A stretch of DNA of 42,724 bases from Planctomycetota bacterium. Lineage in GTDB: Bacteria; Planctomycetota; Planctomycetia; Gemmatales; Gemmataceae. Position 1 is the first letter of the stretch. Every line of letters starts with the position of its first letter. Both the position numbers and the translations under genes were made by a program. Location: assembly GCA_016191165.1 (NCBI GenBank), contig JACPPF010000113.1, forward strand, positions 1-42,724. The letters are read 5' to 3'. A model generated the notes under the pieces. It saw nothing but the letters and a program-made list of their open reading frames with translations. It ran no database searches and had not been told where the DNA came from. Below, piece by piece: positions 1 through 42,724 of this stretch.

Positions 1-98
1 CTCCGAGCCGAGGTTTGGTAACGGCAAGGATATGCTCCATGCTCCTTTTCAGCTGCGCTCCGTGCAATTAATCCATCAAAACGCTGCTCCTTCTCGAT

Positions 99-1691
99 TC
101 AAAGACGTAAATTCACCTGTAGAATGGGCAGTTGCACCCGGGTCGAATCAACCATGACGAGGTCACCGGCATTGAAGATTCCTCCACCGCGTTGAGTGGC
201 GGTGTTTGAATATATTTGTGCCCCGCCGTTCACGGTCAATTGCGCTCCCGTGAAGTTAAAGATTCCACCGCCGTATTGCGCTTCGTTGACGTAAATGGCG
301 GTGTTACTGCTGATCCACGCCTGTCCGTTATTGAAAATGCCGCCGCCAGAGTTCGTCGCCGAATTAGAATGAAGGTCGGAATTGTAAACGAGCAATTCCG
401 CGCCAGCCGCGTTGCCGATCCCGCCGCCTAATTCTGCGGAATTACCTTCAAAAACCACCCCGTAGATTTCGAGACGCCCGCCGTTCAGGATTCCCCCACC
501 GGAATTGGCTGGAGCGACACCTGCGGCGGCCCCGTTGGCAATCGTGAGATCGCGAATCACCACCTCCGTGCCGGCGTTCATCGTGAAGATTCGGAAGGCG
601 TTAGCGGATTGCCGCTGGATTGTGATAAAGGTGGAGCCCAGTCCAGTGATCCGGAAGTTCCTGTTCAAATTCGGCAGAGCGGTTCCGAGATTGATCGTTC
701 CCATTCCGGTGAAGTTGATGCTGACGATGGTGCCTGCCGGAAAGTTATTACCCTCCTGCACCGCGGCGCGCAACGAGGTTTGATTGTTTATGTCCAGAGC
801 GCGCCCGTCCAAGGGCTGACTGTTCTGCACGTTGGCGTCATTGCTGTCGTTGACGGTATTGACCCTGAACGTGACACGCGATCGTACCACCAACGTGAAG
901 GTCGAAACCGGGCTTGTGTCCTGCCCGCCGTTGGCGGCGCCGCCGCTGTCCTGGACTTTCACATCGAAGGTCGTGCTCCCGCTTGCGTAAAGGTTCAGGG
1001 TATACGAGAGTTTCCCATCCGGTGCTACCGCCGGCATTGCCGCGAACAGGCTGGGATTGCTCACGTTGGTCACGGTGTAAGTCGCAGTTTGGGTCGATTC
1101 ATCGATTCCGCCGCCGGGGGAGAACATCGCCCAGTACGGAATCTCCACCGGGTCAATGCCCATGTCCGTGTCGGGCGGATTGAAGGCCATCAAACTGGGC
1201 GCGTCGTTCACGGGCGTGACGTCGACGGTCATGGTTCGCGCAGTCGGATCGAGATCAACGCCGCCGTTTTCGGTACCGCCATCGTCCCGCACTTGGAATG
1301 AAAAGTTCGTCGCTCCAGGGCCGTTGACGTTCATCATCGGCGTTAGCACCAGGTTGCCGGCGCTGATGTCGCTCAGGCTCACAAACATCCCGGCACCGAC
1401 GGGCATTCCGTTATTGTTGAGCATGGCAGACACCGGAGTCGTGGCGATCTTGACCGCGAGGAAGTTGTTGGCTGGGGTGTCGCCCGGATCGCTGAAGCCA
1501 AAGTCGCTGGCCGTGAACACGTACGGCGTGTCCTCCAGCGTGATTACCGTGGTGTCGGCACCGATTGGCGCATGATTGACCGACAGCGCGAAGCGATCCT
1601 CCAGCGCCTCAATCCCCAGGCGCACGCGCTTCGGGGCCGGATAGGACTTGGAATAAAACAAACGGCGAATCCAGCCGAGTTTGGCGAACAT
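99..1691 (-). CDS. Planctomycete surface/secreted protein with LEDR motif and beta-helix
   Basis: 530 aa. The N terminus is basic and carries LGIEALEDRFALS (about residues 25-37), the LEDR-type motif found at the start of many planctomycete exported proteins. Residues about 40-165 and 165-270 look like two cadherin/VCBS-like beta domains (NHAPIGADTT..., VTPVNDAPS linker). From about 275 the sequence turns into a right-handed beta-helix of polymorphic outer membrane type: NTVNDSNDAN, then SLRAAVQEGN, then Gly-Gly-Gly-Ile repeats (GGGILNGG, GGGIGNAAG, GGGIFNNG, GGGIFNAG). A good ribosome site (AAGGAG) lies 8-9 nt before the ATG. The product is probably cell-surface or secreted, perhaps adhesive; that role is inferred. 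The last helix coil stops abruptly after GGGIFNAGDLVMVDST, and the tail VQLPILQVNLRL does not resemble a coil, so the 3' end could be a frameshift truncation. Confidence 0.85.
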   Translation of the reverse strand: MFAKLGWIRRLFYSKSYPAPKRVRLGIEALEDRFALSVNHAPIGADTTVITLEDTPYVFTASDFGFSDPGDTPANNFLAVKIATTPVSAMLNNNGMPVGAGMFVSLSDISAGNLVLTPMMNVNGPGATNFSFQVRDDGGTENGGVDLDPTARTMTVDVTPVNDAPSLMAFNPPDTDMGIDPVEIPYWAMFSPGGGIDESTQTATYTVTNVSNPSLFAAMPAVAPDGKLSYTLNLYASGSTTFDVKVQDSGGAANGGQDTSPVSTFTLVVRSRVTFRVNTVNDSNDANVQNSQPLDGRALDINNQTSLRAAVQEGNNFPAGTIVSINFTGMGTINLGTALPNLNRNFRITGLGSTFITIQRQSANAFRIFTMNAGTEVVIRDLTIANGAAAGVAPANSGGGILNGGRLEIYGVVFEGNSAELGGGIGNAAGAELLVYNSDLHSNSATNSGGGIFNNGQAWISSNTAIYVNEAQYGGGIFNFTGAQLTVNGGAQIYSNTATQRGGGIFNAGDLVMVDSTRVQLPILQVNLRL

Positions 1692-2147
1692 GGTGCGGGC
1701 TCCTTGGGTGAAGGGGGATTGATCCCTCTATCTCCAAGAATGCCGCGAGTCGCAAAAACCGGCCACGAAAAGCCTGCCTTTTTTGGGTTGGTTCAAGTGA
1801 AGGACACAGCGAGCCGCCGGGCTTGTCCCGGCGGTGCATCCCAATCCGCCCTGGTTCACCGCCGGGACAAGCCCGGCGGCTCGCGGATTGTTTGTTACCC
1901 TAAAAGAGAATGGTTTTGCACCACGCCCTTTTTTTCGCGATCCGAAAGGGAGTTTTGGAAACGGTGTCACGATCGGCCCTGGCACTTTTTCCAATGGAAA
2001 CTTTTTGGAGGAGCGAAAAAATGCCCTTCGATTGACAACTCCATCTAAACCTGCTACAAATCTACTGTTCCTACCCGCCCGATTTTTCCGCTGGAAGGCC
2101 TACCTCAAACACACGTTTTGTCAGCCTACACACTGGGGGGATTGTCC
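1692..2147. other. Intergenic region between divergent genes
   Basis: 456 nt separating the divergent starts of the LEDR protein and the first DUF1501 protein. It must hold both promoters, but none is clear enough to place. The only strong structure is the 27-bp perfect inverted repeat annotated separately. Reading frames across this region only translate the repeat (AGLVPAV-like peptides) and are not called as genes. Confidence 0.6.
1810..1883. repeat. Perfect 27-bp inverted repeat (CCGCCGGGCTTGTCCCGGCGG family)
   Basis: Arms at 1810-1836 and 1857-1883 are exact reverse complements, separated by 20 nt. Each arm is itself partly palindromic (GCCGGG...CCCGGC). The element stands alone between two divergent genes, so it is not a simple terminator. 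The high-GC palindrome fits the dispersed intergenic repeats of planctomycete genomes. Confidence 0.85.
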
Positions 2148-3473
2148 ATGTTGAATCTGTTTGGCACCAAGACACGCAAGGAATGCACCGGCCTGAATCG
2201 CCGCGATTTCCTCACCGTTGGCGCGCTGGGCGCAGCTGGGTTGACGCTGGGCGACCTGCTCAAAGCGCGCAGTAACGCCGCGGAAGCTGGCCGGCCGACG
2301 CGCGATACCTCGGTCATCTGGCTCTGGCTGGGCGGCGGGCCGACGCATGTTGAAACTTTCGATCCGAAGATGACCGCGCCGGCCGAGTTTCGCAGCATGG
2401 TCGGCGCCGTTCAGACTGCGGTCCCCGGCCTGCACATCGGCGGACTTTTTCCGCAGATGGGCCGCATGGCCAATCGCATGGCGTTTGTCCGCTCGTTCGC
2501 TCATGGCAACTCGGGGCACACTGGCGGCACGCACTACGTGATGACCGGCGTGGATCATCCGCCTGCCGACGCCGGCCAGCCGCCGATCAAGCCGTCGCTC
2601 GGCTCGATGACCGCCCGGGTCCGCGGCGCCAACAGCCCGTCGGGTTTGCCGACTTACGTTCGTATCTCCGGCCTTTACGCCGACGGTCCGCACTGGCTTG
2701 GCTCGGCCTATGCACCGTTCGACACCAGCGGCCAGGCGCGAAACAACATTAATCTCAACCAGCCGCTCGAACGTGTCAACGATCGTCGGGCACTTCTGCG
2801 CCAGTTTGATACCGTCAATCGTCAGATCGACCGCAGCGGCGTGATGGCTGGCCTGGACGCATTTGATCAGCAGGCGGTCAACCTGCTCCTGGGCCGGGCG
2901 CGCGAGGCGTTCGATGTCGAGCGCGAAGATCCGCGCACGCGCGATCGCTACACGCAAGGCACGGCCGGGCTGGGCGCCAACCTGCTGCTGGCACGCCGTC
3001 TGTGCGAGGCCGGTGCCGGCTTCGTGACGATGAACTACTCCAATTCGAGCCAGGGCTGGGACATGCACAACGACATGCTGCCTCAACTTCAGCAAGCGTG
3101 CCCGCCGATGGATCGTGCCATCGCCGTGTTTCTGGAAGACCTGGAGCGGCGCGGACTTTCCGAGAAGATTCTGCTCGTCATCACGGGCGAGTTCGGTCGC
3201 ACGCCGCGCATCAACGGTTCGCGCGGGCGTGACCACTGGGGCCCGCTGTGCACGCTGGCGCTGGCCGGCGGTGGTTTGCGTATGGGCCAGGCGGTCGGCG
3301 ATTCTTCCGCCCGCGTCGAGATCCCACGCACCAACCCGATCCGCCCGAAGGACCTGATGGCCACGATCTTCCACGTCCTGGGCATCAGCCAGCAGACGCA
3401 GTACCAGGATCAGACCGGCCGGCCAACTTACCTGCTACCCGAAGGTGCTCAGCCGATTGCGGACCTGATCTAA
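2148..3473 (+). CDS. DUF1501 family Tat-exported protein
   Basis: 441 aa from the ATG at 2148, which has a G-rich ribosome site (GGGGGG) 8-10 nt upstream; an upstream in-frame ATG at 2118 lacks one. The twin-arginine signal LNRRDFLTVGALGAAGL (RR at 18-19) indicates export of a folded protein. The body shows the DUF1501 pattern: WLWLGGGPTHVETFDPK near the start, a middle GTHYVMTG segment, and VITGEFGRTPRI followed by RDHWG near the end. DUF1501 proteins have the alkaline phosphatase/sulfatase fold, are expanded in planctomycetes and have no settled substrate. They often sit beside DUF1549/DUF1553 cytochrome-type genes; none is present here. No CxPxR sulfatase signature is seen. A strong terminator follows. 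Confidence 0.93.
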   Translation: MLNLFGTKTRKECTGLNRRDFLTVGALGAAGLTLGDLLKARSNAAEAGRPTRDTSVIWLWLGGGPTHVETFDPKMTAPAEFRSMVGAVQTAVPGLHIGGLFPQMGRMANRMAFVRSFAHGNSGHTGGTHYVMTGVDHPPADAGQPPIKPSLGSMTARVRGANSPSGLPTYVRISGLYADGPHWLGSAYAPFDTSGQARNNINLNQPLERVNDRRALLRQFDTVNRQIDRSGVMAGLDAFDQQAVNLLLGRAREAFDVEREDPRTRDRYTQGTAGLGANLLLARRLCEAGAGFVTMNYSNSSQGWDMHNDMLPQLQQACPPMDRAIAVFLEDLERRGLSEKILLVITGEFGRTPRINGSRGRDHWGPLCTLALAGGGLRMGQAVGDSSARVEIPRTNPIRPKDLMATIFHVLGISQQTQYQDQTGRPTYLLPEGAQPIADLI

Positions 3474-3490
3474 AGTTGAAAAGGAATCCC

Positions 3491-3525
3491 GCGGGCGTGG
3501 CGATTTGCCGCGCCCGTTTTCTTTT
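3491..3525 (+). terminator. Rho-independent terminator of the first DUF1501 gene
   Basis: Stem 3492-3501 / 3507-3516 (10 bp with one G-U pair) closed by the loop GATTT and followed by GTTTTCTTTT. It begins 18 nt after the stop codon. It may also serve the PIN-domain gene that ends at 3540 on the other strand, but the T-run is much better on the plus strand. Confidence 0.82.
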
Positions 3526-3539
3526 GAAATCGCAGACCT

Positions 3540-3965
3540 TCAGTCCAGCCAATTCTCGAATCGCAACCCCGGCACCTTTGCGAAGTCTCTTCGATTGGCA
3601 GTAAGGAACACCGCCTTGTTCACCAGTGCAACACATGCCGCTTTGAGGTCCATGGTCCCAATCCGCACGGCTGCCGCGCGCAGAGCTTGGAACCGTGCTG
3701 CGGCATCAACGTCAAACGCGGCGACGTGAAGTTTGCCGAAGAACTCGAACAGAAGGGAAAGTTCGAGATAGGCTGGAACCTGGCGTGGCACGGCGCGCTC
3801 CTTGGCCAGGGATGCCAACCAGCCTCGCATCTGCTCTTCGACGTTGACGATCGTTGTTCCAATCGCCTCGTCGGCGGCTGCCTGCAAGCGCATGGTGAGA
3901 CGAACAAAGCGCTCGCTGCCGCGATACTTCAACACGGTAAGGTGATCGGAATCGAGCAGGATCAT
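3540..3965 (-). CDS. vapC: PIN-domain toxin, VapC type
   Basis: 141 aa. It matches the PIN ribonuclease fold: N-terminal MILLDSD with Asp5/Asp7, a central Glu (E43/E44 in NVEEQMRG), Asp106 in GTMDLKAACVAL and the closing LTANRRDFAKVPGL, all in the order expected of VapC toxins (Mg-dependent RNA cleavage). Length is typical. The start codon overlaps the stop of the upstream antitoxin gene in an ATGA arrangement, the usual translational coupling of VapBC operons. It lies between two DUF1501 genes on the opposite strand, which suggests insertion into that neighbourhood. The RNA target cannot be read from the sequence. Confidence 0.88.
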   Translation of the reverse strand: MILLDSDHLTVLKYRGSERFVRLTMRLQAAADEAIGTTIVNVEEQMRGWLASLAKERAVPRQVPAYLELSLLFEFFGKLHVAAFDVDAAARFQALRAAAVRIGTMDLKAACVALVNKAVFLTANRRDFAKVPGLRFENWLD

Positions 3966-4168
3966 TCGCCGAACTCCGCCCGGGCCGCGTCACGGTCGGC
4001 CTGGCGAATCTTCAGGGCCTCCTCGTCGACTTGCCTGGAAAACTCGCTGTCAGTGAACATGCCTGCGGCGGCCCGCCAGTCTTTCGTGGTGGCTGGCTCG
4101 CGCTGTCCCAACCTGGATTCCAACGCCTCAACGCGTTTTGCCAAATCTTCCAATGTCGGTTCGGTCAT
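3962..4168 (-). CDS. Putative antitoxin partner of the PIN toxin
   Basis: 68 aa from the ATG at 4168 (MTEPTLEDLAKRVEALE); longer in-frame starts add an Arg-rich stretch that looks non-native. Residues 1-22 form a short heptad-like coiled coil (LAKRVEALESRLG), the likely dimerisation part. The C-terminal half (DWRAAAGMF, then an acidic/basic helix ending AARAEFGE) is a plausible toxin-binding segment. No MazE/AbrB or ribbon-helix-helix DNA-binding motif is obvious, so the class is uncertain. It precedes and overlaps the toxin by 4 nt. The partner role is inferred from position, size and coupling. Confidence 0.75.
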   Translation of the reverse strand: MTEPTLEDLAKRVEALESRLGQREPATTKDWRAAAGMFTDSEFSRQVDEEALKIRQADRDAARAEFGE

Positions 4169-4503
4169 GGTTGTGGCCCTCATTTGTCTACCGAATCCTA
4201 CCAGAACTCGCCGCTCGCGTCCAGCAAAAGCAGCCAGGCGCCTCCGCCCCCGGTGAACCCGCACGAAGCCGAATCTTTCAACCAGAAGCCATCATGCCGC
4301 CATCGCCGACCGGCATGTTCGGCGAATGCAAATGGGCGCCTGGCGCTCCTTCCGGGGTCGGAGTACCGACCCCGGCCACGGCCACGTGGCGTGCATGCCT
4401 GACTTGGATGATCCGGCCCGCAACCGCCCATGTCAATCCGCCCGGTTGCGAAAAACGGGTGAATGTGTAGGATGAATATCGCCCATAACGCCTGGTAGAC
4501 CTC
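4169..4503. other. Intergenic region between antitoxin and second DUF1501 gene
   Basis: 335 nt between divergent genes. It contains the 10-bp hairpin repeat at 4352-4375 and the nearby palindrome GCCACGTGGC. No confident promoter or RNA gene is seen. The plus-strand gene starting at 4504 lacks an obvious Shine-Dalgarno sequence. Confidence 0.5.
4352..4375. repeat. Hairpin repeat of the GGGGTCGGAGTACCGACCCC type
   Basis: A perfect 10-bp inverted repeat (4352-4361 and 4366-4375) with the 4-nt loop AGTA, followed by GCCACGG repeats. No T-run follows, and it lies upstream of both flanking genes, so it is not a terminator. It fits a dispersed planctomycete intergenic palindrome. Confidence 0.7.
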
Positions 4504-5844
4504 ATGCTCACCGTGTGCAATTCCGGTCCTGCGAATTTGGTTTCCCGCCGCGGCTTCCTGCGCCTCGGCGCTCTTGGCCTGGGCGGGTTGACGTTGCCGC
4601 AATTGCTGGCGGCGCAAGATTCGCAACCGCGTGCGCGGCGTGATACCGCTGTCATTCTCTACTGGATGGCCGGCGGCCCGAGCCAGCTGGACACTTGGGA
4701 CCCGAAACCCAACGCCCCGGTGGAAGTGCGCGGTCCCTTTGCCAGCATCCCGACGCGAACGCCGGGCGCTCGCATTTGTGAATTGCTGCCCGAACAGGCG
4801 AAGGTGTCCGACAAATTCACGCTGCTGCGCTCGGTGACGCATCGCGAATTCAATCACCCCGATGCGTCGCACCTGGTGCAAACGGGGTATCACGAAGCCA
4901 ACGTCCAGTTTCGCGGCCAGATTTATCCCGCCCAGGGCTCGATCGTCGCCCGATTGCGCGGCGCCAATCGTCCTGGAATTCCTCCTTACGTGTGCATTCC
5001 TGACGCCTATTTTGCTCGCCAGGGGTTCTTTCAAAAGGCAACCTACCTGGGCGGGGATTTCGATCCGGTCAACAGCGGTGGGGAGCCGACGTTTCGTTTC
5101 ACGTCGCCGGTTCCGTCGTTCGGGTTGCCTGGCGATCTGACCGTGACGCGCTCGGAGAATCGCCGTGAGTTGCTTCGCCGCATCGATGCAGCCCGCCGCG
5201 ACGCGGGCCCGGCGGTTGAGCGCATGGGCGCGGTCTACCAACGGGCGTTCGAGTTGATCACCAGCGAGGCGACGCGCACGGCCTTTGATTTGAGCCGCGA
5301 GCCACGGCTGCTTCGCGAGAAATACGGCGACAACCCCTGGGGCCGGGGCGCCTTGCTGGCGCGGCGTCTGGTGGAGGCGGGCGTCACGTTCGTCACGATG
5401 AATCACTACGAGGCCGACGTTGACTGGTGGGACGATCACTACACGATCGAGGCCAATCTGCGCCGTCGCCTGCCGCCGTTTGACCGCGCTCTCGCGGCGT
5501 TGATCGAGGACATTCACACACGTGGTCTGGCCGAGCGAGTCCTGCTCATCGCCATGGGCGAGTTTGGCCGGGGGACGCGCATTGACGCCCTCGCGGGTCG
5601 CGGACACTGGGCGCGAGCGATGAGCATACTTTTGAGCGGCGGCGGCATGTCGGGCGGGCGCGTCATTGGCGCCACCACCGCCAACGCCGGCGAACCCGCG
5701 ACCCAGGCGTACAGCCCGGGCGATTTATTGGCGACCATCTACCAGTTTTTGGGCATCGACCCGGGGCATATGTTGCCCGATCGGCAGAATCGACCCGTTC
5801 GCCTGGTCGATCACGGAACGCCGATCCAGGAACTTCGGGGCTAA
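4504..5844 (+). CDS. DUF1501 family Tat-exported protein (second copy)
   Basis: 446 aa, same family as the protein at 2148 but clearly diverged. The Tat signal is VSRRGFLRLGALGLGGLTL with RR at 15-16. Family landmarks are WMAGGPSQLDTWDPK, HLVQTGYH, ARRLVEAGVTFVTMNHYE and IAMGEFGRGTRI followed by GRGHWARAMS. Predicted periplasmic/paryphoplasmic alkaline-phosphatase-fold protein of unknown substrate. It opens a same-strand run: the metallopeptidase-like gene starts 27 nt downstream and the YheT-type hydrolase 9 nt after that, so the three are probably one transcript. No good ribosome site precedes the ATG; I kept it because the Tat signal begins soon after. Confidence 0.92.
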   Translation: MLTVCNSGPANLVSRRGFLRLGALGLGGLTLPQLLAAQDSQPRARRDTAVILYWMAGGPSQLDTWDPKPNAPVEVRGPFASIPTRTPGARICELLPEQAKVSDKFTLLRSVTHREFNHPDASHLVQTGYHEANVQFRGQIYPAQGSIVARLRGANRPGIPPYVCIPDAYFARQGFFQKATYLGGDFDPVNSGGEPTFRFTSPVPSFGLPGDLTVTRSENRRELLRRIDAARRDAGPAVERMGAVYQRAFELITSEATRTAFDLSREPRLLREKYGDNPWGRGALLARRLVEAGVTFVTMNHYEADVDWWDDHYTIEANLRRRLPPFDRALAALIEDIHTRGLAERVLLIAMGEFGRGTRIDALAGRGHWARAMSILLSGGGMSGGRVIGATTANAGEPATQAYSPGDLLATIYQFLGIDPGHMLPDRQNRPVRLVDHGTPIQELRG

Positions 5845-5871
5845 AAGCCGAGCTCCAGCGATCCACAAATC

Positions 5872-6606
5872 ATGCCATCCAAGCTACACTATCCAGCGCT
5901 GGTTCTTCGCTGGCGCGAGCCGGACGATCCTTTGCCGGTGCGCATCATCCAAACCGCCGGCCCGCCGCGCGCGCCGCTCTGGCATGAACTTCATTCCTCG
6001 GCAGGGTCAATGCCAGCCGGCGATGGCCCGTTCGACTTCACGCGCGGCGTCCAGCGCTTGCTGATGGACATCGCGATCCGTTCCCCTGATTTTCGACATT
6101 TGCAAGTGCCACGGATTCTGGTGACGGTGACGCAGGCACGCGGCAAGCGCGATCATGGCATGCAGGCGCGCGTCACGCCGCTGCGTTTTGCAGGCGGGGC
6201 GTTGACGCAAACGCGGCGCGGCATTCGGTTTCAGATTCAGCGATTTTTCCTGAACGATCATGAATTCCTGTACGTGATGACTTTTTGTTTGCCCCGCTTT
6301 TTGAATCAGGATTTCGATCGCAAGTTTGTCACGTTGTTTCATGAGCTGCACCACATCGGTCCGGAGTTCGACGGCGACATGCGGCGGCACGGCGGGCGTT
6401 ACCATGTTCACACGCACAGTCAGCGCGACTATGACGAGCGCATGGCACAAATGGCGAGGGAATATCTGGCGACGCGGCCCGATCCGTCGATGTACGATTT
6501 TTTCCGCCTGAATTTCGCGCAGTTGCAGGCCCGGCATGGCGGCGTGAGCGGTATCGTCGTGCCGCGGCCAAAGATCATTCCAATCCTGACACCGGCGCGC
6601 CCTTGA
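5872..6606 (+). CDS. Putative zinc metallopeptidase (HELHH)
   Basis: 244 aa, not matched to a named family with confidence. The informative part is FVTLFHELHHIGPEFDGD: HELHH at residues 157-161 fits the HExxH zinc site with Glu as base. The RYHVHTHSQRDYDER segment 17-30 residues later offers histidines for a third ligand. A related arrangement occurs in short putative (phage-like) metallopeptidases. There is no signal peptide or membrane segment, so it is likely cytoplasmic. The N-terminal 60 residues are proline-rich. It lies tightly between the DUF1501 gene and a YheT-like hydrolase. Peptidase activity is inferred from the motif alone. Confidence 0.72.
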   Translation: MPSKLHYPALVLRWREPDDPLPVRIIQTAGPPRAPLWHELHSSAGSMPAGDGPFDFTRGVQRLLMDIAIRSPDFRHLQVPRILVTVTQARGKRDHGMQARVTPLRFAGGALTQTRRGIRFQIQRFFLNDHEFLYVMTFCLPRFLNQDFDRKFVTLFHELHHIGPEFDGDMRRHGGRYHVHTHSQRDYDERMAQMAREYLATRPDPSMYDFFRLNFAQLQARHGGVSGIVVPRPKIIPILTPARP

Positions 6607-6615
6607 GAACGTCCC

Positions 6616-7626
6616 ATGCTGTCCTTCCGACCTCTGCCGCTGCTGGGCAATCCGCACGTGCAGACGATCCTGGGGAATTTTCTTAGCGGAGATCATCGTA
6701 TTCCGCGCATCACGCAGCGAATCGTGCCGCTCGCTGATGGTGATCGTATTTCCCTTCTGGAGACCCAGCCGCGTCCATCCAGCTCTCAGGCCCCGATTGC
6801 CTTGCTCGTTCACGGCCTGGGGGGCAGCCATCGCTCGGGGTACATGGTGCGTCTGACCAATCGCCTGAGTGAGCGCGGCTGGCGCGTTTTTCGCATGGAC
6901 CTGCGCGGCGCGGGCGACGGCTTCAAACTGGCGCGCCGTTTTTACAACGCGGCGTGCTCCGATGACGTGGCCACCGTCGTCGATGGTTTGGTCAAGGAGT
7001 TTCCACTTTCACCACTGGTTGTCGCCGGTTTCTCGCTCGGGGGGAACATCGTCCTGAAATATGCTGGGGAACTCGGCGAACACGCACCACGCAATCTGCG
7101 CGCCATTGCCGCGCTGGCGCCGCCGATCGATCTGGTGCGTTGTTCCCAGTTGATCGCACGTTTGCCGTTATACGATGGCTATTACGTTCGCAACTTGACC
7201 AGCCAAGTCGCGCGGCATCAGCGGCATTTTTCCGGGTTGCCGCGGATTGTGTTCCCGCGCCGCACGACGCTGCGGCAGTTTGACGACCTTTACACCGCGC
7301 CGCGCTGGGGCTACGCCGATGCGCTGGACTACTATCAAAAAGCATCGGCCTTGCCGTGGCTGGTCCGCATCGGCGTGCCGACCTTTGTTCTGACGGCGCG
7401 CGACGATCCATTCGTCGCGGTCGAATCGTTTGAACCGATACGAGGAACAAGCATGGTCGAGATTCACATCACCGACCACGGCGGGCACCTTGGTTACCTC
7501 GGCGCCGATGGCCTGGGCGGCATCCGCTGGGCCGAATCACAACTCCTACACTGGCTCGATGGTCAGATTTCATTTGCCCGACCGAATAATTCAGGCATAA
7601 TAAAGACTTCCCAACTGAGCCATTGA
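6616..7626 (+). CDS. YheT-family alpha/beta hydrolase
   Basis: 336 aa. The family opening RPLPLLGNPHVQTILGNF is present. The catalytic apparatus is complete: oxyanion-hole HGLGG (66-70), nucleophile elbow GFSLGG with Ser140, acid in TARDDPF (Asp263/264) and His291 in HGGHLGYL. YheT/COG0429 proteins are serine hydrolases with esterase-like activity on small lipids or esters; the physiological substrate is usually unknown. No signal peptide, so cytosolic. It starts 9 nt after the metallopeptidase-like gene and ends where the FGE reading frame opens, so the run is probably co-transcribed. Confidence 0.9.
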   Translation: MLSFRPLPLLGNPHVQTILGNFLSGDHRIPRITQRIVPLADGDRISLLETQPRPSSSQAPIALLVHGLGGSHRSGYMVRLTNRLSERGWRVFRMDLRGAGDGFKLARRFYNAACSDDVATVVDGLVKEFPLSPLVVAGFSLGGNIVLKYAGELGEHAPRNLRAIAALAPPIDLVRCSQLIARLPLYDGYYVRNLTSQVARHQRHFSGLPRIVFPRRTTLRQFDDLYTAPRWGYADALDYYQKASALPWLVRIGVPTFVLTARDDPFVAVESFEPIRGTSMVEIHITDHGGHLGYLGADGLGGIRWAESQLLHWLDGQISFARPNNSGIIKTSQLSH

Positions 7627-7670
7627 AATCGGCGGGATTCGGTGTTCGCCGCACTCCAGGGGTATGCACG

Positions 7671-8843
7671 ATGAAAAGCCAACGGAAGCACCCGGCTGCC
7701 TCCACGTCCAGCGCGCCGCCCGGTCCGATTGCGCTTACGGCCCGGCAAGCGGCGCGGAGAAAAGTTTTCTTGCTGGCCAAGGTCCTTGGCGTCGTTGCCG
7801 TCGTGGCCGGTCTGATTTTCGGCGCCAACGCCCTGGCTGGCTGGATGTTTCCGCACAAGACAATCAAGACCGCATCCGGGCGCGAGATCGATGACCGCGA
7901 GCCGAAACTCAATCCCAACACGCCGCCCGGCAAAGCCCCTGAGGGAATGGTCTGGGTCCCAGGCGGCGAGTTCTACATGGGCTTCGACCACGAAGAGTTT
8001 CTCGACGCGAACGAGATCCACTTGGTTTACGTCGACGGATTCTGGATGGACCGGCATGAAGTGACCAACGAGCAGTTCGCCAAGTTCATCGCCGCTACGG
8101 GCTACGTCACCGATGCCGAGAAACAGCCGAAGCGTGAAGATTTTGTCCGCGAACCTCTGTACGAATTGAAGCCGTTCTCGATCGTCTTCGAAAAGCCGTC
8201 GGCAAACAAGCCCATTGATTTGCGTGATTTTCGAGCTTGGATGAAGCTTCGCTATGGCGCCTGCTGGAAATATCCGGAAGGGCCCAGCAGCACGATCACG
8301 GGGCGGGAAAAATATCCCGTGGTCCACGTCAGCCACAACGATGCCGTGGCGTACTGTCAGTGGGCCGGGAAGCGGTTGGCGACCGAGGCCGAATGGGAAT
8401 TCGCCGCCCGGGGCGGGTTGGATCGGCAGGCGTTTCCCTGGGGCGACGAGCTCAAGCCCGAGGGAAAATGGATGGTCAACGTCTGGCAGGGCCGCTTTCC
8501 CACCGACAACACCAAAGAAGATGGCTTCGAGGGAGCGGCGCCGGTCGGCTCGTTTCCGCCCAATGCGTATGGCCTTTACGACATGTCAGGCAACGTCTGG
8601 GAATGGTGTGCCGACTGGTACCAGGCGGATTACTATCGCAACAGCCCCGAACGCAATCCCAAGGGCCCCGACACGGGATTTGATTTTCGTGAGCCTGGCT
8701 CTGGTTCCCGCGTGCAGCGGGGCGGATCGTTTCTTTGTTCGGACGTTTACTGCGTACGCTACGTACTCGGCACGCGCGGCCAAGGCGAGGTCACCAGCGG
8801 CGCCAGCCACGTCGGCTTCCGCTGTGTCAAGGACGCAAAGTAA
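7671..8843 (+). CDS. Membrane-anchored formylglycine-generating enzyme (SUMF1/FGE)
   Basis: 390 aa from the ATG at 7671 (MKSQRKHPA). A TTG at 7623 is possible but overlaps the previous stop and adds an unlike leader. A basic N terminus and one hydrophobic helix (about 31-57) anchor it, with the FGE-sulfatase domain outside the cytoplasm: MVWVPGGEFYMG, then DRHEVTNEQFAKF, then RLATEAEWEFAARGG, then GNVWEWCADWY. Unlike many SUMF1 proteins, it keeps both catalytic cysteines in the order seen in true FGE, GGSFLCSDVYC (Cys356 and Cys361, five apart) followed by GFRC. It should therefore oxidise the CxPxR cysteine of sulfatases to formylglycine using oxygen and copper. No sulfatase gene is in the window, so its clients are elsewhere. 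Confidence 0.9.
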   Translation: MKSQRKHPAASTSSAPPGPIALTARQAARRKVFLLAKVLGVVAVVAGLIFGANALAGWMFPHKTIKTASGREIDDREPKLNPNTPPGKAPEGMVWVPGGEFYMGFDHEEFLDANEIHLVYVDGFWMDRHEVTNEQFAKFIAATGYVTDAEKQPKREDFVREPLYELKPFSIVFEKPSANKPIDLRDFRAWMKLRYGACWKYPEGPSSTITGREKYPVVHVSHNDAVAYCQWAGKRLATEAEWEFAARGGLDRQAFPWGDELKPEGKWMVNVWQGRFPTDNTKEDGFEGAAPVGSFPPNAYGLYDMSGNVWEWCADWYQADYYRNSPERNPKGPDTGFDFREPGSGSRVQRGGSFLCSDVYCVRYVLGTRGQGEVTSGASHVGFRCVKDAK

Positions 8844-8954
8844 GCCCAGGGGTGAGCGCAGCGAATCTCTGGGCTTGTGCCCTCACCCCCAACCCCTCTC
8901 CCAAAGGGAGAGGGGCGCAGGCATCCCAGGGGTTCGCTGCGCTCACCCCTGGGC
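8844..8954. repeat. Nested palindromic repeat (two inverted outer units around a third palindrome)
   Basis: Outer units 8844-8874 and 8925-8954 are near-exact inverted copies of each other (GCCCAGGGGTGAGCGCAGCG-type), differing at about three positions. Between them, 8880-8916 is the separate palindrome CCTCACCCCCAACCCC/TCTCCCAAAGGGAGAGG. The element fills the whole gap between the FGE and beta-helix genes. It may end or attenuate the upstream transcript. Confidence 0.8.
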
Positions 8955-8967
8955 TTGGGTGAATCAA

Positions 8968-10320
8968 ATGACAAGCGTTCGCGATTTCGGCGCCCGCGGC
9001 GACGGCAAGACCGACGACGCGCAGGCGATCCAACATGCCATCCAAAAAGGGGACGGCGTCGTTCATTTCCCGCGCGGCAACTATCTCATCTCACGCACCA
9101 TTCGCGTGCCGTTGCAGATGCATGGCCGGATTTCGATCGACGGCGCGCTGGGAACCGCCAAGCTCATCATGGCCGGCGCCGGGCCGGCGCTCAACCTCAT
9201 CGGCTCGCACCGCCGCACCGCCGAGCCGAGCCATTTTGCCGAGGAGCAATGGCAACGCGAGCGCATGCCGATCGTGCAAGGCCTGGAGATCGTCGGCCGG
9301 CACGCGCAGGCGGACGGCATCCGCGCCGAGGGCGTCATGCAGCCGACCTTTCATCAACTGCTCATCCGCAAATGCCGGTATGGCATCCACCTCAACGTTC
9401 GTGATCGCAACGTGCTGATCTCCAATTGCCATATCTACGATAATTCAGCTATCGGTGTTTTTCTGGATGCGGTCAACCTTCACCAGATCAACATCCACGG
9501 CAACCACATCAGCTACTGCAAGCAGGCCGGCATCAAGATCCTGGCGAGCGAGGTGCGCAACATCCAGATCTGCGCCAACGACATCGAGTACAACCACGAC
9601 CTCAAGGGCCAGGGCAGCGCCGATGTCTTCTTCGATTGCCGCGCGGGAACCGTGCGCGAGGGCACGCTCGTCGGCAACACCGTGCAGGCGCGCGAAAGCC
9701 CCGGCGGCGCCAACGTGCGCTTTCTCGGCGCCAAGGACCATCCCAATGCCGTCGGCCTGTTCACGATCTCTGCCAACCTCATCGGCAGCCAGGCACGCGC
9801 CCTCGACCTGCACAATTGCCGGGCCGTCGTCATTACCGGCAACAGTATCTACAGCGGCTATCGCCATTCAATCTGGGCCGAGAACGCCGAACATCTCGTG
9901 ATCGGCGCCAACACCATCGACCACAATCCCGAGTACCGCGGCAACTCGACCGATCAACTCGTGCTGCGCAATTGCCGAAACGTGTCGATGACCGGCCTGA
10001 TCCTTCAACACACGCGCCCCGCCAACGACCCGGTGACGAGCAGCATGGAAATTCGCGGTTGCCATAACGTCAACATCGCGGGCATCCAGATCATCAACGC
10101 GCGCGGCCGCGGCATCGCGCTGGAGAGCTGCCAGACTGTCCGCATCGCCGACAGCACCATTCGCGGCACGCCCGACGACAAGGCGTATCGGGCCGCGGTC
10201 ACGGTGGATGGCAAGTGCGCGCAGGTCATGGTGGTCAACAACTTCCTGGGCCGCGGCTCGGATGGGGCTTTCACTTTGCCCGCGGTACGCGGGACGGCGA
10301 GCGGGAATGTGATGGTGTAA
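8968..10320 (+). CDS. Right-handed beta-helix (pectate-lyase-3-like) protein
   Basis: 450 aa from the ATG at 8968; a GTG at 8959 in the same frame is an alternative. The reading frame stays open far upstream through the FGE gene and the repeat, but that part is not coding. The start VRDFGARGDGKTDDAQAIQ is the classic opening of pectate-lyase-3/polygalacturonase-like beta-helix proteins. It is followed by many short PbH1 coils (for example GNHISYCKQAGIKIL, GNSIYSGYRHSIWAEN, IRGCHNVNIAGIQIIN). No signal peptide is visible, which is unusual for a polysaccharide-active beta-helix. Substrate and enzymatic status are unknown; the fold assignment is secure. Confidence 0.88.
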   Translation: MTSVRDFGARGDGKTDDAQAIQHAIQKGDGVVHFPRGNYLISRTIRVPLQMHGRISIDGALGTAKLIMAGAGPALNLIGSHRRTAEPSHFAEEQWQRERMPIVQGLEIVGRHAQADGIRAEGVMQPTFHQLLIRKCRYGIHLNVRDRNVLISNCHIYDNSAIGVFLDAVNLHQINIHGNHISYCKQAGIKILASEVRNIQICANDIEYNHDLKGQGSADVFFDCRAGTVREGTLVGNTVQARESPGGANVRFLGAKDHPNAVGLFTISANLIGSQARALDLHNCRAVVITGNSIYSGYRHSIWAENAEHLVIGANTIDHNPEYRGNSTDQLVLRNCRNVSMTGLILQHTRPANDPVTSSMEIRGCHNVNIAGIQIINARGRGIALESCQTVRIADSTIRGTPDDKAYRAAVTVDGKCAQVMVVNNFLGRGSDGAFTLPAVRGTASGNVMV

Positions 10321-10328
10321 GGTTTGCC

Positions 10329-10357
10329 TTGGACACAATCGCCATTCGGGTTATGAT
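10329..10357 (+). promoter_or_regulatory. Sigma-70-like promoter of the DUF4058 gene
   Basis: TTGGAC at 10329-10334, a 17-nt spacer, then TATGAT at 10352-10357 (5 of 6 to the consensus -10). The predicted start of transcription is about 10364, some 37 nt before the DUF4058 ATG. The -35 is only half-matched. Confidence 0.5.
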
Positions 10358-10400
10358 GGAATTGTGACGGGAATCAAAAGAGCTTTAAGGTGGGCCTGCG

Positions 10401-11198
10401 ATGAAGTGTCCTTTTCCCGGAATGGATCCCTATGTCGAACGCCCCAATATTTGGGCGGACTTTCACGACGCGTTCATAACGTACCTTCGTGGTGAATTGC
10501 AACCGCAGTTGAATCCGAAATATGCCGCGCTGGGCCGTGAACGGCTTTACGTCGTGCAAACGCAACGCCCGATCTATCCCGATGTCGCGGTAATCGCTCG
10601 ACCGCCTCGACACGACCAGGAAAACGGCGGCGTCGCAGTGGTGGACGACGTGACCCTGAGTGAGCCGGTTATTTTCGAGTTGGTTGAAGAAGAAATTCGC
10701 GAGCCCTATCTCGACATCATTGAACCGCGCGCCGGCAATCGTCTCATCACGTCGATCGAGGTGCTGAGCCCGAGCAACAAGTCGGCTGGGCCGGGCCGAG
10801 ACCAATACCTCCAAAAACAGAAAGAAGTCCAGGCGTCCGGCGGCAACCTGGTGGAGATCGATTTGCTCCGCGCTGGGAAGCCCGTTTTTCGGGTCTCGCC
10901 GCAAGACCTGGCCAGCCGATTACCGGCGTGGCACTATCTCGTCGGCGTTTCGCGCCGGCCCAGCCAACAAGCGATTTACCCGATCCATTTGCGCAAGCCG
11001 CTCCCCAAGATCAAGATTCCCCTTTCGGGCAACGACCCGGATGTCGCGCTCGATCTACAAGCCGCTTTCGCCTTGACCTGGGAAAAGGGCCCCTATCGCG
11101 TGGTGGTAGATTACGATGGGCCTCCGCCGGGCGAGTTGCCGCCCGAGGAAATCGCGTGGTGCGAGCATATCCTGAAGCAAGCGGGTTTGCGGAAATAG
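10401..11198 (+). CDS. DUF4058 family protein
   Basis: 265 aa. It starts with the family signature CPFPGMDPYVE and contains SIEVLSPSNKSAG (about 117-129) and the C-terminal segment that binds an acidic/proline turn (DYDGPPPGELPPEE). DUF4058 proteins are common in planctomycetes and cyanobacteria; the family has a fold and motif distribution suggestive of a restriction-like or Uma2-like nuclease core, but no demonstrated function that I know of. No signal peptide. It has its own plausible promoter. A second, shorter relative lies at 13738. The downstream gene (-) converges with an 8-nt gap. Confidence 0.88.
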   Translation: MKCPFPGMDPYVERPNIWADFHDAFITYLRGELQPQLNPKYAALGRERLYVVQTQRPIYPDVAVIARPPRHDQENGGVAVVDDVTLSEPVIFELVEEEIREPYLDIIEPRAGNRLITSIEVLSPSNKSAGPGRDQYLQKQKEVQASGGNLVEIDLLRAGKPVFRVSPQDLASRLPAWHYLVGVSRRPSQQAIYPIHLRKPLPKIKIPLSGNDPDVALDLQAAFALTWEKGPYRVVVDYDGPPPGELPPEEIAWCEHILKQAGLRK

Positions 11199-11206
11199 TC
11201 GCACCG

Positions 11207-12529
11207 TCAATCAATCCGCCGAATCAAAAACCCCTGCCATTGTCCCTGGCCCCGGTGGCGCAGCATCTCCATCAACTCCGCTCGTTCCTTGGCATCAGCC
11301 GCGATGATCTTGGCAAACCCGCCCAGCCTGGGTGTGCCGGGGCGCTTGTGGCCGATCTCGGTAAGCCAGGCGAGGCCGGTTTTTTGTTGCCGGGCGCGAA
11401 TGTCGGCGCCGAGTTTCTCGTTGCCCGCGAAGATCGCCAGATCGTGAAAACGGCCAATCGAGACGCCCTTCGCGAACTCAGCGGCGGTTGCCGTACCGAC
11501 GTTTTTTGCGGGCTTCCCGGCGACGATCTCGTACTTGCCCGCGGGCAAGCCGCGAATGACCAGGGGCCACTGGTTGAAGCGCTCCTGAACATGCTCAATC
11601 TTGTCGAGTTGTGGGTGCCAGCGTGGATCGCCGGGCATGAGCCAGTTGCCGGTAAATCGCACTCGCGTCGAATTCTTCATCACCTCGAATGCCCCGCCCT
11701 TGCCTCGGCTTGCTTTTCCAGCCGCGAACTTGAACTCGACGCGATCGGCCTCGGCGGGGACTTTCAACTCGCGGAGAATTTCAAACGCGATCACGGCGTG
11801 CCCGGTGGGGTTCGGATGAATGCCGTCACCGCTGATCGTGTACTTTGGCTCCTTCATCCGTAGGGCCTTCAGGAAACGATGTACCGCGGCATGGGCGTCC
11901 ACGACGGTGTAGCCCTTCGTCCGCCACGTGAGCAGGTAGTCCGAATATTTGCGTAGTACGTCGTCGTAGCCTTCGTAGGGTTTCATCCAGCTATATTTCG
12001 GGGCGCCGGCCGCGAGGAGATTCTTTTTCACCGGAACTGAATCGAACGGCGCCGGCGTCATCAGCACGACCTTTGCCCCGGCCTTCTCGATCTTGGCGAC
12101 CAGACTCTCCGTGCCTTGCTTGTACTTCGCCAGCCTTTTCTCGGCGAAGGGATAGTAGATGCCGTCGTTCATGCCGTAGCAGATGAAGACCACATCCGGC
12201 TTGATCCGTGCCAGCGCGCGATCGACGCGTTCGTGAACGTCGGGCCGTGGGTACGGATGATCCGGTTCCGAAAGGCCCGACACCGTCTCGCTTGGCAAGC
12301 CCAGATTGATCAGCTCCCACGGTTCCGCCGGGAAGCGCGTGCGCAGGTAGCCCTCGACGTAGGCGATGTACAAGCCGGTGTAGGTATTGCTGTCGCCGAG
12401 AAAAAGAATCTTGCGGCCCTTGGGCTTCATCAAATCTTGCAGGTCAGCGGAGCAGGGCCGCGCGACCATCGCGACGAGGACAAGAGCGAATCCAAGGCGA
12501 ATCCACCACCGGTAAAACGACGTGACCAT
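11207..12529 (-). CDS. Secreted SGNH/GDSL hydrolase
   Basis: 440 aa from the ATG at 12529, with GGGAGAAA upstream; a start five codons earlier is less well placed. An N-terminal signal peptide (WWIRLGFALVLVAMVARPCSA, charged start WW-R) ends near residue 28. SGNH blocks: ILFLGDSNTY with nucleophile Ser47, VFICYGMNDG (block III, Asn) and DGIHPNPTGHAV (block V, Asp and His). This is an exported esterase/acetylesterase-type enzyme, possibly acting on polysaccharide acetyl groups. The last 150 residues form an extra domain of unknown role, beginning about where the SGNH core ends. It is divergent from the gene at 12636 across a 106-nt shared promoter region. Confidence 0.9.
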   Translation of the reverse strand: MVTSFYRWWIRLGFALVLVAMVARPCSADLQDLMKPKGRKILFLGDSNTYTGLYIAYVEGYLRTRFPAEPWELINLGLPSETVSGLSEPDHPYPRPDVHERVDRALARIKPDVVFICYGMNDGIYYPFAEKRLAKYKQGTESLVAKIEKAGAKVVLMTPAPFDSVPVKKNLLAAGAPKYSWMKPYEGYDDVLRKYSDYLLTWRTKGYTVVDAHAAVHRFLKALRMKEPKYTISGDGIHPNPTGHAVIAFEILRELKVPAEADRVEFKFAAGKASRGKGGAFEVMKNSTRVRFTGNWLMPGDPRWHPQLDKIEHVQERFNQWPLVIRGLPAGKYEIVAGKPAKNVGTATAAEFAKGVSIGRFHDLAIFAGNEKLGADIRARQQKTGLAWLTEIGHKRPGTPRLGGFAKIIAADAKERAELMEMLRHRGQGQWQGFLIRRID

Positions 12530-12635
12530 GATTTTCTCCCGCACAACGAACGTTGTGTTTCACCCCAAGGCGCGGTACGCTATAACCATAGAGACGGGAA
12601 TCCTCCTTGTCCCCTTTCGCGAACCGAGGTGAGAC

Positions 12636-13721
12636 ATGGCCGCGAAGAATGCCAAAGATTTGATTCCGCCGGATGAAACGCTGTGGCAAAAGTATTCTGC
12701 GCATTTCGAGTTGCCGCTGGCGGGCGTCACGTCGATGTTTTTGCACGGCCTGGTCGTGGCCATGATCGTGCTGGGTGGCATTGGGTTCTTGTTCGTGACC
12801 GATCTGGAAGCGACAAAGCCGCCCAAGATGGATGTGGTAATGATCGAAGGTGAGGGCACGGGCTTCGAGGGCCTGGGCGGCGAGCCGGGGCTTCCGGGCA
12901 ATCCCGACGCCGGCGGTCCGAAACGCACCGAACAAATCGATCCGCTGACCGAGCAACCTGACCCGCCGACCAAGGGCACGCCGCCGCGCCTGCTCAAGGA
13001 TCCCCCGCTCGATCTGGGTTTGCCTCTCATCGACGACGGGCAGACGCCCGCCAACTCCGCGTTGAGCATCGAACTCGCCAAGCTCGCCAGGGATGCCGAC
13101 GAGCAAGTAAAAAAAGCAATGAAGATTGAACCGCCCAGGGGCGGCCCCCCGGCGAAAGTGGTTGGCATCAAGGGCAGCGGCGCCAAAGGGGTGGGTGGAC
13201 TGGGCGGCAAAGGCGGCGGGCCGGGGAAGGGCAACAAGAAAGGCGCCGGCATTGGCACCGGTGGCTTCGGCGGGCGAAAAGCCACCAAGCAAGAAATCTA
13301 CGCCATGCGCTGGCACTTCGATCTCGCCGGCGATCCCCGCGAGCACGTTCGCAAACTGGCCGCCATCGGCTTCACGGTGGCATTTCCCGATCCGCGCGGC
13401 GGCGGGTTTTTCGTCGTGACCGATCTGAATCGCCAGCCAGCCGAGATGCGCCGCGACAACCTGATGGGGTTCCAGGAAGCGGTCAAGTGGTACAACACCA
13501 AGCCCGATTCCGTGCAGGGCCTGGCGCGCGAATTGCAATTGCAATTCGTGCCGCGCTTCGTCGTGTTGCTCCTGCCCAAGGATCGCGAGGACCAGATGGC
13601 TCAGGCGGAGAAGGCTTATGCCGATCGCCAGCGGCGCGACCTGCGCCGCGTGACCATGACGCGCTTCGATTTTCGGCTTCGCAACGGGACCTATGATCCG
13701 ACGGTGATGATGCAGAAGTGA
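12636..13721 (+). CDS. Single-pass membrane protein with Pro/Gly-rich periplasmic region (TonB-like layout)
   Basis: 361 aa; ribosome site GAGGTGAG. A short cytoplasmic N terminus is followed by one membrane helix (about 31-55, FLHGLVVAMIVLGGIGFLFV). Then come a Pro/Gly/Asp-rich linker (about 60-150), a very Gly-rich part (GGLGGKGGGPGKG near 195-210) and a C-terminal folded region (about 222-361) without a recognised domain. The TM plus extended Pro/Gly linker plus C-terminal domain resembles TonB or its planctomycete analogues, and an ExbD gene sits 750 nt downstream in convergent orientation. I do not recognise the C-terminal domain, so a TonB role is only a guess. The next gene follows after 16 nt. 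Confidence 0.8.
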   Translation: MAAKNAKDLIPPDETLWQKYSAHFELPLAGVTSMFLHGLVVAMIVLGGIGFLFVTDLEATKPPKMDVVMIEGEGTGFEGLGGEPGLPGNPDAGGPKRTEQIDPLTEQPDPPTKGTPPRLLKDPPLDLGLPLIDDGQTPANSALSIELAKLARDADEQVKKAMKIEPPRGGPPAKVVGIKGSGAKGVGGLGGKGGGPGKGNKKGAGIGTGGFGGRKATKQEIYAMRWHFDLAGDPREHVRKLAAIGFTVAFPDPRGGGFFVVTDLNRQPAEMRRDNLMGFQEAVKWYNTKPDSVQGLARELQLQFVPRFVVLLLPKDREDQMAQAEKAYADRQRRDLRRVTMTRFDFRLRNGTYDPTVMMQK

Positions 13722-13737
13722 ATCGAAGGAGCTTGCC

Positions 13738-14469
13738 ATGCCTTTGCTGGATCATTTCCATCCGCCCTTGCGTGGACGCCGTCAGTGGACGTCGTTCCAT
13801 GCCGCCTGGGCCACGTTTATCGCGAGTGATCTGAATCGCCGATTGCCCGAAGATTTTGTCGCCGAGGGTAATGCCAGGTTTGGCATCGAAATCGATGTGG
13901 CAACGTGGGCGGACACCGTGCCCTCAAACGGGTCGTCGTCGGATTGGCAACGCCCGGCGCCGACCCTGACGCTCCCCTTTACAGCCACGACGGACACGGT
14001 GGAGGTCCAGGTGTTTCAACTTCCCGGCGGCCCAATTCTGGTCGGCGCCATCGAACTGGTCAGCCCCTCAAACAAGGACCGAGACGAAACCCGCGAGGCC
14101 TTCGTTTCGAAGTGTGCCAATTGCCTGCAAGAGGGTGTTGGTTTGATCGTCATCGATATCGTCACGGAAAGGAAAGCAAATCTTCATGGCCAACTTCTGA
14201 GCCGGGTCGGCGCCACGGCGCCGCCTTGGGACGTCGATTTATTCGCGGTCTCCTACCACGCCATTCAGGATGAATTGATTCACCAAACCAACCAGTCTTC
14301 GAAGGAACGACAGAAATCGCTTCAGATCTGGGCGTACGAATTGGAGATTGGGGGCCGGCTTCCGGTCGTGCCATTTTGTTTGAAGGGTGGGCTCTCCTTG
14401 CCGCTCGACCTGGAAGCAACGTACGCGCGCACGTGTGAGGAATCCCGTATCGCGGCGAGTGGTCCATGA
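13738..14469 (+). CDS. DUF4058-like protein
   Basis: 243 aa. The opening MPLLDHFHPPL replaces the usual PFPGMDPYLE, but the central AIELVSPSNKDRDETREAF and the overall layout match the DUF4058/Uma2-like group. The central IELVSPSNKD segment parallels IEVLSPSNKS in the protein at 10401. GVGLIVIDIVTERKANLH looks like a beta strand carrying an acidic/lysine pair, as in PD-(D/E)xK-type folds, though catalysis is unproven. No signal peptide. It is 16 nt after the membrane protein gene, so probably co-transcribed, and its stop abuts the convergent exbD stop with no gap. Confidence 0.8.
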   Translation: MPLLDHFHPPLRGRRQWTSFHAAWATFIASDLNRRLPEDFVAEGNARFGIEIDVATWADTVPSNGSSSDWQRPAPTLTLPFTATTDTVEVQVFQLPGGPILVGAIELVSPSNKDRDETREAFVSKCANCLQEGVGLIVIDIVTERKANLHGQLLSRVGATAPPWDVDLFAVSYHAIQDELIHQTNQSSKERQKSLQIWAYELEIGGRLPVVPFCLKGGLSLPLDLEATYARTCEESRIAASGP

Positions 14470-15126
14470 TCACTTCTTCAACAAATGATGCACCGTCTGC
14501 ACCCCCGCCGCCCGGGCGCCGTCCTGGAGCAGGACCACGTTCTCCCAGGTGATTTCGCGGGCGTCGAGCAACACTTCCGTCTTGTGGCTTTCGCCCTTGA
14601 CGTAGGGTTGCAGCGCTGCGCGGACCTTGTCGGCGTCGATCTTCATGCCGTCCGCGTCTAGCACGTCTTTCAACGTCTGGTTTTCAACGCGCACCACCGG
14701 CTTGCCGCTCGCGTCGAGATAGGTCTGCACGCGAATCATCTTGCTCTTCACTTCATCAACGCGAATGACCTTGATGCCCTTCGCGTCGGCGCGCGTCATC
14801 GGCAAGGGCACCGATTTCTGCACCATTGCCGCATAGGCGGTCGTGATCATGTAGAAGATGAGCAACACGAGGCAGACATCGATCAGCGCGTTCATGTCGA
14901 GGCTGGTCGGATCTTCATGCCGGACCGGCGGCGGCGTGGCCAGATCCTCGGCGATTTCACGTAATTGCGGATGCGATTCGATTGCCTGCCAGCGTTCGTC
15001 ACTGGGACCGCGGATTTCGTCGGTCGTTTCCCAGAGTCCGTCGCGCAATCCATCCACGATCTGCTGAACCGACAGGTCCGAGATTTCCCGAGGCGAACCC
15101 TGGTGACGCAGACGCCACATCGACAT
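14470..15126 (-). CDS. exbD: ExbD/TolR-type proton-channel subunit with N-terminal GYF-like domain
   Basis: 218 aa; ribosome site GAGGGAAAG before the ATG at 15126. Residues 1-55 (MWRLRHQGSPREISDLSVQ... then GLRDGLWETTDEIRGPSDERWQ) match the small GYF_2-like module with its early and late Trp. Residues 74-100 are the ExbD membrane helix, with the essential protonatable Asp83 in NALIDVCLVLLIFYM. The rest is the periplasmic domain ending GARAAGVQTVHHLLKK. ExbD works with ExbB to turn proton flow into force on TonB-like partners. No exbB is in the window, so this copy is an orphan. The GYF-like domain faces the cytoplasm and could recruit a partner; this is inferred. Confidence 0.88.
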   Translation of the reverse strand: MSMWRLRHQGSPREISDLSVQQIVDGLRDGLWETTDEIRGPSDERWQAIESHPQLREIAEDLATPPPVRHEDPTSLDMNALIDVCLVLLIFYMITTAYAAMVQKSVPLPMTRADAKGIKVIRVDEVKSKMIRVQTYLDASGKPVVRVENQTLKDVLDADGMKIDADKVRAALQPYVKGESHKTEVLLDAREITWENVVLLQDGARAAGVQTVHHLLKK

Positions 15127-15280
15127 CTTTCCCTCGGCTAATGCCTGGCACGCCGCCTGGCGGTTTCGTACGCCTGCTGAACGCGGCAGCGTGGTTCTCA
15201 GGCATCTTATGAAGGAATGGATTCGACAACGAGCAGAGACGGCAGGCGAAAATGCGTATGTCAGAAGCGAGTAGCGTGCC

Positions 15281-15349
15281 GTAGGTCAGCCTTTCCAGGC
15301 CGACGTTTTGGCAGCGCGGTCAGGCAGGAATGCCTGACCTACTTCATTT
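15281..15349. repeat. Degenerate copy of the GTAGGTCAGGC palindrome
   Basis: GTAGGTCAGCCTTTCC on the left and GGAATGCCTGACCTAC on the right are recognisable arms of the 95-bp element annotated at 15729, followed by the same CTTCATTT tail. The middle is unrelated. It lies between exbD and DUF486 and overlaps the DUF486 stop codon. Confidence 0.65.
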
Positions 15350-15706
15350 CACGTTGTCCAAAACCCGTTCCCGAAAGATGAAAAACACCGCGCCAAGGAT
15401 GCACAGCGACGCCCACAGGTAATCCCATTTCCAGGGCTGCTTGAGATAGTACATCGCAATAGGTATGAACACCGTCAGCGAAATTACCTCCTGAAGGATC
15501 TTCAACTCGGCCACGCTGTAAAGCGTGTTGCCAATGCGATTGGCGGGAACCTGTAATAAGTACTCGAAGAACGCGATTCCCCAGCTGACGAGCACGGCCA
15601 GATACCAGGCCCTTTCCTTGAGGCTACCGAGGTGACCGTACCAGGCGAACGTCATGAACACGTTGGACAGAATTAAAAGGCCGACGGTTTGAGACAACGT
15701 GGACAT
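15344..15706 (-). CDS. DUF486 / DMT-superfamily small membrane protein
   Basis: 120 aa from the ATG at 15706, with GGAGAT 15-20 nt upstream. The frame is open further up through the repeat, but that leader only translates the palindrome. Landmarks of DUF486: FMTFAWYGHL, SWGIAFFEYLLQVPANRIG and LKILQEVISL. Four hydrophobic helices are predicted. The family belongs to the drug/metabolite transporter superfamily as a half-size unit; substrate unknown. The start lies 22 nt downstream of a complete 95-bp palindromic element. Confidence 0.9.
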   Translation of the reverse strand: MSTLSQTVGLLILSNVFMTFAWYGHLGSLKERAWYLAVLVSWGIAFFEYLLQVPANRIGNTLYSVAELKILQEVISLTVFIPIAMYYLKQPWKWDYLWASLCILGAVFFIFRERVLDNVK

Positions 15707-15728
15707 TTTAGGGTCTCGGAAATCTCCT

Positions 15729-15823
15729 TTAGAGCGTCTAAAGAAATGAAGTAGGTCAGGCTTTCCAGCCTGACGGTCAGGCTGGAAAGCCTGACCTACT
15801 TTCATTGTTTTGGGCACTCTTAG
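15729..15823. repeat. 95-bp palindromic element, copy 1
   Basis: Core palindrome 15751-15799 has 24-nt arms (GTAGGTCAGGCTTTCCAGCC...) around a single central base. The outer flanks are imperfect inverted repeats too (TTAGAGCGTCTAAAG on one side, CTAAGAGTGCCCAAAAC read from the other). Copy 2 at 22176-22270 has the same length and differs at four positions. It sits between anmK and DUF486, ending 22 nt before the DUF486 ATG. No transposase of its own, so it is MITE- or REP-like. Confidence 0.9.
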
Positions 15824-15841
15824 AATCGGACTGGAAGAATC

Positions 15842-17062
15842 TCAGGCCGCCACGGCATGATGCGGCGCGGCCTGACGGGCCATCCAGGTCAGGCAACGGG
15901 CCCAGTTGGCCGGGGCACCGGGCGTGATCTGCCCGACCAGGCGCTGGCCGGCGGCGCCCGTGACGGAAGGCAGATTGCCCGGCACGCCATCCAGCGTCAA
16001 CGCCGCCAGGCCGGCGTGCGCAAGCGCCTTGCAAATCTCGGCTGGAATCCCGTGGGCATCGGTCCTTTCGAGAAGCACCGGCGTCAACTTTTGTTCGAGG
16101 AGGTGCCACAACAATCCGTTGCGAACGCCGCCGCCGCTCACCAAGATTCGGGCGGGTGCGGTAGGAAGGTAATTCGTTATCGAGTGGGCAATCGCGCCGG
16201 CGACAAAATGGGTCATGGTACAGAGGACATCGTGGAGGTTTCCATCCTGCCGTTTGGCCTGGTCGATTGCGCGGTTCAGAAAATCGACGCCGAATTCGTG
16301 TCGCGGCACGCTTTTCGGCGGTCGCTCCTGGAAGAAATGATTCTGCATCCAGCGCTTGAGCAACGGCTCCAGGCATCGGCCCTGCACGGCATGTTTCCCG
16401 CCCGCGTCAAAGGGATCCCGGCCGTGGGTCAGCAGGCGCATCAAGCCATCGAGCAGCAGCGTACAGGGAGCGGCTTGCCAGCCCTGGATGTTCTGGTCTT
16501 TCGGGCCCAGCTGGCCGGGCAGCGACACGAGACTCGCGGTCGCGCCGAGGTGCAGGCGAACTCGATGCTCCGTCGGCTCGTGAAAAAGCATGGCATCGAC
16601 GAGGGCATGAATTGGCAAGCCGTGGCCGCCCAGGGCCAGATCACGGCTCCAAAAGTCACTGAGCACGGTCAACCCGGTGCGCTCGGCAAGGACGGCCATC
16701 ATGCCGAGTTCGCGCGTGGCCGGATAACGGCCATTGCCGTCGTGCCACAGCAACAATCCAGGACAGCCGATGCACAGCACGTCCCTGGCCTGCTCGCGCG
16801 CCGACGTCAGTAGTTGATTGACCGCCATGGCGAACGTTTCACCCAGAACACGATGAAGCGTGCCGAGATGTCGCAATTCGGGCGTTGGATTCGTGGTGAC
16901 CTGCCAGAGCAGTTCGCGCAGTTCATTTCCAAAGGGCGCGTGTCGGAACTGTTCGAGCGAAAACCGCGCCTTCCGCCCAACGCTGTCCACGCGAACCAAC
17001 GCCGCATCAACACCCAGCAGGCTGGAACCGGAAGACAGGCCGATGAAATAGCGGGGGTTCAT
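15842..17062 (-). CDS. anmK: Anhydro-N-acetylmuramic acid kinase homologue with altered active site
   Basis: 406 aa, full length for the family. AnmK phosphorylates 1,6-anhydroMurNAc during murein recycling. Recognisable parts: YFIGLSSGSSLLGVDAALV at the start, AERTGLTVLSDFWSRDLALG, PFDAGGKHAVQGRCLEPLL, ILVSGGGVRNGLLWHLLE, and GVPGNLPSVTGA near the end. Two expected motifs are changed. SGTSLDG reads SGSSLLG (Leu16 for Asp), and the segment matching FDTGPGN reads WQAAPCT (195-201; Gln196 for the Asp that serves as base in characterised enzymes, from memory). It may be a divergent planctomycete subfamily or an inactive paralogue. The heptad tract begins 16 nt upstream of the ATG. Confidence 0.85.
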   Translation of the reverse strand: MNPRYFIGLSSGSSLLGVDAALVRVDSVGRKARFSLEQFRHAPFGNELRELLWQVTTNPTPELRHLGTLHRVLGETFAMAVNQLLTSAREQARDVLCIGCPGLLLWHDGNGRYPATRELGMMAVLAERTGLTVLSDFWSRDLALGGHGLPIHALVDAMLFHEPTEHRVRLHLGATASLVSLPGQLGPKDQNIQGWQAAPCTLLLDGLMRLLTHGRDPFDAGGKHAVQGRCLEPLLKRWMQNHFFQERPPKSVPRHEFGVDFLNRAIDQAKRQDGNLHDVLCTMTHFVAGAIAHSITNYLPTAPARILVSGGGVRNGLLWHLLEQKLTPVLLERTDAHGIPAEICKALAHAGLAALTLDGVPGNLPSVTGAAGQRLVGQITPGAPANWARCLTWMARQAAPHHAVAA

Positions 17063-17078
17063 TGTGTGTCCAGTGCCA

Positions 17079-17140
17079 AGTGCTGAGTGCTGAGTGCTGA
17101 GTGCTGAGTGCTGAGTGCTGAGTGCTGAGTGCTGAGTGCT
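17079..17140. repeat. Heptanucleotide tandem repeat (AGTGCTG)n
   Basis: 62 nt, about 8.9 uninterrupted copies of AGTGCTG, starting 16 nt upstream of the anmK ATG. It decays into AATTGCTAAATGCTGAGTG. Its reverse-complement form is repeated at 17216-17253. Seven is not a multiple of three, so changes in copy number would shift any reading frame but more likely alter promoter or leader spacing. Confidence 0.95.
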
Positions 17141-17215
17141 AATTGCTAAATGCTGAGTGTAAGAGGACTGTTAATGGTGACGGAAAGCCAGCATTCTCCC
17201 AGCGTTATCCAAATG

Positions 17216-17253
17216 ACTCAGCACTCAGCACTCAGCACTCAGCACTCAACACT
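17216..17253. repeat. Heptanucleotide tandem repeat (CAGCACT)n, inverted partner
   Basis: 38 nt with four exact CAGCACT units and one variant (CAACACT), the reverse complement of the array at 17079. The two arrays could form a long hairpin with a 75-nt loop in the transcript running from the C26 gene to anmK. It ends 5 nt before the C26 stop codon. Confidence 0.95.
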
Positions 17254-17258
17254 GCTTC

Positions 17259-18014
17259 CTACGCGGCCAGCGACAACGCCGGCGCCATCTTGTTGCACGT
17301 TTGCACGAAGCATTCAAAAAGTTGGGCATCCAGCGCGGAGGAGGCGTCGGCCTCGGGATGCCACTGAACTGCGATGCAGAACCAGTGGGGATCGACGGCT
17401 TCAAGCGCCTCGATGACGCCATCCGGCGCGGTCGCAGCGATGCGAAACTGGGGACCGACTTGTTTGACGGCCTGATGGTGGTTGCTGTTGACGAGCAGCT
17501 CCGTGCCGCCGTAGATCTCTTCCAGGCGTGAGCCGGTCTTCATGTTGACGAGATGGCGGTGCGGACCGGTACACGTGGGATCGCAATGAGGCATGGCTCG
17601 CGGGCAGTCCTCCGGCAGATGCATGAACAGGTTCCCGCCACACGCGACGTTGAGCTGGTGCATGCCGACGCCGAAAGAGAGAATGGGCATTCGGCGCTGC
17701 ATCAAAAGGCGAACGAGAAGGCGGTCGTTTTCGTCACGTCGCTCGTGCATGGGCTGCGCGGCGTGGTGACGGGGCATGCCAAGCCGGCGCGGCTCCATAT
17801 CGAGTCCGCTGCTGAGCACGAAGCCGTCCACGCGATCAAGGAACGCCTCGATTTCCGATTCTCGGCCAAGGATCGGCATGAGCACGGGCAGGCCGCCCGC
17901 CTGTTGCACCGCCTCGGCGTAGCCCTGGTTGAGCCGCAGGTGCGGCCTGGTTGTCTTGGTGGCGCCGACAAAATCCACATTCAGGCCAATTAGCGGACAG
18001 GTCACCTGTGGCAT
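17259..18014 (-). CDS. Peptidase C26 / gamma-glutamyl-GABA hydrolase homologue lacking the nucleophile Cys
   Basis: 251 aa from the second of two adjacent ATGs (18014), which puts GGAGG 6 nt away. Class I glutamine amidotransferase fold, PuuD-like: SSGLDMEPRRLG (family GGxDVxPxxYG), FRIAATAPDGVIEALE and VQWHPEAD with the His-Glu pair. The nucleophile elbow PILGICRGMQ is here PILSFGVGMHQ, with Gly115 where the catalytic Cys belongs, so normal gamma-glutamyl hydrolysis is not expected. It precedes the AnmK homologue on the same strand. Substrate binding without hydrolysis, or a different chemistry, are both possible. The deduced change is direct from the DNA. Confidence 0.87.
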   Translation of the reverse strand: MPQVTCPLIGLNVDFVGATKTTRPHLRLNQGYAEAVQQAGGLPVLMPILGRESEIEAFLDRVDGFVLSSGLDMEPRRLGMPRHHAAQPMHERRDENDRLLVRLLMQRRMPILSFGVGMHQLNVACGGNLFMHLPEDCPRAMPHCDPTCTGPHRHLVNMKTGSRLEEIYGGTELLVNSNHHQAVKQVGPQFRIAATAPDGVIEALEAVDPHWFCIAVQWHPEADASSALDAQLFECFVQTCNKMAPALSLAA

Positions 18015-18246
18015 CATTTCCCTCCTTGGAATTCGTGGTTAGCGACGCTTCGCGGAAGCGTCGGCGCGAGCGCCGTGGTAAAGCGTCGCCAATCCAACGG
18101 GCGGGACCATAGCGTGTGGCGGTGAAGAAAAAAAGAGCGAGATGCGCGGCGGACAGATTGCCCAGATTCACTGATTGATGGCCGCGCGTTCGTCGTGGTG
18201 TAAAATGTCAAATTCTGGCGGTACAGGCGTGCCAACGGACGGCGCG

Positions 18247-18726
18247 TCAAGCGCTCGGATCAGCGTCGGATGTTTGTTGCAGTGCGCTGACGATGACCAG
18301 GGCCACGGCGACGAATAGCACGAGGGCGCCAACCGGGACGAGCAGGATGCCGATCCAGGGATCGCTTCCACTCGGGAAAAGCCCGCCCAGGAAGAAACCG
18401 AGGGGAATCAAGAAGGCCGCGTCGAGAAGAAAGAACGAGGCCAGCTTGAGCCGACCGGCAGACCAGCGCCCGAATTGGCTCAGGCCGCTGGCAAAGCCAA
18501 TCTGGATCAGGGCCATCAGAGTGCCATGCGCATGGGCCAACGTCCACATTTCACGGCGCAGCTTGTTGTCTGGGTCGAGATAGAGGCCGACCTTGAACCC
18601 GTGAAGGATTTCGAGGACCGCGCCGAGGGTCAGAAACACCAGCAGCGCGCTCCAGCCGATCCAGTGATGGCGTCGAGCGATGGCTCCGCGAAGCGGGTTC
18701 GTGGGGTCATTCGTTGGCGTAGACAT
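18247..18726 (-). CDS. Four-TM membrane protein next to octaheme cytochrome
   Basis: 159 aa, family not recognised. Four hydrophobic helices (about 20-43, 60-86, 93-117, 123-150). The loop after TM1 has LHGFKVGLYLDPDNKLRREMW, and TM2 begins WTLAHAHGTLMALIQIGFA; the two His could be metal or heme ligands, but this is a guess. Its start overlaps the last 20 nt of the octaheme cytochrome gene, so the two are translationally coupled and probably act together, perhaps as a membrane partner for electron transfer. There are no other motifs. Confidence 0.82.
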   Translation of the reverse strand: MSTPTNDPTNPLRGAIARRHHWIGWSALLVFLTLGAVLEILHGFKVGLYLDPDNKLRREMWTLAHAHGTLMALIQIGFASGLSQFGRWSAGRLKLASFFLLDAAFLIPLGFFLGGLFPSGSDPWIGILLVPVGALVLFVAVALVIVSALQQTSDADPSA

Positions 18727-20743
18727 CCGGATCGTTCCGCGTTCTGAGCAGGCGATCCAGCACGTTGTCCGCGAAGAAGCCTGCCGAGTTTAGGGGAAGG
18801 TGAGGATAAAGTTTCGTTCGTTCGGGGCTGGCTGGGCCAACGTACTTGGCGCGCAACTTGCGAACCTGCCCGGCTCGCTCGGCCGGGAAGCCCTGATAGG
18901 CGTACTCGTCCGGGCCGCTGCCGTGAAGGGAACGAACTCCGAGGTACATGAGGTAGCGAACGGCCTCGTAGCGCTCGTGATCCAGCGTGCGCGTGAGCAA
19001 CTGGATCGGCCAATCGCGCCCGCTGGCGCGTTGCGCCGGCGGCCAGCTGAAGGCGCCGGCGAAAACCGCGCGGGTGCGGGCGTCGCTTTGGGTCAGGTGC
19101 AGAACGCTCGAGGCGATCTGGTTTTCGTCCGGCGTGAGAGCTTCGCGTTTCGTGCCATACCACTTCACCAGATTGTCCTGGGTCCAGCCAAGCGATTTGT
19201 CGAGATGGCACAAGTTGCACGCATGAGGTTTTCCCGTGCCCCGGCTATCGCGGACGTGGGGAATCGAAATCCGGTGCGAACGGTGAACCTTTAGCAGCGA
19301 GTAAACCTGATTCGGCATGTGGCAGTTATAGCACAGGCTGCCCTCAGAATCGGCGCCGTGGTGCGTGTGTTGCTCCAGTTTCGCCTGGTATTCCGCGTGG
19401 CACGAGTAGCAGGCTGCGTTGGTCCTCATGCCGGCTTTCACCTGATGGTTGGGATCGCTATCGTGCATGGAATGGCACGTCAGGCACGTCATCTTGCCAT
19501 GACCGTCCTGATAACAGGCCGACAACGCCATACCCTGGTATTCAATTGCCGTGGTCAAGGGTGTCCCGTCGCCCCAGAAGCGGCCATCGAGCGGTTCGGG
19601 GCGATTCTTGTCATGCCTGGCAAGCGAATCTGATCCGGTCCCGTTTGGTTCGCCCTTGCTTTTTTGTTTCGATGGAATCCCCAGTTCCCGCTCGGTAAAG
19701 GCGATTCTCCAGAAGCGTTTCAGATCGCGCCCGGCGAGGAATGGATCGGCGTAGGTTTTCGGATTCCAGGTTTCAAGCCGGGGAATCGGCCCGCCGTGGC
19801 AACGCGCGCACACGTCAACGGATCGTTCCACCGACAACCTGGCCGGATTGATGATCGTGGGATCGGGTTCACTGGAATAGCGCTGCGCCAGGCGAAACGC
19901 GGGGTTCTGATGCGCGCGCACGTGGCGTTCCCCCGCGCCGTGGCACGCTTCACACGAGATGCCCAGTTCGGCCACCTCCGAGCGATACGCCGTTGGGATG
20001 TCTCCCGGGGCGGACAGCCGATTCTTGATCGGGCGCGTATTGTGGCAAAACAGGCAGCTCTCGTTCCAGATGGCGACGTTCTTGAAAAAATGCTGATCGG
20101 GCGCCAGGAACGCGCCTTGAACATGAATCCAGCGCTTTTCCACGATGTGATAGACCAAAGGCAGACGGAGGTATCGCCCATGCTCGTCGCACGTCAACAT
20201 CTGCTGGAACCAGTGCGAACCGACCAGGCGATCCACCGAGAATTCCCGCCGCGGCGCCGGGCCGGCTTTGGCCAGCGGAATACCGGCCTTGTCCATCTCG
20301 ATCACGAAATTCGGATCGACGGTCTCGATGAAAAACCGATCCCCACGGCGCGTCATCAACGACGTTGCGCCCAGGTAGTGGTGCGTGGCGTTGTCGAAAT
20401 CCGCCTTGACGTTCTCCGGTGTCGCTTCGCGAGTCATGGTGCGATGATAGGTGCGCTGCCAACTCTGATAATGCGAGGGGTGGCACTTGATGCAGGACTG
20501 CGAGGAAACGGGTTTGGACGCGGTTTGATCCTCCTCCGGCGGCGGCGCGGTGCGGTGCGTCCATTCCAGCGGGGCCCAGACCCCACCCACGATTGCCAGG
20601 CCACCAGCGCCGAAACACGCCGCCTTGACGCCACCGACCGACTGGCGCATTTGCACCGCGATGAGCACGCCGATCAGAATCAACACGAATATCGCGCCAT
20701 ACACGAGCATGATCGAAATGTCCCGCAGGGAATAGATTGGCAC
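18707..20743 (-). CDS. Membrane-anchored octaheme c-type cytochrome
   Basis: 678 aa from a GTG start (20743); the codon for Met12 is an alternative. Two N-terminal hydrophobic helices (about 12-30 and 42-60) anchor it. Eight CxxCH heme-attachment motifs follow: residues 84, 230, 264, 312, 420, 445, 471 and 509 (SCIKCH, SCLFCH, SCEACH, VCARCH, TCLTCH, CYSCH, CYNCH, CNLCH). The layout fits the cytochrome c554/multiheme family (NrfB- or OTR-like), moving electrons outside the cytoplasm, but no CxxCK active-site heme of nitrite reductases is seen. The last 150 residues carry no heme motif. Electron donor and acceptor are unknown. Confidence 0.9.
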   Translation of the reverse strand: MPIYSLRDISIMLVYGAIFVLILIGVLIAVQMRQSVGGVKAACFGAGGLAIVGGVWAPLEWTHRTAPPPEEDQTASKPVSSQSCIKCHPSHYQSWQRTYHRTMTREATPENVKADFDNATHHYLGATSLMTRRGDRFFIETVDPNFVIEMDKAGIPLAKAGPAPRREFSVDRLVGSHWFQQMLTCDEHGRYLRLPLVYHIVEKRWIHVQGAFLAPDQHFFKNVAIWNESCLFCHNTRPIKNRLSAPGDIPTAYRSEVAELGISCEACHGAGERHVRAHQNPAFRLAQRYSSEPDPTIINPARLSVERSVDVCARCHGGPIPRLETWNPKTYADPFLAGRDLKRFWRIAFTERELGIPSKQKSKGEPNGTGSDSLARHDKNRPEPLDGRFWGDGTPLTTAIEYQGMALSACYQDGHGKMTCLTCHSMHDSDPNHQVKAGMRTNAACYSCHAEYQAKLEQHTHHGADSEGSLCYNCHMPNQVYSLLKVHRSHRISIPHVRDSRGTGKPHACNLCHLDKSLGWTQDNLVKWYGTKREALTPDENQIASSVLHLTQSDARTRAVFAGAFSWPPAQRASGRDWPIQLLTRTLDHERYEAVRYLMYLGVRSLHGSGPDEYAYQGFPAERAGQVRKLRAKYVGPASPERTKLYPHLPLNSAGFFADNVLDRLLRTRNDPDVYANE

Positions 20744-20974
20744 AATGCGATCAAACGACCTGATTTCCTACCGATGGGTAAAACATTAAACCTCTACTCG
20801 TCTCGTGTCAATCTTTTTTTTTTTGTTGTCTGCCACGGCATGATTCAATCGCAATTGCGAGGCATTCCCTGCCGTCGGCGTCAAGCGCATTTGTATCCAA
20901 CTCGCCCTTGCTCCTGACCTGCTCGGAGGTTAGGATTAGATGAGAGACGACTGCGGTTCAGGCGAGCAACCAAC

Positions 20975-21532
20975 GTGAATCGAACGCAAACACCAATCCT
21001 GATCGCGCTCACGGAGGGGACGAACATCCTCCTTGACAAGCCAATAATCTTGATCGGCCGGCATCAGGAATGCGATGTGCAAATCCCCTCGCGCAAGATT
21101 TCACGCAAACACTGCTGCATTGCCCAGGTCAACGATCATTTCGTGGTGCGCGATCTTGGCAGCACCAACGGCATACGCATTAACGGCTTGAAAGTGATGG
21201 AGGGCAACCTCAAGATCAACGATGAATTGATTATCGGTAATCTTCGCTATCAAATCAGATCAGGCGAGGAGGCCGACGGCATCCAGCGCGAAAAACACTG
21301 GCCGAGACAGAACGGCGTTCACGCGGGAGAGCCGCCGATCCGAGGGCCCCGCCGCGAGGCCGCCATCGATGGCCCCATGCCAATCGGCGATCTGGCCCAG
21401 TCGCATCCGATTCTCACCGAAAGCGCGGAGAAACGGGCCAACGCCGATCACGACGCCACCGTCAAACCCGGCATGATGGATATGGAAATCCCGGATCACA
21501 TCAGCCTGGCCCCGCTGGATCCGCTGAAATGA
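20975..21532 (+). CDS. FHA-domain protein
   Basis: 185 aa. An N-terminal FHA domain (about 5-95) has the phosphothreonine-binding residues: GRHQECDVQIPS (Arg29), SRKHCCIA (Ser43, His46) and DLGSTNGIRING (Asn65). The second half (about 98-185) is hydrophilic and low in predicted structure, with acidic and proline patches ending PLDPLK. FHA proteins read out Ser/Thr kinase signalling; the STPK at 25053 is a possible but unproven partner. No signal peptide or TM, so cytoplasmic. It converges on the secreted protein gene with a 32-nt gap that holds a hairpin. Confidence 0.9.
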   Translation: MNRTQTPILIALTEGTNILLDKPIILIGRHQECDVQIPSRKISRKHCCIAQVNDHFVVRDLGSTNGIRINGLKVMEGNLKINDELIIGNLRYQIRSGEEADGIQREKHWPRQNGVHAGEPPIRGPRREAAIDGPMPIGDLAQSHPILTESAEKRANADHDATVKPGMMDMEIPDHISLAPLDPLK

Positions 21533-21534
21533 AT

Positions 21535-21565
21535 GCCCGAGCGCCAAGCTGCAAGCAGCTCGGGC
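21535..21565. terminator. Hairpin between convergent genes
   Basis: Arms GCCCGAG (21535-21541) and CTCGGGC (21559-21565) with an inner GCTG/CAGC pairing around CAAG. It lies between the stop codons of two convergent genes. No clear T-run on either side, so termination is only suggested. Confidence 0.35.
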
Positions 21566-22152
21566 TATTCGCGAATCACCACCTCATGCGATAGGGCGGT
21601 TTCCGGCAAGCGTTCAACGTGAAGCGGTTGACCCTCAATCTGCCAGGCGAACTGGCGCTCCAGGTCCATCGTGATGGAGCGGTCCTTCGCCAGCCGGAAC
21701 GCCTTGCCGTCGACTACCACGGTCACGTCCCGCCCGGCCAGATTCCAGAATCCGACGCGACAACGATCCTTCGCCAACGGCCTCGAGCCCGGCACGAAAC
21801 CGCCGCCCAGCGTATGCGACGTGACGATCACCGGCACACGCGGATCGGCGGATGCCTTCGCCTTTGGCATCTTGCTCTTGTTATGCAACGGCGGTTCATC
21901 CGTCGTGGACGGCGGCGCGGCATAAGGTCGCGCGAACGGAATCGCCGGTCGCCCGTCCGGAACCGGAAACACCTGCACCGACGGCACGCAATACGGGACA
22001 ACCCAGTAACCGGGATACGTCACGGACGGGGCGTAATACGACGACGTGGTCCCGCGCCCAAACGCAAAGCGGCCGCCAAAACCGTTTGCCGTCCCAGACA
22101 GAATGAGAAACGTTGCCGCGACGCCAAGGAAAAGACGCGAGATACCAGCCAT
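21565..22152 (-). CDS. Small exported protein of unknown function
   Basis: 195 aa from the ATG at 22152, with GGAGA about 8-12 nt upstream; a start 12 codons earlier lies inside or beside the 95-bp repeat. Signal peptide about 1-23 (MAGISRLFLGVAATFLILSG). Then a Tyr/Pro-rich region (SVTYPGYWVVPYCVPS) and a C-terminal beta-rich part (about 95-195) with CRVGFWNLAGRDVTVVVDGK and QFAWQIEGQPL. No family recognised. Two Cys may pair. The start lies 23 nt from the second copy of the 95-bp palindromic element, matching the DUF486 gene. Confidence 0.82.
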   Translation of the reverse strand: MAGISRLFLGVAATFLILSGTANGFGGRFAFGRGTTSSYYAPSVTYPGYWVVPYCVPSVQVFPVPDGRPAIPFARPYAAPPSTTDEPPLHNKSKMPKAKASADPRVPVIVTSHTLGGGFVPGSRPLAKDRCRVGFWNLAGRDVTVVVDGKAFRLAKDRSITMDLERQFAWQIEGQPLHVERLPETALSHEVVIRE

Positions 22153-22175
22153 GGTTGCGATCTCCAAAAGATGAA

Positions 22176-22270
22176 TTAGAGCGTCCAAAGAAATGAAGTA
22201 GGTCAGGCTTTCCAGCCTGACCGTCAGGCTAGAAAGCCTGACCTACTTTCATTGTTTTAGGCACTCTTAG
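22176..22270. repeat. 95-bp palindromic element, copy 2
   Basis: Same length and orientation as the copy at 15729, with 4 differences in 95 (one in the central base, one in the right arm, two in the flanks). Core palindrome 22198-22246. It ends 23 nt before the start codon of the exported protein. Confidence 0.9.
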
Positions 22271-22377
22271 TTGCCTGATAGGTTATGGGCTTTGCCCGCT
22301 GCGACAAGCGAGTCAAGTTCAGGAATTCATTGGCGCATCACCCCGCGACGTCGGCCCAACGAGTGCCGGAGGCGGCC

Positions 22378-22415
22378 GCTCACCTCGCTTCTCCCAAAAG
22401 GGGAGAGGGGTGAGC
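22378..22415. repeat. CTCACC...GGGGAGAGGGGTGAG palindrome
   Basis: Arms GCTCACC and GGTGAGC enclose CTTCTCCC-AAAA-GGGGAGAG. It belongs to the same palindrome family as 8880-8916, 37968-38004 and 39419-39544. Lies 55 nt beyond the SRPBCC stop, so may act as a terminator of that gene without a T-run. Confidence 0.7.
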
Positions 22416-22469
22416 CGTTACCCTTGGGGAATCTGGCCGGCTCTTCGGGTTGGTATGGAATCGAGGCTA

Positions 22470-22958
22470 TCAACATTCAATCCGATCGTTGGTCGCGTCG
22501 GTTCCGGGTGCGAGAAAATCGCGAATCGCCTTCTGCCGATGGGCGAACAGACGCCGTAGCTCCGGCGCCACGAAAATGCGATTGACAATTGGCTCGAACA
22601 ACCAACCATGGGTGCGGTACTCGATGTGATCGCGTACCCAGGTCCCGCCTTCGGCGACTTCAAACTCGTGCCGGTGTTTCCAGAAACGGTAGGGCCCGCT
22701 GCGCTGCTCATCGACAAAGCGCACCGGCGGCTCCCATACCGTGATCTCCGAACGCCAGCGTATCGGAAACCAGCGAATCGACATGCGATGCTCGACGATC
22801 GTGCCTACCCGCATCTCGATCGGCAACGGCGTGATCGTCTGAATCCGCACCGACGGCGGCGAGATCTTGCTCAGGTTGGCCACGTCGCCGAAAAACGCGA
22901 ATACTGGCTCGATCGCCAAGGGCAGCCACATGTGCGCCTGAAAGATGTGCGTCTTCAT
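22470..22958 (-). CDS. SRPBCC (START/Bet v1-like) ligand-binding protein
   Basis: 162 aa. The sequence has the SRPBCC pattern: an N-terminal strand and helix (PLAIEPVFAFFGDVANLSKISPP), SEITVWEPPVRFVDEQRSGPYRFWKHRHEFE with the conserved aromatic run, WVRDHIEYRTHGWLFEPIVN, and the closing helix LRRLFAHRQKAIRDFL. These small proteins bind hydrophobic ligands in a helix-grip cavity; the cell-division-inhibitor-type/polyketide-cyclase-like subgroup fits best, function unknown. Its ATG overlaps the recQ stop by 4 nt, so it is translated from the recQ transcript. Confidence 0.88.
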   Translation of the reverse strand: MKTHIFQAHMWLPLAIEPVFAFFGDVANLSKISPPSVRIQTITPLPIEMRVGTIVEHRMSIRWFPIRWRSEITVWEPPVRFVDEQRSGPYRFWKHRHEFEVAEGGTWVRDHIEYRTHGWLFEPIVNRIFVAPELRRLFAHRQKAIRDFLAPGTDATNDRIEC

Positions 22959-24805
22959 GCCGTGTCCATTTCCACGCCGCGCTCCTCGCAGTACGATTTG
23001 ATGATCGCCAGCACCAGATGGCCGTAACTGGTCAGCTTGCGATCGCCGATGCCATAGACGGCCCGCAGCTTTTCGGGGTCCGACGGGCGCACGCGCGCCA
23101 GCTGCCGTAGCGTCTCGTCGCTGAAGATGACATAAGGCGGCTTTTGGATTTGCTTGGCCAGTTCAAAACGCCAGGAGCGCAAGGCTTCGAAGAGGTCCTT
23201 TTCCACGCCTTCCCACGACTTGACGTCCGCCTTCGATTGCTTTACTTTCTCACTGCGTTCCTTACGCACCGGTTGCACGAGTTGCACGCTTTGTTTGCCC
23301 TTCATCACCTCCCACGACGCGAGATTCAACTTGAGGACGGGGTATTCGTCCTCGGATTTCACGAGCACGCCCTGGCCGATGAGCTGAAAAATCCAGTCGC
23401 GGATCACGGTTCGCGCGTGTTCTTTTAGCAGGCCGAAGGTGCTGAGCTGGTCGTGCTGGTATTGGCGCACGCGCTCGTTGTCTTCGCCGCGCACGATGCT
23501 GATGACGTGGTTGACGCCAAAACGTTCCTTGACGCGGGCCACGCAGGAGAGGATCTTCTGGGCGACGATCAACGCATCGCCGACCTTCTCCACGTCCCCC
23601 AGACAAAGGTCGCAGGCCATGCAACTCGGCTCGATATACTTTTGACCGAAATAGTTGACAAGCGCCTTGTGCCGGCAAACCGCACCGCGCGCATAGGCGT
23701 CCATGTCCTCGGCATGGGCGATGGCGTTGGGAAGGAAGTCGGGGCTTACATCGTTTTCGCGGGCCGACTTCTTCAGAATCGCTTCCCAGGTTAGAAAATC
23801 CTGCCCCGAATGCAGCAGCACGCACTCGGCCTCTAGCCCGTCGCGACCCGCCCGGCCTGTTTCTTGCTGGTAGTGTTCGATCGACTTTGGCATCGACGTG
23901 TGCAGGATGAAACGGATGTTCGAGCGGTCGATGCCCATGCCAAACGCGATCGTGGCAACGATGATGTCGCATTCCTCATTGATAAACGCATCCTGCACCC
24001 GGCGGCGTTGGTCGGAATGCATGCCGGCGTGATAGGCGAGTGCCTTGTAGCCCCAGCTCTTGACGGTCTCGGCGGTTTCATCGACATCGAGCCGGCGCAG
24101 GCAATAGATGATGCCCGCCTCGCCCTTGTGGCGATCGAGCACGGCGCGGACCTGGCGATCGACGTCCTGCCGGCGCAGCACGCGATAGGTCAGGTTCGGT
24201 CGGTCGAAGTTGCCGACCAGCACCAGCGGATCGCGCAGCGCCAGTTGCTTGCAAATGTCTTTGCGAACCTGCTCGGTCGCCGTCGCCGTGTAGCCGTGGA
24301 CGCTGACGCCGGGGAACACATCCTTGATCCGGCTCATCATGCGGTATTCAGGCCGAAAGTCGTGCCCCCAGTGGCTGATGCAGTGAGCCTCGTCGATGGC
24401 AAACGTCTTGATGCCGACTTGTTTGATGAACGTTTGAAACTCCGGCATCATCAGGCGTTCGGGCGAGATGTAGAGAAGGCGAATGGCGCCATCGCGCACG
24501 TCGCATTCATACGAGTAGCGTTCCTCGGGCGAGAGCGAACTATCGAGCTGGACGGCGGGAATTCCGCAGGCTTGCAGGCCGTCCACCTGATCTTTCATGA
24601 GTGCGATGAGCGGTGAAATGACGACGGTGGTCCCGCCGCGCAACACTGCCGGCGCCTGAAAGCAGAGCGACTTTCCGCCGCCAGTCGGGAGGACCAGCAA
24701 GGAATCGCGTCCGTCAAGGACCGCCTGCATCGCCTCTTCTTGCAGTGGGCGAAGGCTGGCGAAGCCCCAGTGCTTCTGGATCAATTTCTGGAGATCGTCG
24801 AGCAT
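22955..24805 (-). CDS. recQ: ATP-dependent DNA helicase RecQ
   Basis: 616 aa, normal length for bacterial RecQ. Motifs: Walker A VLPTGGGKS (39-46), DEAH at 138-141 within FAIDEAHCISHWGHDFRPEY, motif V/VI ATIAFGMGID and QQETGRAGRDG. The RecQ-Ct zinc site shows CRHKALVNYF followed by CMACDLC. An HRDC domain closes the protein (about 540-610, SDETLRQLARVRPSDPEKL then YGIGDRKLTSYG). The enzyme unwinds 3'-tailed DNA in recombination and fork repair. It is upstream of the overlapping SRPBCC gene and divergent from the kinase. Confidence 0.97.
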   Translation of the reverse strand: MLDDLQKLIQKHWGFASLRPLQEEAMQAVLDGRDSLLVLPTGGGKSLCFQAPAVLRGGTTVVISPLIALMKDQVDGLQACGIPAVQLDSSLSPEERYSYECDVRDGAIRLLYISPERLMMPEFQTFIKQVGIKTFAIDEAHCISHWGHDFRPEYRMMSRIKDVFPGVSVHGYTATATEQVRKDICKQLALRDPLVLVGNFDRPNLTYRVLRRQDVDRQVRAVLDRHKGEAGIIYCLRRLDVDETAETVKSWGYKALAYHAGMHSDQRRRVQDAFINEECDIIVATIAFGMGIDRSNIRFILHTSMPKSIEHYQQETGRAGRDGLEAECVLLHSGQDFLTWEAILKKSARENDVSPDFLPNAIAHAEDMDAYARGAVCRHKALVNYFGQKYIEPSCMACDLCLGDVEKVGDALIVAQKILSCVARVKERFGVNHVISIVRGEDNERVRQYQHDQLSTFGLLKEHARTVIRDWIFQLIGQGVLVKSEDEYPVLKLNLASWEVMKGKQSVQLVQPVRKERSEKVKQSKADVKSWEGVEKDLFEALRSWRFELAKQIQKPPYVIFSDETLRQLARVRPSDPEKLRAVYGIGDRKLTSYGHLVLAIIKSYCEERGVEMDTA

Positions 24806-25052
24806 GGGGCAATTCTAGTCGGAAATCGATGAACACTCCATGTCGAGTGACGGGGAAAACGCTAATTGCCCGGAGTCGTTTGCCTGACGGTGGCGCCCGC
24901 GCTCCCCATCCAATCCCGGCTAAACAAATGTATCTTTTTCTTCGCCGGCCTCACGCACGGCGCCGAAAAAAATGCTATCCTTGTCACGATCCGCAAATCC
25001 GCGCGCAGCGACGACGTGAACGAACATACATTCCTGTTTCAGGAACGACGCC
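24806..25052. other. Divergent promoter region, recQ and kinase
   Basis: 247 nt shared by two divergent genes. TAGAAT and TATCCT stretches resemble -10 boxes on the minus and plus side, but neither has a convincing -35 at the right distance, so no promoter is called. No repeat or RNA gene seen. Confidence 0.4.
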
Positions 25053-27803
25053 ATGCCTGCTACAAGCACTTGTCCGACGGAAAACCTTCGTTTTCCCGAT
25101 CGCCCTGGCACCTCGCGCGAGGCGTCGAATCTGTTGGGCCAGGTGCTGGGCGATTACCGCATCCTGCGCGAGGTGGGCCGGGGCGGCATGGGCGTGGTCT
25201 ATGAGGCGGTGCAATTGTCGCTGGGGCGGCGCGTGGCGTTGAAGATTTTGCCGCCGCACCTGGCCCAGGAACCCGAGGCCCTCGACCGCTTTCGCCGGGA
25301 GGCGCGCTCGGCGGCCCGGCTGCACCATACCAATATCGTCCCGGTTTTTGAGGTAGGGCGCGACGAAAGCATCTGCTTCTTCGCCATGCAGTTCATCGAA
25401 GGACAGGGGCTCGACCAGTACATCAATCAGATGAAAAATAACATCGCGACAGCCAGGCCCGCCAGCGATCAGAGCGCTGCGATGCTTGGCCATTCGGTAA
25501 CGACTCGAAACCACCATCGACAGGCGGCGCGCCTGGCCGAACAGGCTGCCCAGGCGCTGGCGTACGCGCACGGGCGGGGCATCGTTCATCGCGACATCAA
25601 GCCGTCCAACCTCCTTCTGGATGGCAACGGCATCGTCTGGATCAGCGATTTCGGCCTGGCCAAAAGCGCGGGCGAGAACCTGACCGTCCCGGGCGACATT
25701 GTGGGCACCCTGCGATACATGGCGCCGGAGCGTTTTCGCGGAGAAGGGGATCAGCGCGCGGACATATATGCTTTGGGTTTGACGCTTTACGAGTTCTTGC
25801 TTCTTCGACCCGCGTTTCAGGCGACCGATCACGCCCAGGTGTTGGACGAAGTGCAGCGAACCGAGCCGCCGCGTCCGCGTTCAGTCGATGCGCGTGTGCC
25901 GCGCGACCTGGAGACCATTATCCTCAAGGCCATCGACAAGGACCCGCGCCGGCGCTACCCGAGCGCCGGGGAGATGGCGGAGGATTTGCGTCGGTTTCTC
26001 GCAGACGAGCCGATCCTCGCGCGTCGCGCCGGCGTGATGGAGCGCACGGCGCGGGCGGCGCGGCGAAATCCCAAACTGGCGGGGCTGGTTGCGCTCGTCC
26101 TTGTGCTGGTCTTGACGCTCATCGGGGGAGCCGGTGTCGCGGCGTACGAATTCCATCGGCTGGCGGCCGTGGCGACCCGAGAGGCGGACCAGGCTCGCGC
26201 CGCCACGGTTTTCGCCGATGCCGCTCGCGCCAACGCCGACAAGGCGACTGCCGAGGCGATTCGCCAAACTGAAAAGGCCCATGAAGTCTCCGGATTTCTT
26301 TTGGGGCTACTAGAAGAAACCGACCCTTTGGCTTTGGCGGGCCGCGGCTTCGGCGCGCGCAAGCCGGACAACTACCAGGCGACCTCGTTGGCCCTGGTGG
26401 ACCGAGCGACTGCGGAACTCAAAACCGCCTTCGTGAACAAGCCGGCGGTCCGGGCGGCGCTTCTGGTCAGGACCGGCGCCGTCTACGTCAGTTTCGGCCA
26501 GTTCTCCAAGGCCAAACCCCTTCTGAATGAAGCGCTCCGCCTCCGGCAAGAACTCTATGCATCCGACCATGCTGAGCTTGCGGAAAGCTGGCACCAGCTC
26601 GGCTACTTCCACCACGCCCAGTTTCAGCGCGCACTCGCGAAAAAGCACTATGAAAAGGCGCTTGCCATGCGCCGCCGCCTTTTCGGCGATCATCATCCGG
26701 TCGTGGCGGATTCCTACGTTCATCTTGGGTTTCTGACGGCGATTGATGACGATCCCACGGCAAGCGAACGGATGTTGCGCCAGGCGATGGAAATTCAGGC
26801 CAAACATTTCGGCAAGAAGAGCCACGAATATGGCTGGACGCTGATGGCCTACCTTGGGCTGCACGTTCATCGCGGAGAGTGGGCCAAAGTGATGCCCTTG
26901 CTGGAAGAGGGCCGGCCATTCCTCGAACGCTGGAAAGGGCCCGGTGAAGCCATTCGTCATGCGGTTGACGCGGCCATTGCCAGGCGGTTGGGCATGGTTG
27001 AACTGGCGGAGGAGAAATTCCGTCAGTCGCTGGCGGTGGGCGAAGCGTCGCTGGGCCCATCGCATCGCTTTGTTTTCATCGCGCGACACCAATTGGCCGA
27101 ATTGCTCCATAACCGCAAAAGTCTGCCGGCGGCAGAAAAGGAGCTGCGTCTCATGTTGACCCACCTCGGGCAACGTCAAGAGCTTGACTCTGCGGATGCC
27201 GCCAATTGCCTTCTGCACCTTGGCCGGGTTTTGCGAGATCAAAAACGATTCGCGGAAGCCGAAAAGTACTTGCGGCAAGCGGCGCAGGTCATGCGTCGGA
27301 AGGCAGTCGACCTTGGGCGCTGTTTGCACGTGCTCGGTGAGGTAATGAGCAAACAGGGCGCACTAGAAAAGGCGGAGGAATCGCTTGAGGAAGCCGTCGC
27401 CGCCCGCTGTGCCGCGAAGAACCGCAACTACTACTGGTACGGCCGGGTCCTTGAAGACTATGCGGTGATCCTACTTCGCCTGAAGAAAACGGAGAAGGCC
27501 AGTGCGGCCCTTCGACGGCACGTGTCAGAACTGGAACGCTTCCAGACACCCGATGCGAATTATCATTTTCTGATGGCAAAGCTCCGCAGTCGATTGACGG
27601 GGTTGCAACCCAACAATCCGGAGCATGCTGCCGTGCGACTTGAAACGAGAGAGAAGGCGGTGAAATCGCTTCGCCTGGCTCTTGCGCAAGGGTACAAGGA
27701 TGGGCGCCCGCTTGGCTCGTTGAGCGTGCTGCGCCCTTTGCACGACCATCCGGACTTCAAGGCGCTAATTGCGAAGGCCGACAAGGACAAGAAACGCAAG
27801 TAA
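25053..27803 (+). CDS. Transmembrane Ser/Thr protein kinase with C-terminal TPRs
   Basis: 916 aa. Hanks-type kinase domain at about 33-312: glycine loop VGRGGMGVVYEA, Lys64 in VALKILPPHL, catalytic loop HRDIKPSNLLLD with Asp181, DFG at 199-201 (SDFGLAKS) and the APE segment YMAPERFRG. A basic linker precedes one membrane helix (about 345-367). After a coiled-coil stretch rich in Ala/Glu/Arg (about 375-430), the rest is a TPR array (about 470-800). The usual arrangement puts the kinase inside and the TPR region outside the cytoplasmic membrane. Such kinase-TPR fusions are greatly expanded in planctomycetes. The gene is not linked to an obvious substrate gene here; the FHA protein at 20975 is a candidate reader. 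Confidence 0.95.
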   Translation: MPATSTCPTENLRFPDRPGTSREASNLLGQVLGDYRILREVGRGGMGVVYEAVQLSLGRRVALKILPPHLAQEPEALDRFRREARSAARLHHTNIVPVFEVGRDESICFFAMQFIEGQGLDQYINQMKNNIATARPASDQSAAMLGHSVTTRNHHRQAARLAEQAAQALAYAHGRGIVHRDIKPSNLLLDGNGIVWISDFGLAKSAGENLTVPGDIVGTLRYMAPERFRGEGDQRADIYALGLTLYEFLLLRPAFQATDHAQVLDEVQRTEPPRPRSVDARVPRDLETIILKAIDKDPRRRYPSAGEMAEDLRRFLADEPILARRAGVMERTARAARRNPKLAGLVALVLVLVLTLIGGAGVAAYEFHRLAAVATREADQARAATVFADAARANADKATAEAIRQTEKAHEVSGFLLGLLEETDPLALAGRGFGARKPDNYQATSLALVDRATAELKTAFVNKPAVRAALLVRTGAVYVSFGQFSKAKPLLNEALRLRQELYASDHAELAESWHQLGYFHHAQFQRALAKKHYEKALAMRRRLFGDHHPVVADSYVHLGFLTAIDDDPTASERMLRQAMEIQAKHFGKKSHEYGWTLMAYLGLHVHRGEWAKVMPLLEEGRPFLERWKGPGEAIRHAVDAAIARRLGMVELAEEKFRQSLAVGEASLGPSHRFVFIARHQLAELLHNRKSLPAAEKELRLMLTHLGQRQELDSADAANCLLHLGRVLRDQKRFAEAEKYLRQAAQVMRRKAVDLGRCLHVLGEVMSKQGALEKAEESLEEAVAARCAAKNRNYYWYGRVLEDYAVILLRLKKTEKASAALRRHVSELERFQTPDANYHFLMAKLRSRLTGLQPNNPEHAAVRLETREKAVKSLRLALAQGYKDGRPLGSLSVLRPLHDHPDFKALIAKADKDKKRK

Positions 27804-27850
27804 CCCAACCGTCGCCAGTCCGCGGTGCGAGGCCGTGGATCAGGCCCGTG

Positions 27851-28735
27851 TTACCTAAGCACCTCTGCTTTTCTCCGCACCGCGGTCCCGGACTGTTTCT
27901 CGACGGAGCCGAGTGCGCCGCTGGGTCCCGGTTTTCCGTTGCTGATCTCGGCGCCAAGAGGGGGCCGAATCGAGGCGGCGATCCGTCCCGCTTCGAATAC
28001 CTTCAGTTCGCCCGGCAAGAAGCGATCCCAATCGTCCACGCTCAGCGGGTTGGTCGCGATCACGTAGCCATGGTTGACGGGCTCGGCATGTAACTGAACG
28101 GCCACGGTCTCATCGCCGAAGTGTTGCGGGGCATCCGAATGCAGCAGCGTGTTTCGATACGCGAGCCCTTTCCAGCCCTTTTTGTCGTGATAGACCCAGA
28201 GTCGTTCGCCGTCGGTGAGGATGCAGTTGAGTTTGCCGTAGTCGTTGAAACGATCAAGCAGAAGGTGGAGCCAATGCCAGTCGTGCTCGGTGTCGAGTTG
28301 GATGTCGGCCCGTTCGATCTCGGCGAGCAAGAGGCAAAAGAGGAACTCCGAATCGGTGGTGCCGAGGGGGCGATTGCGCCCGAGTGGCTTCTTCCAGAAA
28401 TCGCCGCCGAGGGTGCCGTTGTGGGCAAAGCAATATTCGCGACCCTTCAACTCACGCGCGAAGGGATGGGTATCAGCGTGCGTCGGGGCCTTGCCCACGG
28501 TTTTCTGGCGAACATGGGCGACATAAATGGACGACAGCAGGCCGGGATAGTCTTCGAGGAATTGCGTGGTCTTGGCGGCCCAACGCACGGGTTGCTTGAC
28601 CAGGGCGAGCGAACGATCGGGATACCAGGCGAGGCCCCAGCCATCGGCATTGTTTTCCGAGCGCGTGCCGAACGCCTGAATCGAGACATTGGCCGCGACC
28701 GGCTTGGCGAACGACATGCCCATGAGTTCGCACAT
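27851..28735 (-). CDS. Class II glutamine amidotransferase (YafJ-like)
   Basis: 294 aa starting at MCELMGMSF (28735). The open frame continues upstream, but the N-terminal Cys2 exposed after Met removal is the nucleophile of this family and fixes the start. Further landmarks are NADGWGLAWYPD, YVAHVRQKTVG, CFAHNGTLGG and TTDSEFLFCLLL. The YafJ/GATase_4 type releases ammonia from glutamine or has peptidase-like activity; the acceptor is unknown. The C-terminal 30 residues are low-complexity and probably not part of the fold. It is last in the minus-strand run that begins at UPF0173/proC, 56 nt after dapF. Confidence 0.9.
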   Translation of the reverse strand: MCELMGMSFAKPVAANVSIQAFGTRSENNADGWGLAWYPDRSLALVKQPVRWAAKTTQFLEDYPGLLSSIYVAHVRQKTVGKAPTHADTHPFARELKGREYCFAHNGTLGGDFWKKPLGRNRPLGTTDSEFLFCLLLAEIERADIQLDTEHDWHWLHLLLDRFNDYGKLNCILTDGERLWVYHDKKGWKGLAYRNTLLHSDAPQHFGDETVAVQLHAEPVNHGYVIATNPLSVDDWDRFLPGELKVFEAGRIAASIRPPLGAEISNGKPGPSGALGSVEKQSGTAVRRKAEVLR

Positions 28736-28791
28736 GGCGATTTCCTTGGTTTCAACCCGTGCCCTGGCCGCGGGATGGCGATGCAAATTCG

Positions 28792-29625
28792 TCAATCTCC
28801 ATCCCACACGCCGGTGAAGACCTCGACGGCGGGGCCGGTCATGTAAACCCGATTGTCGGCTTCCCGCCAGTGCAACATAAGATCGCCGCCCAACAGGTGA
28901 ATCGTCACCTTGCGCTGGCTGCGTCCGGTCAGCACGCCGGCGACGCAAACAGCCGACGCGCCGGTTCCGCACGCCAGCGTTTCGCCGGAACCTCGTTCCC
29001 AGACGCGCATGGTGAGGTCGTCCGGGCGATTGACTTTGACAAACTCGACGTTGGTCTTGCGGGGGAATAGGTCGGCTTTCTCGATCACCGGCCCGATGCC
29101 GTGAATGTGATCCTTGGTGATCTCGTCCACAAAAATGATGCAATGCGGATTGCCCATCGAGACGCAGGTCGCGCGAAAATCGAAACCCGGAAGTTGCAGG
29201 TCGATCGGCGGGTTGCCCGGCAGGGTGGTCGGGATTCTCGCGGACTCGAGGATCGGTTCGCCCATGTTGACGCACACCTGCTCGACTTTGCCGTTGCGAG
29301 TTTCCAGGTCAAGTGTCAGAACGCCGCGGCCCGTTTCAATCGTGAGGGTCGGCTTCCTGGCGATGCCGTGATCGTGGACGTACTTGGCGACGCAGCGGAT
29401 GCCATTGCCGCACATCTCCGACTCGCTGCCGTCGGCGTTGAACATGATCATTCGCGCATCGGCTTTCTCGGACGGGCAGATCAGGATCAGCCCATCGGCG
29501 CCGACGCCGAAATGGCGGTCGCTAATCTGGCGGCTCAACGCCGGCGCGTTGGCGGGCGGCTTGTTTACAAAGCAATCGACGTAAATGTAATCGTTGCCGC
29601 AGCCTTGCATCTTGGTGAAACGCAT
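28792..29625 (-). CDS. dapF: Diaminopimelate epimerase DapF
   Basis: 277 aa from the ATG at 29625 ([17 protein letters not shown]), the family start. Converts LL- to meso-diaminopimelate by a two-base mechanism for lysine and peptidoglycan. Both catalytic cysteines are present: Cys72 in [10 protein letters not shown] and Cys219 in [11 protein letters not shown]. It lies 22 nt after the Rpn-type nuclease gene and 56 nt before the amidotransferase. Presence of dapF fits a meso-DAP peptidoglycan, which planctomycetes do have. Confidence 0.97.
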
Positions 29626-29647
29626 GGAGGGGTCCTGATACGAGTGT

Positions 29648-30619
29648 TTACTTATCGAGCCCGAGGTCCGTGAGCGATTGTGCACGCAGCACCGCTTTTC
29701 CCAGCGGGATCAATTCGGGCAGCGACAGGCGTTGCAAACGTTCAGCGATCCGGGCAGGTAACGGTCCGAACCGATCTTCGATTTGCTCGCGCAACGCCTC
29801 ACGGCGCCCGGCCTCAATGCCTTTTTCGATGCCTTTTTCGATGCCTTTTTCGATGCCTCTTTCTAGCGCTTTCTCCTCGGCTTCTTCAACCCACGTCTTG
29901 TTCATGGCCTGTACTCCCGCGTATTTTGCCGTGCTTATCAGATTCTTCAGCTGATCCTTTTGGTCCGAATCTAACGGCAGGTACGCCTGCACGCATTCAC
30001 TCAGCAAGAACCGCTTCTGGTCCGACAAGGGCGATTCGGCAATGCGCCGCAAGGCCTCGGCACCCATCTCGGTGATTCGATCCCTGGGAATCTTCATCAG
30101 GGCCGCCAACGCGACGCCAAGCCAATTGGACCCCTGCACATATTCTACCCCATCCAGGGCGGGCAGGCCAACATAGAGGTACTTGAATCGCACGGCGTCC
30201 AGTTCCCAAAAGTTTTCCTCGTAGACGTCAACGCCCGTGCCGTCGAGTCCGACATTCAAGTAGAGTCCAATCGGCAAAACAGGCAGCTTGTGTCGATCGC
30301 GCAGGTAGACGTAGGAACGAAACATGCGAGGCCGCAAGGGAGCGACCTTATCGGGCGACTCGATCTCGATATGAACTAATGCCAACCAGGTTTCGCTTTG
30401 GCCAGGGTCGGCGCCCGGTGTGGCTTCGCGGGCCGGCAACTTCGCGACCAGATCGAGAATGGACCGCGCGCCTTCCGGTGCGTCGGCGAACATTTCTTTG
30501 TCCAGCCATTCGACCCGCGTGCAATCCAGTCGCTCCGCCCACCTGGCGAAAAAGAGCAGCAGAAAGTCGCCGAAAAACTCGCGAATCAGGTTCTTGAAGC
30601 GCTGGTCATGGTTGGGCAT
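29648..30619 (-). CDS. Rpn/PD-(D/E)XK nuclease-family protein
   Basis: 323 aa. The N terminus [24 protein letters not shown] and the [15 protein letters not shown] / [19 protein letters not shown] segments match the Rpn recombination-promoting (transposase-like PD-(D/E)XK) group: HIEIES provides the acidic core and [11 protein letters not shown] follows. The last third is coiled-coil-like and holds a GIEK repeat (about 255-268), as in many members of this group, before a helical tail. In characterised Rpn proteins the nuclease promotes RecA-independent recombination. It lies just 6 nt after guaA and 22 nt before dapF, an odd place for a selfish-looking nuclease. Confidence 0.85.
29816..29863. 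repeat. 12-nt in-frame tandem repeat in the Rpn gene
   Basis: Four near-identical units of CTTTTTCGATGC (read on the plus strand), each encoding Gly-Ile-Glu-Lys/Ala. The 12-nt length preserves frame, so the coil can lengthen or shorten by slippage. It is a potential variable-number repeat between strains. Confidence 0.9.
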
Positions 30620-30625
30620 TCGACC

Positions 30626-32191
30626 TTACTCCCACTCAATCGTCGCCGGCGGCTTGCTCGAAATATCGTAAACCACCCGGTTGATGCCCTTCACCTGGTT
30701 GATGATGCGCGTCGAAATCTTGGCCAACAATTCATACGGCAGGTGCGACCAGTCCGCAGTCATGAAGTCGTCGGTCTGCACTGCTCGAAACGCGATGGCG
30801 TTCTCGTAGGTTCGGCCATCACCCATCACGCCGACGGATTGCACCGGCAACAAGACCGCAAAGGCTTGCGAGGTTTTGCGATACCAGCCAGATTGTTTCA
30901 ACTCTTCCAGAATGATCGCGTCGGCCTGGCGCAGGATCTGCAAACGCTCCGGGCTGACCGGGCCCAAACAGCGCACTGCCAGGCCTGGGCCTGGAAACGG
31001 ATGACGCCAGACGGTCGTTTCGGGGAGCCCAAGTTGCAGGCCAAGGCGGCGCACTTCGTCCTTGAACAAATCCTTGAGCGGCTCGATCAACTCGAAGCCA
31101 AGCTCCTTGGGCAACCCGCCGACGTTGTGATGCGTCTTGATCGTCGCCGCTGGACCGTCGGCGGCGGCGCCGCTTTCGATCACGTCGGGGTACAATGTGC
31201 CCTGGGCGAGAAATTTCGCATTTTCGATGGTCCGCGCCTCGTCCTTGAACACGTCGATAAAGACGTGGCCAATGATTTGACGCTTTTGTTGCGGATCGCT
31301 GACGCCCGCCAGCGCGTCGAGGAAGCGGGCGCCGGCATCGACGCTGTGCAGGTCGGCGTGGAAATGGTCGCGGAACGTCCGCTGGACCGCTTCCACTTCG
31401 CCTTTGCGCAGCAGGCCATTATCGACAAAAATGCACGCAACTTGCTGCCCGATCGCCTTGACCAAAAGGGCCGCGGCGACCGAGGAATCCACTCCGCCGG
31501 AAAGCCCGCAGATGACGCGATGGCTGCCCACGCGCTCTTGGATGTCGGCCACCGTCTGTTCGATGAACGATTCGAGCTTCCAGCGCCCGGCGCAGCCGCA
31601 AATCTTGTACAGGAAATTATGGAGTATCTGATTTCCAAAGGGGGTGTGGCTTACCTCCGGATGAAACTGCAAACCGTAGATTGGCTTGCTGGCGTGGCGC
31701 ACGGCGGCGACCGGGCAAGTGTCCGTGGAAGCGAGCGAGATGAACTCGTTTCCTCCCGCCGAACCGGATACGCTTACCTGGTCGCCGTGGCTCATCCACA
31801 CGATCATTTCTTCGGGAACCTCGGCGAATAGCCCTTCGGATGCCTTCACGCGGCAAATAGCCCGGCCAAACTCGCGATGGTCCGCGGGGACGACCTTGCC
31901 CCCCTGAAGGTGACACGCAAGGTGCATGCCGTAGCAAATGCCGAGTACGGGAATTCCCAGATCGAAAATCTTCGGATCGCAGGTCGGCGCGCCGTCAGCG
32001 TAGACGCTGGCCGGGCCGCCGGAAAGGATGAGCCCGCTGGGCTGCAATTCCCGAACGCGCTCGGCCGTGATGTTGGCGCGCACCAGCTGGCAGAAGACGT
32101 GCTGTTCGCGCACGCGCCGGGCAATGAGCTGGGCGTATTGCGAGCCGAAGTCCAAGATCAGGATGCGTTCGGTGTCATGTTGAATCGTCAT
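30626..32191 (-). CDS. guaA: GMP synthase (glutamine-hydrolysing) GuaA
   Basis: 521 aa, complete. N-terminal class I amidotransferase with Cys86 in [10 protein letters not shown] and His177/Glu179 in [13 protein letters not shown]-pyrophosphatase part with SGGVDSS (231-237); C-terminal dimerisation domain ending [18 protein letters not shown], the typical end. It converts XMP to GMP with glutamine nitrogen, thus feeding GTP pools. The next minus-strand gene (Rpn) begins 6 nt after the stop. ProC is upstream by 96 nt. A cyclic di-GMP-type riboswitch lies two genes further up, so a GTP-precursor gene is in the same run. Confidence 0.98.
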
Positions 32192-32287
32192 TTCATACGA
32201 ATCCGTGTGATGTAGTCTAAGTGTGACGGGCGCCGCAGTCGGACCCCGTCGCTTGCGCTCCGGGCTGGTGTGGGGATTGCCGCTGAG

Positions 32288-33103
32288 TCATTTCCCACCC
32301 AGTTCCGTTGACCGGTTTGTCGCCGCCTCCACGGCATCCATCAAGGCGCCGCGCAGGCCGCCGCGTTCGAGTTCGTGCAGTCCGGCGATGGTGGTGCCCG
32401 CGGGACTGGCGACCATGTCCTTGAGCTGCGCGGGATGGAGGCCGGTTTCCAACAGCATCTGCGCCGAACCAAGAACGGTTTGCGTTGCCAGCATCATCGC
32501 CAAATCGCGGGGTAAACCCATGCGGACGCCGCCGTCAGCCAGGGCCTCAATCATTACAGCGACAAACGCGGGACCGCTGCCGGATAACCCTGTCACCGCG
32601 TCCAGCAACTTCTCCGGAACCTGCACGGCCCGACCGACGCTGTTGAGCAGGCGCTCCGTGAGTTGAACATCGGCGGGGGTTGCCGTCGTCGAGGCCGCGA
32701 ACGCCGACGCGCTGGCGCCGACCAGGCATGGCGTGTTGGGCATGACGCGGATGATGCGCCGGTCCTGGCCAAGACTGGTAGCAAGTTGCTTCAAGGTGAT
32801 GCCGGCCGCGATCGAAATCACGACGTGGCGTGGGACCACGACCGGTTTGACTTCGCTGAGCAGGTCGGGCATGTTCTGCGGCTTGACCGCTACAACCAGC
32901 ACGTCGCAGGAATTGACCGCTCGAGCGTTGTCGGCAAAACAGGCGGCACCGGTCGCTTTCGCGAAATGTTCACGCGCGGCAGGAACCGGATCACTGGCGC
33001 AGGTGTGCTCGACCGCCGCCAGCCCCGCGCGAATCCATCCCTGGGCCAGGGCGGTTGCCATCTTGCCTGCGCCGAGAAAACCAATGCGAAGCGAATCCGT
33101 CAT
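32288..33103 (-). CDS. proC: Pyrroline-5-carboxylate reductase ProC
   Basis: 271 aa from the ATG at 33103 (MTDSLRIGFLGAGKMATAL), which is the family start; the open frame above it is leader. NAD(P)-binding GxGxM loop GFLGAGKM (8-15), LVVAVKPQN, RVMPNTPCLVGA and the signature LSGSGPAF (173-180), with SPAGTTIAGLHELE near the end. It makes the last step of proline synthesis. A sigma-70-like promoter is visible 40-75 nt upstream, so it may be transcribed independently of UPF0173. Confidence 0.97.
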   Translation of the reverse strand: MTDSLRIGFLGAGKMATALAQGWIRAGLAAVEHTCASDPVPAAREHFAKATGAACFADNARAVNSCDVLVVAVKPQNMPDLLSEVKPVVVPRHVVISIAAGITLKQLATSLGQDRRIIRVMPNTPCLVGASASAFAASTTATPADVQLTERLLNSVGRAVQVPEKLLDAVTGLSGSGPAFVAVMIEALADGGVRMGLPRDLAMMLATQTVLGSAQMLLETGLHPAQLKDMVASPAGTTIAGLHELERGGLRGALMDAVEAATNRSTELGGK

Positions 33104-33149
33104 GGCCGGTTCATCCGAGGGCGATTCGTTCTGTGCCGGCGAAAACTTT

Positions 33150-33178
33150 ATGATATATGATGGGGGACAGGTTTCCAA
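33150..33178 (-). promoter_or_regulatory. Sigma-70-like promoter of proC
   Basis: On the minus strand TTGGAA (33178-33173), a 17-nt spacer, then TATCAT (33155-33150; 5 of 6 to the consensus). Transcription would start near 33143, about 40 nt before the proC ATG. It lies directly after a 9-bp hairpin. Confidence 0.55.
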
Positions 33179-33206
33179 GCCGCCCGCGGCGTGGCGAGCG
33201 GGCGGC
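33179..33206 (-). terminator. GC-rich hairpin after UPF0173 gene
   Basis: GCCGCCCGC and GCGGGCGGC (33206-33198 and 33187-33179) pair perfectly around a 10-nt loop, 25 nt after the UPF0173 stop. No U-run follows (TTGG), so it may be a weak or Rho-assisted terminator, or a boundary for the proC promoter just behind it. Confidence 0.4.
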
Positions 33207-33231
33207 GCCATGCAGGCGCTATACGAGGACA

Positions 33232-33918
33232 TCAAAGCGTGATCTCTTGTCCGGGTTGCAACACGATGGCTTGAGCGCTCGTTTCCGCCTTCACGCGCGC
33301 GGCCCAGGCCTGGGCGTCCTGAGCGATGATTGGAAATGTATCGTAGTGGATCGGGATCACCTGCTTCGGCTGAATCAGCTTGATCGCCCGGATGGAATCG
33401 TCCGGGCCCATCGTGTAGTTATCGCCGATGGGCAGAATCGCAAGGTCGATGCCTTCCTCGCCGATCAGGCGCATGTCGCCGAATAGGCCGGTGTCGGCCG
33501 CGTGATAGATTTTCTTGCCGTCTTTGAGGTAAATGAGGAACCCGCACGGATTGCCCCCGTTGGAACCGTCAGGCAGGGCGGAGCCGTGGAAGGCAAGCGT
33601 CAACTTCACGCGGCCAAAGGGATGATTGAACCCGCCGCCGTGTTGCTGGCCGTGAACCTTGGTCAGGCCCTTCTGTTCGAGCCAGCAGGCGATTTCGTAA
33701 TTGCTGATGACGGTTGCGCCGGTTCGCTTCGCGATCTCAACGCTGTCGCCGACATGATCGCCATGCCCGTGTGAGATGAGGATGAAATCGGCCTCGGCCT
33801 CCGCTGCCCTGATGACGGCCTTTGGATTGCCAGTGAAAAATGGATCAATCAAGATCTTCGAGCCGGCGGTGTCAAGCGCCATGGCGGCGTGCCCGAGCCA
33901 GCGAATGCGCGTGGTCAT
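33232..33918 (-). CDS. UPF0173 metal-dependent hydrolase (metallo-beta-lactamase fold)
   Basis: 228 aa from the ATG at 33918; AGGA is about 10 nt upstream. The beta-lactamase-fold site is LISHGHGDHVGD (His50, His52, Asp54, His55), with CGFLIYLKDGKKIYHAADTGLF for the later Asp and PIHYDTFPI for the last His. UPF0173 proteins bind two metals and have no agreed substrate. The gene is the first coding unit downstream of the riboswitch-like leader on the same strand (about 200 nt from the aptamer). If the leader terminates transcription, this gene is what it controls first. Confidence 0.92.
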   Translation of the reverse strand: MTTRIRWLGHAAMALDTAGSKILIDPFFTGNPKAVIRAAEAEADFILISHGHGDHVGDSVEIAKRTGATVISNYEIACWLEQKGLTKVHGQQHGGGFNHPFGRVKLTLAFHGSALPDGSNGGNPCGFLIYLKDGKKIYHAADTGLFGDMRLIGEEGIDLAILPIGDNYTMGPDDSIRAIKLIQPKQVIPIHYDTFPIIAQDAQAWAARVKAETSAQAIVLQPGQEITL

Positions 33919-33983
33919 GGTGAGATCCTGCAAGGGACTTTCGGACTGACTACTGTTTTATGGTGATTGGATAAGCGCACCAA

Positions 33984-34013
33984 GCCCGGGGATGAACGAA
34001 GTGAATCCCTGGG
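33984..34013. repeat. Copy of the CCCAGGGG...CCCTGGG palindromic repeat
   Basis: GCCCGGGGATGAACGAAGTG and ATCCCTGGG form one unit of the family seen twice, inverted, in 8844-8954. It sits in the leader between the riboswitch U-tract and the UPF0173 ATG. Confidence 0.7.
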
Positions 34014-34027
34014 ATCCGCAGTGTTTG

Positions 34028-34283
34028 AAAAAAGCAAAGCAAGTCGAAACGCGGCCACCTTGTGAGTAGCCCCTGGATCGGGCGGATGTGCGTGACATCC
34101 GGGGACGGACGGGCTCTTCACCGGTCCAACCCTTCGGTAGCGTGGCGACCTTTCCATTCAAGCGCGAAATCCCGCGCCTGACCAGAAGGCTAAGGCCCAT
34201 CGCTTTGCGTCGCCGTCTTTCGACGGGTTTGCCCTTTCGAGGATGAAAGGCGTTTCGATCCAGGTCAAGCGTTTCGACTTGCT
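34028..34283 (-). promoter_or_regulatory. Putative long-range terminator enclosing the riboswitch
   Basis: On the minus-strand RNA the 5' arm AGCAAGUCGAAACGC (34283-34269) is the exact reverse complement of the 3' arm GCGUUUCGACUUGCU (34052-34038). The 3' arm runs into UUGCUUUUUUC (34037-34027), so pairing would make a 15-bp stem directly before a U-tract with the aptamer in its loop. A shorter copy UCGAAACGC (34258-34250) next to the aptamer could compete for the same 3' arm (9 bp), and the hairpin GGCUAC/GUGGCC (34069-34051) overlaps the base of the 3' arm region. This has the makings of a switch, but the folding is read by eye. Confidence 0.6.
34122..34247 (-). promoter_or_regulatory. Cyclic di-GMP class I (GEMM) riboswitch aptamer
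   Basis: Minus-strand RNA carries the GEMM core in order: AGGGCAAACC (about 34238-34229), the stem CCGUC-GAAA-GACGG closed by the GAAA tetraloop, then GCGACGCAAAGC (about 34212-34201), then GGGCCUUAGCC (the tetraloop-receptor side), an extended stem GCGCG/CGCGC and the closing segment ACCGAAGG (about 34137-34130). These match the Vibrio Vc2 aptamer order (GGGCAAACC, GAAA, GGACGCAAAGC, GGCCUAAACC, UUACCGAUGG). The GGG before CAAACC is kept, which favours c-di-GMP over the cGAMP-selective variants. P1 closure is not certain. The first gene downstream is UPF0173. Confidence 0.85.
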
Positions 34284-34512
34284 CCAAGTTTGCCGCAAAA
34301 AAACCGGCAACCTCGTTTGCTGGTTCAACCCTACCTCACGAAACCCTAAAAGGCAATTCAATTGAAGGTTGAAATCGTTCCGCAAGGTCATTGAAGTTTC
34401 GACCGTTCTCGCGCCGATAGAAACCTATTGACCCTAAGGACTGTTCTGCGTTAGCAATTGTACATTGTGAGAAGGGTCACCCCCGTAAATTTGACGACCG
34501 CGCGGAGATCTC

Positions 34513-35421
34513 ATGCCTGGCCAACGGGAACGCCGACTGCTCGTCATCGCCGACGATATTGGCATGGGACCGAATACGTCGGCTGGGATCCTGCAACTTG
34601 GATCGCAGGGAGTTCTCACCGGCTCGGCCTTGCTGGTCAATTCGCCGCATACCAGGGACGCGATCCGGCGCTGGCGCCAGCTGGGGGCGAGCCTGGAGCT
34701 GGGCTGGCATCCCAACCTGACCCTTGATACGCCACTTGCCTCGCCGGCCCAGGTTCCGAGTCTGATTCAATCCGACGGAACCTTTTGGCCCTTGCCCATC
34801 TTCTTGCGGCGCTGGTTCCTCGGCCTGCTTGAGCCAGGCGAGATCGAAGTGGAACTGCGGCTCCAGTTGCACCGGTTCGCGGATCTCGTGGGCCACTATC
34901 CGCGCTTTTTGAATTGCCATCAGCATACTTGCCTGTTCTCACCGATAGGTGAAATTCTCTTCAATGTCCTGATGGAGTTGCCGTTCAGGCCTTATGTCCG
35001 CCGCATCCAGGAGCCGTGGAACGTGGTGCGCACGTTGCCAGGCGCCCGCCTCAAGAGGGCCCTTCTAGGCTGGCTTGGCCGGCGGATGAGCCGACTGCAA
35101 GAAGGGCTCGGCTTCCCCGGCAACGACTGGCTGGCGGGAATCGCCTCCCCGGCCTGCATTGAAAACCCGGAGTTCTTCATCCGCTGGCTCGAGGCGATGC
35201 CGGGGGACACCGTTGAGATCATGTGCCATCCCGGCCATTTTGATGCGACCCTGATTGGCCGCGATTGCACCGAAACTGATGGATTACTTCAACAGCGCGT
35301 CAACGAACTGCGCTGGCTGAGCCATCCGTCATTTCTGGAAGCCGTGTCTGCGGCAGGTTTTCGACTTGTTTCACCATCTGAGTTCATCCATGCCGATCGC
35401 CGGGTTGCGAAATGTGCGTGA
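34513..35421 (+). CDS. ChbG/YdjC (HpnK)-type carbohydrate deacetylase
   Basis: 302 aa. The metal site of the YdjC family is visible: ADDIGMG (Asp14, Asp15), LGWHPNLT (His66), NCHQHTC (His136, His138) and a late MCHPGHFD. Family members remove the N-acetyl group from sugars such as chitobiose or lipid-linked GlcNAc; the hopanoid enzyme HpnK belongs here. It begins a same-strand set of ChbG, two GT2 and a GT87 transferase, so a role in deacetylating a polyprenyl-linked or lipid-linked amino sugar is plausible. Cytoplasmic. A hairpin terminator lies 80 nt downstream, which would separate it from the GT2 genes. Confidence 0.9.
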   Translation: MPGQRERRLLVIADDIGMGPNTSAGILQLGSQGVLTGSALLVNSPHTRDAIRRWRQLGASLELGWHPNLTLDTPLASPAQVPSLIQSDGTFWPLPIFLRRWFLGLLEPGEIEVELRLQLHRFADLVGHYPRFLNCHQHTCLFSPIGEILFNVLMELPFRPYVRRIQEPWNVVRTLPGARLKRALLGWLGRRMSRLQEGLGFPGNDWLAGIASPACIENPEFFIRWLEAMPGDTVEIMCHPGHFDATLIGRDCTETDGLLQQRVNELRWLSHPSFLEAVSAAGFRLVSPSEFIHADRRVAKCA

Positions 35422-35756
35422 TTCGGGCCGAATGGGGCGAGTTCGTTTTGCTAGCCGGCAGCGCGAGCGCATTAACGTTTGTCGAAGGCCACTCGACCAG
35501 CCCCCAGCGCAAGCTGGGGGTTTTGAGAGGCTGCGCAAACCCCCACGCTTGCGCGTCGGGTTGGTATCGCTCCGCTTGACGAACGGCATTGAGCGTAAAC
35601 GACGGGCTCCCGAACACCCGTTGCTCAGGCTTTCGGCTCGTGGCTCGTAGTCGGTCTGGACACACCTAATCCACTTCGTTATTTTCAACAACTTCTCCGC
35701 CTTGGGGCCGCGCGCGACTTGGCCCTTCCTCGACAATCCGGAAACGAGGGCACGGA
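35422..35756. other. Intergenic region with terminator-like palindromes
   Basis: 335 nt. It holds the hairpin at 35501-35524 and, after it, CCCCCACGCTTGCGCGTCGGG, a planctomycete dispersed repeat whose translations give NPTRKRG-type peptides. Those small open frames are not called. The 100 nt before the GT2 start show no clear promoter. Confidence 0.55.
35501..35524 (+). terminator. Hairpin terminator after ChbG-like gene
   Basis: CCCCCAGC-GCAA-GCTGGGGG is a perfect 8-bp stem with a GCAA tetraloop, followed by TTTTGAG. Strong and short; the T-run is only four. The same palindrome is also a dispersed repeat type, so its role as terminator is probable rather than proven. Confidence 0.6.
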
Positions 35757-36806
35757 ATGACCGAGCCGAAAACCCGGGTCAGCATCATCTGCCCGGCATT
35801 CCAAGAGCAGGAAGTGCTGCCGCATTTCCATCGCGAATTGAGCGCGGTCCTGGCGCCGCTTGAATCCGTGTACGAATTTGAAGTCCTCTACATCGACGAC
35901 GGCTCCCGCGACAACACGCTTGCCGCAATGAAGACGCTGGCGACCCTTGACGCGCGCGTGCGCGTCCTGTCCCTGGCTCGCAACTTCGGCAAGGAGGCGG
36001 CGCTGCAAGCGGGACTGGAACATGCCGGCGGCGAGCTCATCATCACCATGGACACCGATCTGCAACATCCGCCCGAGGTGATTCCGCTGCTGCTGGAGAA
36101 GGCCAGAGAACCCGTCGATCTCGTCATCACCGTCCGGCAAGAGTATCAAAAGCCCGGCTGGCTGAATCAACTCGGCACCCAGGCGTTCTACCGCGTCCTG
36201 CATTCGTTGAGCGAAATCGAGATTCGCCGGGAGACCTCCGACTTCCTACTGATGACGCGCAAGGTCGCCGACGTTCTCATGCGCATGCAGGAAAAACACC
36301 GATTCATGAAGGGTCTGGTCCACTGGATGGGCTTCGCCTATCTCGAAGTCCCCTTTCGGCCCAACGACCGAGCGCTGGGGCAGACCAAGTTTTCGTTCCG
36401 GCAGCTCATCACGCTCGGCAAGGACTGCCTGTTCTCATTCTCCAAGAAGCCGCTCACGCTGGCGACGACCTTCGGCATAATCACGCTCTGTGTCGGCCTG
36501 ATCTGGGCGCTGGCGGCACTCCTGCACTTCATCCTTCAGCCGGGCGAATTTCGTTTGACGGAACATTATCTGATCGTGTCGAGCCACGTGCTCGCAGGCG
36601 CGATTCTGGTGACCATCGGCATCCTCGGCGAATACCTGGGCCGAATCTGGGAGCAGGTCCGCAGCCGGCCCAACTATTTGCTCAAGTACGATTCCGAATC
36701 CAAAGGAAACGCTGAGCGCGCGGACTGGAAGCCGCACCATGCGGCGTTTGCGGCGCGCAACGGATTGGCTCCACCAGGGGAATGTGATGAATCCCGTGCC
36801 AGGTAG
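35757..36806 (+). CDS. GT2 polyprenyl-phosphate glycosyltransferase (GtrB/DPM-like), copy 1
   Basis: 349 aa. GT2 fold: VSIICPAFQEQEVLPHF, IDDGSRDNT, RNFGKEAALQAGLEHA and the metal motif DTD (99-101) in MDTDLQHPPE. Two C-terminal helices (about 232-262 and 275-300) anchor it in the membrane, followed by a hydrophilic tail. The layout matches undecaprenyl-phosphate sugar transferases (GtrB, ArnC, DPMS-like), which move a sugar from a nucleotide donor to a lipid carrier. The sugar is unknown. A close paralogue follows 75 nt downstream. Confidence 0.93.
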   Translation: MTEPKTRVSIICPAFQEQEVLPHFHRELSAVLAPLESVYEFEVLYIDDGSRDNTLAAMKTLATLDARVRVLSLARNFGKEAALQAGLEHAGGELIITMDTDLQHPPEVIPLLLEKAREPVDLVITVRQEYQKPGWLNQLGTQAFYRVLHSLSEIEIRRETSDFLLMTRKVADVLMRMQEKHRFMKGLVHWMGFAYLEVPFRPNDRALGQTKFSFRQLITLGKDCLFSFSKKPLTLATTFGIITLCVGLIWALAALLHFILQPGEFRLTEHYLIVSSHVLAGAILVTIGILGEYLGRIWEQVRSRPNYLLKYDSESKGNAERADWKPHHAAFAARNGLAPPGECDESRAR

Positions 36807-36881
36807 TATTCGTTTGGCGCGCGAAACCGCAAAGCGTACCCTGGCGAGGGCCCTGAATATCCGCGCGGGGAAGGAGCCAAC

Positions 36882-37871
36882 ATGATATCCAAGACGACCC
36901 GGCTGAGCATCGTTTGCCCTGCCTTTGAGGAGGAGGAAGTATTACCTCCATTCCACGCCGAGCTTGCGAAGGTTCTGGACACGTTGGGGCCGGAATACGA
37001 CATCGAGGTGATCTATGTGGACGACGGTTCGCGCGACCACACACTCAGCGTGCTTCACGGCATGGCCGCGGCCGATCGCCGTGTGCGGTATTTGTCCCTA
37101 TCACGCAACTTCGGGCATCAGGTCGCATTGACCGCGGGATTGGAATACGCCAGCGGCGACGTGGTCATCTCGATGGACTCCGACTTGCAGCATCCGCCCG
37201 GCTTGATTCCGCTGCTGCTGGAAAAATGGAAAGCCGGCCATGACGTGGTCCTGACGCTGCGCGAGGACGATCCTCAGCTTGGCTTCGTCAAGCGGAATAC
37301 CTCACGCCTGTTTTATCGCGTGATGAGCGCGATCAGCGATACGGAGCTGCGGGCCGCGGCCGCCGACTTTCGGCTCATGACGCGCCGGGCGGTCAACGGG
37401 CTTCTGCGCCTGCGCGAGACGCACCGCTTTTTGCGCGGCATGGTGAGCTGGGTCGGTTTTCCTTCCACGACGATTCCCTACACGCCCGCCGCGCGCGCCG
37501 CCGGCATGTCCAAGTACACGCTGCGGAAAATGCTCCGCCTGGCGTGCGACGGCATGTTGTCGTTTTCGCGCGTTCCGCTGCAACTGACGTTCTTCGCCGC
37601 GGCCGGGTTCGTCGCCCTGGCGTTGTTTCTCGCTTTCGTCGGCGTGATGCGCTGGGGGTTCGCCGACACGCCGGTTGACATCGGCTGGTACGCCCTGATG
37701 GCCAGCATCTGGATGGTCGGCGGCACGACGCTGGGCGGCATCGGCGTTGTCGGCGAGTATGTCGGCCGAGTTTACGAACAGGTCAAGGAACGCCCGCGCT
37801 ATCTCCTCAAGGACGCCTCGCCCGAGTTCGCGGCCGAGGAGGAACGGGCGCCGCTGCGCCGGGCGGCGTGA
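36882..37871 (+). CDS. GT2 polyprenyl-phosphate glycosyltransferase, copy 2
   Basis: 329 aa, colinear with the preceding gene through its whole length (both begin LSIVCPAFEEEEVLPPF or similar; SMDSDLQHPPG with DSD at 99-101). Two C-terminal membrane helices (about 225-255, 265-290). The pair looks like an old tandem duplication: the motifs are shared but loops differ. Two carriers or two sugars may be made in sequence. The tail is basic and short (AAEEERAPLRRAA). Downstream come palindromic repeats, then the GT87 gene. Confidence 0.93.
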   Translation: MISKTTRLSIVCPAFEEEEVLPPFHAELAKVLDTLGPEYDIEVIYVDDGSRDHTLSVLHGMAAADRRVRYLSLSRNFGHQVALTAGLEYASGDVVISMDSDLQHPPGLIPLLLEKWKAGHDVVLTLREDDPQLGFVKRNTSRLFYRVMSAISDTELRAAAADFRLMTRRAVNGLLRLRETHRFLRGMVSWVGFPSTTIPYTPAARAAGMSKYTLRKMLRLACDGMLSFSRVPLQLTFFAAAGFVALALFLAFVGVMRWGFADTPVDIGWYALMASIWMVGGTTLGGIGVVGEYVGRVYEQVKERPRYLLKDASPEFAAEEERAPLRRAA

Positions 37872-37967
37872 GCGGACTTCTCCTCTCCCGCCTAGCGAGG
37901 GACTGAGGGTAAGGATGTTGGGCCATCGCCGTCCTGGAAATTATCGAAGAAATCGAGGGCCGAGCAC

Positions 37968-38004
37968 CCTCACCCCCAACCCCTCTCCCAGAGGGAGAGG
38001 GGGG
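37968..38004. repeat. CCCTCACCCCCAACCCC/GAGGGAGAGG palindrome, forward
   Basis: Near-exact copy of the 8880-8916 unit (CTCTCCC-AGA-GGGAGAG core). It lies 23 nt before the GT87 start. A more decayed copy is at about 37880-37917. An inverted copy lies just after the GT87 gene. Confidence 0.8.
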
Positions 38005-38027
38005 AGGACAAAAAAAGGGATGGAACC

Positions 38028-39398
38028 ATGTTCAATACGCCATCGCGCGCCCCGCTGTCGCGCTGGGAGCGACTCGCGATCCTGCTCTTGGTCTACACGG
38101 TCGTGGCCTTCGGATTGCTCGTGCTTTTGCGCGGCGCGTTCCTGCAGCGGCGCATGTGCGATCTGGGCTGCTTCCAGCGCGCGGCCTGGGCCGTTCGCAC
38201 CGGGGGCGACATTTACGACGTCATCGACGACAACGGCTGGCACTACAACTACCCGCCGCTGTTCGCCATCTTGTTCACACCGCTGGCCGACCCGCCCTTT
38301 ACCGAGGATCACGCGGGCTACGTGCCCCATGCCTGGTCGGTCGTCATCTTCTATGTGCTGAACGTGATCTGCCTTTGCGTCGGCGTTCACGTTTTGGCGT
38401 CGGCCCTGCAGGAGCGCTCCACCGATCCAGCGTTTCGCGACCAGCCGACCTTCTGCCGGCGCTGGTGGGCGCTGCGCTTCGTGCCCGTGTTGATCTGCCT
38501 CTCGCCCATTGGCCATACGCTCATGCGCGGGCAGGTGAACATCCTGATCCTGAGCATGTTGTGCGCGGCCCTGGCGTGCTGGTTGCGCGGGCTGAACTTT
38601 CGCGCCGGGCTCTGGCTGGCGGTGGCGATCTGCATTAAAGTAATCCCGGCTTATCTCCTCGTCTATCCGCTCTGGAAGCGCGACGGCAAGGCCCTGCTCG
38701 GCAGCGCGGTCGGTCTTGTCCTCGGTCTCGTCATCATCCCCGGCGCCGTCTTTGGGCCGGAAGGCGCGATCACGCATTATCAGACCTATAGCCGCGTGTT
38801 CTTCGGGCCACTTCTCAACATGAGCGAGGACACGTCGCGAAAAAAAGAGATTGTCGGCGTCAACGCGACCGATTCGGTCGGCGTCAAAAACGCGATCCAC
38901 AACTGGATGTACCGCGATCCGTTTGACAGGCCGCAGGACATGCATGGGTTGGGAAAAGTATTCTACCTGCTGCTGGGCTTCGCGATGACGTTCCTGACGC
39001 TCTGGCCGACGACGCGCCAGGGCGAAAGGGCAGGGCAGGGCCTGCTCGCTGCCCATCCATTCGCGGGCCTGATCGTGTTGATGACGATCTTCAGCCCGGT
39101 GAGCCATTCGCATTACTTGATGTTCTGTTTGCCGATAACGATGTGCCTGCTCGCCAAGGTCTGGGAGAGCAAGGAGACGCTGGCCGTGCCGCGCTGGCTG
39201 GTTGCGGTTTTCGTAATCTTCGTGGCAACGATGGCGGTGGCGTATTTGCCAGGCCTGGAGATTCTGAAGGATCGCTGCGCCGCGCTTTTCGCCACGTTGC
39301 CATTGTGGGCGATCCCGATGGTCCAGACGTGGCAAGCGATTCGGAACACGCCACCCTCGGCGCCGGCGCAGAATCCGCCGATGCGTGCCGCGGCCTGA
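38028..39398 (+). CDS. GT87-type (DUF2029) membrane glycosyltransferase
   Basis: 456 aa, polytopic with about ten hydrophobic helices. The early MCDLGCFQRAAWAVRTGGDIYD and WHYNYPPLFAILFTPLADPP segments are the hallmark of the GT87/DUF2029 family (DLxVFxxAA..G.ph.Y. and YPP), lying in the first extracytoplasmic loop where the acidic catalytic residue sits. These enzymes use polyprenyl-phosphate sugars as donor, so it would consume the product of the two GT2 enzymes upstream. The C-terminal 20 residues are Pro/Ala-rich. Acceptor unknown. It is flanked by inverted palindromic repeats. Confidence 0.87.
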   Translation: MFNTPSRAPLSRWERLAILLLVYTVVAFGLLVLLRGAFLQRRMCDLGCFQRAAWAVRTGGDIYDVIDDNGWHYNYPPLFAILFTPLADPPFTEDHAGYVPHAWSVVIFYVLNVICLCVGVHVLASALQERSTDPAFRDQPTFCRRWWALRFVPVLICLSPIGHTLMRGQVNILILSMLCAALACWLRGLNFRAGLWLAVAICIKVIPAYLLVYPLWKRDGKALLGSAVGLVLGLVIIPGAVFGPEGAITHYQTYSRVFFGPLLNMSEDTSRKKEIVGVNATDSVGVKNAIHNWMYRDPFDRPQDMHGLGKVFYLLLGFAMTFLTLWPTTRQGERAGQGLLAAHPFAGLIVLMTIFSPVSHSHYLMFCLPITMCLLAKVWESKETLAVPRWLVAVFVIFVATMAVAYLPGLEILKDRCAALFATLPLWAIPMVQTWQAIRNTPPSAPAQNPPMRAAA

Positions 39399-39418
39399 GC
39401 AACGCTTGCGGAAGTTCT

Positions 39419-39457
39419 CCCCTCTCCCTCCGGGAGAGGGGCCGGGGGGTGAGGGCG
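39419..39457. repeat. Same palindrome family, inverted copy after GT87
   Basis: CCCCTCTCCCTCCGGGAGAG then GGGGTGAGGGC is the reverse-complement orientation of 37968-38004. It follows the GT87 stop by 20 nt and could help end its transcript. Confidence 0.75.
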
Positions 39458-39507
39458 CTCGGCAAACTGATCCGTCGCTGACATTGAGTTGCCCCGCAGG
39501 CCGCGCA

Positions 39508-39544
39508 CCCTCACATCTACCCCTCGCCCCGAGGGAGAGGCGAG
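39508..39544. repeat. Same palindrome family, forward copy before POT gene end
   Basis: CACCCTCACATCTACCCCTC followed by GCCCCGAGGGAGAGGCG. With the inverted copy at 39419 it repeats the back-to-back arrangement seen at 8844-8954. It ends 12 nt before the POT transporter stop codon. Confidence 0.7.
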
Positions 39545-39556
39545 ACGAGACGGGCA

Positions 39557-41107
39557 TCACACTCCCGGCATCGCCTTCTTCAGCGGCTTCAGCAATCCCA
39601 GCAGCACCAGCGCGATCAGGAGGGCCAGAGCGCTCAACACGATCCAGAAGGTCGAGTGCAGCCATTGATCCCAGTAGACGCCGATGACCGTCAGCTTGTT
39701 GCCGATCGCGCCAGCGACGAACCAGCCTCCCATCATCAAACCCAGGAACCGGGACGGCGCCACCTTGGCGACCAGGGCCAATCCCATCGGCGACAACATC
39801 AACTCCGCCAGCGTCAGCACGGCATACGTCCCGACCAGCCACAGAGGCGACACCTTGAAATCGTGCAGCATCGTATCCGTCGCGCCTGCTTCGCCGACAC
39901 GCGCGCCAAGGAAAAGCAAGACAAACGCCGCGCTGGCCAGGACCATGCCGATCGCCATCTTCATCGGCGTGGACGGTTCGAGCCCTTTCGCGTCAAGCCA
40001 CTTCCAGAACCAGACGAGCGGAAACGTCAGCGTCACCACGAAGAACGGATTGATCGCGTGAGCGATGACCCCGGTCATCTTGAAAGGCGGGTGTTCGTCT
40101 TCCCAGAAAAACGTGGAGGCCCGAACCGTGTTGACGACCTCTTCCACGGCCGTCCAGTCGGTGTTCTTGTTGGCCCAGTAGGTCATCGTCGAGCCGTTCT
40201 GGTGAAAGACCATCCAGAAGACGATGACGATGGCAAAGATGACGAGCAAGGCGCCGATGCGTTTCCAGTCGGGGATGGCGTCGATGGGATTCTGAATGGA
40301 CGGCAAATCGGCCGCGCCGTTGGTGCCGACGCCACCCGTGCGGGGCGCGCCGCCGGCAGGCGTGCGCTCGGTCATGGCCATCGTCCGTTCCGCGTCTTGC
40401 ACGCCCTGGGCGTGTCCGTCGCTGGGCGGGATGTCTTCGGTGATGGCGGTCTCCTGGATGTCGCTGCCAGCGGCGTGCGGAACGATGGGGTCGGGCTCTT
40501 CAACCTGAGCCTTGAACAACCAGAGGATCGCGACCGAGATCACCATGCCCCCCGCCGCCACGGCGAATGCCGGGTGATAGCCGTGGGCCCCCTTGACGAA
40601 TTCCGCGGTCACCGGCGCCAGGAAGGCGCCGACGTTGATGCCCATGTAAAAAATGTTGTAAGCCCGGTCCTTGAGATGGCTGCCCGACGGATAGAGGTTG
40701 CCCACCATCGCCGAGATATTCGGCTTGAAGAACCCGTTGCCAATCACCAGGCAGACCAGCGCGAGATAAACGATGGGGAGCGACCGAAACGAAAGCAGCA
40801 AATGCCCGGCGATGAAGAACAGCCCGCCGATCATGACCGCCCGGCGAAAGCCCAGCTTCCAGTTCGCCAAAAAGCCCCCGACGAGCGGGCTGGCGTAGAC
40901 GAACATCAGGTAGTTGGAGTACAGCGTGGTCGCCTCGCTGGCGGTCCAGCCAAACCCCTCGTCCGCGTCGCGCAAGTAAAGCGTGAACATCGCCAGCATC
41001 GAGTAGAAGCTGAAACGCTCCCACATCTCGGTGGCGAAAAGAACGCAAAGCCCGGGCGGATGTCGCTGCAAACCCACATGACCATGCGACACGGATTCGG
41101 TTGCCAT
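39557..41107 (-). CDS. POT/PTR family proton-coupled oligopeptide transporter
   Basis: 516 aa, polytopic major-facilitator protein. The family signature is at the first helix, CVLFATEMWERFSFYS (ExxERF; E27, E30, R31), followed by GFFKPNISAMVGNLYP and the later FFVVTLTFPLVWFWKWLDAKG. An unusually long hydrophilic loop between helix 6 and 7 (about 210-290, rich in Asp/Gly/Thr) is typical of the larger bacterial/planctomycete members. It imports di/tripeptides with protons. Sole gene on its strand here, convergent with the GT87 gene. Confidence 0.92.
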   Translation of the reverse strand: MATESVSHGHVGLQRHPPGLCVLFATEMWERFSFYSMLAMFTLYLRDADEGFGWTASEATTLYSNYLMFVYASPLVGGFLANWKLGFRRAVMIGGLFFIAGHLLLSFRSLPIVYLALVCLVIGNGFFKPNISAMVGNLYPSGSHLKDRAYNIFYMGINVGAFLAPVTAEFVKGAHGYHPAFAVAAGGMVISVAILWLFKAQVEEPDPIVPHAAGSDIQETAITEDIPPSDGHAQGVQDAERTMAMTERTPAGGAPRTGGVGTNGAADLPSIQNPIDAIPDWKRIGALLVIFAIVIVFWMVFHQNGSTMTYWANKNTDWTAVEEVVNTVRASTFFWEDEHPPFKMTGVIAHAINPFFVVTLTFPLVWFWKWLDAKGLEPSTPMKMAIGMVLASAAFVLLFLGARVGEAGATDTMLHDFKVSPLWLVGTYAVLTLAELMLSPMGLALVAKVAPSRFLGLMMGGWFVAGAIGNKLTVIGVYWDQWLHSTFWIVLSALALLIALVLLGLLKPLKKAMPGV

Positions 41108-41308
41108 GGCGTCCCCCCAGGATCAGCCAATGTGCCGATCACTGAACGTGTGAAACCTCTTTCGCCTGGTGTAATGGCCAAACGAGAAATCGGCCAGAGG
41201 CGAACAACCAGCATAGTGTATTGCTAAAGGTTCCTGGGAATCGGCATGCGGGAGGAATCCGACGGTTCGGGTAGACTAATGATTACCTGGCCCGGAGGAG
41301 GTTTTACG

Positions 41309-41614
41309 ATGCCGGGACGATCGGAGTTGACCGTGAAACAACGGCGGGAAGCGGTGCTATCGCTGCTGCGCCGGGAGGAGCCGGCGGCGCAGTTGGCGCG
41401 GCGCTATGGCATCAGCGAGCAGACGCTGTATCGCTGGCGTGACGACTTCCTTGCCGCTGGCGAGGCGGCGCTGGCCAAGGGCAAGAACGGTGTCGATGCC
41501 CGCGATCAGGAGATTCGCGCGCTGAAGGCCGAGCTGGAGGAGCGGACGCTGACGATCGGCAAACTCGCAGCGGCCAATCGCATTTTAATAAAAATTTCGC
41601 GCCAGTTGTCCTGA
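41309..41614 (+). mobile_element. IS3-type transposase orfA, truncated element
   Basis: 101 aa from the ATG at 41309 with a very good ribosome site (GGAGGAGG). Helix-turn-helix of the transposase_8 type (QRREAVLSLLRREEPAAQLA, then YGISEQTLYRWRDDF) followed by a leucine-zipper-like coil (EIRALKAELEER...IGKLAAANRI). It ends in an A-rich AATAAAAATTT that resembles the orfA/orfB frameshift site, but no orfB (DDE integrase) follows; Rhs sequence begins instead. So only the 5' part of an insertion element survives. The left end is not clearly definable. Confidence 0.85.
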
Positions 41615-41671
41615 CGAACGAATAGCGTCAGGGCGTGACGGAAGCGTTGACGAGCGATGCCAAGTGGCATC
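41610..41671. repeat. Palindromes at IS/Rhs junction
   Basis: CCTGACG...CGTCAGG (41610-41632) and the 16-bp palindrome GATGCCAAGTGGCATC (41656-41671) lie back to back exactly where the orfA sequence stops and the Rhs-coding sequence begins on the other strand. They may mark the recombination breakpoint. Confidence 0.6.
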
Positions 41672-42184
41672 AATCACGTCGCGCGTCGAGTTCAAGCGGT
41701 CGAGCAGGTACCAGCGTGGGACGCCGCTGTCGATGCGAGCCAATAGCTGGTTGGTGCGGTCGGTTCGCAAATAGCGCGTTGTCAAAGAGCTGCTGCCGTT
41801 GAGGTCGGCAAGGACGTTGGCGCCTTCATAAGCATAACGTTGAGTCACCGGCGAGTTGCCGCCGCTGCCGTCGAGCGATTTTTCGAGCACCAGGCCAAAG
41901 GCATTATACTTGTAGTCGAGCGCCTTTTGCAAGATGGCGGTGCCGACGGTGTCGGGGTCCTCGCTCCACCGGCGTACTTGCGTGAGCTTGCTGCTTTCGT
42001 TCCAGGCGTACTTCCACGCGATGCCGGTGCCGACTTCGATCTTTTTGGTGAGCCGGCCGCTGTGGTCGTAGTAGTAGTAGTTCCAGTCGGCGTCGGCGGT
42101 CATCTGATTGTATTGCGTCGAGTAGCTGCCGCCGTTGCGGTTGCCGTTGGAGTCGAAGGTCAGCGTCGCGCTGATGGTGAGCGT
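41666..42184 (-). pseudogene. Rhs/YD-repeat core fragment, truncated both ends
   Basis: Open from 42184 to about 41666. Upstream is a TGA stop with no start codon; downstream the Rhs homology ends after LLDRLNSTRDVIDA, and the remaining residues are junction sequence. Repeats: LTFDSNGNR, YYYDHSGRLTKKIE, WKYAWNESSKLTQV, RYAYEGANVLADLN and RYLRTDRTNQLLARI, the last being the conserved block before the DPxGL-type core end of Rhs toxins. The family is a giant wrapping shell that ends in a toxin tip; here only the region just before the tip is left. Position next to an IS remnant supports decay by rearrangement. Confidence 0.85.
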
Positions 42185-42235
42185 TCACCGGGATTTCTCC
42201 GAATAACGGTATCCCTCCAACCATTTTTCTTCGCC

Positions 42236-42556
42236 TCAGTTTTTGTTTTCAACATACCCACGGTTTTTGGCGATTCCGAAAAAAAATGAAACAGCCTTAT
42301 ACCAGATGGACCAGAATAATACAACCCCTACTGAAGCGCTAACAGTTAGCAAAACGGCAGTCCACGCCTTCAATCTAGCTTGAACGTATTGAGGGACCAC
42401 AAGTGTGCTCCCATCAGGATTCTTAACAGACCGTTGAACGAACTCAAATTCATGTGTTACTGTTGCAAGCGTGCATTTTCTGACTTTTTGGTCATTCCTC
42501 GAAGTCCAATCACCACATTTCATCGCGTTCGAGAATGCCATTTCACTACCGTACAT
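42236..42556 (-). CDS. Small single-TM protein in AT-rich tail
   Basis: 106 aa from the ATG at 42556 (Met6 is an alternative; neither has a good ribosome site). No family recognised. The N-terminal half is hydrophilic with three Cys/Lys-rich turns, then QYVQARLKAW, one membrane helix (about 69-95), and a basic tail. Base composition is markedly more AT-rich than the rest of the window, as is usual of toxin/immunity genes beside Rhs cores. A role as immunity protein to an upstream tip is a guess from position only. Confidence 0.45.
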   Translation of the reverse strand: MYGSEMAFSNAMKCGDWTSRNDQKVRKCTLATVTHEFEFVQRSVKNPDGSTLVVPQYVQARLKAWTAVLLTVSASVGVVLFWSIWYKAVSFFFGIAKNRGYVENKN

Positions 42557-42652
42557 GGAATCGGCAACGATGGTTGGCCAGAAAACGGGTGCGATCAGTC
42601 CACACCGGCAATTTTCAGGGAAAAGGAAGCACCAACAAGGAGATTTGGGTGA

Positions 42653-42724
42653 TTAGTCCCGCTCGTTGACATTCTGGTATTGCAAACAAAAGGCATCCTG
42701 CCCGACACTGGGGTTTCCAAACAA
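42653..42724 (-). CDS. C-terminal end of an unknown protein, cut by window edge
   Basis: Frame is open from the window edge (42724) to a TAA at 42653: 23 codons reading GQDAFCLQYQNVNERD at the end. It is in the same frame as the small TM gene but separated by the stop. Too short to identify. It could be the tail of an upstream Rhs toxin tip. Confidence 0.25.
   Translation of the reverse strand: MFGNPSVGQDAFCLQYQNVNERD

Follow-up and report, generated by a model that had tools for sequence, protein, structure and literature searches.

Introduction

To our knowledge nearly all known riboswitches regulate their own mRNA, and the known members of the GEMM-I aptamer family (RF01051) are mostly cis leaders. 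Trans-acting riboswitch RNAs of Listeria and Enterococcus go by the names SreA, Rli55 and EutX. Such RNAs contain a ligand-binding aptamer and act on distant mRNAs or proteins (work cited in PMC7266159). A further RNA, the merRNA of Bdellovibrio bacteriovorus, is 445 nt long, massively expressed and contains a c-di-GMP riboswitch; it has been proposed to serve as a c-di-GMP store, and was reported not to be conserved outside Bdellovibrio (PMC3627812).

In the present study we have analysed a stretch of 42,724 nucleotides (the window) from a planctomycete of the family Gemmataceae, whose minus strand carries a c-di-GMP-I aptamer within a longer conserved RNA element. The element shares with RF01051 the aptamer fold, a score above the gathering threshold, the bases G20, A47 and C92 and a P2 stem with a GNRA-type cap, but differs from the mostly cis-acting members in that long-range stems of 17 and 9 bp enclose the aptamer in what is apparently a separate RNA. 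Taken as a whole, the RNA departs from the usual pattern of a cis riboswitch. With SreA, Rli55 and EutX the element, as proposed here, has in common a ligand-binding aptamer inside an RNA acting at a distance, although theirs are other ligands and another architecture. The nearest precedent is merRNA, likewise a stand-alone non-coding RNA with a c-di-GMP riboswitch and no conserved downstream open reading frame (PMC3627812), whereas the present element, known here from comparative genomics, is conserved in an order of planctomycetes and has a covarying architecture of its own. A search of the open literature gave no report of a planctomycete c-di-GMP riboswitch RNA of this kind.

Results

The aptamer and its predicted ligand

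The RF01051 covariance model scores 69.0 bits at 34132-34242 of the minus strand, against a gathering threshold of 35 and with an E-value of 5e-13 for the whole genome, and the sole match of an Rfam cmscan of the whole window is RF03167 (c-di-GMP-I-GGC) at the same coordinates (60.2 bits, gathering threshold 59, E-value 6.9e-12). The core motifs follow one another on the minus strand in the order GGGCAAACC, GAAA-capped P2, GACGCAAAGC, GGGCCUUAGCC and ACCGAAGG. An earlier note, made from the letters alone, had recognised a planctomycete c-di-GMP-I riboswitch in these motifs at 34122-34247 and had named the RF01051 model as the check; all the motifs that it quoted are present in the order that it gave, and both model scores bear out the aptamer. 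The bases G20, A47 and C92 (Vc2 numbering), which contact c-di-GMP in the Vc2 structure, are found at 34233, 34206 and 34137, respectively. The aptamer is real, with a score far beyond chance, and is a member of the c-di-GMP-I family, its predicted ligand being with high confidence c-di-GMP.

Two related specificities were considered and rejected. In the cmscan alignment position 47 is a G in the RF03167 consensus (GACGCGAAGC) and an A in the window (GACGCAAAGC); since A47 stands where the GGC variant expects G, c-di-GMP is the best-guess ligand and the GGC label a near-tie artefact. RF03167 comes first by E-value in cmscan, yet its bit score is below that of RF01051. The 3',3'-cGAMP (GEMM-Ib) riboswitches have A at position 20, and the window has G20. 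Rfam labels based on E-values thus call these aptamers c-di-GMP-I-GGC (in the window at 34132-34242) despite the A at the naming position, and the same label may be widespread in automatic planctomycete annotation.

Some copies of the element in other genomes depart from this core. In the Gemmata-like loci L164-L167, L175 and L194 the stretch GGGCUAACC replaces GGGCAAACC, a change near the ligand site. L162, L176 and L193 have a divergent P3 (CAAAGAGACAG...CUGCUCUGCCGAAGGG) where other copies usually carry the arm GC(N)AUGGGCC, and the receptor side of the aptamer seems to have been rebuilt.

A longer structured RNA around the aptamer

The whole element extends on the minus strand from 34027 to about 34320 (about 290 nt). 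In order, a promoter and a 5' hairpin are followed by two nested stems (outer, 17 bp; inner, 9 bp) around the aptamer, two more hairpins and a terminal GCUUUUUU. The feature delimited in the earlier note holds for the aptamer; the conserved feature that encloses it is more than twice as long. Its parts, together with the adjoining gene, are the following (coordinates in the window):

34328-34356, minus: promoter-like site TTGCCT, 17 nt, TAGGGT (same pattern and place in 36 of 41 elements)
34314-34321, minus: AGCAAACG, with the expected transcription start at about 34320
34285-34315, minus: 5' hairpin P0 with a 7-nt loop (stems diverged among the 41 loci, most of which are predicted to form it)
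34269-34285, minus: outer stem Pa, 5' arm GGAGCAAGUCGAAACGC (two-sided changes at 14 of 17 pairs)
34256-34264, minus: inner stem Pb, 5' arm CCUGGAUCG (two-sided changes at 7 of 9 pairs)
34233-34250, minus: competing hairpin CCUUUC-AUCCUC-GAAAGG, pairing G20 at 34233 (RNAalifold)
34132-34242, minus: c-di-GMP-I (GEMM) aptamer with P1, P2 (GAAA loop) and P3 (RF01051 and RF03167 scores)
34213-34227, minus: GAAA-capped P2
34202-34211, minus: core motif GACGCAAAGC
34099-34137, minus: hairpin P4, overlapping the 3' strand of aptamer P1 and including C92 (RNAalifold consensus)
34083-34101, minus: hairpin P5 (CGGAUGU/ACAUCCG), variable in sequence (window fold)
34072-34080, minus: inner stem Pb, 3' arm CGAUCCAGG (covariation)
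34053-34071, minus: hairpin P6 (two-sided changes at 4 of 4 modelled pairs)
34036-34052, minus: outer stem Pa, 3' arm GCGUUUCGACUUGCUUU (covariation)
34027-34035, minus: GCUUUUUUC tail, a terminator-like 3' end together with Pa (GCU and U-rich run in most loci)
33235-33918, minus: UPF0173-type beta-lactamase-fold hydrolase (Pfam PF12706/PF13483), judged outside the system

The arms GGAGCAAGUCGAAACGC/GCGUUUCGACUUGCUUU of the window and, within them, CCUGGAUCG/CGAUCCAGG are perfect complements which flank the aptamer at a distance, G-U being counted as a pair in the outermost part of the arms. The predicted folding energy of this strand is -128.6 kcal/mol, with a z-score of -6.4 relative to shuffles. 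On the 3' side of the outer stem most loci have a GCU, usually followed by a U-rich run, and the U runs are weak in several Gemmata-like copies.

In order to examine this architecture we used an alignment of 26 sequences (A3). The modelled structure leaves 90.2% of cells paired, compared with 78.1% in shuffles and 38-50% when slid by 1-3 columns; as it was derived from the same alignment it is somewhat favoured in this test. Cells with two-sided changes number 237 against 78 in shuffles, a count inflated by related sequences, although the slid controls keep the relatedness and stay low. The pair at columns 17 and 303 occurs in several types (AU 11, UA 7, GC 4, CG 1), and in L028 the arms keep their pairing with other letters (GGGGCGAGCCGCUUCUGU/ACAGGGGCGGCUUGCCUU). 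In P4 88% of cells are paired, with few two-sided changes and with some positions unpaired in many sequences. We regard it as nearly certain that the longer structured RNA is real.

The outer parts match no Rfam family at an E-value of 1, except for a chance match of 17.5 bits on the opposite strand. 6S RNA (RF00013) was rejected as an identity: it has no match at the element, and the genome has its own canonical 6S RNA elsewhere, at G000:C158:52180-52366 (71.5 bits).

Distribution and copy number

The 29-base motif AACGCCUUUCAUCCUCGAAAGGGCAAACC, searched with at most 3 mismatches, occurs exactly once in 38 of the 95 genomes of the family, the reversed-pattern control giving 0; the addition of diverged copies brought the set to 41 loci. 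A covariance model of the element (R1) gives one full-length match of at least 129 bits in each of 48 of the 95 family genomes, with an extra partial match of 129.5 bits in G014, and the remaining matches in the family do not exceed 88 bits and are mostly aptamer-only. The full element, with promoter and outer stem, is also present in a sister family of the same order (G408, 204 bits). Beyond that order nothing above 85 bits was found in 294 phylum-wide and 248 class-wide genomes, the latter including family members. The low-scoring matches inspected are devoid of the outer stem except for three: in G025 the contig starts inside an apparent element, and those of G006 and G048 resemble diverged or partial elements. 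Judged by the neighbouring gene, the nearest named relatives are lake-derived MAGs of Gemmataceae.

Other c-di-GMP-I aptamers of the genome

The assembly of the window holds seven c-di-GMP-I aptamers, and the window copy is unlike the other six. Three of these are upstream of Flp/Fap pilin genes (L018, L019 and L020, on contigs C13, C122 and C92 of G000), with two pilins in tandem at the C92 locus and a pilin-like protein below the Pfam cut-off at C13; control of pilins fits ordinary c-di-GMP biology. Another stands where a long frame encoding a subtilase domain begins, and a fifth is upstream of a gene for a trypsin-like PDZ protease. Downstream of the sixth come a strong terminator and then a convergent gene. 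In the copy before the trypsin-like PDZ protease (L006, G000:C92:98079-98159) GGCGGAAAGC replaces GACGCAAAGC, possibly a ligand variant or decay.

A second, shorter type of conserved RNA was also observed, in which a c-di-GMP-I aptamer is followed by GGA(A/T)GGACGGGACCC and then by a strong hairpin, with a long U run in several copies. Its members are L001 (G000:C21:71062-71156), L119, L123, L298, L301, L302 and L304. In the window's genome, in L123 and in L304 the copy is followed by a gene of the opposite strand, so some of these copies may be stand-alone too.

Proposed working of the RNA

We propose that transcription of the minus strand from 34027 to about 34320 would give a separate non-coding RNA of about 290 nt, which has a promoter and an end of its own and carries the c-di-GMP-I aptamer at its core. 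In the ligand-free state the 5' hairpin CCUUUC/GAAAGG and P4 would pair up G20 and C92, the two bases by which the ligand is held. On binding, P1 (AUCC/GGGAU) would replace both hairpins and free the conserved strands AACGCCUUUCAUCC and GUCC(A/G)UCCC. The least certain step of the proposal is the last one: in dependence on c-di-GMP, the refolded RNA might regulate in trans, with a protein or mRNAs as its target.

The covariation-weighted RNAalifold run favours the CCUUUC/GAAAGG pairing of G20 together with P4 (CCGAAGGG.../...UCCCCGG) pairing C92, and the default run keeps the 5' hairpin with a shorter P4 lacking the C92 pair. The alternative P1 pairing AUCC/GGGAU, which the bound aptamer requires, shares the strands of the two hairpins, and both folds are compatible with the alignment. 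Since the same strands are used in both folds, the two hairpins may be exchanged for P1 on binding. The competing hairpin is nearly invariant in A3 and is without covariation support; with so little variation in the switching strands, the switch is beyond proof by covariation. In L200 and L201 the pairing of the competing hairpin is missing, L201 retaining the 5' strand. A two-state switch is what the folding models lead us to favour, with moderate confidence.

The stems that isolate the aptamer domain, together with the conserved 5' hairpin, suggest that the RNA is a receptor and has a partner. Gene starts were searched for possible targets of the conserved 5' strand, whose complement is GGAUGAAAGGYG; the matches differ between genomes, and no shared gene start was found among them.

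Promoter, neighbouring genes and alternative explanations

Upstream of the element, at a constant distance, the pattern TTG(C/A), 16-19 nt, nTAnnnT is present in 36 of the 41 loci, against 0.5 expected from shuffles and 3 in 1677 flanking windows. The next downstream gene varies from genome to genome. In about a third of the loci a gene call based on composition places it on the opposite strand; those named encode a DUF1501 protein, DAHP synthase, UPRTase, a glycosyltransferase and a protein with HEAT repeats. Given its own promoter and the changing neighbours, the element is probably an RNA in its own right rather than the switch of a neighbouring gene, and comparative genomics gives here, as for merRNA, a c-di-GMP aptamer in an RNA with no regulated downstream gene. 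We consider a stand-alone transcript to be highly probable. The reading in full, that c-di-GMP switches a stand-alone non-coding RNA which acts in trans, seems moderately probable from the comparative data, and action on a target rather than as a sponge is only slightly favoured.

Such a sponge or store, by analogy with merRNA, would merely bind and hold c-di-GMP with no further target. A canonical aptamer in a transcript that seems to stand alone, with no gene linked to it, would suit this role, for which merRNA provides the precedent (PMC3627812). However, a bare aptamer would suffice for it, and more is implied by the conservation of the outer stems, of the 5' hairpin and of the domain that follows the aptamer; moreover, one copy per genome would demand very high expression. 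We consider this explanation rather unlikely.

Less probable still is a cis terminator riboswitch, in which c-di-GMP would set whether the outer stem and the U run halt transcription before any downstream gene. In favour of it, the outer stem is followed by GCUUUUUU, and in many genomes, the window included, the next gene is on the same strand. A position in the leader of the regulated gene is typical of RF01051 members, if not strictly required; at these loci, however, the neighbours differ, several of them, such as the genes for DUF1501, DAHP synthase, UPRTase and a glycosyltransferase, have the opposite orientation, the downstream families are unrelated, and in L023 and L028 additional terminators precede the gene, a 19-bp terminator-like hairpin lying between the element and the UPF0173 gene.

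It is very improbable that, as the earlier note had it, the element serves specifically the UPF0173 hydrolase as its leader riboswitch. The gene adjoins the element directly downstream in 4 of the 41 loci (the window, L023, L028 and L029), but most other carriers tested show no linkage: UPF0173 lies on a contig other than that of the element in four congeners (G061, G063, G065 and G066) and also in G004, G028, G043 and G044, and in G010, G011, G034 and G042 the element is present and no UPF0173 match is found at an E-value of 1e-20. The leaders of the UPF0173 genes at L025 and L026, whose protein is 84% identical, have no aptamer. Thus the aptamer of that claim stands, and its UPF0173 link, as a general function, is largely refuted by the non-conserved linkage. 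In the window UPF0173, a proC-like gene and the GMP synthase gene guaA follow in this order on the same strand (30626-33918, minus), an order after the element that is clear elsewhere only in L187 among the loci examined; the precursor of GTP, and hence of c-di-GMP, is made by guaA.

Finally, a protein-coding stretch or a repeat or mobile element in place of an RNA gene, to which the short open frames across the element and the inverted repeats around the aptamer might point, is extremely improbable, as the loci keep no common reading frame across the motif (offsets mod 3 of 12/12/14), the element is essentially single copy per genome and its arms covary, as those of a fixed repeat would not.

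Conclusions

We put forward, tentatively, that this vertically inherited, near-single-copy RNA of the order to which Gemmataceae belongs may be a dedicated c-di-GMP effector, which would refold on binding and regulate a protein or distant mRNAs, a task that otherwise falls to receptors made of protein. The case carries a caution, in that a neighbouring gene is a poor guide for assigning the function of a riboswitch. c-di-GMP signalling in cultured Gemmataceae is little studied. If the proposal is true, merRNA would be no isolated oddity, and a conserved stand-alone RNA with a second-messenger aptamer would represent a signal receptor made of RNA.
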